Shown piece by piece: positions 1-64,000 of a stretch of 64,000 nucleotides of DNA. Both the position numbers and the translations under genes were made by a program. The stretch's first letter is position 1. Each line of letters begins with the position of its first letter. The stretch covers positions 62,001-126,000 of the forward strand of contig JACPNS010000003.1 in assembly GCA_016185345.1 (NCBI GenBank), given 5' to 3'. The notes under the pieces are model-generated. The model was not told the origin of the DNA and did no database searches. It was given only the letters and a program-made list of their open reading frames with translations. This DNA comes from Solirubrobacterales bacterium (lineage in GTDB: Bacteria; Actinomycetota; Thermoleophilia; Solirubrobacterales; JACPNS01).

Positions 1-199
1 TACCGCCAGGGTCTCGGGTGACGGTCGATTGCCCCATCGACTCGCGGATCACCTTGCCGCCGCCGAACACCGCCTCATCGCCACCAAACCCAAGATCGTC
101 CTCAATCTCAATCAGCAGATCGGTATCGGCCAGCCGCACCCGATCGCCCTTGGTCGGCCCATAGAGAGCTGCGTAACGCTCGCGTGAGATCTCACTCAT
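1..199 (-). CDS. ureC: Urease alpha subunit UreC, N-terminal part (cut by window edge)
   Basis: Catalytic subunit of urease, which hydrolyses urea to ammonia and carbamate at a di-nickel site in the cytoplasm. Only the first 66 codons are inside the window. They read [19 protein letters not shown], then an acidic stretch, [20 protein letters not shown] and a C-terminal TRDPGG, which is the conserved start of UreC. The ATG at 199 overlaps the ureB stop by 8 bases (ATGAGTGA), so translation is probably coupled. The active-site residues lie beyond the left edge. The family call is firm from the N-terminus alone; completeness cannot be judged. Confidence 0.93.
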
Positions 200-503
200 C
201 GAGGGCTCCTGCGACGTGGCCCCGTAGACCGGCTACTACGCGTGCGCCAACCAGCGGAACCAGTGCAACCTCGCGGTCGATGCCCGGCTCGAAGCGCACC
301 GCAGTTCCGGCCGGTACGTCCAAGCGATAGCCACGCGCCGCCGCGCGATCAAACTCCAAAGCTGCGTTCACCTCAGCAAAGTGAAAGTGCGAGCCGACCT
401 GGACGGGCCGATCGCCCGCATTTACGACGGGCAACACCAGAACCTCGCGTCCAGCGTTCAGCGCAAGCTGACCGTCACCGACGATGACCTCGCCGGGGAT
501 CAC
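192..503 (-). CDS. ureB: Urease beta subunit UreB
   Basis: Small structural subunit of urease, 103 residues, the usual length for a separate UreB. It starts [19 protein letters not shown] and carries the family core [18 protein letters not shown], then [15 protein letters not shown]. The start is a GTG whose bases overlap the ureA stop (GTGA). It lies between ureA and ureC, giving the standard A-B-C order with all junctions overlapping, so the three subunits are probably made at matched levels from one mRNA that begins at urtB. Confidence 0.96.
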
Positions 504-802
504 TGAATCGGTCCGTGGATTGTGACCAGCTTCGTCCCATCGGGAAACGTCGCCTCAACCTGGACCTCGTTGATCATCGCCTCGACGCCGTCCATCACCT
601 CGTTGCGGGTCAGCACGTTACGGCCCGTCTGCATCAACTCTGCGACCGTGCGGCCGTCGCGCGCGCCCTCGAGAACGAAGTCGGTGATGATCGCCGTTGC
701 CTCTGGGTAATTGAGCTTCAGGCCACGGGCCTGGCGCTCTCGGGCAAGACCGGCGGCCATATGAATCATCAAGCGTTCTTGCTCCCGTGTCGTGAGACGC
801 AT
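500..802 (-). CDS. ureA: Urease gamma subunit UreA
   Basis: Smallest urease subunit, 100 residues, a normal length. The sequence begins [20 protein letters not shown] and contains [20 protein letters not shown] and the C-terminal KLVTIHGPI, all typical of UreA. The ATG overlaps the urtE stop (ATGA), which ties the enzyme genes directly to the urea transporter genes in one long leftward operon urtBCDE-ureABC. Nitrogen control is likely for such an operon, but no operator could be recognised in the sequence. Confidence 0.97.
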
Positions 803-1518
803 CAGACAGCGAGGAGGTCGCGAGCAGCTTCTGCGTCGAGATCTGCGGTGAGGCCGCGCTTTGTGACTTCGCCTGCTTCCATGACGATGTAGTTGTCAGC
901 GAGGCGCACCGCGAACTCGACGTACTGCTCGACGAGCAGAATCGCCATGCCGCGCGACTCGTTGATCTCGGTGATCGCCTTCTCGATCTCGAGGATGATC
1001 GACGGCTGGATGCCCTCGGTCGGTTCGTCGAGAACCATCAGCTTTGGCCGCGTGATCAATGCGCGGGCAATCGCAAGTTGTTGCTTCTGTCCGCCCGAAA
1101 GAAAGCCCGACGGCCGCTCGAGGATCGGCACGAGGCGAGGAAAGAGATCAAGCGCGTCGTTGATCGCGCCCTTGTCCTTGTGGGAAGTTGCGTCTTTGAC
1201 GACCTCGAGGTTCTCCATCACAGTCAAGTGCGGGAAGCCCTCGCGGCCCTGCGGCACGTATGCCAGGCCGCGCTTCACGCGGGCGCTCGGAGTGAGCGCG
1301 GTGATGTCTTCGTCTTCGAACTGAACGACTCCGCCGGTCGCGGGCATGATGCCCATGATCGTGTTCATCAGCGAGGTCTTGCCGGCGCCGTTGTGGCCCA
1401 TCAGGCAGGTGAGCGACTCGCTCTTCACATCGAGGTCCACGCCGAAAAGCACCTGGGTCTTGTCATATGCCGTGGCGACCTCGCGGACCTTGAGCAGTGA
1501 AGTCGCGTCGGTCATCAT
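802..1518 (-). CDS. urtE: Urea ABC transporter ATP-binding protein UrtE
   Basis: One of the two ATPases of the high-affinity urea importer, 238 residues. Walker A is GHNGAGKTS (about 41-49), the ABC signature is [15 protein letters not shown], and Walker B is [14 protein letters not shown]; the EGIQPS ending is characteristic of UrtE/LivF-type ATPases. The H-loop region follows in LLVEQYVEF. The start overlaps the urtD stop (ATGA). It should pair with UrtD under the UrtB-UrtC permease pair and belongs to the branched-chain amino acid (HAAT) transporter family; the urease neighbours make urea the substrate. Confidence 0.95.
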
Positions 1519-2261
1519 GCGAGCTCCTCCACTTCCGATCGTCCGAGGTAGACCTCTTGGACTTCTTCGTTTGCCTGGACCTCATCGATCGAGCCCTCGG
1601 TGAGAATCTTGCCATCGTGCATCACGGTGACGCCGGTGGCGAATCTGCGGACGAAGTCCATGTCGTGCTCAACGATCATCACGGTGCGGGTCTTGGCGAT
1701 CTCGGTGACAAGGTCACCGGTCTGCGTGCGCTCTTCCTTGCTCATGCCTGCGACGGGCTCGTCGAGCAGCAACATTCGCGGGTCGAGTGCCAGAAGCATC
1801 GCGATCTCCAGCCACTGCTTCTGGCCGTGGGAGAGCTCGCCGGCCTTGCGCTCGCCGTGGTCCGACAATCCCACGGTGGCCATGGCGCTCTGCACCTCTA
1901 CGGAAATTCCCTTGCGCTGGCGCAGCAGCTTGAAAAGCCCCAGGCGGAAGCTCGCGGCGAGGTCGATGTTCTCGATCACGGTCAGGTCGTCGAACACCGT
2001 CGGGTTCTGAAACGTGCGGCCGATGCCGCGCTTGACAATGTCGAATTCGCTCGTGCGGTCGATGCGGTCGCCGTCGAAGGTCACGGATCCAGAGGTGGGG
2101 TTGATCAGGCCGGAGATGACATCGATGCAAGTGGTCTTCCCTGCACCGTTAGGGCCGATCAGAAAGCGCACCTCGCCTTCCTCAACGTCCATCGATAGAT
2201 CGTCGATGGCGTGGAAGCCATCGAAGTCCATGATGATGTTTCGGATTTCAAGCATCGCCAT
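1515..2261 (-). CDS. urtD: Urea ABC transporter ATP-binding protein UrtD
   Basis: Second ATPase of the urea importer, 248 residues. Walker A GPNGAGKTT sits near residue 40. The signature is the family variant LSHGQKQWLEIAMLL, followed by Walker B MLLLDEPVAGMSKEE and the switch histidine in VIVEHDMDFV. The LSHGQKQWLEI and AGMSKEE forms separate UrtD from ordinary LivG. Its ATG touches the urtC stop. Together with UrtE it powers import through the membrane pair encoded just upstream. Confidence 0.95.
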   Translation of the reverse strand: MAMLEIRNIIMDFDGFHAIDDLSMDVEEGEVRFLIGPNGAGKTTCIDVISGLINPTSGSVTFDGDRIDRTSEFDIVKRGIGRTFQNPTVFDDLTVIENIDLAASFRLGLFKLLRQRKGISVEVQSAMATVGLSDHGERKAGELSHGQKQWLEIAMLLALDPRMLLLDEPVAGMSKEERTQTGDLVTEIAKTRTVMIVEHDMDFVRRFATGVTVMHDGKILTEGSIDEVQANEEVQEVYLGRSEVEELA

Positions 2262-3430
2262 CAGCCGGCTGCCCCTCCGGTGGCGGGGGACTCGCTGCCC
2301 GGGCGCTCGATGGGCCTCTTGGCCGGGCCGCCGGGAAGAATGCCCTTCACCTTTGTGATCGCGTTCTTGATCAATCCGGCTAGACCAGCGGGGAAGAATG
2401 CGACGACGATGATGAAGAGCAGGCCGAGGAAGTAGGTCCAGAACGACGGGAACTTCTCGGAGAGTCCTGTCTTTGCCCAGCTAACCACCAGCGCCCCGAC
2501 AACGGCCCCCCAAAGGGTTGCGCGCCCGCCGATGGCGACCCAGATGACCATCTCAATGGAGGGCACAATGCCCATCAACGCGGGGGAGATGATGCCGACA
2601 ATCGGTACGAACAGGGCGCCCGCGAGGCCTGCCATGCCCGCTGCTACCGAGTACCCGATCGTCTTGATCGTCGCGGGGTTGTAGCCGAGGAAGCGAACGC
2701 GCTCCTCCTGGTCGCGCGACGCGATCAGCAATCGGCCGAACCGACTGCGAACGAGTTGGCGGCCGATCACGTAACAAATACCGAGCGCGACGAACGCGAT
2801 GTAGTACAGCGAGGTGGTTGACGACGCGGTGTCGTTCAGGTCAATCCCGAAGAAGTTCGTGAAGTTGGTCAGCCCGTTTGTGCCACCGGTCGCGCCCTGC
2901 TGGCCGATGATCAGAATCACGAACGCGGCAGCCAACGCCTGGCTGAGGATGGCGAAGTATGGGCCGCGAACACGCCTGCGAAAGATCAGGCTACCCAGCA
3001 GGAATGCAAAGAGCATCGGAATGATCACTACCAGTGGGATTGCAATCCATGCGTACCTCAGTGGCTCCCAGATCAGCGGCAGCGACTCAACGCCGCTCCA
3101 GGTCATGAAGTCCGGGAGGTTGCCCGGGCCGGCTTCGGCCATCTTCATGTACATGCCCATCACGTAGCCGCCCATGCCGAAGAACACGCCCTGGCCGAGC
3201 ACGAGCATTCCGCCGTAGCCCCATGCGAGGTCGATGCCAATCGCAATTATCGCGAAGCAGGCGTACTTGGCCAGCAGGTCGAGCCGGAACTCGGAGAGCA
3301 ACGAGGGTGCGATCAACATGAAAACTATCGCCGCAACGATCAGGCCGATCTGTCCCCGGGCAAAACCCTGCCAGCTGTTCTGAGCCGCCGCGTCTGTGCC
3401 GACGACGTCTTCTTGGATGCTGTCGGTCAT
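2261..3430 (-). CDS. urtC: Urea ABC transporter permease UrtC
   Basis: Membrane subunit of the urea importer (LivM-like), 389 residues. After a soluble N-terminus of about 25 residues come around ten hydrophobic segments. The LivM-type landmark GYGGMLVLGQGVFFGMGGY is visible near residue 75, and RGPYFAILSQALAAAF and an RDQEERVRFLGYN loop follow. The C-terminal tail (after VVAFFPAGLAGL) is Pro/Gly-rich and cytoplasmic. Its start overlaps the urtB stop (ATGA). It forms the channel with UrtB. Confidence 0.95.
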   Translation of the reverse strand: MTDSIQEDVVGTDAAAQNSWQGFARGQIGLIVAAIVFMLIAPSLLSEFRLDLLAKYACFAIIAIGIDLAWGYGGMLVLGQGVFFGMGGYVMGMYMKMAEAGPGNLPDFMTWSGVESLPLIWEPLRYAWIAIPLVVIIPMLFAFLLGSLIFRRRVRGPYFAILSQALAAAFVILIIGQQGATGGTNGLTNFTNFFGIDLNDTASSTTSLYYIAFVALGICYVIGRQLVRSRFGRLLIASRDQEERVRFLGYNPATIKTIGYSVAAGMAGLAGALFVPIVGIISPALMGIVPSIEMVIWVAIGGRATLWGAVVGALVVSWAKTGLSEKFPSFWTYFLGLLFIIVVAFFPAGLAGLIKNAITKVKGILPGGPAKRPIERPGSESPATGGAAG

Positions 3431-4314
3431 GCCATCGCCCTCGTGTGCTGGACAACGACGCCCTGCGGTCGGAATTGAAGGAAGACGATGATCGCGACAA
3501 ACACGAGCACCGATGCGACACTCGAGGTGGTGAGGTACTCGGTGTAGGAGTTGAAGATTCCGATTGCGAAGGCCGCGATCACGGCGCCACGGATAGAGCC
3601 GAGCCCACCGACGATCACGACCAGAAATGCATTGACGATGTACGCAGTGCCGAGTGTCGGGCCGATTGACCCGAGCAGCGAGATGCCCACGCCCGCTACG
3701 CCCGCGAGTCCGGAGCCGATGAAGAAGGTGCGGCGATCAACCGGTGGTGAGGAGATTCCACTGGCCTCCGCGAGCGGACGGTTCTGGACGACTGCGCGCA
3801 TCCGTGTTCCGTTTGAGGTTTTGGTCATGAACACCCAGATTGCAAGCACAGAGAGCATCACTAGCGCGATGATGAAGAGGCGCGTGTAGGACATCGAGAC
3901 GTCGGCGATCTTCACCGCACCATCGAGAAACCCCGGCGCGACAACCTGCACGTTCGGCGCTCCAAAAATGTCGCGCGCCAACTGCTGGAGTATCAGCGCG
4001 ACTCCCCAGGTAACAAGAAGCGTGTCGAGCGGGCGACCATAAAGCCGCTTGATCAGAACGATCTCGAGCAGCAGGCCAAGTGCACCGGCCACCAAGAATG
4101 CGATCGGCAACGAGAACCAGAAGGCGGCGCCCGCTGCGACCCCGAAGGTGACCTGCAGGACGTAGCCGGTGTAGGCGCCAGCCATGATGAATTCGCCGTG
4201 GGCCATGTTGATCACGTTCATCTGGCCGAACGTGAAAGTCAGGCCGAGCGCGATCAGCAACAACAGTGAGCCTGTTGAGAGACCAGCGAACAGTTGCGAA
4301 AAGAATGTCGTCAT
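3427..4314 (-). CDS. urtB: Urea ABC transporter permease UrtB
   Basis: LivH-like membrane subunit of the urea importer. I start it at the ATG at 4314 ([20 protein letters not shown]), giving 295 residues, the normal size. An upstream ATG at 4461 in the same frame would add 49 residues of low-complexity, Arg/Pro-rich sequence that is not part of the family. The conserved [20 protein letters not shown] motif follows the first helix, and [13 protein letters not shown] and [12 protein letters not shown] occur later. First gene of the leftward urt-ure operon and divergent from urtA, with 285 bases between the two starts. Confidence 0.95.
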
Positions 4315-4599
4315 CGCGGTGGGGTTCTTCGCTTTGGTAGGGAGCGGAGTGCTTGCGAGCACGGGGGTACGGTCGCGATCGACTCTAGGTTTGGCCGGCG
4401 GGCGGCCGTTTGTACGAGCGTCCGAAAAGGTCCCGAGATTTTTGGCAAGTTGTCCTGCCACGTCTGCGCCGCGGCGACTTACGTTCTGTGGGCTTCTAAA
4501 TATGCGCGGAGAGCTCCCCCGAATCCGCGCGCTCGGCCTCCCCAGATGTCCGTCGGTACCCGGATGTCCTTTACCCCACGCAGATCCGAAAGGACAGAA
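4315..4599. promoter_or_regulatory. Divergent intergenic region between urtB and urtA
   Basis: This 285-base region must hold promoters for both the urtBCDE-ureABC operon and urtA. Just before the urtA ATG there is a clear ribosome binding site (GAAAGGACAG). I found no riboswitch fold, and no palindrome that I could assign to GlnR, AmtR or another nitrogen regulator, so the control sites remain unplaced. Confidence 0.5.
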
Positions 4600-5844
4600 A
4601 TGAATAGTTCCCTGATCAAAAAGCTGGTGCTGCTCGCACTGGTTGTTGTCGGGCTCTTTGCGATTGCAGGTTGCGGCAGTAACGAGGACGCCTCCTCGAG
4701 TTCGACCGCATCAGTTGAAAACCCTGGAGTTGACGGCGACACGATCAAGGTCGGAATTCTCCACTCGCTCTCTGGCACGATGGCGATCAGCGAAGTTGCT
4801 GTAGCCAACGCCGAAAAGCTCGCGATCGAAGAGATCAACGCAGACGGCGGCGTTCTCGGCAAGAAACTCGTCGCGGTCGAGGAAGACGGTGCATCCGACT
4901 GGCCGACGTTTGCCGAAAAGGCGCGCAAGCTGAACAAGGAAGACGGCGTTGCCGCAGTCTTCGGTGGTTGGACGTCGGCCTCGCGTAAGGCGATGCTGCC
5001 CGTCTTCGAGAAGGACAAGGCGTTGCTCTACTACCCGGTCCAGTACGAGGGACTTGAGTCCTCCCCGTACATCTTCTACCAGGGCGCCACCACCAACCAA
5101 CAGATCATTCCTGCCCTCGAGTACATGAAGAAGGAGGGCAAGAAGAAGATCTACCTCGTCGGATCGGACTACGTGTTCCCGCGAACCGCCAACAAGGAGA
5201 TACGGGCGTGGGCGAAGGCCAACGACATGGAGATCGTCGGCGAGGAGTACACGCCACTCGGTCACACGGAGTACGAAACCTCGATCAACAAGATCAAGGC
5301 CGCCAAGCCGGACGCTGTGTTCAACACGCTCAACGGTGACTCGAACGTCGCCTTTTTCAAGCAGTACAAGGCCGCTGGCATGAGCTGTAAGGACACCCAG
5401 GTGATGTCCGTCTCGGTCGCCGAAGAAGAAGTGGGCGGCATCGGCATCGAAAACGTTGAGGGTTGCGAAGTGGCCTGGAACTACTACCAGACCCTTCCTG
5501 GCGATGCGAACAAGAAGTTCGTCAAGGCCTACAAGGCCAAATACGGCAAGAACAAGAACACCGCCGACCCGATCGAGGCCGGCTACCTAGGTGTCTACCT
5601 CTGGGCCATGCAGGTCGAGAAGGCCGGAACCACCAACGTGGAGAAGGTCAAGGCCGCAGCCGACGGCATCAAGATGGACGCGCCGGAAGGCGAAGTCACG
5701 ATGGACGCTGAGAACCAGCACCTATGGAAGACGGCCCGCATCGGCGTGATCAACAAGGACGGTTTGATCGACGAAGTCTGGAACTCAGGCAAGCCGATCA
5801 AGCCGGACCCCTACCTCAAGGGCTACAGCTGGTGGAAGGGATAG
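4600..5844 (+). CDS. urtA: Urea ABC transporter substrate-binding lipoprotein UrtA
   Basis: Extracellular urea-binding protein, 414 residues. The start is the ATG at 4600, which follows a strong ribosome binding site; in-frame sequence upstream is not family-like. The N-terminus is a lipoprotein signal: two Lys, a hydrophobic core and the lipobox AIAGC with Cys25. The mature protein has the UrtA landmarks [53 protein letters not shown] and [12 protein letters not shown]. It is transcribed away from urtBCDE. UrtA captures urea and delivers it to the UrtB-UrtC channel. Confidence 0.96.
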
Positions 5845-5947
5845 TCCAGAGTCAATCCGGACTGACACGTTTGCACCGCGCGGGGGTGGATCTTCGGATC
5901 CGCCCCCGTATGCGATTTGCCACACGCACAAATGGAGTAGCCGACCA

Positions 5948-6640
5948 ATGCATCTGATCCTCGACGACAACGGCAGGCCCGTCCCGCATCATGACCACTA
6001 CCACCCGATCGAGCCCGGCGACCGCGCCGTACGCATCGGGATCGGCGGGCCTGTCGGGAGCGGCAAGACTGCACTGGTCGCCTCGCTCTGCAAGGAGCTC
6101 GGATCGGAGCTGAAGATTGGCGTCGTCACGAATGACATCTACACAACTGAGGACGCTGATTTTCTGAAGCGCGAAGGCGTGCTTGAGGACGGTCGCATCA
6201 TCGCCGTGGAAACGGGCTGTTGCCCGCACACTGCGATTCGCGATGACATCTCGATGAATCTCGATGCGGTCGAACGGCTCGAGGAATCGCTCGGCAACGA
6301 TGTTGACCTGATGCTGATCGAAAGCGGCGGCGACAACCTGACCGCCATATTCTCGCGCGGACTGGTCGATCGACAGATCTTCGTGCTCGACACGGCGGGT
6401 GGCGACGATGTGCCGCGAAAGGGTGGACCGGGCGTGAAGGACGCCGACCTTCTGGTCATCAACAAGACCGATCTCGCTCCGTTGGTCGGAGCAGACCTTG
6501 AGATGATGGAGCGCGACGCGAAAGAACGCCGAGGCGAATCGCCGACGATCTTTGCGAGCCACGCGGGTGGCGGCGTCTGCGAGGAAATCGTCGCGTGGGT
6601 CCGCGAGCAGGTCGCCGTTCGTTCGGTTGCCCAGGACTGA
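5948..6640 (+). CDS. ureG: Urease accessory GTPase UreG
   Basis: SIMIBI-class GTPase that drives nickel insertion into urease, 230 residues. The P-loop GPVGSGKT is at residues 34-41. The nickel-binding Cys-Pro-His motif is in [12 protein letters not shown], and the guanine-specificity motif is NKTD in [15 protein letters not shown]. The His-rich N-terminus (PHHDHYHP) is a common UreG extension that may hold metal. It lies 103 bases behind urtA. ureD, ureE and ureF are absent from the window and would be expected beyond the left end, after ureC. Confidence 0.96.
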
Positions 6641-6656
6641 GCTCCGCGACTACGAG

Positions 6657-6662
6657 TAGCGT
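6657..6662 (+). promoter_or_regulatory. -10 hexamer TAGCGT before the MFS gene
   Basis: TAGCGT lies 9 bases before the ATG at 6672. It fits the repeated leaderless-type promoter pattern of this window, although the spacing is the longest of the set. Confidence 0.35.
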
Positions 6663-6671
6663 TGCCGCTCG

Positions 6672-7991
6672 ATGAGCGAGGAGCGATCGAGGAACGACTG
6701 GTCTGCGGTCGGGGCGTACGCCCTGCTGGCCGGGGTCAGCCAGATGCTCTGGCTTACCTACGCGCCGATCACGACTGAGAGTGCCACCCACTTCGGGGTG
6801 TCCGAGGACGCGGTCGGCTGGCTCGCACAGATCTTTCCGCTGCTCTACGTGCTGCTCGCGATCCCGGCCGGTCTGTTGCTGGACCGTTGGCTGCGCCAGA
6901 CGTTGATCGGCGCAGCTGGGCTGATGGCCGTTGGGGCTGTGATCCGGATGGCTGGCAGCAGCTTTGAGCTTGCACTTGCGGGCCAGGTTCTGATTGCGAT
7001 CGCGCAACCGGCAGTTCTCGCGGCAGTGACCAAATTGGCGGCCGATCGCGTCCGCGAGGATCGGCGGGCGATCGCGATCGGCGTCGGATCTGCTGGGTCG
7101 TTTCTTGGTCTGGTCGCCGCCCTCGTGCTTGGCGCGACCGTCGGCGCGAGCGACGAACTGAAGCCACTCCTCGCGATCAATCTCTCATTCGCAGCGCTGG
7201 GCTTGATCGCGATCTCATTTGGCCTGCGCAGCGAATCGGCTCATGAGGCATCGGCTTCCGCTGCAATCACACGTGTCGATCTGAGCGCCATCTACAAGGA
7301 TCCAGTTCTGCGGCGACTCGGCGCGATGACCTTCATCGGCGTGGGCGTGTTCAACGGCCTGGCAACATGGCTTGAGGTTTTGCTCAATCCGGAGGGGATC
7401 TCCAGCAGCACTACGAGCTGGATCCTCGTGGTGATGACAGTTTCGGGAGTGGTCGGCGCGGTCGTGCTTTCGCCGCGGATTTCTGCGCGAGGCAGTGAGC
7501 GCGGATTTCTCCAGGTCGCTGCGTTGGTCGGCGCGGGCGCGTTCTTGCTTCTCACGGTCGCTCAAATGGATCTGACGATCGGCATCATCCTCATTCAATA
7601 CGCGAACGACCTGATCGATTCTCAGTCGAGCAGGAAGGTCACCTTCAGGTTCATGCGGCACTGCGTTTTCTCACCGCTTGAGACGACGACCTGCTCCTCT
7701 GACACGGGGCGGTCCTCCCGTGAGGGTTTGAATGGGGGACCATCGTCTCGGCCGACGTTCAGCCGCGCGGCACCGGCTGGAAGCGTCGCAGTCGCAGTGC
7801 GTTCAGCACGACGGAAATACTGCTCATCGCCATCGCGGCGCCAGCCACAACCGGGCCGAGGACTCCGGCGACGGCGAGTGGAATGGCGAGCACGTTGTAA
7901 CCGAAGGCCCACCCGAGGTTCTGCTGAATCGTGCGCAGTGTGGATCGGCTCAGGCGAACTGCGTCAACGATCGCCAGCGGTTCTCCGCTGA
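6672..7991 (+). CDS. MFS transporter, 3' end lost (probable pseudogene)
   Basis: Major facilitator superfamily protein whose recognisable part is about residues 1-311 (to about 7605). It shows nine or ten hydrophobic segments, the A-loop-like AGLLLDRWLRQT after helix 2, and a central loop near residue 200. A normal member has about 400 residues and 12 helices. After about 7605 the frame stays open but becomes Arg/Ser-rich and antisense to copA, so the last helices are missing rather than frameshifted: I found no continuation in the other frames up to copA. The substrate is unknown. Either a remnant or a product with an aberrant tail. Confidence 0.6.
   Translation: MSEERSRNDWSAVGAYALLAGVSQMLWLTYAPITTESATHFGVSEDAVGWLAQIFPLLYVLLAIPAGLLLDRWLRQTLIGAAGLMAVGAVIRMAGSSFELALAGQVLIAIAQPAVLAAVTKLAADRVREDRRAIAIGVGSAGSFLGLVAALVLGATVGASDELKPLLAINLSFAALGLIAISFGLRSESAHEASASAAITRVDLSAIYKDPVLRRLGAMTFIGVGVFNGLATWLEVLLNPEGISSSTTSWILVVMTVSGVVGAVVLSPRISARGSERGFLQVAALVGAGAFLLLTVAQMDLTIGIILIQYANDLIDSQSSRKVTFRFMRHCVFSPLETTTCSSDTGRSSREGLNGGPSSRPTFSRAAPAGSVAVAVRSARRKYCSSPSRRQPQPGRGLRRRRVEWRARCNRRPTRGSAESCAVWIGSGELRQRSPAVLR
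7622..7705 (-). CDS. Candidate 27-residue protein downstream of copA
   Basis: A short frame starts with GTG at 7705, eight bases after a GGGAGG ribosome binding site, and encodes VSEEQVVVSSGEKTQCRMNL followed by KVTFLLD. It lies 53 bases behind the copA stop on the same strand and beside the point where the MFS gene loses homology. One Cys and one Met could bind Cu(I), but this is speculation. It may instead be a remnant of a larger gene lost in the same rearrangement. No family recognised. Confidence 0.3.
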   Translation of the reverse strand: MSEEQVVVSSGEKTQCRMNLKVTFLLD

Positions 7992-10011
7992 TGATCGTTA
8001 TGTCCGAGGACTCGATCGCCACGTCCGTACCGGTGCCGATGGCGAGGCCGAGATCCGCGGTCGCGAGGGCGGGCGCGTCGTTTACGCCATCGCCCACCAT
8101 CGCAACGCTTCCCGTTGCCTTGAGTGCAGAAATCTTCTCAGCCTTCTCGCTGGGGAGAACGTCGCCGATGAACTCGTCGATACCGAGTTCCTCTGCGACC
8201 TTCGCCGCGGTGCGCTCGTTGTCGCCAGTCAGGAGGACGGGATGGAGCCCGAGCGCCTTGAGTTCTGTGATTGCGCGCGCGGAGGTCGGCTTGACACTGT
8301 CGCTGACCACGGCCACGGCGCGAGTCTTGCCGTTCCAACCCGCGACTATCGCGGTGCGGCCGGCGTCACGGGCGTCAGACATCGCCCGCTCGAGTTCGCC
8401 GGTTGGACCCTCGATTGAGTTTGCTTCAAGCAGGACGGGGCGGCCTACGAAGATCTGTGCGCCGTCGAGCATCGCCTCGACACCCAGACCAGGGTGATTC
8501 ATTAGTGACTGGGGCTGCGGAAGCGTGCCGCCCCGTGCACTCGCTGCAGCAACGATCGCCTTGGCGATCGGGTGCTCTGAACCGTTCTCCACGGCGCCGA
8601 CCGATCGAAGCACCGCGTCGCGGTCTTCACCCTCGGCGACTACGAAGTCGGCCAGGGTCATCTCGCCGGTCGTCAGCGTGCCGGTCTTGTCGAGCACGAT
8701 CGTGTCGATGCTGCGGACCATTTCGAGCACTTCCGGCCCCTTGATCAGGAGCCCGAGTTGCGCGCCACGCCCGGTCCCGACCATCAGCGCGGTCGGCGTC
8801 GCAAGCCCTAGCGCGCACGGGCAGGCGATCACAAGAACGCTGACGGCGGTGCTCACCGCGAAGGCCGTGGAGGCGCCGACGACCAGCCAGTAGGTGAGAG
8901 TGCCGGCTGCGATCAGGAACACGCCCGGGATGAAGACGGCGCTGACGCGGTCGGCGAGTCGCTGGCTGGCCGACTTACCGGACTGGGCGTCGCTGACGAG
9001 CTTGGCGATCTGAGCGAGCGCAGTTTCTTCGCCGACGTGAGTTGCCTCGATCAACAGGCGGCCGCTCGTGTTGATGGTTGCGCCGGCAACTTGAGCGCCG
9101 GGCTCGACATCTACTGGCACGCTCTCGCCAGTAAGCATTGACTGGTCAATCGCGCTGTTGCCCTCGATCACCCGCCCGTCGGTCGCGATCTTTTCGCCCG
9201 GGCGCACAATTATGTGGTCGCCGACCTGGAGCTGATCAATCGGCACGCGAGTTTCTCTGCCGTCCGCTCCGAGCACCGCGGCGTCCTTGGCCCCGAGCTT
9301 CAGCAGGGCCTCGATCGCGGCTCCGGCGCGCCTTGAAGCGCGCGCCTCGAAATAGCGGCCGAGCATGATCAGCGTCGCGACGACCGCGGCGATCTCGAAG
9401 TAGACGTGCATGCCAGACGCTTCGCGGCTGGGAATCAGCTCGAAGGTCATGCGCATTCCGACGTCGCCGGCCATGCCGAAAACGAGGTTGTATGTCGAGT
9501 AACCGAGCGCAGCAAAGGTGCCCACGGTGACGAGCGTGTTCATGCTCAGCGCGCGGTGTTTGAGGTTGTTCCAGGTCGCCCGGTGGATCGGCCATCCGCC
9601 CCAGAGCACCACGAAGAATGCGAGCGGCAGGCTGATCCACTGCCAGTAGTCGAACTGCAGCGAGCTGACCATCGAGACTGCGAACAGGGGGATCGTGATC
9701 GCCGCGCTGACGAGCACGCGCGTTTTCAACGAATCGGCATCGGCGTGCATGTGGGCGCTGTGATCGTGAGCGGCGTGTCCGTCGAGTTGCGGCATGTGGG
9801 GCGTGTAGCCGGCGTGTTCGACTGCCTTGGCGAGTTCGTCGTGCGAGGTGTGCTCCGCGTCGTATTCGACCGTCGCGCGCTTCAACGCGAAGTTGACCGA
9901 GGCGTCCACACCCTCGATTCCGTTCAGCGATTTCTCAACTCGACCTGCGCAAGAGGCGCAGGTCATGCCCTCGACGGGGATGTCAATTTTTGTCTTCGTT
10001 TCAGTACTCAT
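7759..10011 (-). CDS. copA: Copper-exporting P1B-type ATPase CopA
   Basis: Pumps Cu(I) out of the cytoplasm, 750 residues. It has one N-terminal heavy-metal domain with GMTCASCAG near residue 17. A His-rich linker of about 20 residues (HAAHDHSAHMH) precedes the first helices. The transmembrane CPC motif (ACPCALGLATP, about 395), phosphorylation motif DKTGTLT (about 439), nucleotide-domain GSEHPIAKAI and hinge GDGVNDAPAL (about 637) are all present. The ATG at 10011 is chosen because it lies 6 bases behind a TATACT hexamer; the in-frame start at 10050 would read through the operator. Divergent from csoR with 37 bases between the start codons. Confidence 0.95.
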   Translation of the reverse strand: MSTETKTKIDIPVEGMTCASCAGRVEKSLNGIEGVDASVNFALKRATVEYDAEHTSHDELAKAVEHAGYTPHMPQLDGHAAHDHSAHMHADADSLKTRVLVSAAITIPLFAVSMVSSLQFDYWQWISLPLAFFVVLWGGWPIHRATWNNLKHRALSMNTLVTVGTFAALGYSTYNLVFGMAGDVGMRMTFELIPSREASGMHVYFEIAAVVATLIMLGRYFEARASRRAGAAIEALLKLGAKDAAVLGADGRETRVPIDQLQVGDHIIVRPGEKIATDGRVIEGNSAIDQSMLTGESVPVDVEPGAQVAGATINTSGRLLIEATHVGEETALAQIAKLVSDAQSGKSASQRLADRVSAVFIPGVFLIAAGTLTYWLVVGASTAFAVSTAVSVLVIACPCALGLATPTALMVGTGRGAQLGLLIKGPEVLEMVRSIDTIVLDKTGTLTTGEMTLADFVVAEGEDRDAVLRSVGAVENGSEHPIAKAIVAAASARGGTLPQPQSLMNHPGLGVEAMLDGAQIFVGRPVLLEANSIEGPTGELERAMSDARDAGRTAIVAGWNGKTRAVAVVSDSVKPTSARAITELKALGLHPVLLTGDNERTAAKVAEELGIDEFIGDVLPSEKAEKISALKATGSVAMVGDGVNDAPALATADLGLAIGTGTDVAIESSDITIISGEPLAIVDAVRLSRSTLRTIQQNLGWAFGYNVLAIPLAVAGVLGPVVAGAAMAMSSISVVLNALRLRRFQPVPRG

Positions 10012-10017
10012 CGCGCG

Positions 10018-10023
10018 AGTATA
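10018..10023 (-). promoter_or_regulatory. copA -10 hexamer TATACT
   Basis: On the minus strand TATACT is followed by six bases and the copA ATG, which places the first transcribed base at or next to the start codon. Its last bases lie inside the CsoR palindrome. Confidence 0.6.
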
Positions 10024-10040
10024 TACCCCCAGGGGGTATA
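10022..10040. promoter_or_regulatory. CsoR-type copper operator
   Basis: Perfect 19-base palindrome TATACCCCCAGGGGGTATA with a single central base, the classic A/T-flanked C-run/G-run operator of the CsoR/RcnR family. It overlaps the -10 hexamers of both copA and csoR, so bound apo-CsoR should block both promoters and Cu(I) binding should release them. Function is inferred from the sequence match and the two flanking genes. Confidence 0.9.
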
Positions 10041-10042
10041 CT
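10037..10042 (+). promoter_or_regulatory. csoR -10 hexamer TATACT
   Basis: TATACT overlaps the right arm of the operator and is followed by six bases and the csoR ATG at 10049. It mirrors the copA promoter exactly, so both genes appear to be leaderless. Confidence 0.6.
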
Positions 10043-10048
10043 GTGACC

Positions 10049-10336
10049 ATGAGCGAACACGAGCACGGCTACACCGGCCACAAGGACGAGATCACCAAGC
10101 GCCTGCGCCGCGTGGAAGGCCAGGTCCGCGGCATCGAGAAGATGATCGACGAGGACCGCTACTGCATCGACGTCCTCACCCAGATCAGCGCGGCGCAGGC
10201 AGCGCTCGACAAGGTCGCGCTTCAGCTGATGGAGGATCACGCAGCTCACTGCCTGGTCGGCGGCCCCGACGACCTGAAGGAAGAGCGCACCGAAGAGTTG
10301 ATGGGGGCAGTCGCCCGCCTCATGCGCCGCGGCTGA
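10049..10336 (+). CDS. csoR: Copper-sensing repressor CsoR
   Basis: Cu(I)-responsive repressor, 95 residues, all-helical DUF156 family. The copper ligands Cys39, His64 and Cys68 (in RYCIDVLTQ and DHAAHC) have the same spacing as the Cys-His-Cys set known for mycobacterial CsoR. The N-terminal helix contains RLRRVEGQVRGIEKMI, the family signature. The start at 10049 is set by the -10 hexamer and by the length of the family; in-frame codons upstream are antisense to copA. It should repress itself and copA through the shared palindrome. Confidence 0.95.
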   Translation: MSEHEHGYTGHKDEITKRLRRVEGQVRGIEKMIDEDRYCIDVLTQISAAQAALDKVALQLMEDHAAHCLVGGPDDLKEERTEELMGAVARLMRRG

Positions 10337-10388
10337 AGGGCCAAGACCGTGTGTACAAACGGCCAACATCTGGCCCCGGCAACCTTGG

Positions 10389-10394
10389 TAGGGT
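10389..10394 (+). promoter_or_regulatory. tkt -10 hexamer TAGGGT
   Basis: TAGGGT stands 7 bases before the tkt ATG at 10402. No ribosome binding site is visible in between, so a leaderless transcript is likely for the head of the pentose-phosphate block. Confidence 0.5.
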
Positions 10395-10401
10395 CGATCA
10401 C

Positions 10402-12426
10402 ATGAGTGATTTGACGCCTGAGGCAATAGAAAAACTGTCGATCGACACCATTCGGACACTGTCCATGGACGGCGTCCAACAGGCGAATTCGGGCCACCCG
10501 GGGACGCCGATGGCGCTGGCGCCGATCACGTACACCCTCTTCACAAAGGTCATGCGGCACTCGCCGCACAATCCGCATTGGCCGGCCCGCGACCGTTTCA
10601 TCCTCTCTGCCGGGCACGCGTCGATGTTGCTCTACAGCTCTCTCCACCTCGCTGGCTACGGCATCTCACTGGAGGACCTGAGGAACTTCCGCCAGCTCGG
10701 CAGCCCGACCGCCGGTCACCCGGAGTACGGCCACGCCCCGGGAATCGAAATGACGACCGGCCCGCTTGGGCAGGGCATCGCCCATGCAGTCGGCTTCGCG
10801 CTCGCCGAGCGTCTGCTTCAAAACAAGTTTGCGACCGAGAGCTTCGACCCAGTCGGCCACTACACCTACGTGATCGCCAGCGACGGCGACATTGAGGAAG
10901 GCATCAGCTCCGAGGCGGGTTCGCTCGCCGGCCACCTCGGGCTCGGCCGACTGATCGCGTTCTACGACGCCAACCACATTTCGATCGAGGGCGACACGGC
11001 CCTCGCCCTCACCGAAGACACCGCAGCGCGCTACGAGGCGTATGGCTGGCAGGTGATCCGCCAGGGCGAAGACATCGCCGTTGGCGACATCGAAGGCGCC
11101 ATCGAGGCCGCAAAGGCCGAGCCCAACAAGCCCACCCTGATCGTCGTTCGCACGCACATCGCCTTCGGTTCGCCGAACAAGGTCGACACCGAGGGCGCAC
11201 ACGGCTCCCCGCTCGGCGACGACGAGATAAAGCTGACCAAAGAGGCCTACGGCTTCCCGAGCCTTGACCCGTTCTTCGTGCCGCCCGAGGTCGCCGAGCA
11301 CTACTCATCCGTGGCCGAGCGCGCCGACCTCGCCTTCCGCGAATGGGAGGGCAACTTCGACGCCTACCGCGCCGACAACCCCGAGCTCGCGGCCGAGTTT
11401 GATCGGTTGCAGGTCGGCGAACTGCCCGACGGCTGGGATTCGAACATCCCCACCTTCTCTCCCGACGACAAGCCGGTCGCCACGCGCAAAGCATCCGAGA
11501 CCGTGATCCAGTGGGCAGCATCTGTGGTCCCGGAACTGGTCGGTGGATCGGCCGATCTCGCACCGTCAAATCTCACCTTGATCGCAGATGCAGAATCGGT
11601 GCAGGTCGGCGAGTGGGGCGGACGCAATCTCCACTTCGGCATCCGCGAACACGCGATGGGCGCGGCCGTGAACGGTCTGACACTCAACGGCCTTCGTGGT
11701 TACGGCGCGACCTTCCTGATCTTCAGCGACTACATGAAGCCAGCGATGCGCCTCGCCGCGCTGATGGGCATACCGTCGATCTACGTTTTCACACACGACT
11801 CGATCGGCCTCGGCGAGGACGGCCCGACCCACCAGCCGGTCGAGCAGCTCTGGTCGCTGCGCGCCACGCCGAACATCGACGTGATTCGCCCAGCCGACGC
11901 CAACGAGACCGCTCTCGGGTGGGCGCACGCCCTCGAAAGTCGCGACCGCCCGAGCATGTTTGCGCTGAGCCGTCAGAACCTTCCGATCCTCGGCAACGTG
12001 CCGCGCGACGCAGTCTCAAAGGGAGCCTGGGTTGTGAAGGACAGCGAAGGCACTCCGGACCTGATCGTGATCGGCACCGGCAGCGAGGTCTCGATCGCGC
12101 TCGATGGCGCGAAGTTGCTCGAAGAGGCTGGCGTATCGACCCGCGTGGTCAGCGCCCCGTGCCTCGAGCGATTCAATGAGCAATCACAGGAATACAAGGA
12201 CAGCGTGCTGCTGCCCGAGGTCAGGGCGAGAGTCTCGATCGAGGCCGGAAGCACCGTCGGTTGGCACCGCTACGTAGGCGATGCGGGATACTCGATCGGT
12301 ATGGAGAGTTTCGGCGCATCGGCGCCGCAGCCGGAGCTGTACGCGCACTTCGGCTTCACACCGGAGAAGGTCGCAGAGCACGGCAAGCGCGTGGCGGCAG
12401 CTGCGCCAACGCCAGCCAACGCCTAG
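10402..12426 (+). CDS. tkt: Transketolase
   Basis: Thiamine-diphosphate enzyme that moves two-carbon units between sugar phosphates in the pentose phosphate pathway, 674 residues. Visible landmarks: NSGHPGTPMALAPI near residue 29, the GPLGQGIAHAVGFA loop, the diphosphate-binding ASDGDIEEGISSEA, and the cofactor-activating glutamate in FGIREHAMGAAVNG. The start at 10402 is set by the -10 hexamer and the family N-terminus; the frame is open far upstream, but that part is antisense to copA or overlaps csoR. First gene of a block that continues with tal 13 bases on. Confidence 0.96.
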   Translation: MSDLTPEAIEKLSIDTIRTLSMDGVQQANSGHPGTPMALAPITYTLFTKVMRHSPHNPHWPARDRFILSAGHASMLLYSSLHLAGYGISLEDLRNFRQLGSPTAGHPEYGHAPGIEMTTGPLGQGIAHAVGFALAERLLQNKFATESFDPVGHYTYVIASDGDIEEGISSEAGSLAGHLGLGRLIAFYDANHISIEGDTALALTEDTAARYEAYGWQVIRQGEDIAVGDIEGAIEAAKAEPNKPTLIVVRTHIAFGSPNKVDTEGAHGSPLGDDEIKLTKEAYGFPSLDPFFVPPEVAEHYSSVAERADLAFREWEGNFDAYRADNPELAAEFDRLQVGELPDGWDSNIPTFSPDDKPVATRKASETVIQWAASVVPELVGGSADLAPSNLTLIADAESVQVGEWGGRNLHFGIREHAMGAAVNGLTLNGLRGYGATFLIFSDYMKPAMRLAALMGIPSIYVFTHDSIGLGEDGPTHQPVEQLWSLRATPNIDVIRPADANETALGWAHALESRDRPSMFALSRQNLPILGNVPRDAVSKGAWVVKDSEGTPDLIVIGTGSEVSIALDGAKLLEEAGVSTRVVSAPCLERFNEQSQEYKDSVLLPEVRARVSIEAGSTVGWHRYVGDAGYSIGMESFGASAPQPELYAHFGFTPEKVAEHGKRVAAAAPTPANA

Positions 12427-12439
12427 GAGAAAATCAAAG

Positions 12440-13543
12440 ATGAGTGTCAATACACAGAATGAAAGACTCGCCCGTCTGACCAACCTGGGCACCAGCGTCT
12501 GGCTCGACCAGATCGGCAGGGGCATGATCAGTGACGGTCAGCTCAAACACTTTGTCGATGAGTACTCGCTGCGGGGGGTCACCAGCAACCCGGCGATCTT
12601 CGAGAAGGCGATCCTCGAGAGTGATGACTACGACGAATACATCGCCGATGCTCTGAAACAGGACAAGAGCGCGATGGATATCTACAAGGAGATCGCCGTC
12701 TCCGATGTCAAATCCGCGACTGACGTCCTGCGCCCGGTCTGGGAAGAGCTGAATCACCACGATGGCTTCGTGTCTCTCGAGGTCGCACCGAACCTCGCTC
12801 GCGACGTCGACGGCAAGACGCTCGAGGAAGCGCGCTCGTACTGGAAGCTCGTCGACTCGCCGAACCTGATGATCAAGATTCCAGGCACGCCCGAGGGGTT
12901 GCCGTACATAGAAGAGGCGATCTACGAAGGCATCAACATCAACGTCACGTTGCTGTTTTCAGTCGACCGTTACGCAGACGTCGCCGAGGCATTCATCAAA
13001 GGCCTTGAGCGCCGCCACGCCGAAGGCAAGTCGCTCGACGTCCACTCGGTCGCGAGCTTCTTCGTCTCACGCGTGGACAGCGTTGTCGACAAACAGCTTG
13101 ACGAGAAGGGCCGCCCGGACCTGAAGGGCAGGGCAGCAGTCGCCAACGCGCGAGCCGCCTACGCCAGGTTCAAGGAGATCTTCTACGGTGAGCGCTTCGC
13201 AACCCTCAAGGCAGCCGGTGCGCCGGTGCAGCGTCCGCTCTGGGCGTCGACCGGAACGAAGGATCCGGCCTACTCCGAGGTGCTCTACGTGGACACGCTC
13301 GCCGGTCCCGAGACTGTCAACACGATGCCGCTGAAAACGCTTGAGGCAGCGGCCAGCGTCAGCGAGGTCACCACGGTCACGCTCGACGAGGACCCAACCG
13401 CTCTGCTCGATGAACTCGCTGAAGTCGGAATCGACATGAACCAGGTGACCGAAGATCTGCTCGACGCCGGTATCGATGCATTCGTTCATTCGCTCGACGG
13501 CCTGATCGAGGGCATCACCGCGCAGGGTGGTTCCGCGGCGTGA
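12440..13543 (+). CDS. tal: Transaldolase
   Basis: Transfers a dihydroxyacetone unit from sedoheptulose 7-phosphate to glyceraldehyde 3-phosphate. 367 residues, the longer actinobacterial/cyanobacterial type. It carries TSNPAIFEKAI near the N-terminus and the Schiff-base lysine in LMIKIPGTPEGLPYIEEAIY, followed by NINVTLLFS. The start at 12440 follows an AGGAGAAAA ribosome binding site that overlaps the tkt stop region. The stop overlaps the pgi GTG start. In some actinobacteria the two enzymes are fused; here they are separate but coupled. Confidence 0.95.
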   Translation: MSVNTQNERLARLTNLGTSVWLDQIGRGMISDGQLKHFVDEYSLRGVTSNPAIFEKAILESDDYDEYIADALKQDKSAMDIYKEIAVSDVKSATDVLRPVWEELNHHDGFVSLEVAPNLARDVDGKTLEEARSYWKLVDSPNLMIKIPGTPEGLPYIEEAIYEGININVTLLFSVDRYADVAEAFIKGLERRHAEGKSLDVHSVASFFVSRVDSVVDKQLDEKGRPDLKGRAAVANARAAYARFKEIFYGERFATLKAAGAPVQRPLWASTGTKDPAYSEVLYVDTLAGPETVNTMPLKTLEAAASVSEVTTVTLDEDPTALLDELAEVGIDMNQVTEDLLDAGIDAFVHSLDGLIEGITAQGGSAA

Positions 13544-15072
13544 GCTCCGAGCAGGGCCTGACCGTTTCAGAGCGCGTCTGGGCGCGCGATGAATCACTGT
13601 GGGGCGGACCGGGAGTGCCCGAGATCGCAAATCGACTTGGCTGGCTGGACATCGCAGACCGCATGGCCGAGGTGCTCCCAGATCTTGAGGCGTTCGTTGA
13701 GCAGGCTCACGCCGACGGCCTCATCAACACCGTTCTACTCGGCATGGGCGGCTCGTCGCTCGGACCAGAGGTGCTGAACCTCTCGTTCGGTGGCTCACTC
13801 TCGATGCTCGACTCGACCGACCCGGCGGCGGTGCTCGCAGTTGTCGCGCCCGAGGATCTAGGCAAGACCATCTTCGTCGTCTCGAGCAAGTCCGGCGGAA
13901 CGATCGAAACGCTTTCGCACTTCAAGCACTTCTACGAATTGACGGGCGGCAATGGCTCGCAGTTTGTCGCGGTGACCGATCCCGATTCGCCACTGGAATC
14001 GCTCGCCGAGGAAAAAGGCTTCCGCCGCGTCTTCCAGGCCGACCCGAACATCGGTGGTCGCTACAGCGTCCTCAGCTACTTCGGGCTCGTCCCAGCGGCG
14101 CTTTCCGGTGTTCCGCTCGCAGGCGTTCTCGCGAGCGCGATCGACGCGGCACAGAGCTGCCGCTTGATCGACGGCAATCCCGGTCTGCTTTTGGGTGAGA
14201 AGCTCGGCGCGCTATCGCTGGCAGGCCGCGACAAGCTCACCTTCATCGTTGACGCGCCGATCGACAGCTTCGGCCTTTGGGTCGAGCAGCTGATCGCCGA
14301 GAGCACCGGCAAGCACGGCAAGGGGATCCTGCCGGTAGCAGGCGAACCGCTCACACCCGACACGCTTGTGAGCGAGTACGGCATCGACCGAGTCTTCGTT
14401 CACATCGCAGATCGCGCGAATCCCGACGCCGACAACGCCGCCACGGTAGACGCACTCGAGCAGCACGGCCAGCCCGTTTTCCGCATGACCTCGGGTGGTC
14501 CCGACGACCTCGGCCGCTTCATGTTTCTCTTCGAGTTCGCGACTGCGATTGTCGGCCACGTTCTCAGTATCAATCCCTTCGATCAGCCGAACGTGCAGGA
14601 GGCCAAGGACGCCACTGCTCGCGTGCTGGAATCCGGCGATGTCAGCGCGCCATTCGACGCGCCCGCCGCACTCAACGAACTGATCAGGTCCGCCAAGCTG
14701 CCTGCCTACGTGGCGATCATGAGCTACTCGCAGCCGAGCGCGGAGTTCGATCAAGCGATCAACGACCTGCGTCGGACGATCCGCGCCAAGACCGGATGTG
14801 CCACGACCTTCGGCTACGGCCCACGCTTCCTGCATTCGACCGGTCAACTGCACAAGGGCGGACCGCCCGTGGGCAGCTTCGTCCAGCTTGTGCACGACGG
14901 CTCCGAGGACGTGCCGATCCCAGATTCAAGCTTCAGCTTCAAGACTCTGAAGCACGCCCAGGCGATCGGCGACCTGCAGGCGCTTCAAAAGCACGGACGT
15001 CCGGTCGTCCGCCTTGAACTTGACGGCGATCCGGCTCAGGCCGTTCGCGATCTCACAACAAGCCTCGACTGA
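13540..15072 (+). CDS. pgi: Glucose-6-phosphate isomerase
   Basis: Interconverts glucose 6-phosphate and fructose 6-phosphate, feeding the oxidative branch encoded downstream. 510 residues. SIS-type phosphosugar landmarks: LGMGGSSLGPEVL near residue 70, FVVSSKSGGTIETLSHF, and NIGGRYSVLSYFG, plus a C-terminal HSTGQLHKGGPPVG. The GTG start overlaps the tal stop (GTGA). It resembles the isomerase half of transaldolase-isomerase fusion proteins more than the 550-residue E. coli enzyme. Confidence 0.93.
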   Translation: MSSEQGLTVSERVWARDESLWGGPGVPEIANRLGWLDIADRMAEVLPDLEAFVEQAHADGLINTVLLGMGGSSLGPEVLNLSFGGSLSMLDSTDPAAVLAVVAPEDLGKTIFVVSSKSGGTIETLSHFKHFYELTGGNGSQFVAVTDPDSPLESLAEEKGFRRVFQADPNIGGRYSVLSYFGLVPAALSGVPLAGVLASAIDAAQSCRLIDGNPGLLLGEKLGALSLAGRDKLTFIVDAPIDSFGLWVEQLIAESTGKHGKGILPVAGEPLTPDTLVSEYGIDRVFVHIADRANPDADNAATVDALEQHGQPVFRMTSGGPDDLGRFMFLFEFATAIVGHVLSINPFDQPNVQEAKDATARVLESGDVSAPFDAPAALNELIRSAKLPAYVAIMSYSQPSAEFDQAINDLRRTIRAKTGCATTFGYGPRFLHSTGQLHKGGPPVGSFVQLVHDGSEDVPIPDSSFSFKTLKHAQAIGDLQALQKHGRPVVRLELDGDPAQAVRDLTTSLD

Positions 15073-15124
15073 CCTCGCCAAACAACGCAGTGTTCCTTTA
15101 AAATTCTGAAGAGAGCGGTTCCCA

Positions 15125-16063
15125 ATGTCAGACAACAGCGTGCAGATTGGATTTGTTGGATTGGGCAAGATGGGCGGCAACATGGTCGCCCGGATCAAGC
15201 GCGACTCCGATTTCAAGGTCGTCGCTTTTGACTTCAACGCCGAGGCAGTGACTGCCGCCGAGGGTGTCGGCGCCGAGGGCGCGTCGTCGCTGGAGGAACT
15301 CGTCTCCAAGCTCGACCCCCCGCGCATGGTCTGGGTGATGGTCCCATCGGGCGACGCAACGACCGACACCGTCAACAACCTCGCAGAACTCCTTGAGCCC
15401 GGCGACACGATCATCGATGGCGGCAACTCGCGTTGGACCGACGACAAGGCCCGCTCGGCAAAGCTGGAGCCGACCGGCATCAAGTACGTCGACATTGGAA
15501 CATCCGGCGGCGTCTGGGGCCTCCAAGAGGGCTACTGCATGATGGCCGGCGGCCCCGATGAGTCGATTGCGCAGCTCACACCGATCCTCGACGTGCTCGC
15601 ACCGCCGTTCTCCGAACAGCACGGTCCCGGTTGGGGCCACATGGGACCAGTCGGGGCAGGCCACTACGTGAAAATGGTGCACAACGGCGTTGAGTACGCG
15701 CTGATGCAGAGCTACGCCGAGGGCTTCAACCTCTTTGACGCCTGCGAGTACGAGCTCGACAACGCCAAGATTGCCCACCTCTGGAACCAGGCCTCGGTCG
15801 TGCGTTCGTGGCTCTGCGAACTTGCCGCGTTGGCCTTCGAGCAGGAAGGCAACGACCTCGGTGAGCTCGAGCCAGTCGTCGCAGATTCTGGCGAGGGCCG
15901 CTGGACCGTCGAGGACGCGACCGACAAGCGCGTCCCCGTTCCGGCGATCGCGCTCAGTCTCTTTGAGCGTTACTCAAGCCAGGGCAACTCTGATTTTGCC
16001 AACAAGGTCAACTCGGCGCTGCGCGCTCAGTTTGGCGGCCATGCCGTCGAGCGCAAGGGCTGA
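15125..16063 (+). CDS. gnd: 6-phosphogluconate dehydrogenase, decarboxylating (short type)
   Basis: Oxidises 6-phosphogluconate to ribulose 5-phosphate and CO2. At 312 residues it belongs to the short, single-unit class (GntZ/YqeC-like), often NAD-dependent, rather than the 470-residue NADP enzyme. Nucleotide-binding GFVGLGKMGGNM is at the N-terminus; substrate and catalytic motifs are IIDGGNSRWTDD, IGTSGGVWGLQEGY and GAGHYVKMVHNGVEYALMQS with the catalytic Lys and Asn. It sits 52 bases behind pgi after an AT-rich TTTAAAATTCT stretch and a GAGAGCGG site, so it may also have its own promoter. Confidence 0.93.
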   Translation: MSDNSVQIGFVGLGKMGGNMVARIKRDSDFKVVAFDFNAEAVTAAEGVGAEGASSLEELVSKLDPPRMVWVMVPSGDATTDTVNNLAELLEPGDTIIDGGNSRWTDDKARSAKLEPTGIKYVDIGTSGGVWGLQEGYCMMAGGPDESIAQLTPILDVLAPPFSEQHGPGWGHMGPVGAGHYVKMVHNGVEYALMQSYAEGFNLFDACEYELDNAKIAHLWNQASVVRSWLCELAALAFEQEGNDLGELEPVVADSGEGRWTVEDATDKRVPVPAIALSLFERYSSQGNSDFANKVNSALRAQFGGHAVERKG

Positions 16064-16074
16064 GGGATCCGCGT

Positions 16075-17639
<1,565 letters not shown>

Positions 17640-17655
<16 letters not shown>

Positions 17656-18743
17656 CCACGCCGGGCGTCTGGAGCGCGCGCGACACCTCATCGGCAGAGA
17701 TCGAAGCCGCGCTGCTCCGCCTGATGCACGAGCAGGCCAACAAGGGCAGGGTCCACGCGCCCGCGCGTGTACTCAATCTCGTCGTCGTGATCGACAAGGA
17801 ATGGAAGGGCGAGATCAGCAACCGCCTCGACCGAATCAATCGCGACAACCCTGCGCGCACGATCCTGATCGTCGTCGAGGATGGCAAGCGGGAGATGGAC
17901 GCGATGGCGACTCTGATCCACGATCAACCGGATGCTCTCGGCGGCAACACGGTCTTTCGCGAACGCATCGAAATCGAATGTGGAGTCGATCAGCTCCACC
18001 ACCTGCACATGATCATCTACCCGGTGCTGGCTACCGAGGTCGGAACGGTCGTATGGTCGCCACACGGCCACCCCGAAGCCGTCGATGCCCTGCGCGGACT
18101 TGCTTCAACGGTCCTGATCGACTCACTCGACATCCCCGACTGGCGCGATGCAATCGCGCGCATCGCCGAGCTGTCCGCGCACGCCGAGGTGAGCGACCTC
18201 GCCTGGCTCAGGTCAAACCCTTGGCGCGAGCGGGTTGCGGCAGCCTTTGACCCGATCGTCTGGCGTCCGGAGCTCGATGCAATCAACCGCGTGACCGTGC
18301 GCATGCATCCCGGATCGACGCTCGCCGCGCTGCTCTGGCTGGGTTGGCTTGCTTCACGCCTCGAGTGGGAGCCACACGTCCTCAGGCTCGACGAGAGCGA
18401 TCACAAGTCCGGTCACGCAACCGGTGCCGCCGGGCAAATTGAAGTGATGCTCGTGAACGACGACACGATGCCCGTGCCGGGACTCTCTGGATTGACAATT
18501 GAGACGACGAATGGATTGAGTCTCTCGCTCGATCGCGGGGTCGGTGGCCTGCGCGCGACGCGCGTGCTGCCGGGTGGCGGGAAATCCGACTGGACGATCC
18601 TCGGCGCATCGCGCGGCGAGGACGGAATCCTCGCCCACGGAGTGACGAACGCGCTGATCCCCGATCCACTCTTCCGCCCGGCGCTCGAAGCTGCCTGTGC
18701 GTTCGGCGGGAGAGCGTCAATCGCGAGGGCGATCGAAAAATGA
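17640..18743 (+). CDS. opcA: Glucose-6-phosphate dehydrogenase assembly protein OpcA
   Basis: Allosteric or assembly partner of G6PDH known from cyanobacteria and actinobacteria, 367 residues. It begins with GTG inside the last codons of zwf (16-base overlap). The sequence carries the family features RVLNLVVVID, NPARTILIVVED, the VDQLHHLHMIIYPVLATEVG core, and VVWSPHGHP. Its place between zwf and pgl is the standard actinobacterial order, which supports the call. It has no catalytic motif. Confidence 0.92.
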
Positions 18744-19411
18744 TCGACTTGAAGGTCGTGGACGACGTCGCAGCCGAAGCAGCAACACGCATCGCGGCCG
18801 TGGCCGAGGCGGGCGGATCAATCGTGCTCGCAGGCGGCTCCACGCCAGAGAAGGCGTACGAGATTGCATCGGCCGCCGACTGGTCGCGAGCCAAGGTCTG
18901 GTTCGGTGACGAACGTTGCGTCCCACCAACCGACGAGCGCAGCAACTTCCGCATGGCCAAGGAGGCGTTGTTCGATCGGCTCGCCGCGCCGCCGCTTGCG
19001 ATCTTCCGCATGCCCGGTGAACTTGATCCCGACGAAGCAGCGCACCAGTACGCCGCCGAAATCTTCGAGCACGACGCCGAGCCCTTCGACCTCTTGCTGC
19101 TCGGGATCGGTGCCGACGCGCACACGGCGTCGCTGTTTCCGGGCAAGCCCGAGATCTCACAGCGCAATCTGCTGGTGACCGGGGTGCCGGAAGCTGGCCT
19201 CGATCCATTCGTTCCGCGCGTCACGTTGACTGTGCCCGCACTCGTCCGAGCGAAGGAGATTCTCTTCTTGATTGCCGGTGCGAGCAAGGCCGGTCCCGTG
19301 AAGGAATCGTTCGCGACCGAGCACTCGATGACGCCTGCCGGGATCGTCGCTCGCAAGGCGCGTGGGCGCGTGACCGTTCTGCTTGATGCGGCAGCCGCGA
19401 ACGAACTCTGA
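18740..19411 (+). CDS. pgl: 6-phosphogluconolactonase
   Basis: Hydrolyses 6-phosphogluconolactone, the product of Zwf, 223 residues of the DevB/SOL type. Visible motifs: IVLAGGSTPEKAYE near residue 30, VWFGDERCVPPTDERSNFRM, and LLLLGIGADAHTASLFPG. Its ATG overlaps the opcA stop (ATGA). It is the last gene of the block; 226 bases follow before csbD, and I saw no clear terminator there. Confidence 0.95.
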   Translation: MIDLKVVDDVAAEAATRIAAVAEAGGSIVLAGGSTPEKAYEIASAADWSRAKVWFGDERCVPPTDERSNFRMAKEALFDRLAAPPLAIFRMPGELDPDEAAHQYAAEIFEHDAEPFDLLLLGIGADAHTASLFPGKPEISQRNLLVTGVPEAGLDPFVPRVTLTVPALVRAKEILFLIAGASKAGPVKESFATEHSMTPAGIVARKARGRVTVLLDAAAANEL

Positions 19412-19570
19412 AGCAGCTCGGCCTCCGCCCAGTTGGGTTCTGTACCTGAAGATCGAGCTGAAGGACCGACTCGGATGAACACGGTCAGCCGCGCTTCAGA
19501 TCGAAGCAAATTTGGGCGATCGGCAAAAACTCTCCATGGGCACGGTCCGTCGAGAACCCGCAACTTGGGG

Positions 19571-19596
19571 GTTTCCGGCTCAGCCAAGATGGGCAA
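19571..19596 (+). promoter_or_regulatory. SigB/SigF-like promoter before csbD
   Basis: GTTTCC, a 14-base spacer and GGGCAA match the general-stress sigma pattern GTTT-N12-16-GGGTAT with one mismatch in the -10 and two in the -35. It lies 41 bases before the csbD ATG, which has its own AAGGAG ribosome binding site. CsbD proteins are classic SigB-regulon members, which makes the match more believable. The genes behind it are tightly spaced, so it may drive the whole csbD-ligase-Ku-polymerase set. Confidence 0.55.
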
Positions 19597-19637
19597 AACA
19601 CCGTCGTAAGCAACTAAACGCAACGAAGGAGATCAAG

Positions 19638-19817
19638 ATGGCTGATACAACCGAATTCAAGGGTCGAGTGAAGGAAGCCGCCGGCGATCTAACCGATGAC
19701 AAGAGTCTTCAGCACGAAGGCAAGGCCGACCAGGCCTCGGGAAAGCTCAAGGGCAAGATCGATGACGCCGTCGACAAGGTCAAGGACGTCATGCACAACG
19801 ACAAGGACAATGCGTAA
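19638..19817 (+). CDS. CsbD-like general stress protein
   Basis: 59-residue hydrophilic protein of the CsbD family: FKGRVKEAAGDLTDDKSL, then EGKADQASGKLKGKIDDAV, with charged C-terminal repeats. Such proteins are abundant in stressed or stationary cells; their molecular role is unsettled. The start follows a strong ribosome binding site (CGAAGGAGATCAAG). First gene of a compact rightward set: the next start is only 6 bases beyond its stop. The SigB-like promoter in front fits induction by general stress. Confidence 0.88.
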   Translation: MADTTEFKGRVKEAAGDLTDDKSLQHEGKADQASGKLKGKIDDAVDKVKDVMHNDKDNA

Positions 19818-19823
19818 GTCCTC

Positions 19824-20234
19824 ATGAAGCTCTTGGTTGTCGCATCCGAACCGATTGACGGATCAGCCGTGGAGCTGATCACCAAGGACGAGACGCCCGA
19901 CGAAGTCCGGGTCATTGCCCCAACGCTGACCGGGTCTGCGCTGCGCTACTGGATGAACGACACCGACAAGGCGATCGAGCATTCAGAGCATGTGGTCGCC
20001 GAGTCGGTCAACGAGCTCGACGACGCCGGAATCTCCGCGGCGGCCCACCCGGTCACCGACGACGAACCGGCAGTCTCGATCGACGATGCCCTGCGGGTCT
20101 TCAGCCCGGACCGCATCGTTGTGGTCAAGCATGGCCGCGGCGACGAGGCCTACCGCGAGGATCAGATCGTCGGAGAGATTGAAGGCTCGACCGACGTTCC
20201 GGTGGAAGTGTTTGCAGTCGACGCGACTGCCTGA
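19824..20234 (+). CDS. UspA-like small protein (paralogue of the 32676-33158 gene)
   Basis: 136 residues, no signal peptide or membrane helix. It begins MKLLVVASEPIDGSAVELI and has an alternating strand/helix pattern like universal stress proteins: VRVIAPTL, then SALRYWMNDTDKAIEHSE, a strand near AAAHPVTDDEP, IDDALRVFSPDRIVVVKHG and a final VPVEVFAVDA. It shares the order VxxANE/VASE, V(V/I)APTL, an IDSA/TDKA helix and a D-x-I-(I/V) strand with the second copy at 32676. Its role is unknown; it lies between csbD and the DNA ligase, which suggests a stress function. Confidence 0.7.
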   Translation: MKLLVVASEPIDGSAVELITKDETPDEVRVIAPTLTGSALRYWMNDTDKAIEHSEHVVAESVNELDDAGISAAAHPVTDDEPAVSIDDALRVFSPDRIVVVKHGRGDEAYREDQIVGEIEGSTDVPVEVFAVDATA

Positions 20235-20245
20235 TCCCAGACCCC

Positions 20246-21187
20246 GTGGAAGATTCGTCACCCACGTTTGGACTCTCGCCCATGCTGGCAACTCTCGGCG
20301 AGTTGCCGCAGGGCGAAGAGTGGGTCTACGAAATCAAGTGGGACGGCGTGCGCGCGCTGGCGCGTATTGATCGCACCGGCCGCAAGCGCGAACTCCGCCT
20401 GACCTCGCGCAATCACAACGACCTCACCGCGCGCTATCCGGAGCTGCAGGACCTCGCTTCGGCGATGCCTACTCGGTCGCTCCCAGTGCTGCTCGATGGC
20501 GAGGTTGTTGCGTTCGACGACAAGGGCAAGCCGAACTTTGGCCTGCTTCAGCAGGGGACGCGCTCCGCGACCTTCGCGATCTTCGACCTGCTCGTCGAGC
20601 GAGGCGAGGTGCTCACCGGTCTGCCCTGGGAAGAGCGACGGGCACGGCTTGAAAAACTTGGCGTCACCGCAGCACATGCTTCGGTGCCCGGCGTCTACGA
20701 AGACGGCCCCGAGCTTCTTGATCAAATGATCGACCGCGGGATGGAAGGCGTGCTGGCCAAGCGCCGAGCGGGCACATATCGACCGGGCAAGCGCGCAGGG
20801 GACTGGACCAAGGTCAAGCCGAAGCCGCGTCAGGAGTTTGTTATCGGTGGTTGGACCGACGGCAGCGGGGGGCGCACGGGCACGCTCGGCGCACTGCTCC
20901 TTGGCTACTTCGAGGGCAAGAAGCTCAAATACGCCGGGAACGTCGGAAGCGGACTTGGCGGGGCAGATCTCGCAGAACTCGACGATCTGCTTGCGCCGTT
21001 GGCAACTGAATCCAATCCGTTTGATTCAGCTGTACCGAGCAGGAACACGCACTTCGTCAAGCCCAGGCTCGTCGCCGAGATCGAATACGGCGAGCTGACT
21101 GCGGCAGGCCACCTACGGCATCCGGTCTACTTGGGTCTGCGCGACGACAAGCCGGCCCGCAATGTGACTCTCGAAAGGAAAGCCTGA
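20246..21187 (+). CDS. ATP-dependent DNA ligase (LigD ligase-domain type)
   Basis: Seals DNA ends in Ku-dependent non-homologous end joining, 313 residues. The nucleophile motif is EIKWDGVRA with Lys31; motif III-like LLDGEVVAFD, motif IV GVLAKRRAGTYRPGKR and motif V DWTKVKPKPRQEFVIGG are present. A C-terminal OB-fold (YAGNVGSGL, PRLVAEIEYGELT) completes the catalytic unit. The GTG start at 20246 is 11 bases after the previous stop. It is a stand-alone ligase; in many bacteria this domain is fused to the polymerase inside LigD. The stop overlaps the ku ATG by one base. Confidence 0.93.
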   Translation: MEDSSPTFGLSPMLATLGELPQGEEWVYEIKWDGVRALARIDRTGRKRELRLTSRNHNDLTARYPELQDLASAMPTRSLPVLLDGEVVAFDDKGKPNFGLLQQGTRSATFAIFDLLVERGEVLTGLPWEERRARLEKLGVTAAHASVPGVYEDGPELLDQMIDRGMEGVLAKRRAGTYRPGKRAGDWTKVKPKPRQEFVIGGWTDGSGGRTGTLGALLLGYFEGKKLKYAGNVGSGLGGADLAELDDLLAPLATESNPFDSAVPSRNTHFVKPRLVAEIEYGELTAAGHLRHPVYLGLRDDKPARNVTLERKA

Positions 21188-22116
21188 TGTCAGCGACCAA
21201 GAAGAGGGCTCCTGCAAAGAAGAAGCCTGCCGCCGCGAAAAGGCGCTCGGCCAGCCCCACACCCGGATCGGCCGGAAAGAAGCGCCATCCGGCCTGGCAG
21301 GGCTCGATCAGCTTTGGCCTGATCAACGTGCCGGTGCTGCTCTTCAACGTGACCACGAGTCACCGAATCGCCTTCAACCAACTCGACGACAAGGACCACG
21401 CGCGAATCAAGCAGAAGCGAGTCTCATCTGAGACGGGCAAAGAAGTCGAGTACGAACACATTGTCAAGGGCTATGAGATCGAGCCGGACAACTACGTGAT
21501 CCTCGAGAAGGAAGAACTTGACGCGCTCGACCCCGAGCGCTCGTCCGCTATCGAACTCGAGTCGTTCATCGACGCATCCGAGATAGACCCGCTCTACTAC
21601 GAGGCGAGCTACTTCGCAATGCCAGGCAAGAACGCGGCCAAGCCGTATGCAATGTTGCGGGACGCAATGGCCGCCGAGAATCGCGCCGCAGTTGCGCGCC
21701 TGGTGATGCACCAGAAGGAACACCTTGTGGCGCTCTGGCCGCGCGGCGACATGCTTGTTGTCTCGACGCTTCACTTCTTCGATGAGGTGACCGATCCAGG
21801 CGAACTTCCCGGCGGTCCCGGGCCGACCACCACCGCCAAGGCCGCCGAGCTCAAGGCAGCACGGCAGCTTGTGCAGGCGCTCTCGGACGACTTCGACATC
21901 AAGCAGTACCGCGACGAATACCGCGAACTGGTGCTTGAGCTGATTGAGAAGAAGGCCGAGGGCCGCAAGATCTCAAGGCCCAAGAAGGCAGCGGACAAGA
22001 AGCCGGTCCCGGACCTGATGGCCGCGCTGGAGGAGAGTCTGAAGGACGTCGGCAAGCGCAAGACGAGCCCACGCAAGCGTGGAAGTTCTGGCGCGCACAA
22101 GACGAAGGCTCACTGA
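21187..22116 (+). CDS. ku: Ku protein for DNA end joining
   Basis: Homodimeric ring protein that binds double-strand DNA ends and recruits LigD-type enzymes, 309 residues. Family features: WQGSISFGLINVPVLLFN, then IKQKRVSSETGKEVEYEHIV and ILEKEELDALDPERSSAIEL, with YYLAP-like ALWPRGDMLVVSTLHFFDEV. It has Lys/Arg-rich tails at both ends (KKRAPAKKKPAAAKRR and RKTSPRKRG); basic C-terminal tails are known to aid DNA binding in bacterial Ku, whereas the basic N-terminal tail is less usual. It lies between the ligase and the polymerase genes. Confidence 0.96.
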   Translation: MSATKKRAPAKKKPAAAKRRSASPTPGSAGKKRHPAWQGSISFGLINVPVLLFNVTTSHRIAFNQLDDKDHARIKQKRVSSETGKEVEYEHIVKGYEIEPDNYVILEKEELDALDPERSSAIELESFIDASEIDPLYYEASYFAMPGKNAAKPYAMLRDAMAAENRAAVARLVMHQKEHLVALWPRGDMLVVSTLHFFDEVTDPGELPGGPGPTTTAKAAELKAARQLVQALSDDFDIKQYRDEYRELVLELIEKKAEGRKISRPKKAADKKPVPDLMAALEESLKDVGKRKTSPRKRGSSGAHKTKAH

Positions 22117-22117
22117 C

Positions 22118-23029
22118 ATGCCGAAGGGCGCGCCGCGCGAAGTCGACGTTGACGGCCACCGCGTCGAGTTGACGCACTTGGACAAAGTTCTCTACGAGGC
22201 CAACGGGTTCACCAAGGCGCAGATGCTCGACTACTACTCGCGGATCGCCGACGTGATGATCCCGCACATCAGGGATCGCGCAGTCACGCTCAAGCGCTAC
22301 CCGCACGGCGCCGGCGGGCAGTTCTTCTTCGAGAAGAATTGCCCAGACTACCGGCCCAAGTGGATGAAAACAGTCGACATCTACTCAGCGAGCAGCGAGC
22401 GAGAGGTCAACTACTGCGTGATCAACGATCGTGCCTCGCTCATTTGGCTCGCCAATCAGTCGACGATCGAGTTCCACGCACCGATGGCCCTTCGGCGCTC
22501 GGTAGATCGTCCGCGGGCAATCGTCTTCGACCTCGATCCCGGCCCAGGGATGACCTCGATCGAATGTGCCGAGATCGCGCTCGTGCTGCGCGAGCGTCTC
22601 GCTGCCGACGACCTTCAGTCGTTCCCGAAGTCATCGGGTTCAAAGGGGGTCCACGTGCTGGTGCCGCTGAATCGCGCACGGATGACCTTCGATCGCACCA
22701 AGCGCTACGCACACAAGATCGCCGACGAACTTGCGAGTGAACGAGACGACGTGGTCGCGAAGATGAGTAAGGCATTGCGCAGGGACCACGTCTTCATCGA
22801 CTGGAGTCAGAACAGCACTCACAAGACGACAGCTGCCGTCTACACGCTGCGCGCCGCGGCGCAACCGACGGTGTCGGCGCCACTTACGTGGGGCGAGCTG
22901 GAAAAGTCCGTCGACACGGGCAACAGCGAACTCTTGCTGCACACGACAGACGACGTTCTAGAACGCGTAAAGGACGTCGGCGATCTCTTCGCCGACGTCC
23001 TGAGCCTTGAGCAAGCGCTCCCGCGCTGA
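22118..23029 (+). CDS. LigD-type primase-polymerase
   Basis: Archaeo-eukaryotic primase-like polymerase that fills and extends DNA ends in end joining, 303 residues. Landmarks: VELTHLDKVLYEANGFTKAQ, then MLDYYSRIADVMIPHIRDR, the metal-binding aspartates in IVFDLDPGPGM, SGSKGVHVLVPL, and VFIDWSQNSTHKTTAAVYTL. It begins one base after the ku stop. No phosphoesterase domain is encoded here, so the repair set is ligase, Ku and polymerase only. Confidence 0.92.
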   Translation: MPKGAPREVDVDGHRVELTHLDKVLYEANGFTKAQMLDYYSRIADVMIPHIRDRAVTLKRYPHGAGGQFFFEKNCPDYRPKWMKTVDIYSASSEREVNYCVINDRASLIWLANQSTIEFHAPMALRRSVDRPRAIVFDLDPGPGMTSIECAEIALVLRERLAADDLQSFPKSSGSKGVHVLVPLNRARMTFDRTKRYAHKIADELASERDDVVAKMSKALRRDHVFIDWSQNSTHKTTAAVYTLRAAAQPTVSAPLTWGELEKSVDTGNSELLLHTTDDVLERVKDVGDLFADVLSLEQALPR

Positions 23030-23043
23030 GCTGCGCTACTGGA

Positions 23044-23181
23044 TCAGGCTTCTCGAATAACGAGAAGAAAGACAAGAATTGCGAGCACCAGTCCAACGAT
23101 TCCACCGACCGCTGCGCTCACGAACTGCGCAAGCAAGACGCCGATGATTACTACTGCGACGAGCCAAAGAATGCCCATCAT
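23044..23181 (-). CDS. Small hydrophobic membrane protein, 45 residues
   Basis: A short frame with two consecutive ATG codons (23181 and 23178) after a GAGGTGG ribosome binding site. The product MMGILWLVAVVIIGVLLA has one hydrophobic stretch, then QFVSAAVGGIVG and a second stretch LVLAILVFLLVI ending REA. It looks like a two-helix membrane peptide of the kind often seen near stress genes (for example DUF1328-like or GlsB-like), but I cannot assign a family. Convergent with the polymerase gene and divergent from rpiB. Confidence 0.7.
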   Translation of the reverse strand: MMGILWLVAVVIIGVLLAQFVSAAVGGIVGLVLAILVFLLVIREA

Positions 23182-23303
23182 TGATCCACCTCTGCGCGTT
23201 TCCATTGTGAAAACACCCCTATCAGTCGCGTTCGCTAGGCCGGATGGCGAAGCATTGCTTGGGATCTACCCACGATGAATCGGCGACAAACCGTTTGAGC
23301 AGT

Positions 23304-23309
23304 TAGCGT
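23304..23309 (+). promoter_or_regulatory. rpiB -10 hexamer TAGCGT
   Basis: TAGCGT lies 7 bases before the ATG at 23317, the leaderless spacing. This favours 23317 over the in-frame GTG at 23308, which would overlap the hexamer. Confidence 0.5.
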
Positions 23310-23316
23310 GTTGGGC

Positions 23317-23778
23317 ATGAAAATCGCTTGCGCTTTTGACCATGCGGGTTTTACTCTCCGGGACGAAGTACTCGGTGCGGTTGTCGCGTCCGGCCACGAG
23401 GTGATCGACATGGGGGTGCGTTCGGCCGAGCCGGTGGACTACCCCGACGTCGCGCGGAAGGTTGGGCGCGCCATCTCGAACGGCCTCGCCGAACGCGGGA
23501 TTCTCGTCTGCGGCTCCGGCGCCGGCGTCTCTGTCGCTGCCTCGAAGATCGATGGAGTCCGCGCGGCGACGATTCACGACGAGTACTCCGCTCATCAGGC
23601 CGTCGAACACGACGACGTCAACGTGCTCTGCCTCGGATCACGCGTTATCGGTGGGGCGCTGGCCAAAGAAATCGTCGCCCGCTTCCTCGCGGCGGAGGTC
23701 AGCAATGAAGAGCGCCACGTGCGCCGCCGTGCAAAGACCGCCCAGATCGAGTCCGAGAACCAGCGCCTGCGCGTTTAA
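23317..23778 (+). CDS. rpiB: Ribose-5-phosphate isomerase B
   Basis: Interconverts ribose 5-phosphate and ribulose 5-phosphate, completing the pentose phosphate set found 4 kb to the left. 153 residues, LacAB/RpiB family. MKIACAFDHAGFTLRDEV gives the phosphate-site histidine, and the catalytic Cys65 is in LVCGSGAGVSVAASKI. DDVNVLCLGSRVIG is the other conserved block. A charged C-terminal tail of about 20 residues (RRRAKTAQIESEN) extends beyond the fold. It ends 10 bases before the SGNH hydrolase start. Confidence 0.95.
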   Translation: MKIACAFDHAGFTLRDEVLGAVVASGHEVIDMGVRSAEPVDYPDVARKVGRAISNGLAERGILVCGSGAGVSVAASKIDGVRAATIHDEYSAHQAVEHDDVNVLCLGSRVIGGALAKEIVARFLAAEVSNEERHVRRRAKTAQIESENQRLRV

Positions 23779-23781
23779 ACT
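23776..23781 (+). promoter_or_regulatory. -10 hexamer TAAACT before the SGNH hydrolase
   Basis: TAAACT overlaps the rpiB stop codon and stands 7 bases before the ATG at 23789, which fits a separate leaderless transcript for this gene. Confidence 0.45.
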
Positions 23782-23788
23782 CTCTCGC

Positions 23789-24616
23789 ATGAACGTCCCG
23801 CCGATCTTCAATCGCTTCGTCGCCCTCGGCGACTCGACGACCGAAGGTCTCGATGATCCGTATCCCGGTCACCCGCTGGGAGAGGAAGTATTCCGCGGCT
23901 GGGCCGATCGCCTGGCCGACCGCCTCGCGTTGGACAACCCGCGCCTTGAATACGCGAACCTGGCGATCCGCGGTCGACTGAGCGCGCAGATTCGCGAAGA
24001 ACAGCTAGAACCCGCCCTCGCAATGGAACCTGACATCGCGAGCATCGTCGGCGGGGTCAACGACGTCCTGCGACCAAAGTTCGACATCGACCTGGTCTCC
24101 GGTCACCTCGAGGCAATGTGCTCAGCCTTTCGCGAGAAGGCGACGACCGTGCTGGTCATGACGCTGCCGGATCTTTCTTCTTCGATGCGCGTCGCGCGCG
24201 TCTTCAGCGAGCGGCTGACCGCCCACAACCAGGCAATCCGCGACGTGGCGGCTCAGACTGGCGCCACGCTCGTCGATATGGCCGTGGAGCTCAGCGAGTA
24301 TGACCCGCGAGGCTGGAGCCCCGACCGCCTGCACGCCAACGACGTCGGCCACCAATATCTGATGTGGGGCGCGGCAAACGCGCTCGGACTACCGGACGCG
24401 CCCAGCGAGCTGGCCGCGCTGCACGCAGACACCCCATCGGTCCCTGGTCTGTCAAGGCCGAAGGCCTTCGCCGCCGAGTCCGCCTGGCTCTGGCTGCATC
24501 TGCGACCGTGGCTCGTGCGCCGTCTCAAAGGCACTTCGTCGGGCGACGGTATCTCGGCCAAGCGTCCAGAGATGCGACCGCTGCTCGAGCAAAATCTGGC
24601 AAATTCAGAGGCGTGA
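23789..24616 (+). CDS. SGNH/GDSL-family hydrolase
   Basis: Esterase-like hydrolase of 275 residues without a signal peptide, so probably cytoplasmic. Block I is ALGDSTTEG with nucleophile Ser16, block III is GGVNDVL, and block V is DRLHANDVGH, giving the expected Ser, Gly, Asn and Asp-His set. The C-terminal 60 residues (ESAWLWLHLRPWLVRRLKG) are aromatic and basic and could touch a membrane. The natural substrate is unknown. The stop overlaps the GTG start of the secreted protein gene behind it (GTGA), so the two are coupled. Confidence 0.88.
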   Translation: MNVPPIFNRFVALGDSTTEGLDDPYPGHPLGEEVFRGWADRLADRLALDNPRLEYANLAIRGRLSAQIREEQLEPALAMEPDIASIVGGVNDVLRPKFDIDLVSGHLEAMCSAFREKATTVLVMTLPDLSSSMRVARVFSERLTAHNQAIRDVAAQTGATLVDMAVELSEYDPRGWSPDRLHANDVGHQYLMWGAANALGLPDAPSELAALHADTPSVPGLSRPKAFAAESAWLWLHLRPWLVRRLKGTSSGDGISAKRPEMRPLLEQNLANSEA

Positions 24617-25563
24617 GCTTCCGCCCAAATGCCTTCGCACTCGCTGCCACACTAGTTCTGACCGCCGCCCTCGCCACTGGAGCGATCGCGCAGCCCAAGG
24701 TTAAATCAACAAAGTGCCCCGTCTTCCCGGCCGACAATCCGTGGAATCAACGCGTCGATCAGTTGCCGGTCGCGGATGACTCGACCACCCTCGTTCGCTC
24801 GATCGGCCCCGGCTCAAACGCCCACGCCGACTTCGGTTCAGGCAAGTGGGACGGCGGACCGATCGGGATCCCGTACGTAGTCGTGGGCGGAAAACAGAAG
24901 AAGGTCCGCGTCAGCTTTGAGTACGCCGACGAGTCAGACCGCGTTCGCTATCCAGTGCCAAAGAACGCACCGATCGAGGGTGGCAGGAACGCCGACGGCG
25001 ACCGGCACGTGATCGTGATCGACAAAACCAAGTGCAAGCTCTACGAGCTCTACGCGGCCTATCCAAGGAACGGCGGCAAGAACTGGACTGCCGGCTCGGG
25101 CGCGATCTGGAGCCTCAAGTCGAACAAGCTGCGCCCGTCAGGCTGGACGAGCGCGGACGCGGCTGGCCTACCGATCTACCCGGGCCTCGCCCGCTACGAG
25201 GAGGTCGCCAAGGGTGAGATTGCCCACGCGCTGCGGTTCACGGCACCGCGTACGCGCAAGGAGTTCGTTTATCCGGCGCGCCACCAGGCCGGCAGCAGCA
25301 ACGATTCCGGTCTGCCACCGATGGGCGCGCGGTTGCGGCTCAAATCCAGCGTGAACATTGCGAGCTTCCCCAGGCAGTCGCGGGTTGTGCTCACTGCGCT
25401 GCGTCGCTACGGAATGATCCTGGCCGACAACGGTTCGCCGTGGTACGTCTCCGGCGCGCCAGACAGTCGCTGGGACAACGACGACCTGCGCTCAATCGGA
25501 GATCTCAGCGGATCGGACTTTGAAGTGGTCGACACTTCCTCTTTGCCCCGGCCCGGCGCGTAA
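24613..25563 (+). CDS. Secreted protein of unknown function
   Basis: 316 residues with an N-terminal signal peptide (basic start, hydrophobic AALVLTAALATGAIA-like core, likely cut after AIAQ). The mature part has two Cys (KSTKCPVFPADNPWN and DKTKCKLYELY) that may pair, and conserved-looking blocks GPIGIPYVVVGG, DRHVIVID, LPIYPGLARYEEV and RYGMILADNGSPWY. Similar sequences occur in other actinobacteria and soil bacteria as hypothetical exported proteins; I do not recognise a catalytic motif. Translation is coupled to the SGNH hydrolase gene in front. Confidence 0.75.
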   Translation: MSFRPNAFALAATLVLTAALATGAIAQPKVKSTKCPVFPADNPWNQRVDQLPVADDSTTLVRSIGPGSNAHADFGSGKWDGGPIGIPYVVVGGKQKKVRVSFEYADESDRVRYPVPKNAPIEGGRNADGDRHVIVIDKTKCKLYELYAAYPRNGGKNWTAGSGAIWSLKSNKLRPSGWTSADAAGLPIYPGLARYEEVAKGEIAHALRFTAPRTRKEFVYPARHQAGSSNDSGLPPMGARLRLKSSVNIASFPRQSRVVLTALRRYGMILADNGSPWYVSGAPDSRWDNDDLRSIGDLSGSDFEVVDTSSLPRPGA

Positions 25564-25714
25564 GACGTCCACGCTGTGCAACACAAAAGCAAACGTTGGC
25601 TTTCGGCCGATGCACTCGCGGCAGCGACGGCCGCAGCTGCGCCGATGTGAGCGCCACCCGCTCCACTACGTAGCCAGGCCAAATCGCGCTACAACGTGTT
25701 TGCAGAAGCCTGGA

Positions 25715-27220
25715 CTAACCCGCGATCTCCGCCGGAATTTCGATCTCGCGCTTGAGGATCTTGCCCGTCGCCGTCTTCGGCAGCTCATCCACAAACCAAA
25801 TATGGCGCGGGTACTTGTAAGCAGCCACGCGCTCCCTGACGAACGCCTGGATCTCATCCACGGTCGCTGACTCGCCGGGCTTGAAGCCGATCGCCGCGGC
25901 GACCTCTTCGCCGTGGGTGTCGTCAGGCACGCCGATCACGGCTGCCTCCATCACGGCGGGGTGCTCGTAGAGCACTTCCTCGATCTCACGCGGGTAGACG
26001 TTGTAGCCACCGCGGATGATCATCTCCTTCTTGCGGTCAACGATGAAGTAGTAGCCCTCGTCGTCGCACTTACCGATGTCGCCCGAGAGGAACCAGTCTC
26101 CGCGCATGACCTCGGCCGTGGCGTCTGGGCGGTTCCAGTAGCCCTTCATCACGTTCGGTCCCTTGATCGCGATCTCGCCGACTGCGTCGGCGCCTGCCGG
26201 AACATCGTTGCCCTCGTCATCCACGAGCTTCATCTCGACGCCTGGGACGGGTGTCCCGATCGAGCCCGGCTTGGTCGGCCTGGAGGGTTGGTTGAAGCTG
26301 GCGACCGGCGAGGTCTCGGACAGTCCGTAGCCCTCAAGCAGAGTCGCGCCGAGCTTGGTCTCGACGGCGCTGAGCACCTCGACTGGCAGCGACGCGCCGC
26401 CCGAGACGCAGTTGCGCAGGGATGAAGCATCGACGTTCTCGAGTGAAGGGTCGTGGAGCAGCCCGATGTACATCGTCGGGACGCCCATGAAGACTGTGAC
26501 CTTGTCGCGGTCGATGATCTCGATCGCCTTGGCCGCGTCGAAGCGGGGCAGAAGCGTGACCGACGCACCCGACGCAACAGCCGAGTTCATCGCGCAGGTC
26601 TGACCGAACGAATGAAACAGCGGCAGGCCGCCGAAGATCACGTCGTCGGGCGTGAAGCCGAACATCGCGACGCTGCAGGCCACGTTGCTGCCGATGTTGG
26701 AGTGCGACAGCTCGGCGCCCTTCGGGGTGCCGGTCGTGCCGGAGGTGTAGAGAATCACGCAGGTGTCGTCATCCTCGCGCGGGACGTTCTCGCCGAGCGG
26801 CGTGGCGGCCGCGATCACTTGCTCGAACTCGCCGGGCGTTACAACGGTCAGCGGAACGCCAGCGTCGTCTGCTGCGATCTGGGCCTCTTCAGCAAATCCC
26901 TCCCAGGCGAAGAACTGCTTCGCGCCTGAGTCTGAGAGATAGAACGAGGCTTCGCGGCCCTTCAGCAACACGTTCATCGGGACCACTGCGGCACCGGTCT
27001 TGAGGATGCCGTAGTAGATCGCCGGGAAGTAGGGCACGTTCGGCAGCATGATGCCGACGCGGTCGCCCGGCTCGACGCCCTTCTCGATCAGAAGTCCTGC
27101 GATTTGCGCGGCCATGCCTTCGAGCGCCGCATAGGGCAACTCCACGTCGTCGAGCTTGATCGCGATCGCGCTCGGGTGTTCGGCAGCAGTCTTGTTCAGC
27201 GCATCGGCGAGGTTCGCCAT
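25715..27220 (-). CDS. Long-chain fatty acid-CoA ligase-like enzyme
   Basis: Class I adenylate-forming enzyme, 501 residues. P-loop LYTSGTTGTPKGAELSH, the GYGLSETSPV aromatic/acid motif, the hinge region LSGDIGKCDDEGYYFIVDR followed by KKEMIIRGGYNVYPREIEEV, and the C-terminal catalytic lysine in LPKTATGKILKREI are all present. The ATG at 27220 is selected because it follows a GGGGAGAG ribosome binding site; in-frame sequence upstream is not family-like. The acyl substrate cannot be told from sequence. It stands alone, with 151 and 256 bases of non-coding sequence on its two sides. Confidence 0.9.
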   Translation of the reverse strand: MANLADALNKTAAEHPSAIAIKLDDVELPYAALEGMAAQIAGLLIEKGVEPGDRVGIMLPNVPYFPAIYYGILKTGAAVVPMNVLLKGREASFYLSDSGAKQFFAWEGFAEEAQIAADDAGVPLTVVTPGEFEQVIAAATPLGENVPREDDDTCVILYTSGTTGTPKGAELSHSNIGSNVACSVAMFGFTPDDVIFGGLPLFHSFGQTCAMNSAVASGASVTLLPRFDAAKAIEIIDRDKVTVFMGVPTMYIGLLHDPSLENVDASSLRNCVSGGASLPVEVLSAVETKLGATLLEGYGLSETSPVASFNQPSRPTKPGSIGTPVPGVEMKLVDDEGNDVPAGADAVGEIAIKGPNVMKGYWNRPDATAEVMRGDWFLSGDIGKCDDEGYYFIVDRKKEMIIRGGYNVYPREIEEVLYEHPAVMEAAVIGVPDDTHGEEVAAAIGFKPGESATVDEIQAFVRERVAAYKYPRHIWFVDELPKTATGKILKREIEIPAEIAG

Positions 27221-27476
27221 TTTTCTCTCCCCTTGATTCAAAGACGTTTGGCGTGATCTTACGACGGCTACTCGTCCGACCTCGCAGGTGGGCGGCATCC
27301 CCACTGCTGCGTGCGCTGGGACGCAGCGCGCCAAGACAAAAGTCAATAACGTGCAGTTTTGTAAGGCGTCCGTCAGGGAATGGACGTCGCAGAGTGTTCT
27401 TCATGGGGAGGACACGGGGATGGATGAACCGGCTATATCCACGCCGGGATCATCCGCAATAGTGGAGGTCCTAAAG

Positions 27477-28571
27477 ATGAAGTTGCAGAGATTTGCGCTC
27501 GCCGCGATCAGCCTGTTCGTACTTGCCGCCGGAGCTGTGTTCGCCGGTTGTGGTGGGGACAGCAATTCAGGCGGAAGCGGAAGCGGTAAAGGCGGAAAGA
27601 TTGCCCTACTTCTACCTGAGTCAAAGACCGCTCGATATGAGACCCAGGATCGTCCGCTCTTCACCAAGAAGGTCGAGGGGCTTTGTGCCAACTGCGAAAT
27701 CATCTACAGCAACGCAGACCAGGACGCAGCCAAACAGCAGCAGCAGGCTGAAGCAGCATTGACCCAGGGCGCGCAGGTGCTCGTGCTTGACCCGGTCGAC
27801 GCCGCATCCGCCGAGACGATCGTCAAGCAGGCCAAGGCCAAAAATGTCCCGGTGATCAGCTATGACCGTCTGATCGACTCCGCAGACATCGACTACTACA
27901 TCTCCTTCGACAACGAGAAGGTCGGCGAGCTGCAGGCAAACGCGCTGAAGGACAAGATGGGTGACAAGGGCACGATCGTGATGATCAATGGTGCTCCGAC
28001 AGACAACAACGCCAAGCTGTTCAAGGCCGGTGCGATGGGCGTCTTCGAGGCCAGCAACATCAAGATAGGCAAGGAATACGACACTCCCGACTGGTCGCCT
28101 GACAAGGCACAGAGCGAGATGGAGCAGGCAATCACCGCGCTCGGCAAGGACGGCTTCCAGGGCGTCTACGCCGCCAACGACGGAACGGCCGGCGGCGCAA
28201 TCGCCGCAATGAAGTCAGCGGGAGTCGATTCCGCAGACCGTCCGACCACCGGACAGGATGCGGAGCTTGCTGCGATCCAGCGGATCATCGCCGGGACGCA
28301 GTTCATGACGATCTACAAGGCAGTCAAGCCAGAGGCCGAGCAGGCAGCTCAGCTCGCAGTTGCGCTGGCGCAAGGCGAAACACCCGACGCCGGGCTGATC
28401 ACCGGCGACGTCGATGCCGGCGGAGCAAAGATCCCCTCGATCATCCTCGACCCGGTCGTGGTGAACAAGGAGAACGTCAACGACACAGTCGTCAAGGACG
28501 GATTCTGGACTGCGGAGCAGATCTGCACATCGGCTTATGCGGCCGACTGCAAGGCCGCGGGCATCGAGTAG
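27477..28571 (+). CDS. Sugar ABC transporter substrate-binding lipoprotein
   Basis: Periplasmic-binding-protein type 1 (XylF/RbsB-like), 364 residues. Lipoprotein signal with lipobox VFAGC, then a Gly/Ser linker. The mature part begins KGGKIALLLPESKTARYE. Sugar-binding family features: IYSNADQDAAKQQQQAEAAL, QVLVLDPVDAASAETIV, PVISYDRLI and VYAANDGTAGGAI. The start follows a GTGGAGGTC ribosome binding site. It heads a three-gene importer with the ATPase and permease that follow. The closest known relatives are xylose or multiple-sugar binders, but the ligand is not determined by the sequence. Confidence 0.92.
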   Translation: MKLQRFALAAISLFVLAAGAVFAGCGGDSNSGGSGSGKGGKIALLLPESKTARYETQDRPLFTKKVEGLCANCEIIYSNADQDAAKQQQQAEAALTQGAQVLVLDPVDAASAETIVKQAKAKNVPVISYDRLIDSADIDYYISFDNEKVGELQANALKDKMGDKGTIVMINGAPTDNNAKLFKAGAMGVFEASNIKIGKEYDTPDWSPDKAQSEMEQAITALGKDGFQGVYAANDGTAGGAIAAMKSAGVDSADRPTTGQDAELAAIQRIIAGTQFMTIYKAVKPEAEQAAQLAVALAQGETPDAGLITGDVDAGGAKIPSIILDPVVVNKENVNDTVVKDGFWTAEQICTSAYAADCKAAGIE

Positions 28572-28578
28572 GTGATTG

Positions 28579-29352
28579 ATGGAAGGGTCGACAGCTGAGC
28601 CACTGTTCGCACTGCGCGGCGCCATGAAACGTTTTGGCGCCGTGCAGGCTCTCCGGGGCCTCGACTTCGAGGTTCGGGAGGGGGAAGTGCTCGCGCTGGT
28701 TGGAGACAACGGCGCGGGCAAGTCCACACTGGTCAAAACAATCGCCGGGATCTACCAGCCCGATGAGGGCGACTACTTCTGGAAGGGCCAGAAAGTCTCG
28801 ATCGCGAGCCCACAGGACGCGACCGCGCTTGGCATCGCGACGGTCTACCAGGACCTCGCGCTATGCGACAACCTCGACGTCGTCTCCAACCTCTTTCTCG
28901 GATCCGAGCGCTTAGCCAGCGGGCCACAAAGGGTCATTCGCGTGCTCGATGAAACCGCGATGGAGCACGAATCGCACGAGTTGCTCGACCAGTTCGCGGT
29001 GTCCATTCCCAGCGTTCGGACCGAGGTCGGAACGCTTTCGGGCGGACAGCGCCAACAGGTGGCCGTCGCCCGCTCGCTACTGGGCAACCCGAAGATGGTG
29101 ATGCTCGACGAACCGACTGCGGCACTGGGCGTTGCGCAGACCGCGCAAGTTCTGCAGTTGATCAGGCGGCTGAAGGAGCGCGGCCTGTCCGTAATCGTGA
29201 TCAGCCACAACATGGCCGACGTCTTCGAAGTCGCTGACCGCATTTTCGTGATGCGACTCGGTGGAGAGAACGGCATTTACGACACCAAAAGCACGGAACG
29301 CGACGAAGTGATCGCCGCGATCACCGGCTCGAAGATCAAGGACGCGGCATGA
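28579..29352 (+). CDS. Sugar ABC transporter ATP-binding protein
   Basis: ATPase of the monosaccharide importer, 257 residues, a single nucleotide-binding domain. This is half the size of RbsA/XylG-type tandem ATPases, so two copies must dimerise (FrcA-like). Walker A GDNGAGKSTLVK is near residue 42, the signature is LSGGQRQQVAVARSL, and Walker B is MVMLDEPTAALG; the H-loop is in VIVISHNMADV. The gap from the binding-protein gene is 7 bases and the stop overlaps the permease ATG. Confidence 0.93.
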   Translation: MEGSTAEPLFALRGAMKRFGAVQALRGLDFEVREGEVLALVGDNGAGKSTLVKTIAGIYQPDEGDYFWKGQKVSIASPQDATALGIATVYQDLALCDNLDVVSNLFLGSERLASGPQRVIRVLDETAMEHESHELLDQFAVSIPSVRTEVGTLSGGQRQQVAVARSLLGNPKMVMLDEPTAALGVAQTAQVLQLIRRLKERGLSVIVISHNMADVFEVADRIFVMRLGGENGIYDTKSTERDEVIAAITGSKIKDAA

Positions 29353-30575
29353 GCGGGAGCGCGGGACCACTTCCAGGCGGCGTGACCGCCGAACAGCCGA
29401 TCGTCAACGACAACCGGCCCAACGTGATCAAGCGCGTACTGCAGGGCGACCTGCCGTCGGTGCGCGTGCTCGCCGTGCTCGCGCTGATCTGGATCATTTT
29501 TCAGTCTCAGAACGACCGCTTTCTTTCCGCCGGAAACCTGACCAATCTGTTGCTTCAGATCACGGCCGTCGGCTTGATCTCGGTTGGGGTTGTCTACGTG
29601 TTGCTGCTCGGAGAGGTTGATCTTTCCGTCGGGGCCGTGAGCGGACTGTCGGCTGCGGTGATGGCCGTGCTGAACGTCGAGCAAGGAGTGAATCCGTATC
29701 TCGCGATCGCGCTGGCCATCCTCACCGGAACGGTGATCGGCACGCTCCAGGGCGGGCTGTCGGTGTACTTCTCGATTCCACCGTTCGTGATCACCTTGGC
29801 CGGACTACTTGCCTGGCAGGGGGCCCTGCTCCTTGTTCTGGGGAGCGCCGGGACGATCAACCTCAACGACAGCGTGATCACCGGCCTCGCGAACACGTTC
29901 TTCTCGGCGACGGTCGGCTGGATCATCGCCGTGGTGATCGTCGTCAGCTACGCCGCAATTGCAATGTGGGGGTATCGCAAGCGGGTCGAGGCGCAGCTTC
30001 ATGATCAGCGGCTCAGGCCCGTACTGCTTCGACTCGCGATTCTTGCCGTGGTGACGTTCGGCGCGATGATCATCCTCAACTCGGATCGCGGACTTCCGCT
30101 CGCGGTTCTGATTCTGCTCGCGTTCGTCGTGGGTATGGAGTTCCTGCTGGTCCGCACGGCGTTCGGCCGCAAGGTCTACGCCGTCGGTGGCAACCTCGAG
30201 GCGGCGCGGCGCGCCGGCATCAACACTCACGTAGTGCGCACGGTCGTGTTTGCAATTGCGAGCTCGATGGCGGCGATCGGCGGGATCATGGCTTCATCCA
30301 GGTTGTTCGCTGTGAGCCAGTCTTCCGGCGGAAGCTACCTGCTGCTGCTCGCGATCGCCGGTCCGGTTATCGCCGGAACAAGCTTGTACGGAGGCCGTGG
30401 AACGGTCTGGTCGGCGCTACTGGGCGCGCTGGTGATCGGATCGATCTCAAACGGCATGGACCTGCTCGGTTACGAGTCATCGGTGAAGTTCATGGTCACC
30501 GGTGCCGTGCTGCTGATTGCTGTGATCATCGACGCGCTCGCGCGTCGCCAGCGTCAGACGCAGGGCCGGGTTTGA
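29349..30575 (+). CDS. Sugar ABC transporter permease
   Basis: RbsC/XylH-type membrane subunit, 408 residues with about ten to eleven hydrophobic segments. Family features: LLGEVDLSVGAVSGLSAAV, then IPPFVITLAGLLAWQG, RTAFGRKVYAVGGNLEAARR (the EAA-like loop that contacts the ATPase) and AGTSLYGGRGTVWSALLGAL. The ATG overlaps the ATPase stop (ATGA). The N-terminal 35 residues are cytoplasmic and polar. It forms the channel as a homodimer. No sugar-catabolic gene adjoins the set, so the substrate stays open. Confidence 0.93.
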   Translation: MSGSAGPLPGGVTAEQPIVNDNRPNVIKRVLQGDLPSVRVLAVLALIWIIFQSQNDRFLSAGNLTNLLLQITAVGLISVGVVYVLLLGEVDLSVGAVSGLSAAVMAVLNVEQGVNPYLAIALAILTGTVIGTLQGGLSVYFSIPPFVITLAGLLAWQGALLLVLGSAGTINLNDSVITGLANTFFSATVGWIIAVVIVVSYAAIAMWGYRKRVEAQLHDQRLRPVLLRLAILAVVTFGAMIILNSDRGLPLAVLILLAFVVGMEFLLVRTAFGRKVYAVGGNLEAARRAGINTHVVRTVVFAIASSMAAIGGIMASSRLFAVSQSSGGSYLLLLAIAGPVIAGTSLYGGRGTVWSALLGALVIGSISNGMDLLGYESSVKFMVTGAVLLIAVIIDALARRQRQTQGRV

Positions 30576-30592
30576 TCGCAATCGCACGCGAT

Positions 30593-30598
30593 TAGTCT
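30593..30598 (+). promoter_or_regulatory. -10 hexamer TAGTCT before the methyltransferase
   Basis: TAGTCT stands 7 bases before the ATG at 30606 and no ribosome binding site is visible, so the gene is probably transcribed separately from the importer and without a leader. Confidence 0.5.
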
Positions 30599-30605
30599 GC
30601 GCGGT

Positions 30606-31328
30606 ATGGAGCACTCGCCATACCGCGCAGCTCTCGCGCAGATCCACGACGACGGTTTCGGTTTCATCGCGACGGGCGCGGCGAAAATGCTGCTCGCCGG
30701 GCTGAGGCTCAATGGCTTCAAAGTCGGATTGGTCGTCGAACTTGCATGCGGGGGCGGCATCTCCTCACGAATGATCGTCGACGGGGGATTTGATGTGCTC
30801 GGCTACGACATGTCGCCCGACATGATCGAGCTGGCGCGCGAGCGCGTCCCTGAGGCGCGATTTGAGGTGGCATCGCTCTATGACGCAGAGCTGCCCGAGT
30901 GCGTCGCCGTGACCGGAATCGGCGAAGCCTTCAATTACCGGTTCGATGAGCGCGCAGGCTTTGACGCAATGCGAGCGGTCTTCGAGCGCGCCCACGCCGC
31001 GCTCGTCCCCGGCGGGATCCTGATCTTCGACGTCGCGCAACCCGGCCGCGCGATGCCGAGGCTCGAGCGAACAACGTGGGAGGGTGCTGGCTGGATGGTC
31101 ACCGCTGAAACGATCGAGGCACCTGGTACCGACACGTTGGAACGTCGGATCACGAGCACGCGCGGCGAAGAGGTCGACGTGGAGATCCATCAACTTGCGC
31201 TCTACGAGCACGAGGCAGTCTTCGCGGTGCTTCGGGAGACCGGCTTCGATCCGGCGACGCTTGCCTCTTACGCCGAGGACTACCGCTTCGGCGTCGGGCA
31301 CGGCGGCTTTTACGCAGTCAGGGATTAG
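30606..31328 (+). CDS. Class I SAM-dependent methyltransferase
   Basis: 240 residues, Rossmann-type methyltransferase. Motif I is VVELACGGGISSRM near residue 45, with the acidic residue of motif II in VLGYDMSPDMIELARERV; PGGILIFDVAQPG is motif III/IV. The small-molecule substrate is unknown. The C-terminal half contains strands RRITSTRGEEVDVEIHQLAL and a final VGHGGFYAVRD, as in SmtA/UbiE-like enzymes acting on small molecules. The 30-base gap after the permease contains its own promoter hexamer. Confidence 0.85.
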   Translation: MEHSPYRAALAQIHDDGFGFIATGAAKMLLAGLRLNGFKVGLVVELACGGGISSRMIVDGGFDVLGYDMSPDMIELARERVPEARFEVASLYDAELPECVAVTGIGEAFNYRFDERAGFDAMRAVFERAHAALVPGGILIFDVAQPGRAMPRLERTTWEGAGWMVTAETIEAPGTDTLERRITSTRGEEVDVEIHQLALYEHEAVFAVLRETGFDPATLASYAEDYRFGVGHGGFYAVRD

Positions 31329-31465
31329 GTCATGAAAAGGTCCCGGCCATGGCGGCGGCCGGCCTTGATCATTGCAGCGGGGGGGGGATCGCCTACCCCC
31401 TCGCACAGTTCAGCGTCGCCACCGCACTGCGACAGCGCTGCCGATACCGTCTGAGGTGACTTCCG

Positions 31466-32125
31466 ATGGAACGCGCAACGGCCACAGATCTGAATCTCGA
31501 CCGCGGCGAGCCGCTGCCTCGCGGCCGCCACAAGCTCGAACGCGACGTGGTTCTCGCTTCGCAGCGAGGCCGACTGATCATGGCCTTCGTGCGCCTGGCC
31601 GCCGACCGCGGCTACGACAAAGTGACGATCATTGACATCGTCTCGCTGGCCGGCACCTCAAAGCGCACATTCTACGAGCACTTCAAGGACAAACAGGACT
31701 GCCTGCTACAGGCGTTTGACACCACGCGAATGATGCTGATCTCGGCGATCGTCGGCGAGGCCACCCCGGTGACCGATCCAATCGAGCGAATTCGCGTCGG
31801 CATGCAGGCCTACGTGGATGCGCTCGTCGAGCTTCCCGACTTCACGCGCCTATTCCTCAGCGAGTCAATGTCCGCCGGCCCCGAGCTTGCTGATCGCTGG
31901 ATCGAGGCAACCGAGATGCTTTCGGCCGTGATGCACTCCTGGCGCGAGGAGTCTCGTCACGACCATCCTGAAGTTCCAGAACTCAGCCCTTTGCGCGCTC
32001 AGATCATCATTCTCGGCCTCAACGAGACGATCTGCATGACGGTTCATCGCGACGGTGTCGCCGCTGTCGGCCGCCGATCCGACGAGCTCGTCGGCGAGGC
32101 AGTTGCACTTCTCACTGCTCCGTAA
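31466..32125 (+). CDS. TetR-family transcriptional regulator
   Basis: 219 residues. The helix-turn-helix lies at about residues 35-80: LIMAFVRLAADRGYDKVTI, then IVSLAGTSKRTFYEHFKDKQ, the standard TetR pattern. The C-terminal ligand domain is helical with no recognised effector site. The start follows GAGGTG, and a TACCGT hexamer sits 15 bases upstream. Its target is unclear: the methyltransferase in front and pyrophosphatase behind are both candidates, but the latter has its own promoter hexamer. Confidence 0.9.
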   Translation: MERATATDLNLDRGEPLPRGRHKLERDVVLASQRGRLIMAFVRLAADRGYDKVTIIDIVSLAGTSKRTFYEHFKDKQDCLLQAFDTTRMMLISAIVGEATPVTDPIERIRVGMQAYVDALVELPDFTRLFLSESMSAGPELADRWIEATEMLSAVMHSWREESRHDHPEVPELSPLRAQIIILGLNETICMTVHRDGVAAVGRRSDELVGEAVALLTAP

Positions 32126-32136
32126 CACCGATCACC

Positions 32137-32142
32137 TAGCCT
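32137..32142 (+). promoter_or_regulatory. ppa -10 hexamer TAGCCT
   Basis: TAGCCT stands 7 bases before the ppa ATG at 32150, the common spacing of the leaderless set. Confidence 0.5.
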
Positions 32143-32149
32143 TCACGGC

Positions 32150-32659
32150 ATGACTGATCTCCCCGAAGGCCACCTGTATGCAGTGGTCGAAATCCCCAAA
32201 GGTTCCCGCAACAAGTACGAGTGGGACGAACAACTGAACGCAATCAAACTCGACCGTTTCCTTTATTCATCGGTTGTCTACCCCCTGGACTACGGCTTCA
32301 TCCCTGAGTCGATCGGCGCCGATGGCGACCCGCTCGATGCGATGATCCTCGTCAGCGAGCCGACGTTCCCCGGCTGCTGGATCGAGGTCAAGCCGATCGC
32401 GCTTTTCCGTATGCACGACGACAAGGGTTCCGATGACAAGGTCATCTGCGTCCCCGTCAGCGATCCCAACTGGAACTTCTTTGAGTCATTGAACGACGTC
32501 TCAAAGCAGCTTCAGGATGAGATATCGCACTTCTTTGCGATCTACAAGGACCTCGAGCAGAAGACCGTCAAGGTCGAAGGCTGGTTCGGTGTCATGGAGG
32601 CCTGGAAGGCCATCGAAGAGGCACACGGTCGCTGGAACGCTGAACACCCCGAGGGGTAG
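32150..32659 (+). CDS. ppa: Inorganic pyrophosphatase
   Basis: Family I soluble pyrophosphatase, 169 residues, which pulls biosynthetic reactions forward by hydrolysing diphosphate. Active-site motifs: VVEIPKGSRNKYEWDE, YPLDYGFIPESIGADGDPLD (with the D-x-D-P-x-D metal ligands), and the later acidic VPVSDPNWN. The length and order match bacterial and actinobacterial enzymes. Convergent with the UspA-like gene at 32676 with a 16-base gap. Confidence 0.96.
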   Translation: MTDLPEGHLYAVVEIPKGSRNKYEWDEQLNAIKLDRFLYSSVVYPLDYGFIPESIGADGDPLDAMILVSEPTFPGCWIEVKPIALFRMHDDKGSDDKVICVPVSDPNWNFFESLNDVSKQLQDEISHFFAIYKDLEQKTVKVEGWFGVMEAWKAIEEAHGRWNAEHPEG

Positions 32660-32675
32660 TTCCGGCGCTCCGGCC

Positions 32676-33158
32676 CTAGGCCGCCGCAGGGACACGCACG
32701 GCCCGAGCTCTCTTATGGACCGTGATGTGCGAGGTGGGAAGTTCAAAACGCCCCCTCGCGCGGGCGACGATGTCGTGCGCCAACCAGTGCGAATGCTCGG
32801 GCGCGTGGGTTGAGATGATCAGTTCGTCGGCCGGAAAAGTGCGCAGCAGGTCCTCGATCGCCTGGAGAGGATCTGCGTCGCCGACCAGCCCCGTGGCATC
32901 CACCCCGCGAACGCGGAGCCGGTCTACGCACTCGCAGAGCCGCAGCTCGGCCTCGCGCACCGCCGAGTCGATGTCGCTGAAGAGGTGCCGCAGCCGTGAA
33001 TTCAGTGTCGGCGCAACGACCAGGACCTCCGTCTGCCGAGCGAGGCCGCGACGTGAGCGCTCGCTGACCATGTCGTGCAGCTCGCTGCCGCTGCTGGTTT
33101 CGTTTGCGACCACCAGGATGCGGTGGAGACCGTCGTATGTGTTGGTGATTGTGTGCAT
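32676..33158 (-). CDS. UspA-like protein (paralogue of the 19824-20234 gene)
   Basis: 160 residues without signal or membrane helix. It opens with a short tail and then RILVVANETSSGSELHDMV, VLVVAPTLNSRLRHLFSDID, SAVREAELRLCECVDRLR, a VGDADPLQAIEDLLRTFPAD strand-helix unit, ELIISTHAPEHSHWL, and a last strand LPTSHITVHKR. The order matches the protein at 19824. The universal-stress-protein fold is likely, but the classic ATP-binding G-x2-G-x9-G(S/T) is not evident. A GATTCT hexamer 6 bases before the ATG hints at its own promoter. Confidence 0.7.
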   Translation of the reverse strand: MHTITNTYDGLHRILVVANETSSGSELHDMVSERSRRGLARQTEVLVVAPTLNSRLRHLFSDIDSAVREAELRLCECVDRLRVRGVDATGLVGDADPLQAIEDLLRTFPADELIISTHAPEHSHWLAHDIVARARGRFELPTSHITVHKRARAVRVPAAA

Positions 33159-33197
33159 GACGAGAGAATCGAGCTCGACCGTGTGAGCGGGCTTGGC

Positions 33198-34679
33198 TCA
33201 GGCTGGGAGTTCTCTGAGATCTGGGAGTGGAAGCCAGACGCTGAAGATCGCGCCGCTTCCGGACTCTGCGTTTCTGGCATGAACGCGCCCGCCGTGCGCC
33301 TCAACGATGCCGGCGACGATCGACAATCCCAAGCCAGATCCTGCCTTGCCGCGCTCACGACCGGTCTCTGAGCGCCAGAAGCGTTCGAAGATCTGGCGGC
33401 CAGCTCCGTCGGGCAGGCCGTTGCCGTGGTCGCGGATGTCGATGCGAACTTCGGCGCCATTGCGGGCAATCGTGACGTCGATCGCCGTGTCCTCGGGCGT
33501 GTGCACGATCGCGTTGCGAAGGAGATTCGCGAAGACCTGTTGCAGCTGGTGGGAGTCGCCGTTGACCTCTGCGGGGCCGTCACTCTCGAGCGTGATCTCG
33601 CGTCCCGGCGCAGCTACTTCGGCGTCGCGCACGGCGTTGGCCGCGAGCTCGGAAACGTCCACTGAGGTGAAGGTGTTGTCGTGCGTTTCATCGAGCCGCG
33701 CGAGCGTCAGCATGTCCTCGACGAGCAGGCCCATGCGCGCGGACTCTTGCTCGATGCGTTCCATGGAACGGCCGACTTCTGCCGCGTCCTGGGTTGCGCC
33801 CAGGCGATAGAGCTCGGAGTAGCCACGGATCGAAACCAGCGGAGTTCGCAGCTCGTGCGATGCGTCGGCGAGGAACTGGCGCAGGCGGCTCTCGCTCGCC
33901 TCGCGCTCCTTGAAGGCGCCTTCGAGTCGCTGGAGCATGTGGTTCAGCGCGATTCCCAATCGACCGATCTCTGATCGCTCGTCTGCAGGCTCGACGCGCC
34001 GAGAGAGGTCTCCGCCAGCGATCGCGTCAGCGGTCTTGCCCATGCGGTCGAGTGGGCGTAGTCCAATCCCGACGAGCAGCCATGCGGCGACGCCGAGAAC
34101 GATCAGCACCCCGAGGATCACGACGATCTCAACGAGCAGCAGACGGTTGATCGTCGCGCGCGTGTCTGAGGTCGGGATCGCGACCACGACGGTCTCGCCA
34201 GTGGGGAGCGGGCGCGCGGCGGCGCGGAATTCCGTGGCCTCGTTGTCACCACCCTTGGCCCTGACAGTGTGGGGCGCGGTGGAGAGCGCGATGCCGGCAA
34301 AATTCGGCACGGCATAGGTGTTTCTTTCGCGGAACCCGAAGAGGCAGTCCGCCACGATCGCTCCGTTGCTGCTGACGATCGCTCCGTAGGTTCCCGGTGG
34401 GAGGGAAAATCCCGGGCCGGCCGGCCCCCCGCCCGGATCGCGAGCACCAGCCTCGCCGCCGTCAGCTCGCGGCGCCGATCCCGAACAGTTGTTGCTCTGG
34501 GATTGCTGAGCGAAGAAGAGCTGGCCGGCAACCCCGCCAAAGCCCGACTGCACCTGGCGGTCGAGGCGGTCGTACAAGAACGAACGCTGCTCGGCAAAGG
34601 TCACCGCCGCGAGCACGATCAGCCCGGCTAGCGCGACCAGCAGAAGAATCGCGACCAGGCGGCCGCGCAGCGAGCGCAT
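33198..34679 (-). CDS. Sensor histidine kinase of a two-component system
   Basis: 493 residues. First membrane helix at about 8-28, an extracytoplasmic region of about 140 residues with a Gly/Pro-rich disordered part, a second helix near 180-205 (VEIVVILGVLIVLGVAAWLL), then a HAMP domain (RPLDRMGKTADAIAGGDL). The phosphorylated His is in [22 protein letters not shown]-binding boxes are LLRNAIVHTPED, RDHGNGLPDG and GSGLGLSIVAGIVEAHGG. Overall form is the actinobacterial TrcS/TcrY/MprB type. It follows the response regulator gene by 2 bases. The signal is unknown. Confidence 0.93.
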   Translation of the reverse strand: MRSLRGRLVAILLLVALAGLIVLAAVTFAEQRSFLYDRLDRQVQSGFGGVAGQLFFAQQSQSNNCSGSAPRADGGEAGARDPGGGPAGPGFSLPPGTYGAIVSSNGAIVADCLFGFRERNTYAVPNFAGIALSTAPHTVRAKGGDNEATEFRAAARPLPTGETVVVAIPTSDTRATINRLLLVEIVVILGVLIVLGVAAWLLVGIGLRPLDRMGKTADAIAGGDLSRRVEPADERSEIGRLGIALNHMLQRLEGAFKEREASESRLRQFLADASHELRTPLVSIRGYSELYRLGATQDAAEVGRSMERIEQESARMGLLVEDMLTLARLDETHDNTFTSVDVSELAANAVRDAEVAAPGREITLESDGPAEVNGDSHQLQQVFANLLRNAIVHTPEDTAIDVTIARNGAEVRIDIRDHGNGLPDGAGRQIFERFWRSETGRERGKAGSGLGLSIVAGIVEAHGGRVHARNAESGSGAIFSVWLPLPDLRELPA

Positions 34680-34681
34680 CG

Positions 34682-35404
34682 CTAGGCCTTGCCCGCCGTC
34701 GCCTTCGGGCGCAGTGCGTATCCGATTCCGCGAACGGTCTGGATCAGCGGCTCTTCGTCGACGTCGACCTTCTTGCGCAGGTAGCTGACGTAGGTCTCGA
34801 GCACGCGGGCGTCGCCGTCGAAGTCGTACTCCCAGACGTGGTCGAGGATCTGTTGGCGCGTGAGGACGCGGCGGGGGTTGAGCATGAAATAGTGGAGCAG
34901 CCTGAACTCGGTCGCCGTCAGCTCAATGCCGCGTCCGCCGCGGGTGACTTCGCGCGTCGCCTCGTCGAGCTCGAGATCTTCGAAGGTCAGCCGGTCCTCG
35001 TCGTCGCCGTCGGCCTGGCCGGTGCGGCGCAGAATCAGGCGCACGCGGGCGACCAGCTCTTCGAGGCTGAAGGGCTTGGTGATGTAGTCGTCGCCGCCGA
35101 TGGTCAGGCCGCGAACTTTGTCCTCGGTCGAGTCTCGAGCGGTCAGAAAGATGATCGGAGTGCGGCCGCGCGTTGCACCGAGGCGCTCTGCGACCTCGAA
35201 GCCCTCGATGTCGGGGAGCATGATGTCGAGCAACATCAGGTGCGGCTTGAAAGTGTGGACTGCTTTGATCGCATCGATGCCGTTGTCGGCCGACTCGACC
35301 TCGAAGCCCTGGAAATTCAGGGCCATTGTGATTACGTCGACGATGTTTGGCTCGTCGTCGACAACGAGGATGCGAGCACCATTGGCATCTGGGTTTGCGT
35401 TCAT
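34682..35404 (-). CDS. OmpR/PhoB-family response regulator
   Basis: 240 residues. Receiver domain: VVDDEPNIVDVI acidic pocket, phosphoacceptor Asp in LMLLDIMLPDIEGF, Thr in IIFLTARDS and Lys in DDYITKPFSLEEL. A winged-helix DNA-binding domain follows (LTATEFRLLHYFMLNPRRVL, then WEYDFDGDARVLETYVSYLR). The ATG at 35404 is chosen over the upstream in-frame start at 35530 because of the family N-terminus and a GATACT hexamer 6 bases before it. It is the first gene of a two-gene operon with the kinase and is divergent from the HipA-like gene. Confidence 0.94.
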   Translation of the reverse strand: MNANPDANGARILVVDDEPNIVDVITMALNFQGFEVESADNGIDAIKAVHTFKPHLMLLDIMLPDIEGFEVAERLGATRGRTPIIFLTARDSTEDKVRGLTIGGDDYITKPFSLEELVARVRLILRRTGQADGDDEDRLTFEDLELDEATREVTRGGRGIELTATEFRLLHYFMLNPRRVLTRQQILDHVWEYDFDGDARVLETYVSYLRKKVDVDEEPLIQTVRGIGYALRPKATAGKA

Positions 35405-35410
35405 CGGGCG

Positions 35411-35416
35411 AGTATC
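35411..35416 (-). promoter_or_regulatory. Response regulator -10 hexamer GATACT
   Basis: GATACT on the minus strand is followed by six bases and the ATG at 35404. It departs from TANNNT only in the first base. Confidence 0.4.
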
Positions 35417-35498
35417 GAGCAGAAAGCTGAGAATTTCCTGTGACGCCCTTGAGTATTGCGTCAGTCGGGGCGGCCTGTAGATTGCCCGCGAGCCGCGT

Positions 35499-36263
35499 AT
35501 GCCAACGATCACCGACATCGGCCACGTCATCGCGACGCGCTATGTGACCCCGCTGCGCGAGGGAGGCTCGATGCCGGGGCTGATGGAGGCCGACGACGAC
35601 GGTTTGTACGTGGTCAAATACCGCGGCGCCGGGCAGGGCACCTTGGCGCTGGCCTCCGAGCTGATCTCAGCGGCGATCGCCGAAGCGATCGGAATCCGTG
35701 TTCCGCGGTTGAGTTTCGTGGAGGTGGATCCTGCGCTCGGGATCGCCGAGCCCGACCCCGAGATTCAGGAGCTGATCGTGGCGAGCCCCGGCATCAACCT
35801 CGGCAGCGACTTCCTGCCCGGGGCGATGACCTACTCACCGGCCGACGATCGCCAGCCGCCCGCCGACGAGGCCGCCGCGATCGTCTGGCTCGACGCGCTG
35901 CTCACGAACGTCGATCGCAGCGCGCAGAATCCGAACCTGCTGATCTGGCACGGCGAGCTTTGGGCGATCGACCACGGCGCCGCGCTCTACCGCCAGCACG
36001 CCGGCCTCGATCCCGCCCAGGCCACAACGCCGTTTGCGCAGATTGCTGACCAGGTTCTCCTGCCGCACGCGAGCTCGATCGCTGAGGCCGGCGATCGTCT
36101 GGCGCCGCTCGTCGATTCATCGGTGGTCGAGGCTGCGGTTGCCCGTGTGCCGATTGACTGGTTCACCGTGAGACCGCCCGAGGTCTACGTGGAGTATTTG
36201 ACCGCGCGCGTCGCGGCGTCGTCGCAGTTCAGTGAGGAGGCCGAAAATGCCCGAGCCAGCTAG
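35499..36263 (+). CDS. HipA-like kinase (HipA_2 family)
   Basis: 254 residues, much shorter than the 440-residue HipA toxin. Kinase-like residues are visible: Lys40 in LYVVKYRG after a Gly-containing loop (REGGSMPG), the catalytic-loop pattern N-V-D-R-S-x-x-N at 137-144 and a metal-binding Asp158 in WAIDHGAAL. It lacks the N-terminal HipA subdomain. No antitoxin HipB-like helix-turn-helix gene adjoins it; instead its last 17 bases overlap a DUF3037 gene, a pairing I have seen repeatedly in this family. A TAGATT hexamer lies 15 bases upstream of the ATG. Substrate unknown. Confidence 0.8.
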   Translation: MPTITDIGHVIATRYVTPLREGGSMPGLMEADDDGLYVVKYRGAGQGTLALASELISAAIAEAIGIRVPRLSFVEVDPALGIAEPDPEIQELIVASPGINLGSDFLPGAMTYSPADDRQPPADEAAAIVWLDALLTNVDRSAQNPNLLIWHGELWAIDHGAALYRQHAGLDPAQATTPFAQIADQVLLPHASSIAEAGDRLAPLVDSSVVEAAVARVPIDWFTVRPPEVYVEYLTARVAASSQFSEEAENARAS

Positions 36264-36633
36264 CGCCTTCTCTTACGCGATCGTCCGCGTCGTTCCCGAC
36301 ATCGAGCGCGGGGAGTTCGTAAACGCCGGGGTGATGCTCTTCGCGCGGCAACACGATTTCCTCGCCGCGCGCGTTGGGCTCGACCGAAAGCGACTGGCTG
36401 CACTCAGCCCCGAGGCCGATTACGAGTCGGTGCGATCGGCGCTAAAAGCCTTCGTGCGCGTGGCCGAGGGCGACGAGGGCGCAGGCCCGATGGCGACGCT
36501 TCCCAAGAGCGAGCGATTCGGCTGGCTGGCGGCTCCGTCGAGCACGGTTGTTCAGTGCTCGCCCACGCACACCGGGCTCTGCAGCGATCCTCGGCGGGCC
36601 CTAGACGAGCTTTTCGAAGATCTCGTCGCCTGA
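36247..36633 (+). CDS. DUF3037 protein, partner of the HipA-like kinase
   Basis: 128 residues. It begins with SAFSYAIVRVVPDIERGEF, then VNAGVMLFARQHDFLAARV and ends in SPTHTGLCSDPRRALDELFE, which fit the DUF3037 family. No catalytic motif is known to me. The ATG at 36247 lies inside the HipA-like gene (17-base overlap in another frame), so the two are translated together. It could be a regulator, scaffold or substrate of the kinase; the sequence alone does not decide. Confidence 0.8.
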   Translation: MPEPASAFSYAIVRVVPDIERGEFVNAGVMLFARQHDFLAARVGLDRKRLAALSPEADYESVRSALKAFVRVAEGDEGAGPMATLPKSERFGWLAAPSSTVVQCSPTHTGLCSDPRRALDELFEDLVA

Positions 36634-36710
36634 AAAGCTGCTGTCCACCTGGATAATTGCAAGCGTTTGAGACTGTGCGTACGAAGACTCATCAGACCCC
36701 ACAAGCGGTC

Positions 36711-36716
36711 TAGATT
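36711..36716 (+). promoter_or_regulatory. ppk2 -10 hexamer TAGATT
   Basis: TAGATT stands 6 bases before the ATG at 36723, in the leaderless position. Confidence 0.5.
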
Positions 36717-36722
36717 GCAGTC

Positions 36723-37520
36723 ATGTCGCAAGCACCCGCGAAAGAGACGATGCCAAAGCTCGTCTTCGAGAAGGAACTCAAAAAGCTGCAGCGCGAGCTG
36801 GTGATCCAGCAGCGCTACATGATCGCCACCGGAATGCGTGCGGTCGTGATCTTTGAAGGCCGCGATGCGGCTGGAAAGGGCGGCGTGATCAAACGGATAA
36901 GTGAACGCGTGTCCCCTCGGCACACTCGTGTGGTCGCGCTCGGAACCCCCACCGAGCGCGAACGCACGCAGTGGTACTTCCAGCGCTACGTCGAGCATCT
37001 TCCCTCGGCCGGCGAGATGGTTCTCTTTGATCGTTCCTGGTACAACCGCGCCGGCGTCGAGCGCGTGATGGGTTTTTGTACTGACGATGAGTACAAGGAG
37101 TTTCTGCGCAGTGCTCCCGAGTTTGAGCGGATGCTCGTGCGCAGCGGCATCCAGGTGATCAAGTATTGGTTCTCGGTCAGTCCGGATGTTCAGGAAGAGC
37201 GCTTTCAAGCGCGCGTGACAGACCCGATGCGCCAGTGGAAGCTGTCGCCGATGGACGTGGAATCCCGCGACCGTTGGATGGACTACTCAAAGGCCAAGGA
37301 CGAAATGTTCGCCGTGTGCGACATCAAGCAGGCCCCGTGGTGGGTCGTCGAGGCCGACGACAAGCGTCGCGCGCGTCTCAACTGCATCAGCCACCTGCTC
37401 GGCCAGATTCCGTACAAGGCCGAGAAAATCGATCAGATCGCCCTTCCTCCGCGACCGGACATCTCCGGATACGTACGTCCTCCGATGGACGACCAGACGT
37501 TTGTTCCGGAGAAGTACTGA
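36723..37520 (+). CDS. ppk2: Polyphosphate kinase 2
   Basis: PPK2 family enzyme, 265 residues, single domain. It uses polyphosphate to phosphorylate nucleoside mono- or diphosphates. Walker A EGRDAAGKGG is at residues 45-54, the Walker B/lid region is LFDRSWYNRAGVERVMGFC, and further blocks are WYFQRYVEHLP, WKLSPMDVESRDRW and PWWVVEADDKRRARLN. The single-domain size suits class I (nucleoside diphosphate-preferring) enzymes, but class cannot be fixed by eye. Together with ppa 4 kb away it is one of two phosphate-energy genes here; they are not in one operon. Confidence 0.94.
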   Translation: MSQAPAKETMPKLVFEKELKKLQRELVIQQRYMIATGMRAVVIFEGRDAAGKGGVIKRISERVSPRHTRVVALGTPTERERTQWYFQRYVEHLPSAGEMVLFDRSWYNRAGVERVMGFCTDDEYKEFLRSAPEFERMLVRSGIQVIKYWFSVSPDVQEERFQARVTDPMRQWKLSPMDVESRDRWMDYSKAKDEMFAVCDIKQAPWWVVEADDKRRARLNCISHLLGQIPYKAEKIDQIALPPRPDISGYVRPPMDDQTFVPEKY

Positions 37521-37623
37521 AACCTCAGCCGGGCGGTCGACGTCTGGGTCCAGCGCGGTGCTCGGAAGTTTCGCCTGGCTTTGCAGACGATCGTGGGGTA
37601 GGGCACCAGCCGTGCCGGCCCGA

Positions 37624-38622
37624 CTACCGAGCCAGCGAAACCTTCCGAATGCGCACCGTCGAAGCGCCGTTTGTGCCAGCCACACTTACGCGTAGGCGAG
37701 CGGTGGTGGTCCCACTCCCCAGCTTACGAATCCGCTTACGAACCGACGAGGGCACCGAAATCCGCACCTTAGCTTTGCCGCCGGCCGCCAGCATCACCGT
37801 GTCCGAGTTCAGCTTCACGACGCCGCGGCGTCCGGGGACGCGGAAGCTCGCTCGCATCATCGACAGGCACGCGTCTTTCGGGCAGCTCACGTGGAGTGAG
37901 ATCGAACCGGTCCGGGCCGGGTGTTGGCGGCGCTTGATCTTCAAGCTTGAAAGCGGGGCCAATACATTCACACCCTGCAGGTTTGGGCAGGTTGCAGCGA
38001 CGAGGCTCTGAGCGTCAGCCAGTCGAAGCTGGTAGCGGCCGCGGTACTGCGCGGCGGGGCGCTCGACGTCCGCGATCCACACGCCGTAAGTCTTTGAGCT
38101 TGCCGCGGGGTCGCCCTTGTTGTTGGAGTTGTAGTAGTTCCTGACCGCTATGGCGGTGTCGGTGAACCACTGCATCTGCAGGTCGGGATTCTTCAGGTAG
38201 CCGGCGTACTTGCCCTTGTTCCAGATACCTGTGCGCATCTGAAAAAAGCCAACGCTGTCGGCGTCTCCGTAGGTGAGGTTCTTCATGCCCGACTCAACGA
38301 GTCCAGCCATCACGGGGAGTTCGCCCGGGAGACCCTTCGCCACGGCGGCGTTTGCCATCCAGTTGGCGAACAACTCGGCGGAGGCGTTGTCGCCTGGATA
38401 GGCGACGGGCACGCCGCAGGTAGCGGCATGGGCAGGCGCGCTCCAGGCCGCACCAATCGCCGCAATCGAAGTGGCAGCGATCAGCGTGGTCAGGGTCACG
38501 CGAATTGAGCGGTAGTTCAGGATCACCCGCGCGAGGATATTCGCCGGTGGACCCATCCGAGCCGCCACTTGACGAGAAGCTCGAGACCGAACTGGTATGC
38601 GCCTCAGTGTGGACGCCCTCAC
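37624..38622 (-). CDS. Secreted lysozyme/transglycosylase-like protein
   Basis: 332 residues from the GTG at 38622, whose bases overlap the stop of a 20-codon ORF (GTGA). A later ATG at 38556 gives 310 residues and a more normal signal peptide, so the start is uncertain. A hydrophobic segment TLIAATSIAAIGAAWSAPAHA ends in a clear cleavage site. The mature protein begins with an SLT-like domain: putative catalytic Glu in MAGLVESGMKNL and the SVGFFQMR block. The last 110 residues form a basic beta-rich tail (SISLHVSCPKDACLSMMRAS) like the granule or cell-wall modules of related actinobacterial exported proteins. Confidence 0.72.
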   Translation of the reverse strand: MRASTLRRIPVRSRASRQVAARMGPPANILARVILNYRSIRVTLTTLIAATSIAAIGAAWSAPAHAATCGVPVAYPGDNASAELFANWMANAAVAKGLPGELPVMAGLVESGMKNLTYGDADSVGFFQMRTGIWNKGKYAGYLKNPDLQMQWFTDTAIAVRNYYNSNNKGDPAASSKTYGVWIADVERPAAQYRGRYQLRLADAQSLVAATCPNLQGVNVLAPLSSLKIKRRQHPARTGSISLHVSCPKDACLSMMRASFRVPGRRGVVKLNSDTVMLAAGGKAKVRISVPSSVRKRIRKLGSGTTTARLRVSVAGTNGASTVRIRKVSLAR

Positions 38623-38681
38623 CCGAGCTGCAGATCTTGTAGAAGATCGCCGGCTGCAGTGGGGCGCGGGAAGTTGCTCAT
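38619..38681 (-). CDS. 20-residue ORF coupled to the lysozyme-like gene
   Basis: ATG at 38681 stands 8 bases after a strong AGGAG ribosome binding site and encodes a 20-residue peptide, MSNFPRPTAAGDLLQDLQLG. Its TGA overlaps the GTG of the downstream exported protein (GTGA). This is the arrangement of a translated leader that delivers ribosomes to the next start. No attenuator hairpin was recognised, and the peptide has no family. Confidence 0.5.
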   Translation of the reverse strand: MSNFPRPTAAGDLLQDLQLG

Positions 38682-38773
38682 TTTTGAATCTCCTGGCGAT
38701 AGGTGAAGTCGTGAGACAGGTGCTCTATTGTGCGTTCTCGCGAACGGGTCGCGATCCTTCTGGGGCATCATTT

Positions 38774-38779
38774 TTGACA
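38774..38779 (+). promoter_or_regulatory. Possible -35 TTGACA before the amidase
   Basis: An exact TTGACA lies 54 bases before the amidase ATG, with CATAAT at 38808-38813. The 28-base spacing is too long for a standard promoter, so the pair is weak; one of the two may be used with another partner. Confidence 0.25.
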
Positions 38780-38833
38780 ACGAGCGCTGCGTGTTCCGCG
38801 ACGACCGCATAATGTCCACCTCAGTACTTGTCC

Positions 38834-40264
38834 ATGGGGGAGCAACCGACAACAGCTGCGCTCGGCGTCTCGGAATCGATCGCCGAGCAGTCCGCGAAAT
38901 TGCGCGCGGGTGCAACGACCTCGCGCGCGCTGACAGAGGCCGCGCTCGAGCGCGCCCACGCCACCCAGTCGACCGTCAACGCCTTCAAGTTGCTGCTCGA
39001 CGAAGATGCGCTCCTCGCCGCCGATGAGGCAGACCGACGCATCGCCGCGGGCGAGTCAACGCCTCTGCTCGGCGTGCCCACTGCCGTCAAGGACGACACC
39101 GACCTGATTGGCCACCCAACTGCGTTCGGCTGCGGAGGCGAGTTCGCACCGTGCACCGAGGACGCCGCGATCGCAAAGTTCCTGCGCCGCGATGGCGCGG
39201 TGATCATCGGCAAGACCAATTCTTCAGAACTTGGGCAGTCATCTGTCACTGCCGGCCCGGCCTTCGGCATCACCCGTAACCCCTGGAACCTCAACCACAC
39301 TCCGGGCGGATCGTCGGGCGGTTCTGCCGCGGCAGTCGCCGCTGGGGTGATTGCGGCGGCAGTCGGATCCGATGGCGCGGGGTCGGTGCGCATCCCGGCT
39401 GGTTGGAGCAACCTCGTCGGAATCAAACCGACTCGCGGCCGCGTTTCGAGCTGGCCCGATCCAGAGGCCTTCAACGGAATCACCGCGATCGGCCCGATCG
39501 CCCGCACGGTCGAGGATGCCGCGCTTCTGCTCGACGTCCTGGCCGAGAACGACCCCCGTGAACTTCACAAGCTCCCGGCGCCCGAGCGACCATTCGTGGA
39601 AAGCGTGGGCGCCGACACCGGACGCCTGCGCATCGCCGTGTCGTTCAGGATTCCATGGAGCGGCGTCCCCGCAAAACTCGACCCGCGCGTGCGCGCTCAG
39701 GTCGAGGGCGTGGCAGCAACTCTCGCGTCGCTCGGGCACGACGTGGTCCAGCAGGATCTCAGGCACAGTTTTGTGGGCGTCAGCTTTCTGCCGCGCTCGA
39801 TGGGCGGCCTCGCCGAATGGGGCGAACGTGTCCCCGACAAGTCATTGCTCGACCACCGCACGCGCGAGAACCTGCGCGTCGGCAACCTGTTGAAGGGCGC
39901 ACCGCTGAAGTTTGCGCGCGCCTGGGAGGACCTCGTGCGCCGCCGCACCGGCTCGATTTTCCGTGACTTCGACGTTGTGATCGCGCCAACCACTGCCGCG
40001 CCGCCGCTTGAAGCCAACTGCCTCGAAGGCCTCAGCGGCTGGCAGACTGACCGGCTCTACGTTGGCGCCTGCCCTTATGCCTGGCCGTGGAACGTCACCG
40101 GCTGGCCGGGCATCAGCGTTCCGGCTGGGTTCGTTGACGGTCTTCCTGTTGGAGCTCAGCTGCTCGGGCAGGCCGGCAGCGAAGACCGGCTGATCGCGCT
40201 CGCCGCACAGCTCGAGAGCGAGCTCGCCTGGGACCAGCAGCGTCCGCCTGGCTTCGGCGCCTAA
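38834..40264 (+). CDS. Amidase (amidase signature family)
   Basis: Hydrolyses carboxamide bonds; 476 residues. The Ser-cisSer-Lys triad is visible: Lys86 in VPTAVKDDTDL, Ser160 in TPGGSSGGSAAAVAAG and Ser184 in VGSDGAGSVRIPAGW. The nucleophile motif has Ala where most members have Gly (GAGS instead of GGGS/TGGS). No GatB or GatC gene adjoins, so it is more likely a free amidase than the glutamyl-tRNA amidotransferase subunit. The start at 38834 is preferred over the in-frame TTG two codons earlier. The stop overlaps that of the convergent gene by 4 bases (CTAA). Confidence 0.9.
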   Translation: MGEQPTTAALGVSESIAEQSAKLRAGATTSRALTEAALERAHATQSTVNAFKLLLDEDALLAADEADRRIAAGESTPLLGVPTAVKDDTDLIGHPTAFGCGGEFAPCTEDAAIAKFLRRDGAVIIGKTNSSELGQSSVTAGPAFGITRNPWNLNHTPGGSSGGSAAAVAAGVIAAAVGSDGAGSVRIPAGWSNLVGIKPTRGRVSSWPDPEAFNGITAIGPIARTVEDAALLLDVLAENDPRELHKLPAPERPFVESVGADTGRLRIAVSFRIPWSGVPAKLDPRVRAQVEGVAATLASLGHDVVQQDLRHSFVGVSFLPRSMGGLAEWGERVPDKSLLDHRTRENLRVGNLLKGAPLKFARAWEDLVRRRTGSIFRDFDVVIAPTTAAPPLEANCLEGLSGWQTDRLYVGACPYAWPWNVTGWPGISVPAGFVDGLPVGAQLLGQAGSEDRLIALAAQLESELAWDQQRPPGFGA

Positions 40265-41112
40265 GCCGCCCGAACCGTTTGCAGCAACACGGAGGCTTCC
40301 TTCAGTGAATCCTCGAAATGCTCGCGCACCGCAGTTGCAACCGAACCAGCATCGTTGATCGTGCTGTCGTAGACAACCACAATCGATTCGTCGCGCTCTT
40401 CCAGAAAGTGCGTCTCGCCGAACTCGGTGTACCGCGTCGCGCCGATCCCGATCAGCAGCCTGGGTGGAGAGCCGCATGCGGCCAGATATATCCCGACCGG
40501 CTCCAGTGGTGAGTCGCCGCCTGTCTGTTTGTTGATCCGATCGACGATCCAGTCCAGCAGCATGCTCCCGTAGTACGAGTAGCCGGGCAGCGGGCTGTCG
40601 ATTCCATACGCGAAGGTCTCGTCGCCGCGGCGCAGAAAGCTCGCCAGGCGAAGCTCGCTCGTCGCGCCGTCACGATCGATCTCGCTGACCGCGAAGGCAC
40701 GCGCGGCGATGCCCTTCGAATTTCCGCCCCAGTTCTTCTTCTCGCTGATCTTGCGGGCGCCTGGTCGGCGGATCGAGCAGTCGTTGAACGCGGCGAGGGC
40801 TTTGGGGTGGAGCGCGACCGGTGCGCCCTCTGCGTCGTACTCGATCTCGCAGAGCACCCCGGCCTCCGGCTCGATCTGCAGATTCAGCGGCTCATGCGAG
40901 GCTGGCAACGCGATCGAATCCGAAGACAACGGAAAGGCGCCAAGGAATCCGGGATTCCCGGGTAGATAAAAGGGGAAGATCCCCCGCGGAGCAGTATCGG
41001 GAGCGTCGGCAAAGTCCGAGGCCTCGCCCGCTTGCTCCAAGTGCCCCGCAAAATTCCCGGCAACACCGAGGCCGAAGCAGTCGGAGAGCCCCGGCGTCGG
41101 GAGCTCGATCAT
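40261..41112 (-). CDS. Conserved protein of unknown function (DUF5718-like)
   Basis: 283 residues, soluble. The N-terminal block CFGLGVAGNFAGHLEQAGEA and the later IQIEPEAGVLCEIEYD-like, KKNWGGNSKGIAARAF and PLPGYSYYGSMLLDWIVDR blocks resemble my memory of DUF5718; this was not checked. Fold features recall fumarylacetoacetase-like proteins (acidic LCEIEYD, WGGNSKG), so an enzyme role is possible. It ends with a 4-base convergent overlap with the amidase and starts 8 bases after the PH-domain gene stop, so it is the second gene of that operon. Confidence 0.65.
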   Translation of the reverse strand: MIELPTPGLSDCFGLGVAGNFAGHLEQAGEASDFADAPDTAPRGIFPFYLPGNPGFLGAFPLSSDSIALPASHEPLNLQIEPEAGVLCEIEYDAEGAPVALHPKALAAFNDCSIRRPGARKISEKKNWGGNSKGIAARAFAVSEIDRDGATSELRLASFLRRGDETFAYGIDSPLPGYSYYGSMLLDWIVDRINKQTGGDSPLEPVGIYLAACGSPPRLLIGIGATRYTEFGETHFLEERDESIVVVYDSTINDAGSVATAVREHFEDSLKEASVLLQTVRAA

Positions 41113-41120
41113 GCCGAGCC

Positions 41121-41603
41121 CTAAAGCCCCTGAGCGGAGGGCGGCGCGGATGGCGAGTCGCGCTTGGCCTCGTCAACAGCAGCGACGATCGACTCTGGAT
41201 TGGCGATTCCGGCAAAGGTGAAGGAGCCGTCGTCAGTGCCGGCGGTGTCGAAGTCCACTTTTCCTACCTGCATTATCCGCTCGAGCGGACCCTGCGAAGT
41301 GTTGACGTTCTGAACGCGGTTTATGTCGGTCTGCTGGACGTGCTTTGAGAGCAGGCCGGTGCGAATCCGCAGGCGCTCGTTGGTGATCGTGTAGACGGTC
41401 GTCACGCGCAGGATGTACCCGACGAGGATCGTTACGGCGACGAGCGCCGCAAACACAATCACGGCATAGGTCTCAGACCAGACGAACCAGAGGATGGCGG
41501 CGATCACCAGGTCGGCGGCGATGTTCTTCACATAGAACGAGAGAACTCCGCGCCAGGAGGGATGGCCTTCGAATACGACTGACTCACCGGGATGCATGTC
41601 CAT
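41121..41603 (-). CDS. Membrane protein with bacterial PH domain
   Basis: 160 residues. A short N-terminal stretch ([20 protein letters not shown]) leads into two hydrophobic helices (about 30-70), followed by a bPH_2 (DUF304) domain: [20 protein letters not shown], then [20 protein letters not shown] and a final [16 protein letters not shown]. Such proteins sit in the membrane with the PH-like domain in the cytoplasm; the ligand is unknown. The ATG at 41603 is 7 bases behind a TAAGCT hexamer. It is divergent from the chemoreceptor genes. Confidence 0.85.
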
Positions 41604-41610
41604 TCGCGGC

Positions 41611-41616
41611 AGCTTA
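41611..41616 (-). promoter_or_regulatory. -10 hexamer TAAGCT before the PH-domain gene
   Basis: TAAGCT on the minus strand is followed by seven bases and the ATG at 41603. This supports that ATG over the in-frame ATG two codons later. Confidence 0.45.
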
Positions 41617-41676
41617 CCTGCAGCCGAGGCGAGAAGCGATCAAGTCACAGGCCCCGCGCGCCGACAGAAAACGGAT

Positions 41677-43515
41677 ATGTACCGCTCAAATGCCCCCGCA
41701 GCGGCGGCCGTCAATACGGACGCCAGCGCCGACGCGCGCGCTCGTCGCAGGCTCGCGCTCTTCTACGTGGGCAGCATCGTCGCGATGATCGTGATCCTGC
41801 TGATTCGCGGGATGATCGTCGACCTCTCGCGCCAGAAGGTCTCTGACTACAACACGCTCGCAGCACTGATCATCGCGCCGCCGCTGATGTTTCTGGCTTG
41901 GCGCGTCGTGTCCAAGACGTTTCGCTCCATTCAGGCGGCGACCCACAGCAGCGACCTCGCCGTCAAGAAGAAGGCGATCGCCGCCGCGTTGCGCCTTCCG
42001 GCCCATGGCACGAAGGTGTACCTCGGCGCTTGGTTGATCGGCTACCCGTTGGCATTCGCGGTCACTCTTGCCTTCACTTCACTTCGCACCGAAGAGATCA
42101 CTTCGTACTTCACGGACTTCATCGGCTTCATCCCTGTCGCCGGTTTCCCGATCTACGCCGTGATCGAGCGCGAGACGCGTCCGATCCTTCGCACGCTCTA
42201 CACGCAGGCGGCAGGGATGGACGGGCGCGACGCCCTGATGCCCAAGCCATTCAGTATCCCCTCTCGAGTGCTTCTGGCGATGGGTTCGCTGGCGCTCTCG
42301 ATGGTGATGTTCACCCAGGGCAAGGTGATCGCAAATGCCTTCGGCGCGGACGTCGCTTACGCCAGTGAGGGGCAGGTCCTCTTGTTCCAAGTTCCGGTCT
42401 TCATATTCGTCGTCGGAATCGTCGGCGCCGCCGTCGTGATCAGCCTGCGCGGATCGATCGACGAGCTCGCAGCCCACCTCCACGCCGCCGCCGACGGCGA
42501 CCTGCGCCGTACTGGCGCGGTCACATCGACCGACGAACTCGGAGCCTTGATGCTCGAGGTCGATCGCATGCAGGCATCGCAAGCCGCGCTGATCCGGTCT
42601 TCGAGCGACGTTGCAAGTGAGGTCACACTGAGCGCCGCGGCAGTCGCTGACGGCAGTGAGCAGTCGGCAGTCGGGGTCGGCGAGATCGCCCACGCGATGC
42701 AAGAGGTCGTCCAGGGCGCGCAGGTTCAGTTCGATCAGATTTCCAGCGCCCATGATGCCGCCGCCGATCTTGAGCGCGCGCTCGCCAGCGCGACCGATGA
42801 GGTGAGCCGTGCGACGGCGCTCTCGACCGAGACTCGAGAGCTCGCCGACGCGGGCTCAAGCAGCGCGCTCGAAGCGCGCGAGGCCATGGAGTCGATGACC
42901 GGTCGATTTGGCGCAGCGTCAGCAGCAGTGGATCGACTGGGCGATGACACATCGGACATCGGAACGATCGTCGAGACGATCGTCACGATCGCCAACCAGA
43001 CAAATCTCCTGGCTCTGAACGCTGCGATCGAGGCGGCTCGAGCCGGTGAGCAGGGACGAGGCTTTGCAGTTGTCGCCGAGGAAGTTCGCAAGCTCGCCAA
43101 TGAGTCGAGCGATGCGGCGGCCGAGATCGCAGAACGAATCCGTGGGATTGAGCGCACCGTCGTTGAGACCGTGCGCGCAGTAGGGGAGGGTCGCGGTGAG
43201 GTCGCCCGCAGCGCAGAGGTCGTCGACGCGGCCGGTACGCGTTTCGCCGAGATTGCTGGCGCGCTCGGCGAGATCGACAACCACGTCCACGCGGTCAACA
43301 CCAGAACTCAGGAAGTGGCGATCGCATCAGCGGCGGTGCGCGGGGCGATCGAGGAGATTCTGCGCGTGACCGAAAGCGTCGCCGCGCTGGCACAACAGAC
43401 TTCAGCAAGCACGCAGGAGGCGTCGGCGTCGTCCGAGGAGATCACCAGCTCCGCGGAGACACTTCGCTCGATGGCGCGCAGTCTTGAACAGCAAATCTCG
43501 GTCTTCAAGGTCTGA
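41677..43515 (+). CDS. Methyl-accepting chemotaxis-like protein, six-helix type (copy 1)
   Basis: 612 residues. Instead of two helices around an extracellular ligand domain, the first 270 residues hold about six hydrophobic segments with short loops. A HAMP-like region follows ([20 protein letters not shown]), then a long coiled-coil signalling domain with the conserved tip [20 protein letters not shown] and [17 protein letters not shown]. The C-terminus (QQISVFKV) lacks a CheR/CheB pentapeptide. No che or flagellar genes are in the window. The gene is followed after 14 bases by a near-duplicate. The start at 41677 avoids overlap with the divergent PH gene. Confidence 0.88.
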
Positions 43516-43529
43516 TCGGCGGATGGCAG

Positions 43530-45380
43530 ATGTTCAAGTCGAGCGATTCTCCGGCGCCGACCGCTGAGACCAGCGAGACCGATGCGCGCGCGGTAGAGCG
43601 CGACACGATCAAGCGCAGAAAGCTCGCGCGGATGCTCGTCATGATGCTGACTGCATTGACCGCGACGATGATGGTTCGCGGCTTGGCGCTGCGCCTGGGC
43701 ACCCCGGAGGCGGTCCAGGGCAACATCGTTGCAGCAGTCACCGTCGCGCCGATTCTCATGGTGATCTTCTGGCTTGGGTTCGGCCGACGTTTCCGCAGCT
43801 GCCAGGACGCAGCCAGGTCAAGTGACCCGTCGGTGCGCGAACGCGCAATCAACGAAGCCCTGGCGCTTCCGCTTATCGCCGCGCGGAACTACTCGGTCGT
43901 CTGGATCCTCGGCCTGGTGCCGATCATTCTCGTTGGATCGCTCGTCTCCGGCAGCTGGCGCGAATCCGCATCTGCCGTTCTCACCGATGTAGTGCCATTT
44001 CTGATCGCGATGGGAATCGCAATGTTTACGGTTGTCGAGGCGCACGCGCGCGGAGTCCTGCGCAAGCTCTACGCGGCGTCGGGATATGACGTGGAGCGCA
44101 AGATCCGTCATCCGCTTGGAATTCCGAGACGAGTCACCGCAGTGCTCACCGGCACCGTCCTTGCCACGACGCTGATGATCAGCGGGAGCTTGATCTCGAG
44201 TCTTCTTGGGGCCGGCGGCCCCGGGCGCAGTGACGGCGCTGAGCTGCTGATCCAGATCCCCGTTCTTTTCCTTGTCGTGGCGTCGGTGACCTGGTCGATC
44301 ACCTCGAGCCTCGGCGGATCGATCCGTGAGCTCTCAAGGCAGGTCGAAGCCGTCGCCGGCCGCGACTTGACGCGCCGCGGGGCGGCAACCACAACCGACG
44401 AACTGGGCGAGCTGACCTTCGGCGTCGATCGCATGACTGTCGCCCACGCAGATCTGATTCGCGCGACCCGAGACGTTGCCGCCGACCTGACCTTGAGCAG
44501 CGCCGCCGTTGCCGACAGCAGTGATCAATCGGCGCGAGGCGTGGGCGAGATCGCACACTCGATGCAGGACGTGGTCTCAGGCGCCCAGGTGCAGTTCGAT
44601 CAAGTCGAAGCCGCACGCGCCGCCGCGCAGAAGCTCGAACACGCGGCCGACGTGGCGTCAGAAGAGGTCCGCGGCGCCGCGCAGGTTTCTGCGGGAGCCC
44701 ATGAACTCGCCGACGCCGGTGCCCAGAGCGCACTCGACGCGCGCGACGCGATGAACTCCATGTCTGAGCGCATCGGTAGCGCAAGCGCGGCCGTCGATCA
44801 GCTGGGAGCCGACACCGCGAGCATCGGCCGGATCGTGGAGACGATCTCGGCGATCTCTGATCAGACGAACCTTCTGGCGCTGAACGCGGCGATCGAGGCG
44901 GCTCGCGCTGGCGATCAGGGCCGTGGCTTTGCCGTGGTCGCAGAGGAAGTCCGCATGCTTGCAACGCAGTCGAGCGAGGCCACCGCCGAGATATCGGCGC
45001 TGATTCGTGGAATCGAGAAGACAGTCGCCCACACCGTGCGAGCGGTGGGCGAGGGCAAGTCCGAGGTTGTGCGCAGCGCGAGCGTCGTTGACTCAGCCGG
45101 CGAGCGCTTTCAGGAGATCGCGAACCTGCTCGGTGAGATCGGCGGCCACGTCGAGGCAGTTCAGACCCGCGCCGGCGACGTGACCGGCTCGACTCAGGCT
45201 GTCGGGGACGCGATCGATCGGATCCTTGAGGTCACCGAAACGCTTGCATCGCTCGCCCAGCAGACCTCGGCGAGCACGCAGGAGGCGTCTGCTTCATCTG
45301 AAGAGATCACCAGCTCGGCCGAGACCCTGCGCGCGACCGCGCGCAAGCTCGAGCAGCAGATCTCGGTCTTCAAGGTCTGA
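43530..45380 (+). CDS. Methyl-accepting chemotaxis-like protein, six-helix type (copy 2)
   Basis: 616 residues with the same layout as copy 1: about six N-terminal helices, a HAMP-like segment ([20 protein letters not shown]) and a coiled-coil output domain with [20 protein letters not shown] and [17 protein letters not shown]. The last 40 residues are almost the same as in copy 1 ([27 protein letters not shown]), while the membrane parts differ strongly. This points to an old tandem duplication with the sensory half diverging and the output half conserved. Mixed receptor arrays or heterodimers are possible. Confidence 0.88.
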
Positions 45381-45386
45381 CTCGCG

Positions 45387-46178
45387 TCAGGACTTGAGCA
45401 GCGCAGGAAGGTCCGCGATCGAGTCGATGATCGCCGCCGGACCGAAGCCGCGTTCGCTCGCGGTGCCGTCGCGATACTTGCCTGTGCGCACGAGGATCCC
45501 CTGGATCCCGCAGGTCTGCGCGCCGTTGACATCTGCCTCGATGTCGTCGCCGACCATGATCGCTGAGTCTGCGTCCACGCCGAGGCTGGCTAGCGCAGCG
45601 TTGAAGAAGTCGTTGGAAGGCTTGCCGACCGTGATCGCGGTGCGGCCGGTCGCGTACTCGAGCGCCGCGGCCCAGGCACCCACGTCGAGCATCAGGCCGT
45701 CGTTGTGCTGCCAGTAGCGATTGTGTTGCAATGCCATCAGCCGCGCGCCGTCCATCAACAGCTTGAAGATCTCATTCATCGTTTCGGCGTTGAAGCGATC
45801 GCCGATGTCGCCGAGCACGACCACGTCGGGGCACTCGCCGGGCTTGGCCTCGTCGAGCGCAGCGAGGTCTTCGCGAAGTGAGTCGCTGACATACAGCCGC
45901 GCCTTGTGCATGTCATGGGTGGAGCAGTACTGCACGGCCATCGCTGCGGGCGTGAGCATCTCGTCCACCGACGCCTCGATGCCGATCGCGTGAAGCCGTG
46001 AGGCGACCTCGGCACGTGATCGCGACGTGGTGTTGGTGACAAGGCGGAGGCCGCTGGAAAGCGCTCGCAGCTCGGCGAGTGCTTCGACGGCTCCTGGAAT
46101 CGGTTCGTCGCCAACGTGCAGGACACCATCGATGTCAAGCAGGATCGCCGGGTCGTGTCTGAGTGAGAGGGGGCTCAC
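45387..46178 (-). CDS. HAD-superfamily phosphatase (NagD/IIA type)
   Basis: 263 residues from the GTG at 46178. HAD motif I is ILLDIDGVLHVGD, motif II is in RLVTNTTSRSR, and motif IV is IMVGDDIEADVNGAQ; a C2 cap lies between. The family includes NagD, phosphoglycolate and LHPP-type phosphatases, so the substrate is open. I place the start at the GTG because TAGGTT stands exactly 7 bases before it; the in-frame TTG three codons upstream overlaps that hexamer. It ends 6 bases from the convergent chemoreceptor gene. Confidence 0.9.
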   Translation of the reverse strand: MSPLSLRHDPAILLDIDGVLHVGDEPIPGAVEALAELRALSSGLRLVTNTTSRSRAEVASRLHAIGIEASVDEMLTPAAMAVQYCSTHDMHKARLYVSDSLREDLAALDEAKPGECPDVVVLGDIGDRFNAETMNEIFKLLMDGARLMALQHNRYWQHNDGLMLDVGAWAAALEYATGRTAITVGKPSNDFFNAALASLGVDADSAIMVGDDIEADVNGAQTCGIQGILVRTGKYRDGTASERGFGPAAIIDSIADLPALLKS

Positions 46179-46185
46179 GGCAGAC

Positions 46186-46191
46186 AACCTA
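46186..46191 (-). promoter_or_regulatory. -10 hexamer TAGGTT before the HAD gene
   Basis: TAGGTT on the minus strand is followed by seven bases and a GTG codon. It is the case where the leaderless rule changes the start choice. Confidence 0.45.
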
Positions 46192-46213
46192 GGCGATCCT
46201 GCCTGCCGATCGC

Positions 46214-46996
46214 TTATCCCACTGTCAGATCTGCCGTCACCTGAGTTAGACGGAAGTTGTTGCCCGACGGGTCGCGGAACCCGACGTCGATGCCGTACGG
46301 CTGCTCGAACGGCTCGTCCGTGAACTCGACGCCGCGGGCTTTGAGCGTTTCGTAGTCCTTGTAGACGTCGTCGGTCGTGAAGAAGATCGTTCCAGCAAAG
46401 CCTTTTGCCATAAGCACATTGATCTGTTCCTTGGTTTCCTCGTCGATCATTGGCGCTCCGGGGACGGCCATCAGGACGATGCCGTGGTCGGCGCCGGGCT
46501 GCCTGACGCTGAGCCAGCGGAAGTCGCCCATCTCGGCGAGGGTGACGTCTTCATGGACTTCGAAGCCCAGCTTCTCGGTGTAGAAGGCGAGCGCCTCGTC
46601 CTGGTCGTGGACCCATAGTTGTGCGTTTTCAGCTCGCATTTGTTGCCCTCGAGCACGAGCCGGAGCGTGGCGCTGGCGGTAGGCGGTGGGCGACTCGCCG
46701 AAGTGCCTGGAAAAGCTCGAAGTGAACGAGCCGACGCTCTTCAGCCCGACACTCAGGCAGATCTCATTGACCTGCCAGTCGGTGTTTCGAAGCAGCGCGG
46801 ATGCGCGCTCCAGCCGACGGGCCAGCAGGTACTTGTGCGGCGGCTCCCCGTAGGTGCGCTTGAACTCGCGCGAGAAGTGCGCGCGTGAGAGTCCGGCGGC
46901 GGCGGCCATCTCCTCGACGCCGATGCCATCGCCGTAGCGGCCGTCGGCCAGATCCTTGGCTTTCAGCAGGTGACGTTCTGGGCTCACGGCGACCAT
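46214..46996 (-). CDS. AraC-type regulator fused to a glyoxalase/VOC domain
   Basis: 260 residues. The N-terminal 115 are a full AraC DNA-binding domain with two helix-turn-helix units: VEEMAAAAGLSRAHFSREFK and VNEICLSVGLKSVGSFTSSF, followed by the typical FGESPTAYRQRH. From about residue 120 to the end is a VOC (glyoxalase/bleomycin-resistance) domain: AQLWVHDQDEALAFYTEKLG, then FEVHEDV, FFTTDDVYKDYETLKARGV and FRDPSGNNFRLTQ. VOC here probably acts as the ligand sensor. The ATG at 46996 is 6 bases after a TAGATT hexamer. It is divergent from the enoate reductase gene, a likely target. Confidence 0.9.
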   Translation of the reverse strand: MVAVSPERHLLKAKDLADGRYGDGIGVEEMAAAAGLSRAHFSREFKRTYGEPPHKYLLARRLERASALLRNTDWQVNEICLSVGLKSVGSFTSSFSRHFGESPTAYRQRHAPARARGQQMRAENAQLWVHDQDEALAFYTEKLGFEVHEDVTLAEMGDFRWLSVRQPGADHGIVLMAVPGAPMIDEETKEQINVLMAKGFAGTIFFTTDDVYKDYETLKARGVEFTDEPFEQPYGIDVGFRDPSGNNFRLTQVTADLTVG

Positions 46997-47002
46997 GCGG
47001 TC

Positions 47003-47008
47003 AATCTA
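47003..47008 (-). promoter_or_regulatory. -10 hexamer TAGATT before the AraC-VOC gene
   Basis: TAGATT on the minus strand stands 6 bases before the ATG at 46996. It shares a 73-base divergent region with the hexamer of the enoate reductase gene. Confidence 0.5.
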
Positions 47009-47056
47009 ACGTACAACTCGCTTGTCGGGCTGCTCTCAATCCAACCCTTCAACTTG

Positions 47057-47062
47057 TACCGT
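47057..47062 (+). promoter_or_regulatory. -10 hexamer TACCGT before the enoate reductase gene
   Basis: TACCGT stands 7 bases before the ATG at 47070; no ribosome binding site is visible between them. Confidence 0.45.
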
Positions 47063-47069
47063 CACCCCC

Positions 47070-49097
47070 ATGAGCGACTACCCCCACCTCCTCGAACCCC
47101 TCGATTTTGGCCACACCAAGCTGCGCAACCGCGTCGTGATGGGCTCGATGCACGTCAAGCTCGAAGACCGCGCCGCAGACATCAAGAAGCTCGCCGCCTA
47201 CTTCGCCGCCCGCGCCAAGGGTGGCGCTGGGCTGATGGTCACCGGGGGCTACTCGCCGAACCGCCGGGGCTGGTTGCTTCCGTTCGCCGGGGAGATGGTC
47301 TCCAGCCGTGACGCCCGCCGGCACCAGACCGTCACCAACGCCGTGCACGCCGAAGATGGAAAGATCGCCCTCCAGATTCTTCACGCCGGCCGCTACTCGT
47401 ATCACCCGTTCTCGCTCAGCGCCTCGAGCAGCAAGTCGCCGATCACGCCGTTCTCGGCCAAGGGAATGAGCTCGCGCATCGTTGAGAAGACCGTGAACGA
47501 TTTCGCCGATGCAGCGGTGCTCGCTCGCGAAGCCGGCTACGACGCCGTCGAGATCATGGGCTCGGAGGGCTACTTGATCAACCAGTTCCTCGCCCCGCGA
47601 ACCAACAAGCGCGACGACGACTGGGGCGGCACGCCAGAAAATCGCCGCCGCTTCCCGACCGAGATCGTCAAGGCCGTCCGCGAGAAGGTCGGCGAGGATT
47701 TTCTGGTGATCTACCGGATCTCCGCGCTGGACCTAGTTGACGAAGGCCAGACGATCGACGAGATCCTCGCGCTCGCCGACGAGATCGAGCAGGCAGGCGC
47801 GTCGATGCTCACGACCGGAATCGGCTGGCACGAGGCGCGCGTACCGACGATCGTCACCTCGGTGCCCCGCGCTGCCTTCGCCGACCAGACCGCCACGATC
47901 AAGCAGGTCGTGGACATACCCGTGGTTGCCTCGAACCGCATCAACATGCCCGACCAGGCCGAGCAGTTGCTCGCCGAGGGCAAGGCCGATCTTGTGCAGA
48001 TGGCGCGGCCGTTCCTGGCCGACCCGGAGTGGGTAAACAAGGCTGCTGCTGGCAAGTCGCAGCTGATCAACACCTGCATTGCGTGCAACCAGGCGTGCCT
48101 GGACCACACCTTCAAGAACAAGCGCGCGACCTGCCTGGTCAATCCGCGCGCGGCATATGAGACGGAGCTGATCCTTTCGCCGGTCGAGGCGCCGCGCCGA
48201 ATCGCAGTTGTCGGCGCGGGTCCTGCCGGGCTTGCATGCTCAACCGGTCTCGCCGAGCGCGGCCACAACGTCACTCTGTTCGAGGCCTCGGATGAAATTG
48301 GCGGGCAGTTCAATCTGGCGCGCCGCATCCCGGGCAAGGAAGAGTTCGACGAGACGATTCGCTACTTCGACGCGCTGCTCGATGAGCAGGGCGTGGAGCG
48401 TCGCTTCGGCGAGCGCGTCACTGCCGAGCAACTGCGCGGAGAGAACTTCGATTCTGTGGTCGTCGCGACCGGCGTCGAGGGGCGAACACCCTCGATCCCC
48501 GGCGTCGAGCACGCGAAGGTCCGCTCCTACACCGAGGCGATCGAAGACCCGGAAGGCAACGGCAAGACAGTCGCCGTGATCGGCGCAGGCGGAATCGGCT
48601 TCGACGTTTCCGAGTTGCTGACCAACGAGGAATCCCCGACGCTCGATCTCGCTGCCTGGAAGCAGGAGTGGGGAGTCGCACCCGAACAGGAGACGCGAGG
48701 CGGGATCATCGAACCCGACGTGCCGACATCCCCGCGCAAAGTCGTCCTGCTCCAGCGCAAGGACGAGTCACTCGGCCGCGGGCTTGGCAAGACGAGCGGC
48801 TGGGTCCACCGAGCGGTGCTTCAGAAGAAGCAGGTCGAGATGATCAAGGGCGCGCGCTACAACAGGATCGATGACGACGGCCTGCACATCAGCCTCGGCA
48901 GGGAACACGACGAGTCGCGAACGATCGCGGCCGACACGATCGTGCTCTGCGCGGGGCAAGAATCCGTTCGAGGGCTGTTCGACGAGTTGATCGCTGCTGG
49001 CGTTGATGCCCACCTGATCGGCGGGGCGGACGTGGCCGCTGAGGTTGATGCCAAGCGGGCGATCCGCCAGGGCACGGAGCTTGCTGCCCAGCTCTAG
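47070..49097 (+). CDS. NADH:flavin oxidoreductase / 2,4-dienoyl-CoA reductase-like (FadH type)
   Basis: 675 residues, old-yellow-enzyme superfamily. N-terminal TIM barrel with FMN (GHTKLRNRVVMGSMHVKLED, then LQILHAGRYSYHPF). Next is a 4Fe-4S cluster motif, CIACNQACLDH and a later Cys in RATCLVNP. The C-terminal half has two Rossmann units: IAVVGAGPAGLACSTGLAER for FAD and KTVAVIGAGGIGFDVSELL for NAD(P)H. This is the layout of FadH, which reduces polyunsaturated acyl-CoA, and of related enone or dehalogenating reductases. The AraC-VOC regulator is divergent from it. Confidence 0.9.
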   Translation: MSDYPHLLEPLDFGHTKLRNRVVMGSMHVKLEDRAADIKKLAAYFAARAKGGAGLMVTGGYSPNRRGWLLPFAGEMVSSRDARRHQTVTNAVHAEDGKIALQILHAGRYSYHPFSLSASSSKSPITPFSAKGMSSRIVEKTVNDFADAAVLAREAGYDAVEIMGSEGYLINQFLAPRTNKRDDDWGGTPENRRRFPTEIVKAVREKVGEDFLVIYRISALDLVDEGQTIDEILALADEIEQAGASMLTTGIGWHEARVPTIVTSVPRAAFADQTATIKQVVDIPVVASNRINMPDQAEQLLAEGKADLVQMARPFLADPEWVNKAAAGKSQLINTCIACNQACLDHTFKNKRATCLVNPRAAYETELILSPVEAPRRIAVVGAGPAGLACSTGLAERGHNVTLFEASDEIGGQFNLARRIPGKEEFDETIRYFDALLDEQGVERRFGERVTAEQLRGENFDSVVVATGVEGRTPSIPGVEHAKVRSYTEAIEDPEGNGKTVAVIGAGGIGFDVSELLTNEESPTLDLAAWKQEWGVAPEQETRGGIIEPDVPTSPRKVVLLQRKDESLGRGLGKTSGWVHRAVLQKKQVEMIKGARYNRIDDDGLHISLGREHDESRTIAADTIVLCAGQESVRGLFDELIAAGVDAHLIGGADVAAEVDAKRAIRQGTELAAQL

Positions 49098-49321
49098 GTA
49101 TTTCGCCCGGCCGCGACAGAAGTTAGATCTTTCGAAAAGGACTCTCGGCTTGATTCTGGTTGGGCTAATCGTGGCAATCGCTGTTCCGTCGTCTGTGTAA
49201 CAAGGGCTACGGCCAGACGTCGGCATTCCTCTTGCAACTGGTCCTTTCGCCTAACTGCGTCGCCGCGATGGGTGAACGCGTCAGCGCGATCCCGCAGATC
49301 AAAAGCCCGCCGGCTACTGAC

Positions 49322-49552
49322 TCACTCAAAGACCATCACCTCCGGCGGGTTGCCGGCGAGGATCTCCTCGCGCATCGCCTGGCAGATCGGGCAGTCGTCC
49401 TCGATGTCGTCGAGCGTCATCGCTCGGACTGTGGGCTCGCCGCCCATCGCGGTCGGATCCCCGATTATCTGAATCGTTTCTGCGGGTGCGATCGGCTTTT
49501 GCATACGGCGCCGACGACTCGCCTTTCTTGTGTTATTGGTTGATTTGCTCAT
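49322..49552 (-). CDS. Small acidic protein with a CPIC motif
   Basis: 76 residues. A basic N-terminus (RKASRRRRMQKP) is followed by a hydrophobic/acidic stretch and the C-terminal block IEDDCPICQAMREEILAGNP. The C-x2-C pair could bind zinc or act in redox chemistry; two ligands alone suggest a dimer or a partner. Translation may instead begin at the internal ATG at 49504 (60 residues). The frame is clean and GC-typical, and no gene lies opposite. No family recognised with certainty. Divergent from the SRPBCC gene, with 65 bases between starts. Confidence 0.6.
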   Translation of the reverse strand: MSKSTNNTRKASRRRRMQKPIAPAETIQIIGDPTAMGGEPTVRAMTLDDIEDDCPICQAMREEILAGNPPEVMVFE

Positions 49553-49617
49553 GCTCTTCAGTCAACAGTTCGCCGCGTGACGTTTCAAGACAGATATGCA
49601 ACGATTTGGGAACGGCG

Positions 49618-50207
49618 ATGAAAACCTTCAGCAAAATCGCGCTGGGCGGCGCTGCGGTCGCTTGGATCTACCACTTCGTGCTTCGCGATCCGATCCTCAA
49701 TTGGGGCGCGAGCAACGCAGAGGTTGCCGCCACACTGCCCGGTGACGAACTGCTCCCCGCGGCCGACGGAGTGTCAACCCGCGCGATCACGATCGACGCC
49801 CCGCCCAGCGCTGTCTGGCCCTGGATCGTCCAGATAGGTCCGTACCCACGCGGCGGTGTCTACACATACGACTGGATCGAGAATCTCTTCGGCCTGCAGA
49901 TGCACAGCACAAGCGAGGTGCTCGAAGAATTTCAGCACCCGCAGCTGGGCGAGGAGATTGGGTTCGGCGAGAACAAGATGGTGCTGTCGCTGCTCGAACC
50001 TCAGCGGTCGATCGCATGGCGCTCTCGCGATGGAAACTGGGTCTGGTCCTTCAATCTGATTGAGGACGCGGGTCACACGCGCTTCATCAGCAGAAATCGA
50101 TTTCGGCTGCAGCGCATCGTGGACAGGGTTGGCATGGTCCCGATGATCCCCGGTTCATTGGTGATGGAGCGCAAGATGCTCTTCGGCATCAAAGAACGTG
50201 CCGAAGC

Positions 50208-50217
<10 letters not shown>
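49618..50217 (+). CDS. SRPBCC/START-like protein
   Basis: 199 residues. One hydrophobic helix at the N-terminus (KIALGGAAVAWIYHFVL) may anchor it. The rest fits the SRPBCC fold: TRAITIDAPPSAVWPWIVQI near residue 60, then GGVYTYDWIENLFGL, and the late strand-helix part ISRNRFRLQRIVDR. Such proteins have a deep cavity for hydrophobic ligands; none can be named. The start follows GGGAACGGCG, a weak site. The last 10 bases overlap the 3' end of the convergent GGDEF gene. Confidence 0.85.
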
Positions 50218-52487
<2,270 letters not shown>

Positions 52488-52576
52488 TCCATGAGTCCTC
52501 GCACGGGCCCGAGAGCCGGTGGCCATCCGTGGCCATGGATCCCGTCTGCTTCGAAACTAGATTCGGCCACTTAGAT

Positions 52577-52618
52577 ACAAAACAATCACGATCCGGCGAA
52601 ATGGGTCCGATTGTTTGT
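52577..52618. repeat. Interrupted inverted repeat upstream of the GGDEF gene
   Basis: ACAAAACAATC and GATTGTTTGT form arms (one bulged base) around a 21-base middle that itself has weak pairing (GATCC/GGGTC). It is AT-rich compared with its surroundings and lies in the divergent region between the GGDEF gene and the flavoprotein gene. It could be a regulator site or an RNA hairpin. Confidence 0.4.
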
Positions 52619-52766
52619 CCGATCGAACTACAAACCACGTGGCGAGGTGCTTTTTGATCGCGGTTTTCTGGGTTGGCGATGCCGAGCAGCGCACCGGAGA
52701 TCGCGGTGAGAACCATCCACTTCACTCGCATCTGTGTCGCGGTGTCTGGCGGATGGCGATTGGGAC

Positions 52767-52772
52767 TAGGAT
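52767..52772 (+). promoter_or_regulatory. -10 hexamer TAGGAT before the flavoprotein gene
   Basis: TAGGAT stands 7 bases before the ATG at 52780. This favours 52780 over the ATG at 52771, which overlaps the hexamer. Confidence 0.5.
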
Positions 52773-52779
52773 GGCCCCC

Positions 52780-53919
52780 ATGCGCATCCTCGTACTCGGC
52801 GCCGGCTTTGGCGGCCTCGAACTCACCACGACGCTCGCCGAGGAGTTCGGCGGCGAACTCGAAATCACCGTGATCGACAGGACCGACTCGTTCGTGTTCG
52901 GTTTCTCAAAGCTCGACGTGATGTTCGGACGCGTGACCGAAGAACACGTCAAGCACAGCTACGCCGACTTTGTCCACCCCGGAGTCAGCTTCGTTCAGGC
53001 CGAGATAACGAAGATCAACGGTACTGCCAAGCGCGTCGAAACCAGTGCCGGAGAATTCGAGGCGGACATCCTCGTCGTCGGGCTCGGCGCCGACCTCGAT
53101 TGCAGCGTCACGCCGGGACTGGCCGCTGGAGTGAACGAGTTCTACACCGAGCAAGGTGCCTTCGCGCTGCGCGATCGGATCGCTGGATTCGAGGGCGGCA
53201 AAGTCGTTATCGGGGTTATTTCAGCGCCATTCAAGTGCCCGCCCGCGCCAAGCGAAACGGCGCTGTTGATGCACGACCACCTGACTGGTGCGGGTTTGCG
53301 CGACCAGTCGTCGATCGCATTGGTAATGCCCTTCGGTCGCCCGATCCCTCCATCGCCCGACGCATCCGCCGCCCTGATCGAGGCATTCGGCGAGCGCGAC
53401 ATTGACTGGCACGCACAGACGGCAATCGTGAGCGTGGACGACGAACTCGGCGTCGCCACAACCGATGACGGCACCGAGATTCCCTATGACCTGTTCCTTG
53501 GCGTTCCGCACCACCGCGCGCCCGACGTCGTGCTCGAGTCAGATGTTTCGAGTGAAGGCTGGATTCCGGTCGATCCGCTCACTCTTGAAACCCCGATCGA
53601 CGGCGTCTACGCGATCGGCGATGTGGCAGCAGTCGGCACGCCGAAAGCTGGGGTGTTTGCCGAAGGTCAGGGCAAGGCAGCTGCCGTCAGCATCGCCGCG
53701 CGCATCCGTGGAGACAAGTCGGACGCAAGCTACGACGGGCACGGCGTTTGTTACATCGAGTTCGGCGAGGAGCAGATCGGCATGGTCGATGTGACCTTCT
53801 TCGGCGACGAGAAGTCTGCCGCGCTGGTCGGACCAGATGTGGCGTACATCGCCGGCAAGGCCGAATTTGGAACCAGCAGGATCAAGCGCTGGTTCGGCAA
53901 TGACTGGACCGCGACCTAG
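52780..53919 (+). CDS. Sulfide:quinone oxidoreductase-like FAD protein
   Basis: 379 residues, pyridine nucleotide-disulfide oxidoreductase fold. FAD site MRILVLGAGFGGLELTTTLA; second FAD contact VYAIGDVAAVGTPKAGVFAE. The SQR/flavocytochrome c motif is visible as APFKCPPAPSETALL, giving one redox Cys, and a second Cys lies in GHGVCYIEFG near the C-terminus, as in the family. The C-terminal membrane-binding helix of true SQR is short here (SRIKRWFGNDW). It may oxidise sulfide or another donor, or be an NADH dehydrogenase-like homologue. It stands alone between signalling genes. Confidence 0.82.
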   Translation: MRILVLGAGFGGLELTTTLAEEFGGELEITVIDRTDSFVFGFSKLDVMFGRVTEEHVKHSYADFVHPGVSFVQAEITKINGTAKRVETSAGEFEADILVVGLGADLDCSVTPGLAAGVNEFYTEQGAFALRDRIAGFEGGKVVIGVISAPFKCPPAPSETALLMHDHLTGAGLRDQSSIALVMPFGRPIPPSPDASAALIEAFGERDIDWHAQTAIVSVDDELGVATTDDGTEIPYDLFLGVPHHRAPDVVLESDVSSEGWIPVDPLTLETPIDGVYAIGDVAAVGTPKAGVFAEGQGKAAAVSIAARIRGDKSDASYDGHGVCYIEFGEEQIGMVDVTFFGDEKSAALVGPDVAYIAGKAEFGTSRIKRWFGNDWTAT

Positions 53920-53934
53920 CCGCAGCTAGTCGGT

Positions 53935-53956
53935 CGGGAACGGGACGAGGTTCCCG
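53935..53956 (+). terminator. Hairpin between the flavoprotein and LOV kinase genes
   Basis: CGGGAAC, eight bases, GTTCCCG: seven base pairs in the 89-base region between two convergent genes. No T-run follows, so a terminator role rests on position only. Confidence 0.3.
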
Positions 53957-54008
53957 CCTGTGACCTCGCTGAGCGCAACGCCGGCGTCCGATGCTCAACC
54001 TTCTTTGC

Positions 54009-56462
54009 TTAGGCGGCCTTGGCGCTTTCGTCGAGCAGGGATCGAACCAACGGCAACAAGTCGTCGGCGACGAACGGCTTCTGAATGAAATTGACCTCGT
54101 CTTTTGCGATCCCCTGGCGCACAGCCGTGTCGGCGGGGTAGCCGGAGGTGAAGAGCACGGTCAGATCGGGATTGTCCTTGTGCAAGTTCTCGGCCAGCTC
54201 GCGGCCGTTGATTCCTGGCATCACGATGTCTGTCAGCAACAGGTCGATCTGTCCACGGTGAGTCACTGCGATCTCCTGGGCCTCCTTTGCGTTCGCAGCG
54301 CTGAGGATTTGGTAACCGTGGCTACCGAGGATGCGCCTGATCAAAGGGCGGATCATCTCTGAATCCTCGACGTGGAGGATCGTTTCAGTTCCATCGAGAG
54401 TGGCGAGCTCGCGCGGAGCTGTTTCGAGTACCGCGACTGCGTCGTGAGTGGTCGGTAGATAGACCAGGAACGACGTGCCTTCGCCGACCTCGCTGCGAAT
54501 CGAAATGTGGCCGCCGCTCTGCTTTATGATGCCGTATACGGTCGCGAGGCCCAGCCCGGTCCCCTCATCCTTCGTGGTGAAGAACGGGTCAAACACCTTG
54601 GCCTGCATCTGTTCGTCCATACCGCAGCCGTCGTCAGTGATTTCGAGCAGGACGTACGGCATTGGTTCTTCAAGCACGTAGCCGTCCTCGATCACGCAGG
54701 GCGATGTTCTGAAGGTGATCGTGCCGCCGCCGCGCATTGCGTCACGGGCGTTGATGGCGAGGTTGATGATGACCTGCTGCAGCTGGCTGGGGTCTACTAG
54801 GACCGAATCAAGCTCGGCTCCCAGGTGGTCGCTCAATGCGATGTTGTCTCCGATCAACCGGGCCACGAGTGCGATCGTCTTGGCAACGACTTCGTTCAGG
54901 TCAGTTGGCTGCGGCTTCAGCACCTGCTGCCTGCTGAACGCGAGAAGTTGATGCGTCAAGTCAGCGGCGTGCTGGGCGGCGATGTCAACTTGCTTGATGT
55001 GTTGCTGCGAAACAAGGCTTGTTTCGGGGCCGAGTGCGAGGCTCGCCTCGCCGCGGATCACCGTGAGGATGTTGTTGAAGTCGTGCGCGACGCCGCCCGC
55101 GAGCTGGCCCACTGCCTCCATCCTCTGAGCCTGGCGAACCTGCCGTTCGAGGGCGCGGCGTTCGCTGACGTCGGTCTGCACTCCGATGTAGTGCGAGAGC
55201 GCGCCATCGTCACCGATCAACGGCGTGACGGTCAGCCCGTTCCAGAACGGCTCGCCGTTCTTGCGGTAGTTGAGGATCTCGACCGCGCATCCCTGACCAG
55301 CGTTCAGCGCTGCTCCGATCGCCTTCACAGTCTCCTCGTCCGTTCCGGCGCCTTGCAGTATTCGACAGTTCTGCCCAACGATCTCCTCGGTGCTGTACCC
55401 GGTCAGCTGCTCAAAAGCCGGCGTCGCGTAGATGATCGGTTGGCCGTCGGTTCGGGCATCCACAATCACTGCGCCCTGCGTTGCCGCCTGAAGCGCCAGG
55501 TCTCGCAACAGCAGGTCACCTTCGACCTCTTTTCCCTGGCGTTCGAGCGCAAATCGATCCATCGCCTTCGAAAGCAGAGGGATGACATCATTGACTGCGT
55601 CAAGCAGGCCCTCGTCGAATATGTCGCGCTCATCCGCGTACAGCGAAAGCACCGCCGCGACTCGGCCGAACTCGTGGATTGGGAACGATGCGGCGGAAAC
55701 GATCTGCAACTCATCGAAGGCCTCCGGCCAATGGGAGGCAGTCGCTTCGGTCTCGACTCGGTTCAGAACCGTCGTCTCGCCGGAGCTGAAGGCCTGACCT
55801 GTCGGGCCGCCTGGCCACCTTGGCCCCGTGTCCGGCGGCTGGAGAATCTCGCCCGCCTGCATCCTGCGAAAAAAGCCGTTGTCCTCGCCGAACTTCGCGC
55901 CGGGAATGATTCTGCCGTCAGAAATCACGCCCATCCAGGCGAGCTTGCAGCCTCCATCCACGACGGCGATCTCGCAGATCCGTTCGAACAGTCCTTCGCG
56001 TGTCCTGCTGCTGCCGATCGCCTGACTTGCGTGAGCAAGCATCGTGTAGAGGTAGTTGCGCGATTTCAGCGCTGACTGCGTTTCGCGCAGGTCAGTCAAG
56101 TTGTCATCCATCACCTCGATACCGATTATCTCGTCGCCATTTCGCACGGGATAGAAGCTGCTCAGCCACCTTCTTCGCGCCTGGCCATGTTCACCCTCGC
56201 CGAGATCGACGTTCAGGACGGACTCGCCCTGCAGGACTCGTTGAAAGATCGGCTCAAGCGTGGGCCAGAGTCGCGGGACAACGTCCTGTACGCGCTTGCC
56301 GATGTGCTCTTCGGCCGACAGCTCGTGCAGCGCCGCGATCGATTCAGTGGCCACGACATAGCGCAGGGACGAGTCCACGAACGCCAGGCCGATCGGGGCG
56401 TTGGTCATGAAGTCACGCAGGATGTCGCTGCGCTTGTCAGAGATTTTGAACTGATCGATCAC
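54009..56462 (-). CDS. LOV-domain hybrid histidine kinase (putative blue-light sensor)
   Basis: 817 residues from the GTG at 56462, one base after the previous stop (an ATG at 56528 would overlap). Order: PAS (about 15-130), GAF (about 140-310), LOV-type PAS (about 325-440), HisKA and HATPase, receiver. The LOV motif GQNCRILQG carries the flavin-bonding Cys366, and NYRKNGEPFWNGLTVTPL and HYIGVQTDVSER match LOV beta strands. Phospho-His460 is in GGVAHDFNNIL, ATP boxes DDGCGMDEQM and GTGLGLATVYGI, and receiver Asp745 in LLLTDIVMPG. No membrane helix, so cytoplasmic. Second gene behind the multi-HAMP kinase. Confidence 0.93.
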   Translation of the reverse strand: MIDQFKISDKRSDILRDFMTNAPIGLAFVDSSLRYVVATESIAALHELSAEEHIGKRVQDVVPRLWPTLEPIFQRVLQGESVLNVDLGEGEHGQARRRWLSSFYPVRNGDEIIGIEVMDDNLTDLRETQSALKSRNYLYTMLAHASQAIGSSRTREGLFERICEIAVVDGGCKLAWMGVISDGRIIPGAKFGEDNGFFRRMQAGEILQPPDTGPRWPGGPTGQAFSSGETTVLNRVETEATASHWPEAFDELQIVSAASFPIHEFGRVAAVLSLYADERDIFDEGLLDAVNDVIPLLSKAMDRFALERQGKEVEGDLLLRDLALQAATQGAVIVDARTDGQPIIYATPAFEQLTGYSTEEIVGQNCRILQGAGTDEETVKAIGAALNAGQGCAVEILNYRKNGEPFWNGLTVTPLIGDDGALSHYIGVQTDVSERRALERQVRQAQRMEAVGQLAGGVAHDFNNILTVIRGEASLALGPETSLVSQQHIKQVDIAAQHAADLTHQLLAFSRQQVLKPQPTDLNEVVAKTIALVARLIGDNIALSDHLGAELDSVLVDPSQLQQVIINLAINARDAMRGGGTITFRTSPCVIEDGYVLEEPMPYVLLEITDDGCGMDEQMQAKVFDPFFTTKDEGTGLGLATVYGIIKQSGGHISIRSEVGEGTSFLVYLPTTHDAVAVLETAPRELATLDGTETILHVEDSEMIRPLIRRILGSHGYQILSAANAKEAQEIAVTHRGQIDLLLTDIVMPGINGRELAENLHKDNPDLTVLFTSGYPADTAVRQGIAKDEVNFIQKPFVADDLLPLVRSLLDESAKAA

Positions 56463-56463
56463 G

Positions 56464-59400
56464 CTAGGGCCCTTGTCTTGTCGGCGGACTCTCCGACGAA
56501 TGGGGAAGCCACTTTCCAAGTGCGGCAAGCAGCTCGGAGGTGTCGATCGGTTTGGGTATGTAGTCGGAGGCGCCGGCTTCGAGGCAGCGAATTCGTTCTC
56601 CGGCCACGGCTTTGCCGGTGACTGCGAGGATCGGAACCGTGGCGTAGTCGGGCAACTCGCGGATCGCCTGCATCGTCTCGTAGCCGTTCATGATCGGCAT
56701 CATGACGTCCATCAAGACAGCCGCAATGTCTGATCGCCGCCTGAGGATCTCGAGCGCGGAAACGCCACTCTCCGCCGCGACAACATTCAGGTTGCCCCGC
56801 TCAAGCAGAGCCGTGAGCGCAAAGATGTTGCGAAAGTCGTCGTCAACGACGAGGACAGTGATCGCTTCGTCGAATTCGGCAAAGTCGGCCTTGACGATCG
56901 GAGACCTCGGCGCGATCACCAGCGGGACCAACTTGTCCTTGGTGCCCGCGTCCTCGGGCGAGGCACCATTTCCATCCTGAGCTGGGAGGCTGGGGCTGAG
57001 AGGGGCGCTTGCGAGCAGAGGCGCGGCGGGCTCAGCCCGATTCTTCAGCCTGGCCGGCAGATAGACCGTGAAGACGCTTCCAGCACCCAGCTCGCTCTGC
57101 AGCGATATCTCTCCGTGAAGGAGTTTCACCAGGTCTCGGCTGATCGACAGACCGAGTCCGGTGCCTCCGTAGCTGCGCGCGGTCGTTCCGTCAACCTGGG
57201 CGAACGGTTCAAAGACGATTTCCTGGTCGGCCGATGCGATCCCGATTCCCGAATCGATGATGCTGATCGAGATCACCGACTCGGCCTCCGCGAGTTGAGT
57301 GTTCGACGGGGTCCAGCCGTTCTCGGCTACATCGATCACCATTTTGACCGTTCCGGACTCCGTGAATTTGCACGCATTTGCCAGGAGGTTCTTCACAACC
57401 TGGCCGAGTCGTCTCGGGTCCGTGGTGATCGTCTCGGGTAGCGAACTGCCCAGTTCAACCGAGAGTGATGTTCCGCGCTCCTTCGCAATCGGCTCGAAGC
57501 TGCGCAGCATGCCCTCGCCGAAATCACTTAGCGAAACCTCCGACGCGTCGATCGTCACGGTGTTGGATTCAACCTTCGCGAGATCGAGGATGTCGGTCAG
57601 CAGCTTGAGCAGGTCTTCGCCCGACGAGTGAATAACGCGGGCGTACTCGACCTGGCGGTCCGAGAGGTTCCCGTCGGGGTTCTCCTGGAGCTGTTCGGCG
57701 AGCACCAAGACGCTGTTCAATGGGGTTCGCAGTTCGTGGGACATGTTCGCGATGAACTCGGTTTTGTACTTCGAAGAAGTCGACAGCTCGGCGGCCTTCT
57801 CTTCAACGAGTCGTTTGGCCGCTTCGATCTCCTGAAATTTGCTTTCAACCTCGTTGTTTTTTTCGGCAAGAAGCTCGGCCTGATCGGCGAGATCTTCGTT
57901 CGAGTGGCGCAACTGCTCCTGCCGTGATTGCAGCTCCTTGGCCTGCGAGCGTGCCTGCGCGAGCAGCATCTCGGTGACCGATGTGCTCTCGACGGTGTTC
58001 AGGACGAGGCCGATGACTTCGGCCAGCTGATCGAGCAGCGCTTGATGGATTGAGCTGAAGGCAGCGAACGACGCAAGCTCGATGACCGCTCGAATCGACC
58101 CTTCAAACAGGATCGGGAGGACGACGATGTTCAGGGGTGCGGCTTCTCCAAGTCCTGAATTGATCCTGACGTAGTCGCTCGGAACGTCGGTCAGAAGTAT
58201 GCGTTCCTTTTCCACGGCGCACTGGCCGACCAGCCCTTCTCCCAATCGAAAAGTCTTTGAGAGTTGCTTTCGCTCCTTGTATCCGTAGGACGCTTGGAAC
58301 TCCAGTAGTGGGACTTCGCCGTTGCCTGGCTCGGTCAGCGCGTAGAAGACGCCGTGCCGGGCCGAGATCAGTGGCGCGAGTTCGGCAAGAATCATGTTCG
58401 AGACAGTTTCCAGATCGCGCTGCCCCTGGAGCATGTTCGTGAACCTCGCGAGGTTGGTCTTAAGCCAGTCCTGTTCGGTGTTCTCGCGCATGGTCTCGTC
58501 GAGGTTGCGAATCATCTCATTCAACTTGTCCTTCAGAACGGCGACTTCGCCGCTGGCCTCAACGCGCACCTGACGCGTGAGGTCGCCCTCGGTGACTGCC
58601 GTAGCCACCTCCGTGATTGCGCGCACCTGGTTGGTGAGGTTTGCTGCGAGCTGGTTGACGTCGTCGGTGAGGTCCTTCCATACTCCGGCGACTTCCTGTG
58701 ACTGGGCCTGCCCGCCGAGCTTGCCCTCGATGCCGACCTCGCGCGCAACCCGGCTCACCTCGCCGGCAAAGCGGTTCAGCTGGTCCACCATCGCGTTGAC
58801 CGTATTCTTCAGCTCGAGAAACTCGCCGCGGACATCGGCGGTGATCTTTTTGCTCAGGTCACCGTTGGCAACCGCAGTCGTGACCTCGGCGATGTCCCGC
58901 ACCTGGCCGGTGAGGTTGCCCGCCATCAGGTTTACGTTGTCGGTCAGTTCCTTCCAGACGCCCCCGACCTCGATCGTGTACGCCGCTGCCTGGCCGAGTT
59001 TGCCCTCGGTTCCGACCTCGCGGGCGACGCGCGTGACCTCAGAGATGAAGCCGACCAACTGATCGACCATGCCGTTGATTGTGTTCTTCAGTTCGAGCAT
59101 TTCGCCGTGGACGTCGACCGAGACCTTCTTGCTCAGGTCGCCGTCGGCCACGGCGCCGATCACTCGCTGCATCTCTGTGCTCGGGCGGACCAGGTCCTCG
59201 ATCAGGCTGTTGACTGAATCGACGCAGTCACCCCAGACTTCATCGGTGCCCTTGAACGTGACGCGCTGTGAGAGCTTGCCCTCTTTGCCGACGACGCGAC
59301 TTACTCGCTGGAGCTCGGTGCCAAGCGCTTGGTTCGAGCTGATGATCTCGTTCAGTCCGTCGGCAACTTTGCCGGCGACGCCAGTCCAGTGCGCGGGCAT

Positions 59401-59505
59401 CCGCGCTGTGAAATCGCCGGATTTCACTTCGCCGATAACTCGAAGCAACTCGAGCTCATCGAGCGGCTCGGTCGGGGGGAGCTGCGTATCGGGTGCGGTG
59501 GCCAA
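56464..59505 (-). CDS. Multi-HAMP hybrid histidine kinase
   Basis: 1013 residues. The first 380 are HAMP units in series, seen as repeats such as [40 protein letters not shown] and [20 protein letters not shown], with no membrane helix. A GAF domain (about 390-540), a long coiled coil (540-580), then HisKA with His590 ([20 protein letters not shown]), HATPase ([35 protein letters not shown]), a Pro/Ser linker and a receiver with Asp933 ([13 protein letters not shown]). It resembles fungal Nik1 and bacterial osmosensor kinases. The TTG at 59505 follows a GAGAGG site; frame is open to 59601 but Arg-rich upstream. Confidence 0.9.
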
Positions 59506-59699
59506 GGCCAGCCGCCTCTCTTGACCTCTTCGGGGGGGGCGCGCCGCGGGAGTGAAAAGATCGCAAAGCCTGCAAGTGACGCGATACTGCCAACGTACCA
59601 CGTATTCGGTAGTTCAGGCTCGTCCCTTGAATCATGCGCTGGACGATCGGCCCTGTTCATCACTGTGGCGTCAGAAGCGAGCTCGCCGAATTGCCCGGT

Positions 59700-59705
59700 T
59701 ATTCT
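59700..59705 (+). promoter_or_regulatory. -10 hexamer TATTCT before the TetR gene
   Basis: TATTCT stands 7 bases before the ATG at 59713 and agrees well with a leaderless start. Confidence 0.5.
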
Positions 59706-59712
59706 GGCCAGC

Positions 59713-60366
59713 ATGGCCGACCAGAGCGAATCGATCCGACGAGTGCTTCCCCGGGGGCGCAATGCTCTTGACCGCGAGACAGTTGCCGCTTCGCAGCAGG
59801 CGAGGCTGCTCGAAGCAATTTGCGAGCTCACCGTCAGCGAAGGTTTTGGCGCGATCACGGTCAATCAGTTGATCGCGCGCGCAGGAGTTGCGAAGCCAAC
59901 CTTCTATGAGCACTTCGAGTCCAAAGAGGCCTGCCTGTTCATGTGGGTCGATCGCGAGATCGAGCGACTGATCGGGGAGATCGCAGAGGCCGTCCAGCAC
60001 GGATCCACCCTTGAGGATCGAGTCCGGCTCGGCATCACCGCTGTGGTCGAATTCATGGCCTCTGATGAGAACCGCGCACGGGTCCTCCTGCTTGAATGTT
60101 TCGCCGCAGGCCGGACGGTCCAACGGCGGATCGATGCTGCCTACGAACAACTCGCGCAGCTCCACCAGGCGTTGCGTGAGGAGTGGCGCGTCGATCACCC
60201 CGGGTATCCCTCGATGTCGAGGTTTCGCGCTCGCGCGATCGTCGGGGCGATCAAGGACTCACTTGCTGGCGGACTGCGCGATGGGGGCGAGCAGGACTCT
60301 CCCGCAATTCGGGATGAACTGATCGATGTGGTCACGCTCCTCGCGGTGGGACACCCGGCTGAGTAA
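59713..60366 (+). CDS. TetR-family regulator next to the lipase gene
   Basis: 217 residues. The helix-turn-helix is at about residues 28-75: QARLLEAICELTVSEGFGAI, then NQLIARAGVAKPTFYEHFES. The C-terminal domain is helical with an FMASDENRARVLLLECFAAG core, as in fatty acid or aromatic-responsive TetR members. It reads toward the lipase gene; the next start is 130 bases away and two inverted repeats lie between. It is the obvious candidate regulator of the lipase. Divergent from the multi-HAMP kinase. Confidence 0.9.
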   Translation: MADQSESIRRVLPRGRNALDRETVAASQQARLLEAICELTVSEGFGAITVNQLIARAGVAKPTFYEHFESKEACLFMWVDREIERLIGEIAEAVQHGSTLEDRVRLGITAVVEFMASDENRARVLLLECFAAGRTVQRRIDAAYEQLAQLHQALREEWRVDHPGYPSMSRFRARAIVGAIKDSLAGGLRDGGEQDSPAIRDELIDVVTLLAVGHPAE

Positions 60367-60385
60367 CCGTGTGGTTACTCAGCCG
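60356..60385 (+). terminator. Perfect 13-base-pair hairpin over the tetR stop
   Basis: Arms CGGCTGAGTAACC and GGTTACTCAGCCG with a GTGT loop include the TetR stop codon. GTTTTT follows eight bases later (60393-60398), so it may end the tetR transcript. A 13-base perfect dyad could equally be an operator. Confidence 0.55.
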
Positions 60386-60396
60386 AGACAATGTTT

Positions 60397-60426
60397 TTAG
60401 ACGTTCTCCCGAATAATCGTTATAGT
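60397..60426 (+). promoter_or_regulatory. Lipase promoter, TTAGAC-N18-TATAGT
   Basis: TTAGAC at 60397-60402 and TATAGT at 60421-60426 are 18 bases apart, close to the housekeeping consensus. Transcription should begin near 60433, about 64 bases before the lipase ATG. The gene has a GGGGAGGG ribosome binding site. Confidence 0.55.
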
Positions 60427-60437
60427 GGTCAAACTGA

Positions 60438-60460
60438 ATGTGACCCAGGGGGGGTCACAT
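60438..60460. promoter_or_regulatory. Palindromic operator candidate behind the lipase promoter
   Basis: ATGTGACCC, five bases, GGGTCACAT: a perfect 9-base dyad located about 5-27 bases behind the predicted transcription start. A repressor here would block elongation or initiation. The adjacent TetR protein is the likely binder, by position only. Confidence 0.55.
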
Positions 60461-60496
60461 GGAAACACAATCCTTCTGGGGAGGGAAATAGTCCAC

Positions 60497-61825
60497 ATGC
60501 GTATTCGCACGTCCTTCAGGCGCCTGCTGCTGGCGGCGCTCGTCGTTTCGGCCTCAGCGCTCATGCTGCCGAGCCTTGCAAGCGCCGCCTCGGCCACCGA
60601 CGCTTTCTACAAGTACACCGGCAGCACGCCGCTCTCGAGCATCGCTCCGGGAACTCCGCTGAAGACGCGGAACGTTCCGTACCACATCCTTGGTCTCGCA
60701 ACACCCTTGCGCGCCACGCAGATTCTCTACCGCGCGACTGACGCGCAGAAGCGCCCGACGGTCAACGTCACCACTGTGGTGCAGCCGTCCTGCATCCTCT
60801 GCCTCAACCGCGAGAAGGTCATTTCCTACCAGTCCTTCTACGACTCGCTGAATCCGGAAGATCAGCCGTCAGTGCAGATCGCTGGCGGACTCTCGCTCAC
60901 AGGCGCGATCCCGCAGATCGAGACGCTGCTCTTCTCGCCGTTCCTGCTGCAGGGATTCTCGATCGTGATCTCCGACACGCAGGGTCAGACCGCAAACTTC
61001 GCGGCCGGTCCCGAGTACGGAACCAACACGCTGGACTCGATCCGCGCAGCGATCAAGTCGCCGTCGGTTGACCTCTCATCCAGCGCCAAGGTCGCGATGA
61101 TCGGTTACTCCGGTGGCGCAATCGCAACCGAGTGGGCCGCTGAACTTGCGCCGACCTACGCACCTGAGCTGAGCAAGAACATCATCGGCGCCGCTTACGG
61201 CGGCGTCCTCGTGCACCCGGGCCACAACCTCTACTACGTCGAGGGGAGCTCGATCTGGGCCGGCGTCGTGCCGATGGCGATCATCGGAATCGCCCGTGCA
61301 TACGGCATCGACCTCGACCCGTACCTCAGCGAGAACGGCAAGGCGATCTACGAGAAGCTCAAGAACGCTTCGATCATCAACGTTCTCGGCCAGTACCCGG
61401 GCCTCAAGTGGACCGACATGGCCAAGCCTGAGTACAACAAGCCAGAGAAGATCCCGGCCTACGTGGCAGCAGCCAACAAGGTGATCATGGGCACCGGCGG
61501 CAAGACCAAGCTCCCGATGTTTGTCGGCCAGGGAACTGGCGGAGAACTCGAAGGCACCCCGGGCACCGGCATCTACGGCAAGGGCGACGGCGTGATGATC
61601 GCCGGGGACGTCCGCACGCTGCTGCGTCAGCACTGCGCCAACGGCGCCAAGGTGCAGTACAACGAGTACGGCGGAAGCCACCTGATCAGTGCGCTCGAAT
61701 GGTTGCCGCAGGCAATCAGCTGGACCCAGGACCGCTTCGGCATCTTCGGATCGCTGACCGTCCCGAGCAACTGCTCGTCGATCAAGCCCGGCAACTCACT
61801 TGCGCCGCTTGTCGTAGCTCCGTAA
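60497..61825 (+). CDS. Secreted lipase, LIP (secretory lipase) family
   Basis: 442 residues with a signal peptide (RRLLLAALVVSASALM core, likely cut after SAASA). Alpha/beta hydrolase of the fungal-type secretory lipase family also common in actinobacteria. The nucleophile is Ser205 in MIGYSGGAIATEWAAELAP, the acid is probably in GQGTGGELEGTPG or the following GDG segment, and the His in NEYGGSHLISALEW. A pair of Cys (PSCILCLN) may form a disulfide. It has its own promoter with a palindrome and a TetR gene in front, so induction by a lipid-like signal is plausible. Confidence 0.9.
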   Translation: MRIRTSFRRLLLAALVVSASALMLPSLASAASATDAFYKYTGSTPLSSIAPGTPLKTRNVPYHILGLATPLRATQILYRATDAQKRPTVNVTTVVQPSCILCLNREKVISYQSFYDSLNPEDQPSVQIAGGLSLTGAIPQIETLLFSPFLLQGFSIVISDTQGQTANFAAGPEYGTNTLDSIRAAIKSPSVDLSSSAKVAMIGYSGGAIATEWAAELAPTYAPELSKNIIGAAYGGVLVHPGHNLYYVEGSSIWAGVVPMAIIGIARAYGIDLDPYLSENGKAIYEKLKNASIINVLGQYPGLKWTDMAKPEYNKPEKIPAYVAAANKVIMGTGGKTKLPMFVGQGTGGELEGTPGTGIYGKGDGVMIAGDVRTLLRQHCANGAKVQYNEYGGSHLISALEWLPQAISWTQDRFGIFGSLTVPSNCSSIKPGNSLAPLVVAP

Positions 61826-61844
61826 GTCGGATTCGAACTGCCCT

Positions 61845-61869
61845 GCCCGACCCCGATCAGGGGTCGGGC
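61845..61869 (+). terminator. Hairpin behind the lipase gene
   Basis: GCCCGACCCC and GGGGTCGGGC pair perfectly around a GATCA loop, 20 bases after the lipase stop. The stem is very stable; only CTTCGG follows instead of a T-run, as is common in high-GC actinobacteria. Confidence 0.7.
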
Positions 61870-62016
61870 CTTCGGGGCCAGTGGCGCGATCAGTTTGATC
61901 AATGGGAGCGCGGCTTCGGCAACGGTGGCGGGGTCCTGAATCAGGCTCAGATCAAGTTTGATGGCGTCGAGCGCGACGGACTCGCCGGCACCGCGCCACG
62001 ATCGGGCTGCGTCAGG

Positions 62017-63735
62017 CTATTCAGGCAATTGATCGCGCAGCTGTTCGAGCTCGTCAATCAACTCGCGCTGTCGTTCGAGTAGCTGGTCGACCTGCTGGCG
62101 CGCCGAGCCGTTGCTCTTGCTCGCGGGCTGCTGCTTTCCGGTCGCTGGGGTGGTTCCACTCGTCGCGCCGGTTGAACCCTTGGCGTCGACGGTGCCCACG
62201 GGCGATCCACCGGCGATGAATGCGGCGATCTTCTGGTCGACGTTGTCGTCGGAATCGTTGTTGAAGATCGCTGCCGTACGGTTGGTCGCGGCGTCGATGA
62301 AAACGGTCTTCGAGACGTTGTTCGCGTTGTCGGGAACGATCGATGTCATGAAGACGAGGCGACCGTCGACCATGATCGGCCGCGGCTCGATCACGCGGAA
62401 GCCGCCACGATCATTGGGTGAGTTGGTCGTGGTATCAGCGAAGTCAACACCGGGTATTGTGAGCGAGCGTACGGTCTCAAGGACGCGCCGGTTGCCGGTC
62501 AGGTCGGCGTTGTTGGGCGGACGCCAGATCTGAGTCTTCCCCGTGACCGAGTCGGTCAGGAAGATCGCTTTGACGGCGAAGGCACGCCCGAAGGGTTCGG
62601 CCGCCGTGACGTACTTCAGCCCTAGTTTTCCGAAGTCCAGCAGGTACGGCTGCGGATTGCTCTCGGTGGTCGTGATCTGCGTCTCGTCTTCGTGGGTGAA
62701 CCACTTGTTGAAGATCCCACCTTTGTAGGCGTAAGCATCCTGCTCGCGGCGAGCGAGCTTTTCCGGGTAGATGCGGCCCGTAGCGGCGAGCTCCTTCCGC
62801 TTCACGGCTTCGGCGGGCGTCAGGTCCTCGATCTTCCCGTTTGGATGAACGATGAACACGCCGCCAAACACTGGCCTGCGAACGAACCAGCCCTTGTACT
62901 TGATGTACGACACGGCGATCAGCGGCTTACCGTCGGCGCCCGTGAAGGCGATTGGGTCGTCGAGCTCTGCAAAGTAGTTGACCTTGCGCAGGCGCCACGT
63001 GAGGTTGTCGGTGATGAGCATCCCCGGCGCGGTCTTGAACGTTCCATCTGCCTGCGTGGCATCGCGCGTAGACGAAGAGGCATTCAGTTCCAGCGATCCG
63101 GCGGTGTTCTGGGTCAGTGCTCGGTAAGCGCCGTTTGGAGTGCGAAGCGCCGTCCATGCGAGGTCGCCGCCGCTGTTGCGGATCAGGTGAAAGTTGGTGA
63201 GTGTTTCTGTCGCAGAGTTGAAGCCGGATCCGGCGACGCGTTCAGCGACTTCCTTTGGCGTGATCCGAACAGAGCCGCTTGCGGGCAAGGTCTTGATCGC
63301 GGTGTAGGTGGTATTCGCGTAGGTCTCCTTGGCGACGAGTGGCCCGCTGAGGATTCCCATCACCATAAAAGTGACGAACGCGAGCGCAGCCGAAACCAAA
63401 ATCGGCCCTGGCTTGTTTCCGCCGAGGGCGCGAATCACGTCGTTCAAATCCTGTGACTGAGCGAGCTTTTCGCCGAGCGAAGGCTGCGGGATGTCAAGAA
63501 CGTCGACCTTGGGCTGACGACGGTGATTGCGCACTGCCATCCCGACGCCCACCAAGAAGATCAGCAATGGCAGCACCCAGACGAGCGGCTCGACGTAGAA
63601 CCGCATCGCAAAGGGCTGGAAGATCGGCCTTAGCCAGAAGAGGATGGCGAGAACGAGAATCGCGATGGCAACTCGGGCGGCGATCTTGGAAGTGTTGTTG
63701 CGCTTCTGCGGCAGGCGGCGAATCGGTTTGTTCAT
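62017..63735 (-). CDS. Membrane protein of unknown function with C-terminal coiled coil
   Basis: 572 residues from the ATG at 63735. A basic N-terminus, two close helices (ARVAIAILVLAILFWL and WVLPLLIFLVGVGMAV), then a third helix near residue 125 (ILVSAALAFVTFMVMGIL). About 370 extracytoplasmic residues follow with strands and TADVRN-like repeats, for example GWFVRRPVFGGVFIVHPNGK and TGKTQIWRPPNNADLTGN. The last 60 residues are a Ser/Thr/Gly linker and a coiled coil (DQLLERQRELIDELEQL). I do not recognise the family. An N-terminal extension to 63837 would cross the CATACT hexamer and lacks support. It stands alone. Confidence 0.8.
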   Translation of the reverse strand: MNKPIRRLPQKRNNTSKIAARVAIAILVLAILFWLRPIFQPFAMRFYVEPLVWVLPLLIFLVGVGMAVRNHRRQPKVDVLDIPQPSLGEKLAQSQDLNDVIRALGGNKPGPILVSAALAFVTFMVMGILSGPLVAKETYANTTYTAIKTLPASGSVRITPKEVAERVAGSGFNSATETLTNFHLIRNSGGDLAWTALRTPNGAYRALTQNTAGSLELNASSSTRDATQADGTFKTAPGMLITDNLTWRLRKVNYFAELDDPIAFTGADGKPLIAVSYIKYKGWFVRRPVFGGVFIVHPNGKIEDLTPAEAVKRKELAATGRIYPEKLARREQDAYAYKGGIFNKWFTHEDETQITTTESNPQPYLLDFGKLGLKYVTAAEPFGRAFAVKAIFLTDSVTGKTQIWRPPNNADLTGNRRVLETVRSLTIPGVDFADTTTNSPNDRGGFRVIEPRPIMVDGRLVFMTSIVPDNANNVSKTVFIDAATNRTAAIFNNDSDDNVDQKIAAFIAGGSPVGTVDAKGSTGATSGTTPATGKQQPASKSNGSARQQVDQLLERQRELIDELEQLRDQLPE

Positions 63736-63743
63736 CGTGGGGG

Positions 63744-63749
63744 AGTATG
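63744..63749 (-). promoter_or_regulatory. -10-like hexamer CATACT before the membrane protein gene
   Basis: CATACT on the minus strand is followed by eight bases and the ATG at 63735. It differs from TATACT in one base. Confidence 0.35.
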
Positions 63750-63791
63750 GCGCTTGGGCGACCGTTTCGGTTCCGATCCACATTTGTCCAC

Positions 63792-63830
63792 AAAAAAACG
63801 TCCGATCCCGCCTTGCGGCGGTTTCGAACG
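63792..63830 (-). terminator. Rho-independent terminator on the minus strand
   Basis: Read on the minus strand, CGTTCGA-AA-CCGCC, a GCAA loop, GGCGG-GA-TCGGACG and then TTTTTTT: a hairpin with a small internal loop followed by seven T. This is a textbook intrinsic terminator for a leftward transcript that begins right of it. It ends 56 bases before the membrane protein ATG, so it separates that gene from whatever lies beyond, or attenuates it. Confidence 0.7.
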
Positions 63831-64000
63831 TATGCATCCTTATCGGCAGCCCGCCCCAGAACCTTTAGCGATCTCTGCAAATTCTTTTGAAGTTCTGCAA
63901 AAAGGCCTTGAACGAGCCAAAACTAACTTCAAGAAAGCAATCTGAAAGACTCAGCAGATGCAACTTGAGGCATTCGACGTTGGACGGCGTCCAGAACTCG
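63831..64000. other. Right-edge region without a supported gene
   Basis: 170 bases, clearly richer in A and T than the rest of the window. Frames are short; a plus-strand frame from 63832 to 63945 encodes 37 Lys-rich residues, and an ATG at 63958 opens a frame that leaves the window. Neither has a ribosome binding site or known family. Confidence 0.4.

Follow-up and report, generated by a model that had tools for sequence, protein, structure and literature searches.

What leads only some bacteria to retain DNA end joining (NHEJ), and the conditions in which they employ it, are open questions, and the locus described here raises them in a concrete form: is a set of end-joining genes that follows csbD driven by a general-stress sigma factor? 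The locus lies in a 64 kb stretch of DNA (hereafter the window; G000:C3:62001-126000) from the 2.43 Mb genome of an apparently uncultured actinobacterium, G000, whose order is identified as Solirubrobacterales by its named relatives, and comprises five genes on the forward strand. The first, csbD (19638..19817, 59 aa; PF05532 at 56.2 bits against a gathering score of 40), has a ribosome-binding site, AAGGAG (19626-19631), directly before its ATG, and is the sole CsbD match in this genome and in the whole genus. It is followed by a usp-like gene (19824..20234, 136 aa), a stand-alone LigD-type ATP-dependent DNA ligase gene with a GTG start (20246..21187; TIGR02779 at 270 bits, cut-off 228; PF01068 and PF04679), ku (21187..22116, overlapping the ligase gene by one base; TIGR02772 at 290 bits, cut-off 150; PF02735 above cut-off) and a stand-alone LigD-type primase-polymerase gene (22118..23029; TIGR02778 at 270 bits, cut-off 215; PF21686 above cut-off). 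The bacterial Ku (Ku_bact), NHEJ ligase and polymerase domains are all present above their curated cut-offs and together mark a bacterial NHEJ set. A single multidomain LigD is not encoded, as the ligase and polymerase are separate genes and the nuclease domain is absent; the same ligase-ku-polymerase layout is found in many relatives.

The preliminary description had placed these genes at gaps of 6, 11, -1 and 1 bases with no terminator. Both points are borne out, the gaps by the coordinates read directly (all genes on the + strand) and the second by a count of zero terminator-like sites on the + strand in 19380-23340. A sigma-70-like site was also looked for in this interval, including the inside of the operon, and none was found. 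The tight spacing and the absence of internal signals suggest that csbD-usp-lig-ku-pol is transcribed as one mRNA. The full five-gene order was seen only in the window, being absent from the Solirubrobacterales Ku loci that were read and from 80 named Ku loci recovered by an alignment-based scan (a single-protein Ku scan of the named genomes gave none). Linkage of csbD to ku in relatives stands in part: in G038, G150 and L219, all distant relatives, csbD precedes ku by 1-1.5 kb, but the exact operon is not conserved. A conserved csbD-usp order was considered and dropped; these two genes adjoin the ligase gene in no relative seen.

The second gene had been described as UspA-like, a label that is right for the predicted fold but not for the Pfam family. 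A Pfam search with the window protein gave no matches, including to Usp (PF00582), and 3 of 14 relatives gave weak PF00582 matches (best E 0.024), so that assignment to Usp by sequence family was abandoned; relatives of the protein are 36-45% identical to it. An AlphaFold model built from 14 relatives (mean pLDDT 72.7) has universal stress proteins as its best Foldseek matches in the PDB (E 1.5e-4, TM about 0.6), and it is on this modeled fold that the label rests. Close linkage of usp and ku in relatives was likewise rejected, the two genes being 4-22 kb apart among the matches listed, some of them shared within one genus.

Ahead of csbD lies a candidate SigB/F-type promoter (19571..19596, + strand), consisting of a -35 element GTTTCC (19571-19576), a spacer of 14 and a -10 element GGGCAA (19591-19596). 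Measured against a GTTT-like -35, a 13-15 bp spacer and a GGGTA-like -10, the proposed GTTTCC-N14-GGGCAA is present and its -35 and spacer fit, but its -10 is one base off GGGTA (T to C), and this departure is a real weakness of the promoter reading. The motif as such is weak evidence, because GTTT-N15-17-GGGYA occurs three times in the 64 kb against 1.12 expected from shuffles, and the strict form shows no excess across G000 (19 matches versus 19 for the reversed control). It is the context, rather than the motif alone, that carries weight. Of 28 Solirubrobacterales csbD genes, a set that does not include the one in the window, 20 have the SigB -10 core GGGTA in the 100 bp ahead of them; shuffles give 1.8, and control words show no such enrichment. 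These copies stand mostly at -38 to -47, and the GGGCA of the window is at -47 from the csbD ATG. In a dyad enumeration on the csbD upstream regions the -35 was noisy and the -10 alone clear. All three GTTT-N15-17-GGGYA sites of the window lie at one or the other edge of the island described below, namely before csbD, before a convergent small membrane gene and over the start of rpiB; the last is probably accidental. Four of the 19 strict matches in G000 are at the sigB locus, and others closely precede a YciE/DUF892-like gene, a PfpI/DJ-1-like gene (both names assigned by eye) and the small membrane gene of the island.

A single SigB/F/G gene in G000 scores above cut-off (G000:C16; TIGR02980 at 246 bits) and is located on a different contig from ku, not adjacent to it. 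The sigma gene is followed by one for an RsbW-like ATPase (HATPase_c_2) and then by one for a SpoIIE-GAF-PAS (RsbU-like) phosphatase. The genome thus holds a SigB-family sigma factor together with partner-switch regulators, as a general-stress regulon calls for, and therefore a partner-switched general-stress sigma factor is available. The GTTT and GGGTA of the sigB locus recur at matching positions in the congeners G012 and G008, with differing spacers.

Comparison with congeners shows that the operon belongs to an island between pgl and rpiB (19412..23297, edges approximate). The block is accessory, as in G012 pgl and rpiB are separated by just 50 bp and the block is absent there; in G008 an unrelated gene lies between them. 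At the far side of the island, a second candidate SigB-type promoter, GTTTGTCGCCGATTCATCGTGGGTA (23267..23291, - strand), faces inward and is one of the 19 strict matches of the genome. Between it and the operon, and convergent with the latter, an open reading frame with a ribosome-binding site encodes a small hydrophobic membrane protein (23044..23205, - strand), for which a Pfam family was sought and none found; a better start for this gene is at 23181, after AGAGGTGG.

Within the genus, Ku was found in two of five genomes (G000 and G016) and csbD in G000 alone, three of the four congeners having neither gene; these counts are among the matches listed. The window Ku is 65% identical to that of G016, and the nearest named Ku, on a contig of a groundwater actinobacterial MAG, is 62% identical. 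As the Ku tree groups the proteins of G000 and G016 with 100/100 support on a long branch, it is plausible that the genus ancestor had an NHEJ set that later moved. In G016 the operon consists of a small ORF, ligase, ku and polymerase, followed by a CBS-domain gene; GTTTCA-N14-GGGTAG lies ahead of the small ORF, and a SigB/F/G gene is found about 1 kb upstream of the operon on the opposite strand. The contexts of the window and G016 promoters are alike (AACCCG-N10-GTTTC...GCTCAGCCA); the likeness is moderate, with equally good alignments from 6 of 3000 shuffles. The G016 operon stands elsewhere than between pgl and rpiB, again behind a SigB-type promoter.

A wider connection between ku and sigma genes emerges across the order. 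In a sample of 200 Solirubrobacterales genomes, SigB/F/G genes (E <= 1e-52) lie less than 6 kb from ku in at least 28 pairs from at least 25 genomes and at least 10 genera, against 0.57 expected at random; these pairs come from related species and so are not independent events. The sigma gene is upstream of ku in every listed pair, and nearly all pairs are on the same strand. On the Ku tree the sigma-linkage label needs nine changes, at least five of them forced by well-supported branches; a single ancient link with losses is possible on this tree. Conexibacter-type genomes carry sigB and ku in the same orientation at a distance of about 110 bp, and G[CG]TTG...GGGTA is conserved directly before ku. 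Before NHEJ operons in general, GGGTA is present in 14 of 51 cases (3.9 expected), and the full two-part motif is rare (2 of 51, 0.43 expected). The link seems confined to Solirubrobacterales, as a SigB-type gene near ku was found in none of about 27 usable named loci outside Thermoleophilia. In other members of the order the neighborhoods of ku include genes for CsbD, HAD phosphatase, ferritin-like and STAS proteins and topoisomerase IB. A TGCAA-containing element also recurs before ku in several genera.

Taken together, the -10 enrichment before csbD genes, the resident sigB locus, the G016 promoter and the sigma-ku linkage in at least 10 genera favor the general-stress control of NHEJ that had been proposed for this locus. 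The block is likely to be an accessory general-stress module, in which a SigB/F/G-type sigma factor drives a csbD-usp-lig-ku-pol mRNA for end joining. Under this scheme, stress would free the sigma factor from its RsbW-like anti-sigma via the SpoIIE/RsbU-like phosphatase switch, and RNA polymerase carrying it would start at the 19571-19596 promoter. The resulting single mRNA would supply CsbD, the Usp-fold protein, the LigD-type ligase, Ku and the LigD-type polymerase, whereupon Ku and the two split LigD enzymes could rejoin double-strand breaks without a template. Such end joining might be used in general stress, desiccation and dormancy, conditions under which the cell may have no second copy of its chromosome.

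The position of the operon on the same strand as zwf-opcA-pgl, 226 bp past pgl and with no + strand terminator-like site between, could alternatively mean that it is mainly read through from these genes of growth and NADPH metabolism, with the SigB-like site being incidental; that the bare motif is not rare, at 1.12 expected in 64 kb, agrees with this. However, G012 lacks the block at pgl-rpiB, the G016 operon lies elsewhere yet is again preceded by a SigB-type promoter, and the window -10 is at the position typical for csbD promoters, all of which render transcription chiefly by read-through unlikely. The accessory nature of the block also brings up the possibility of an acquired stress-survival island whose parts merely moved together, with lig-ku-pol served by a promoter inside usp and free of general-stress control. 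The finding of csbD-usp beside the ligase gene in no relative seen, and of lig-ku-pol without csbD in many relatives, would accord with such an origin. Nevertheless, it is difficult to reconcile with the near-contiguous spacing of all five genes, with the lack of a sigma-70-like site inside the operon or with sigma genes near ku at far above chance, and we consider it rather improbable.

A further alternative concerns the order-wide pattern itself: the proximity of ku and sigma genes might reflect nothing more than gene-dense stress islands, with ku being induced by DNA damage and not by SigB. The richness of ku neighborhoods in stress genes (ferritin-like, STAS, HAD, topoisomerase IB) and the recurrent TGCAA-containing element before ku are in its favor, but the Conexibacter-type arrangement, where ku directly neighbors sigB in the same orientation and a SigB-like site lies between the two, speaks against it, and it appears quite improbable. 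Returning to the general-stress module, the observations allow a broader version of it, on which we are evenly divided: NHEJ might be wired to SigB/F/G sigma factors across Solirubrobacterales, in some cases with a sigma gene of its own next to it as in Conexibacter, and the window would be a derivative that has no local sigma gene and has kept the stress genes and promoter. End joining would then belong permanently to the dormancy program of this lineage, which would have reached this control independently of the EcfG and SigG cases discussed below. In either version, the genomic patterns suggest that this lineage turns on DNA end joining within its responses to stress and dormancy. This soil lineage is large, little studied and represented in culture by several members, among them Conexibacter arvalis DSM 23288, where sigB and ku are adjacent, and Solirubrobacter species; a link in its genomes between ku and general-stress sigma factors opens the way to a direct test of end joining as a stress or dormancy function.

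Regulated end joining has precedents in other bacteria. Dupuy et al. are said to have reported in 2019 that NHEJ in Sinorhizobium meliloti is raised in stress and stationary phase, reportedly by regulators other than the sigma factor proposed for the window. In Bacillus subtilis the ykoV-ykoU operon is forespore-specific, acting with SpoVT, and encodes one fused LigD; to our knowledge it includes neither csbD nor usp. This operon (Ku-LigD) is under SigG, and hence resembles the reading favored here in having NHEJ under a sigma factor of the SigB/F/G family (PMC3656841). In Streptomyces, the available part of one account describes split NHEJ genes, with stand-alone ligase and polymerase domains and no nuclease domain (PMC5124664). 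The window is similar in being actinobacterial with ligase and polymerase standing alone; in contrast, the Streptomyces NHEJ genes are scattered, and that part of the account reports no sigma link (PMC5124664). The genes involved have a parallel in Sphingopyxis granuli, where the EcfG general-stress regulon directly includes both csbD (SGRAN_3063) and ku-ligD (SGRAN_4136/4135), which are found at separate loci, and ku expression is down to 0.16 in the ecfG2 mutant (PMC7083833). As in the window, where the tie is deduced from sequence, csbD and ku are thereby tied to general stress; unlike it, the system relies on an alphaproteobacterial ECF sigma factor, involves no SigB/F/G factor and encodes LigD in a single gene. 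Stress-controlled NHEJ as such is thus already known from B. subtilis SigG and Sphingopyxis EcfG. A literature search, with thin coverage of subscription journals, recovered neither a csbD-usp-lig-ku-pol operon nor a SigB/F/G-ku neighborhood in Solirubrobacterales. If the reading favored here is true, SigB/F would constitute a third, separate route to such control beside EcfG and SigG.

Clusters that combine csbD and ku with sigB, the gene for a SigB/F/G-type general-stress sigma factor, recur in distant relatives, namely at the ku loci L130 (5000-11500; genome G038), L131 (genome G150) and L219. The clusters of L130 and L131 share a HAD phosphatase gene, and that of L130 additionally includes ferritin-like, topoisomerase IB and STAS genes. 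Together, the clusters of these loci constitute a broader stress and DNA-protection neighbourhood.

In several genera (loci L145, L212, L234, L003, L041-L045, L131 and L170), the ~60 bp in front of ku repeatedly contain a TGCAA/GCAAG-like element as well as a GAAGAAT-like box, which could possibly define a second control, related to either damage or housekeeping.

On the far side of the island in the window, a gene for a hydrophobic protein of 45-53 aa, which recovered no family in Pfam, lies convergent with the NHEJ operon and possesses its own strict GTTT...GGGTA candidate promoter (gene and promoter, 23044-23291, minus strand). The Usp-like protein of the operon has a second, diverged paralogue (31% identity) encoded elsewhere in the window (32721-33122, minus strand; G000:C3:94721-95122 of the source genome).

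In the same-genus genome G016, a SigB-type candidate promoter is followed by a small basic ORF (~53 aa, MPPRGTRKKRDPHFGHTM...; 5635-5470 of its locus L032, minus strand) and then the ligase gene; this ORF stands where the window has csbD-usp.
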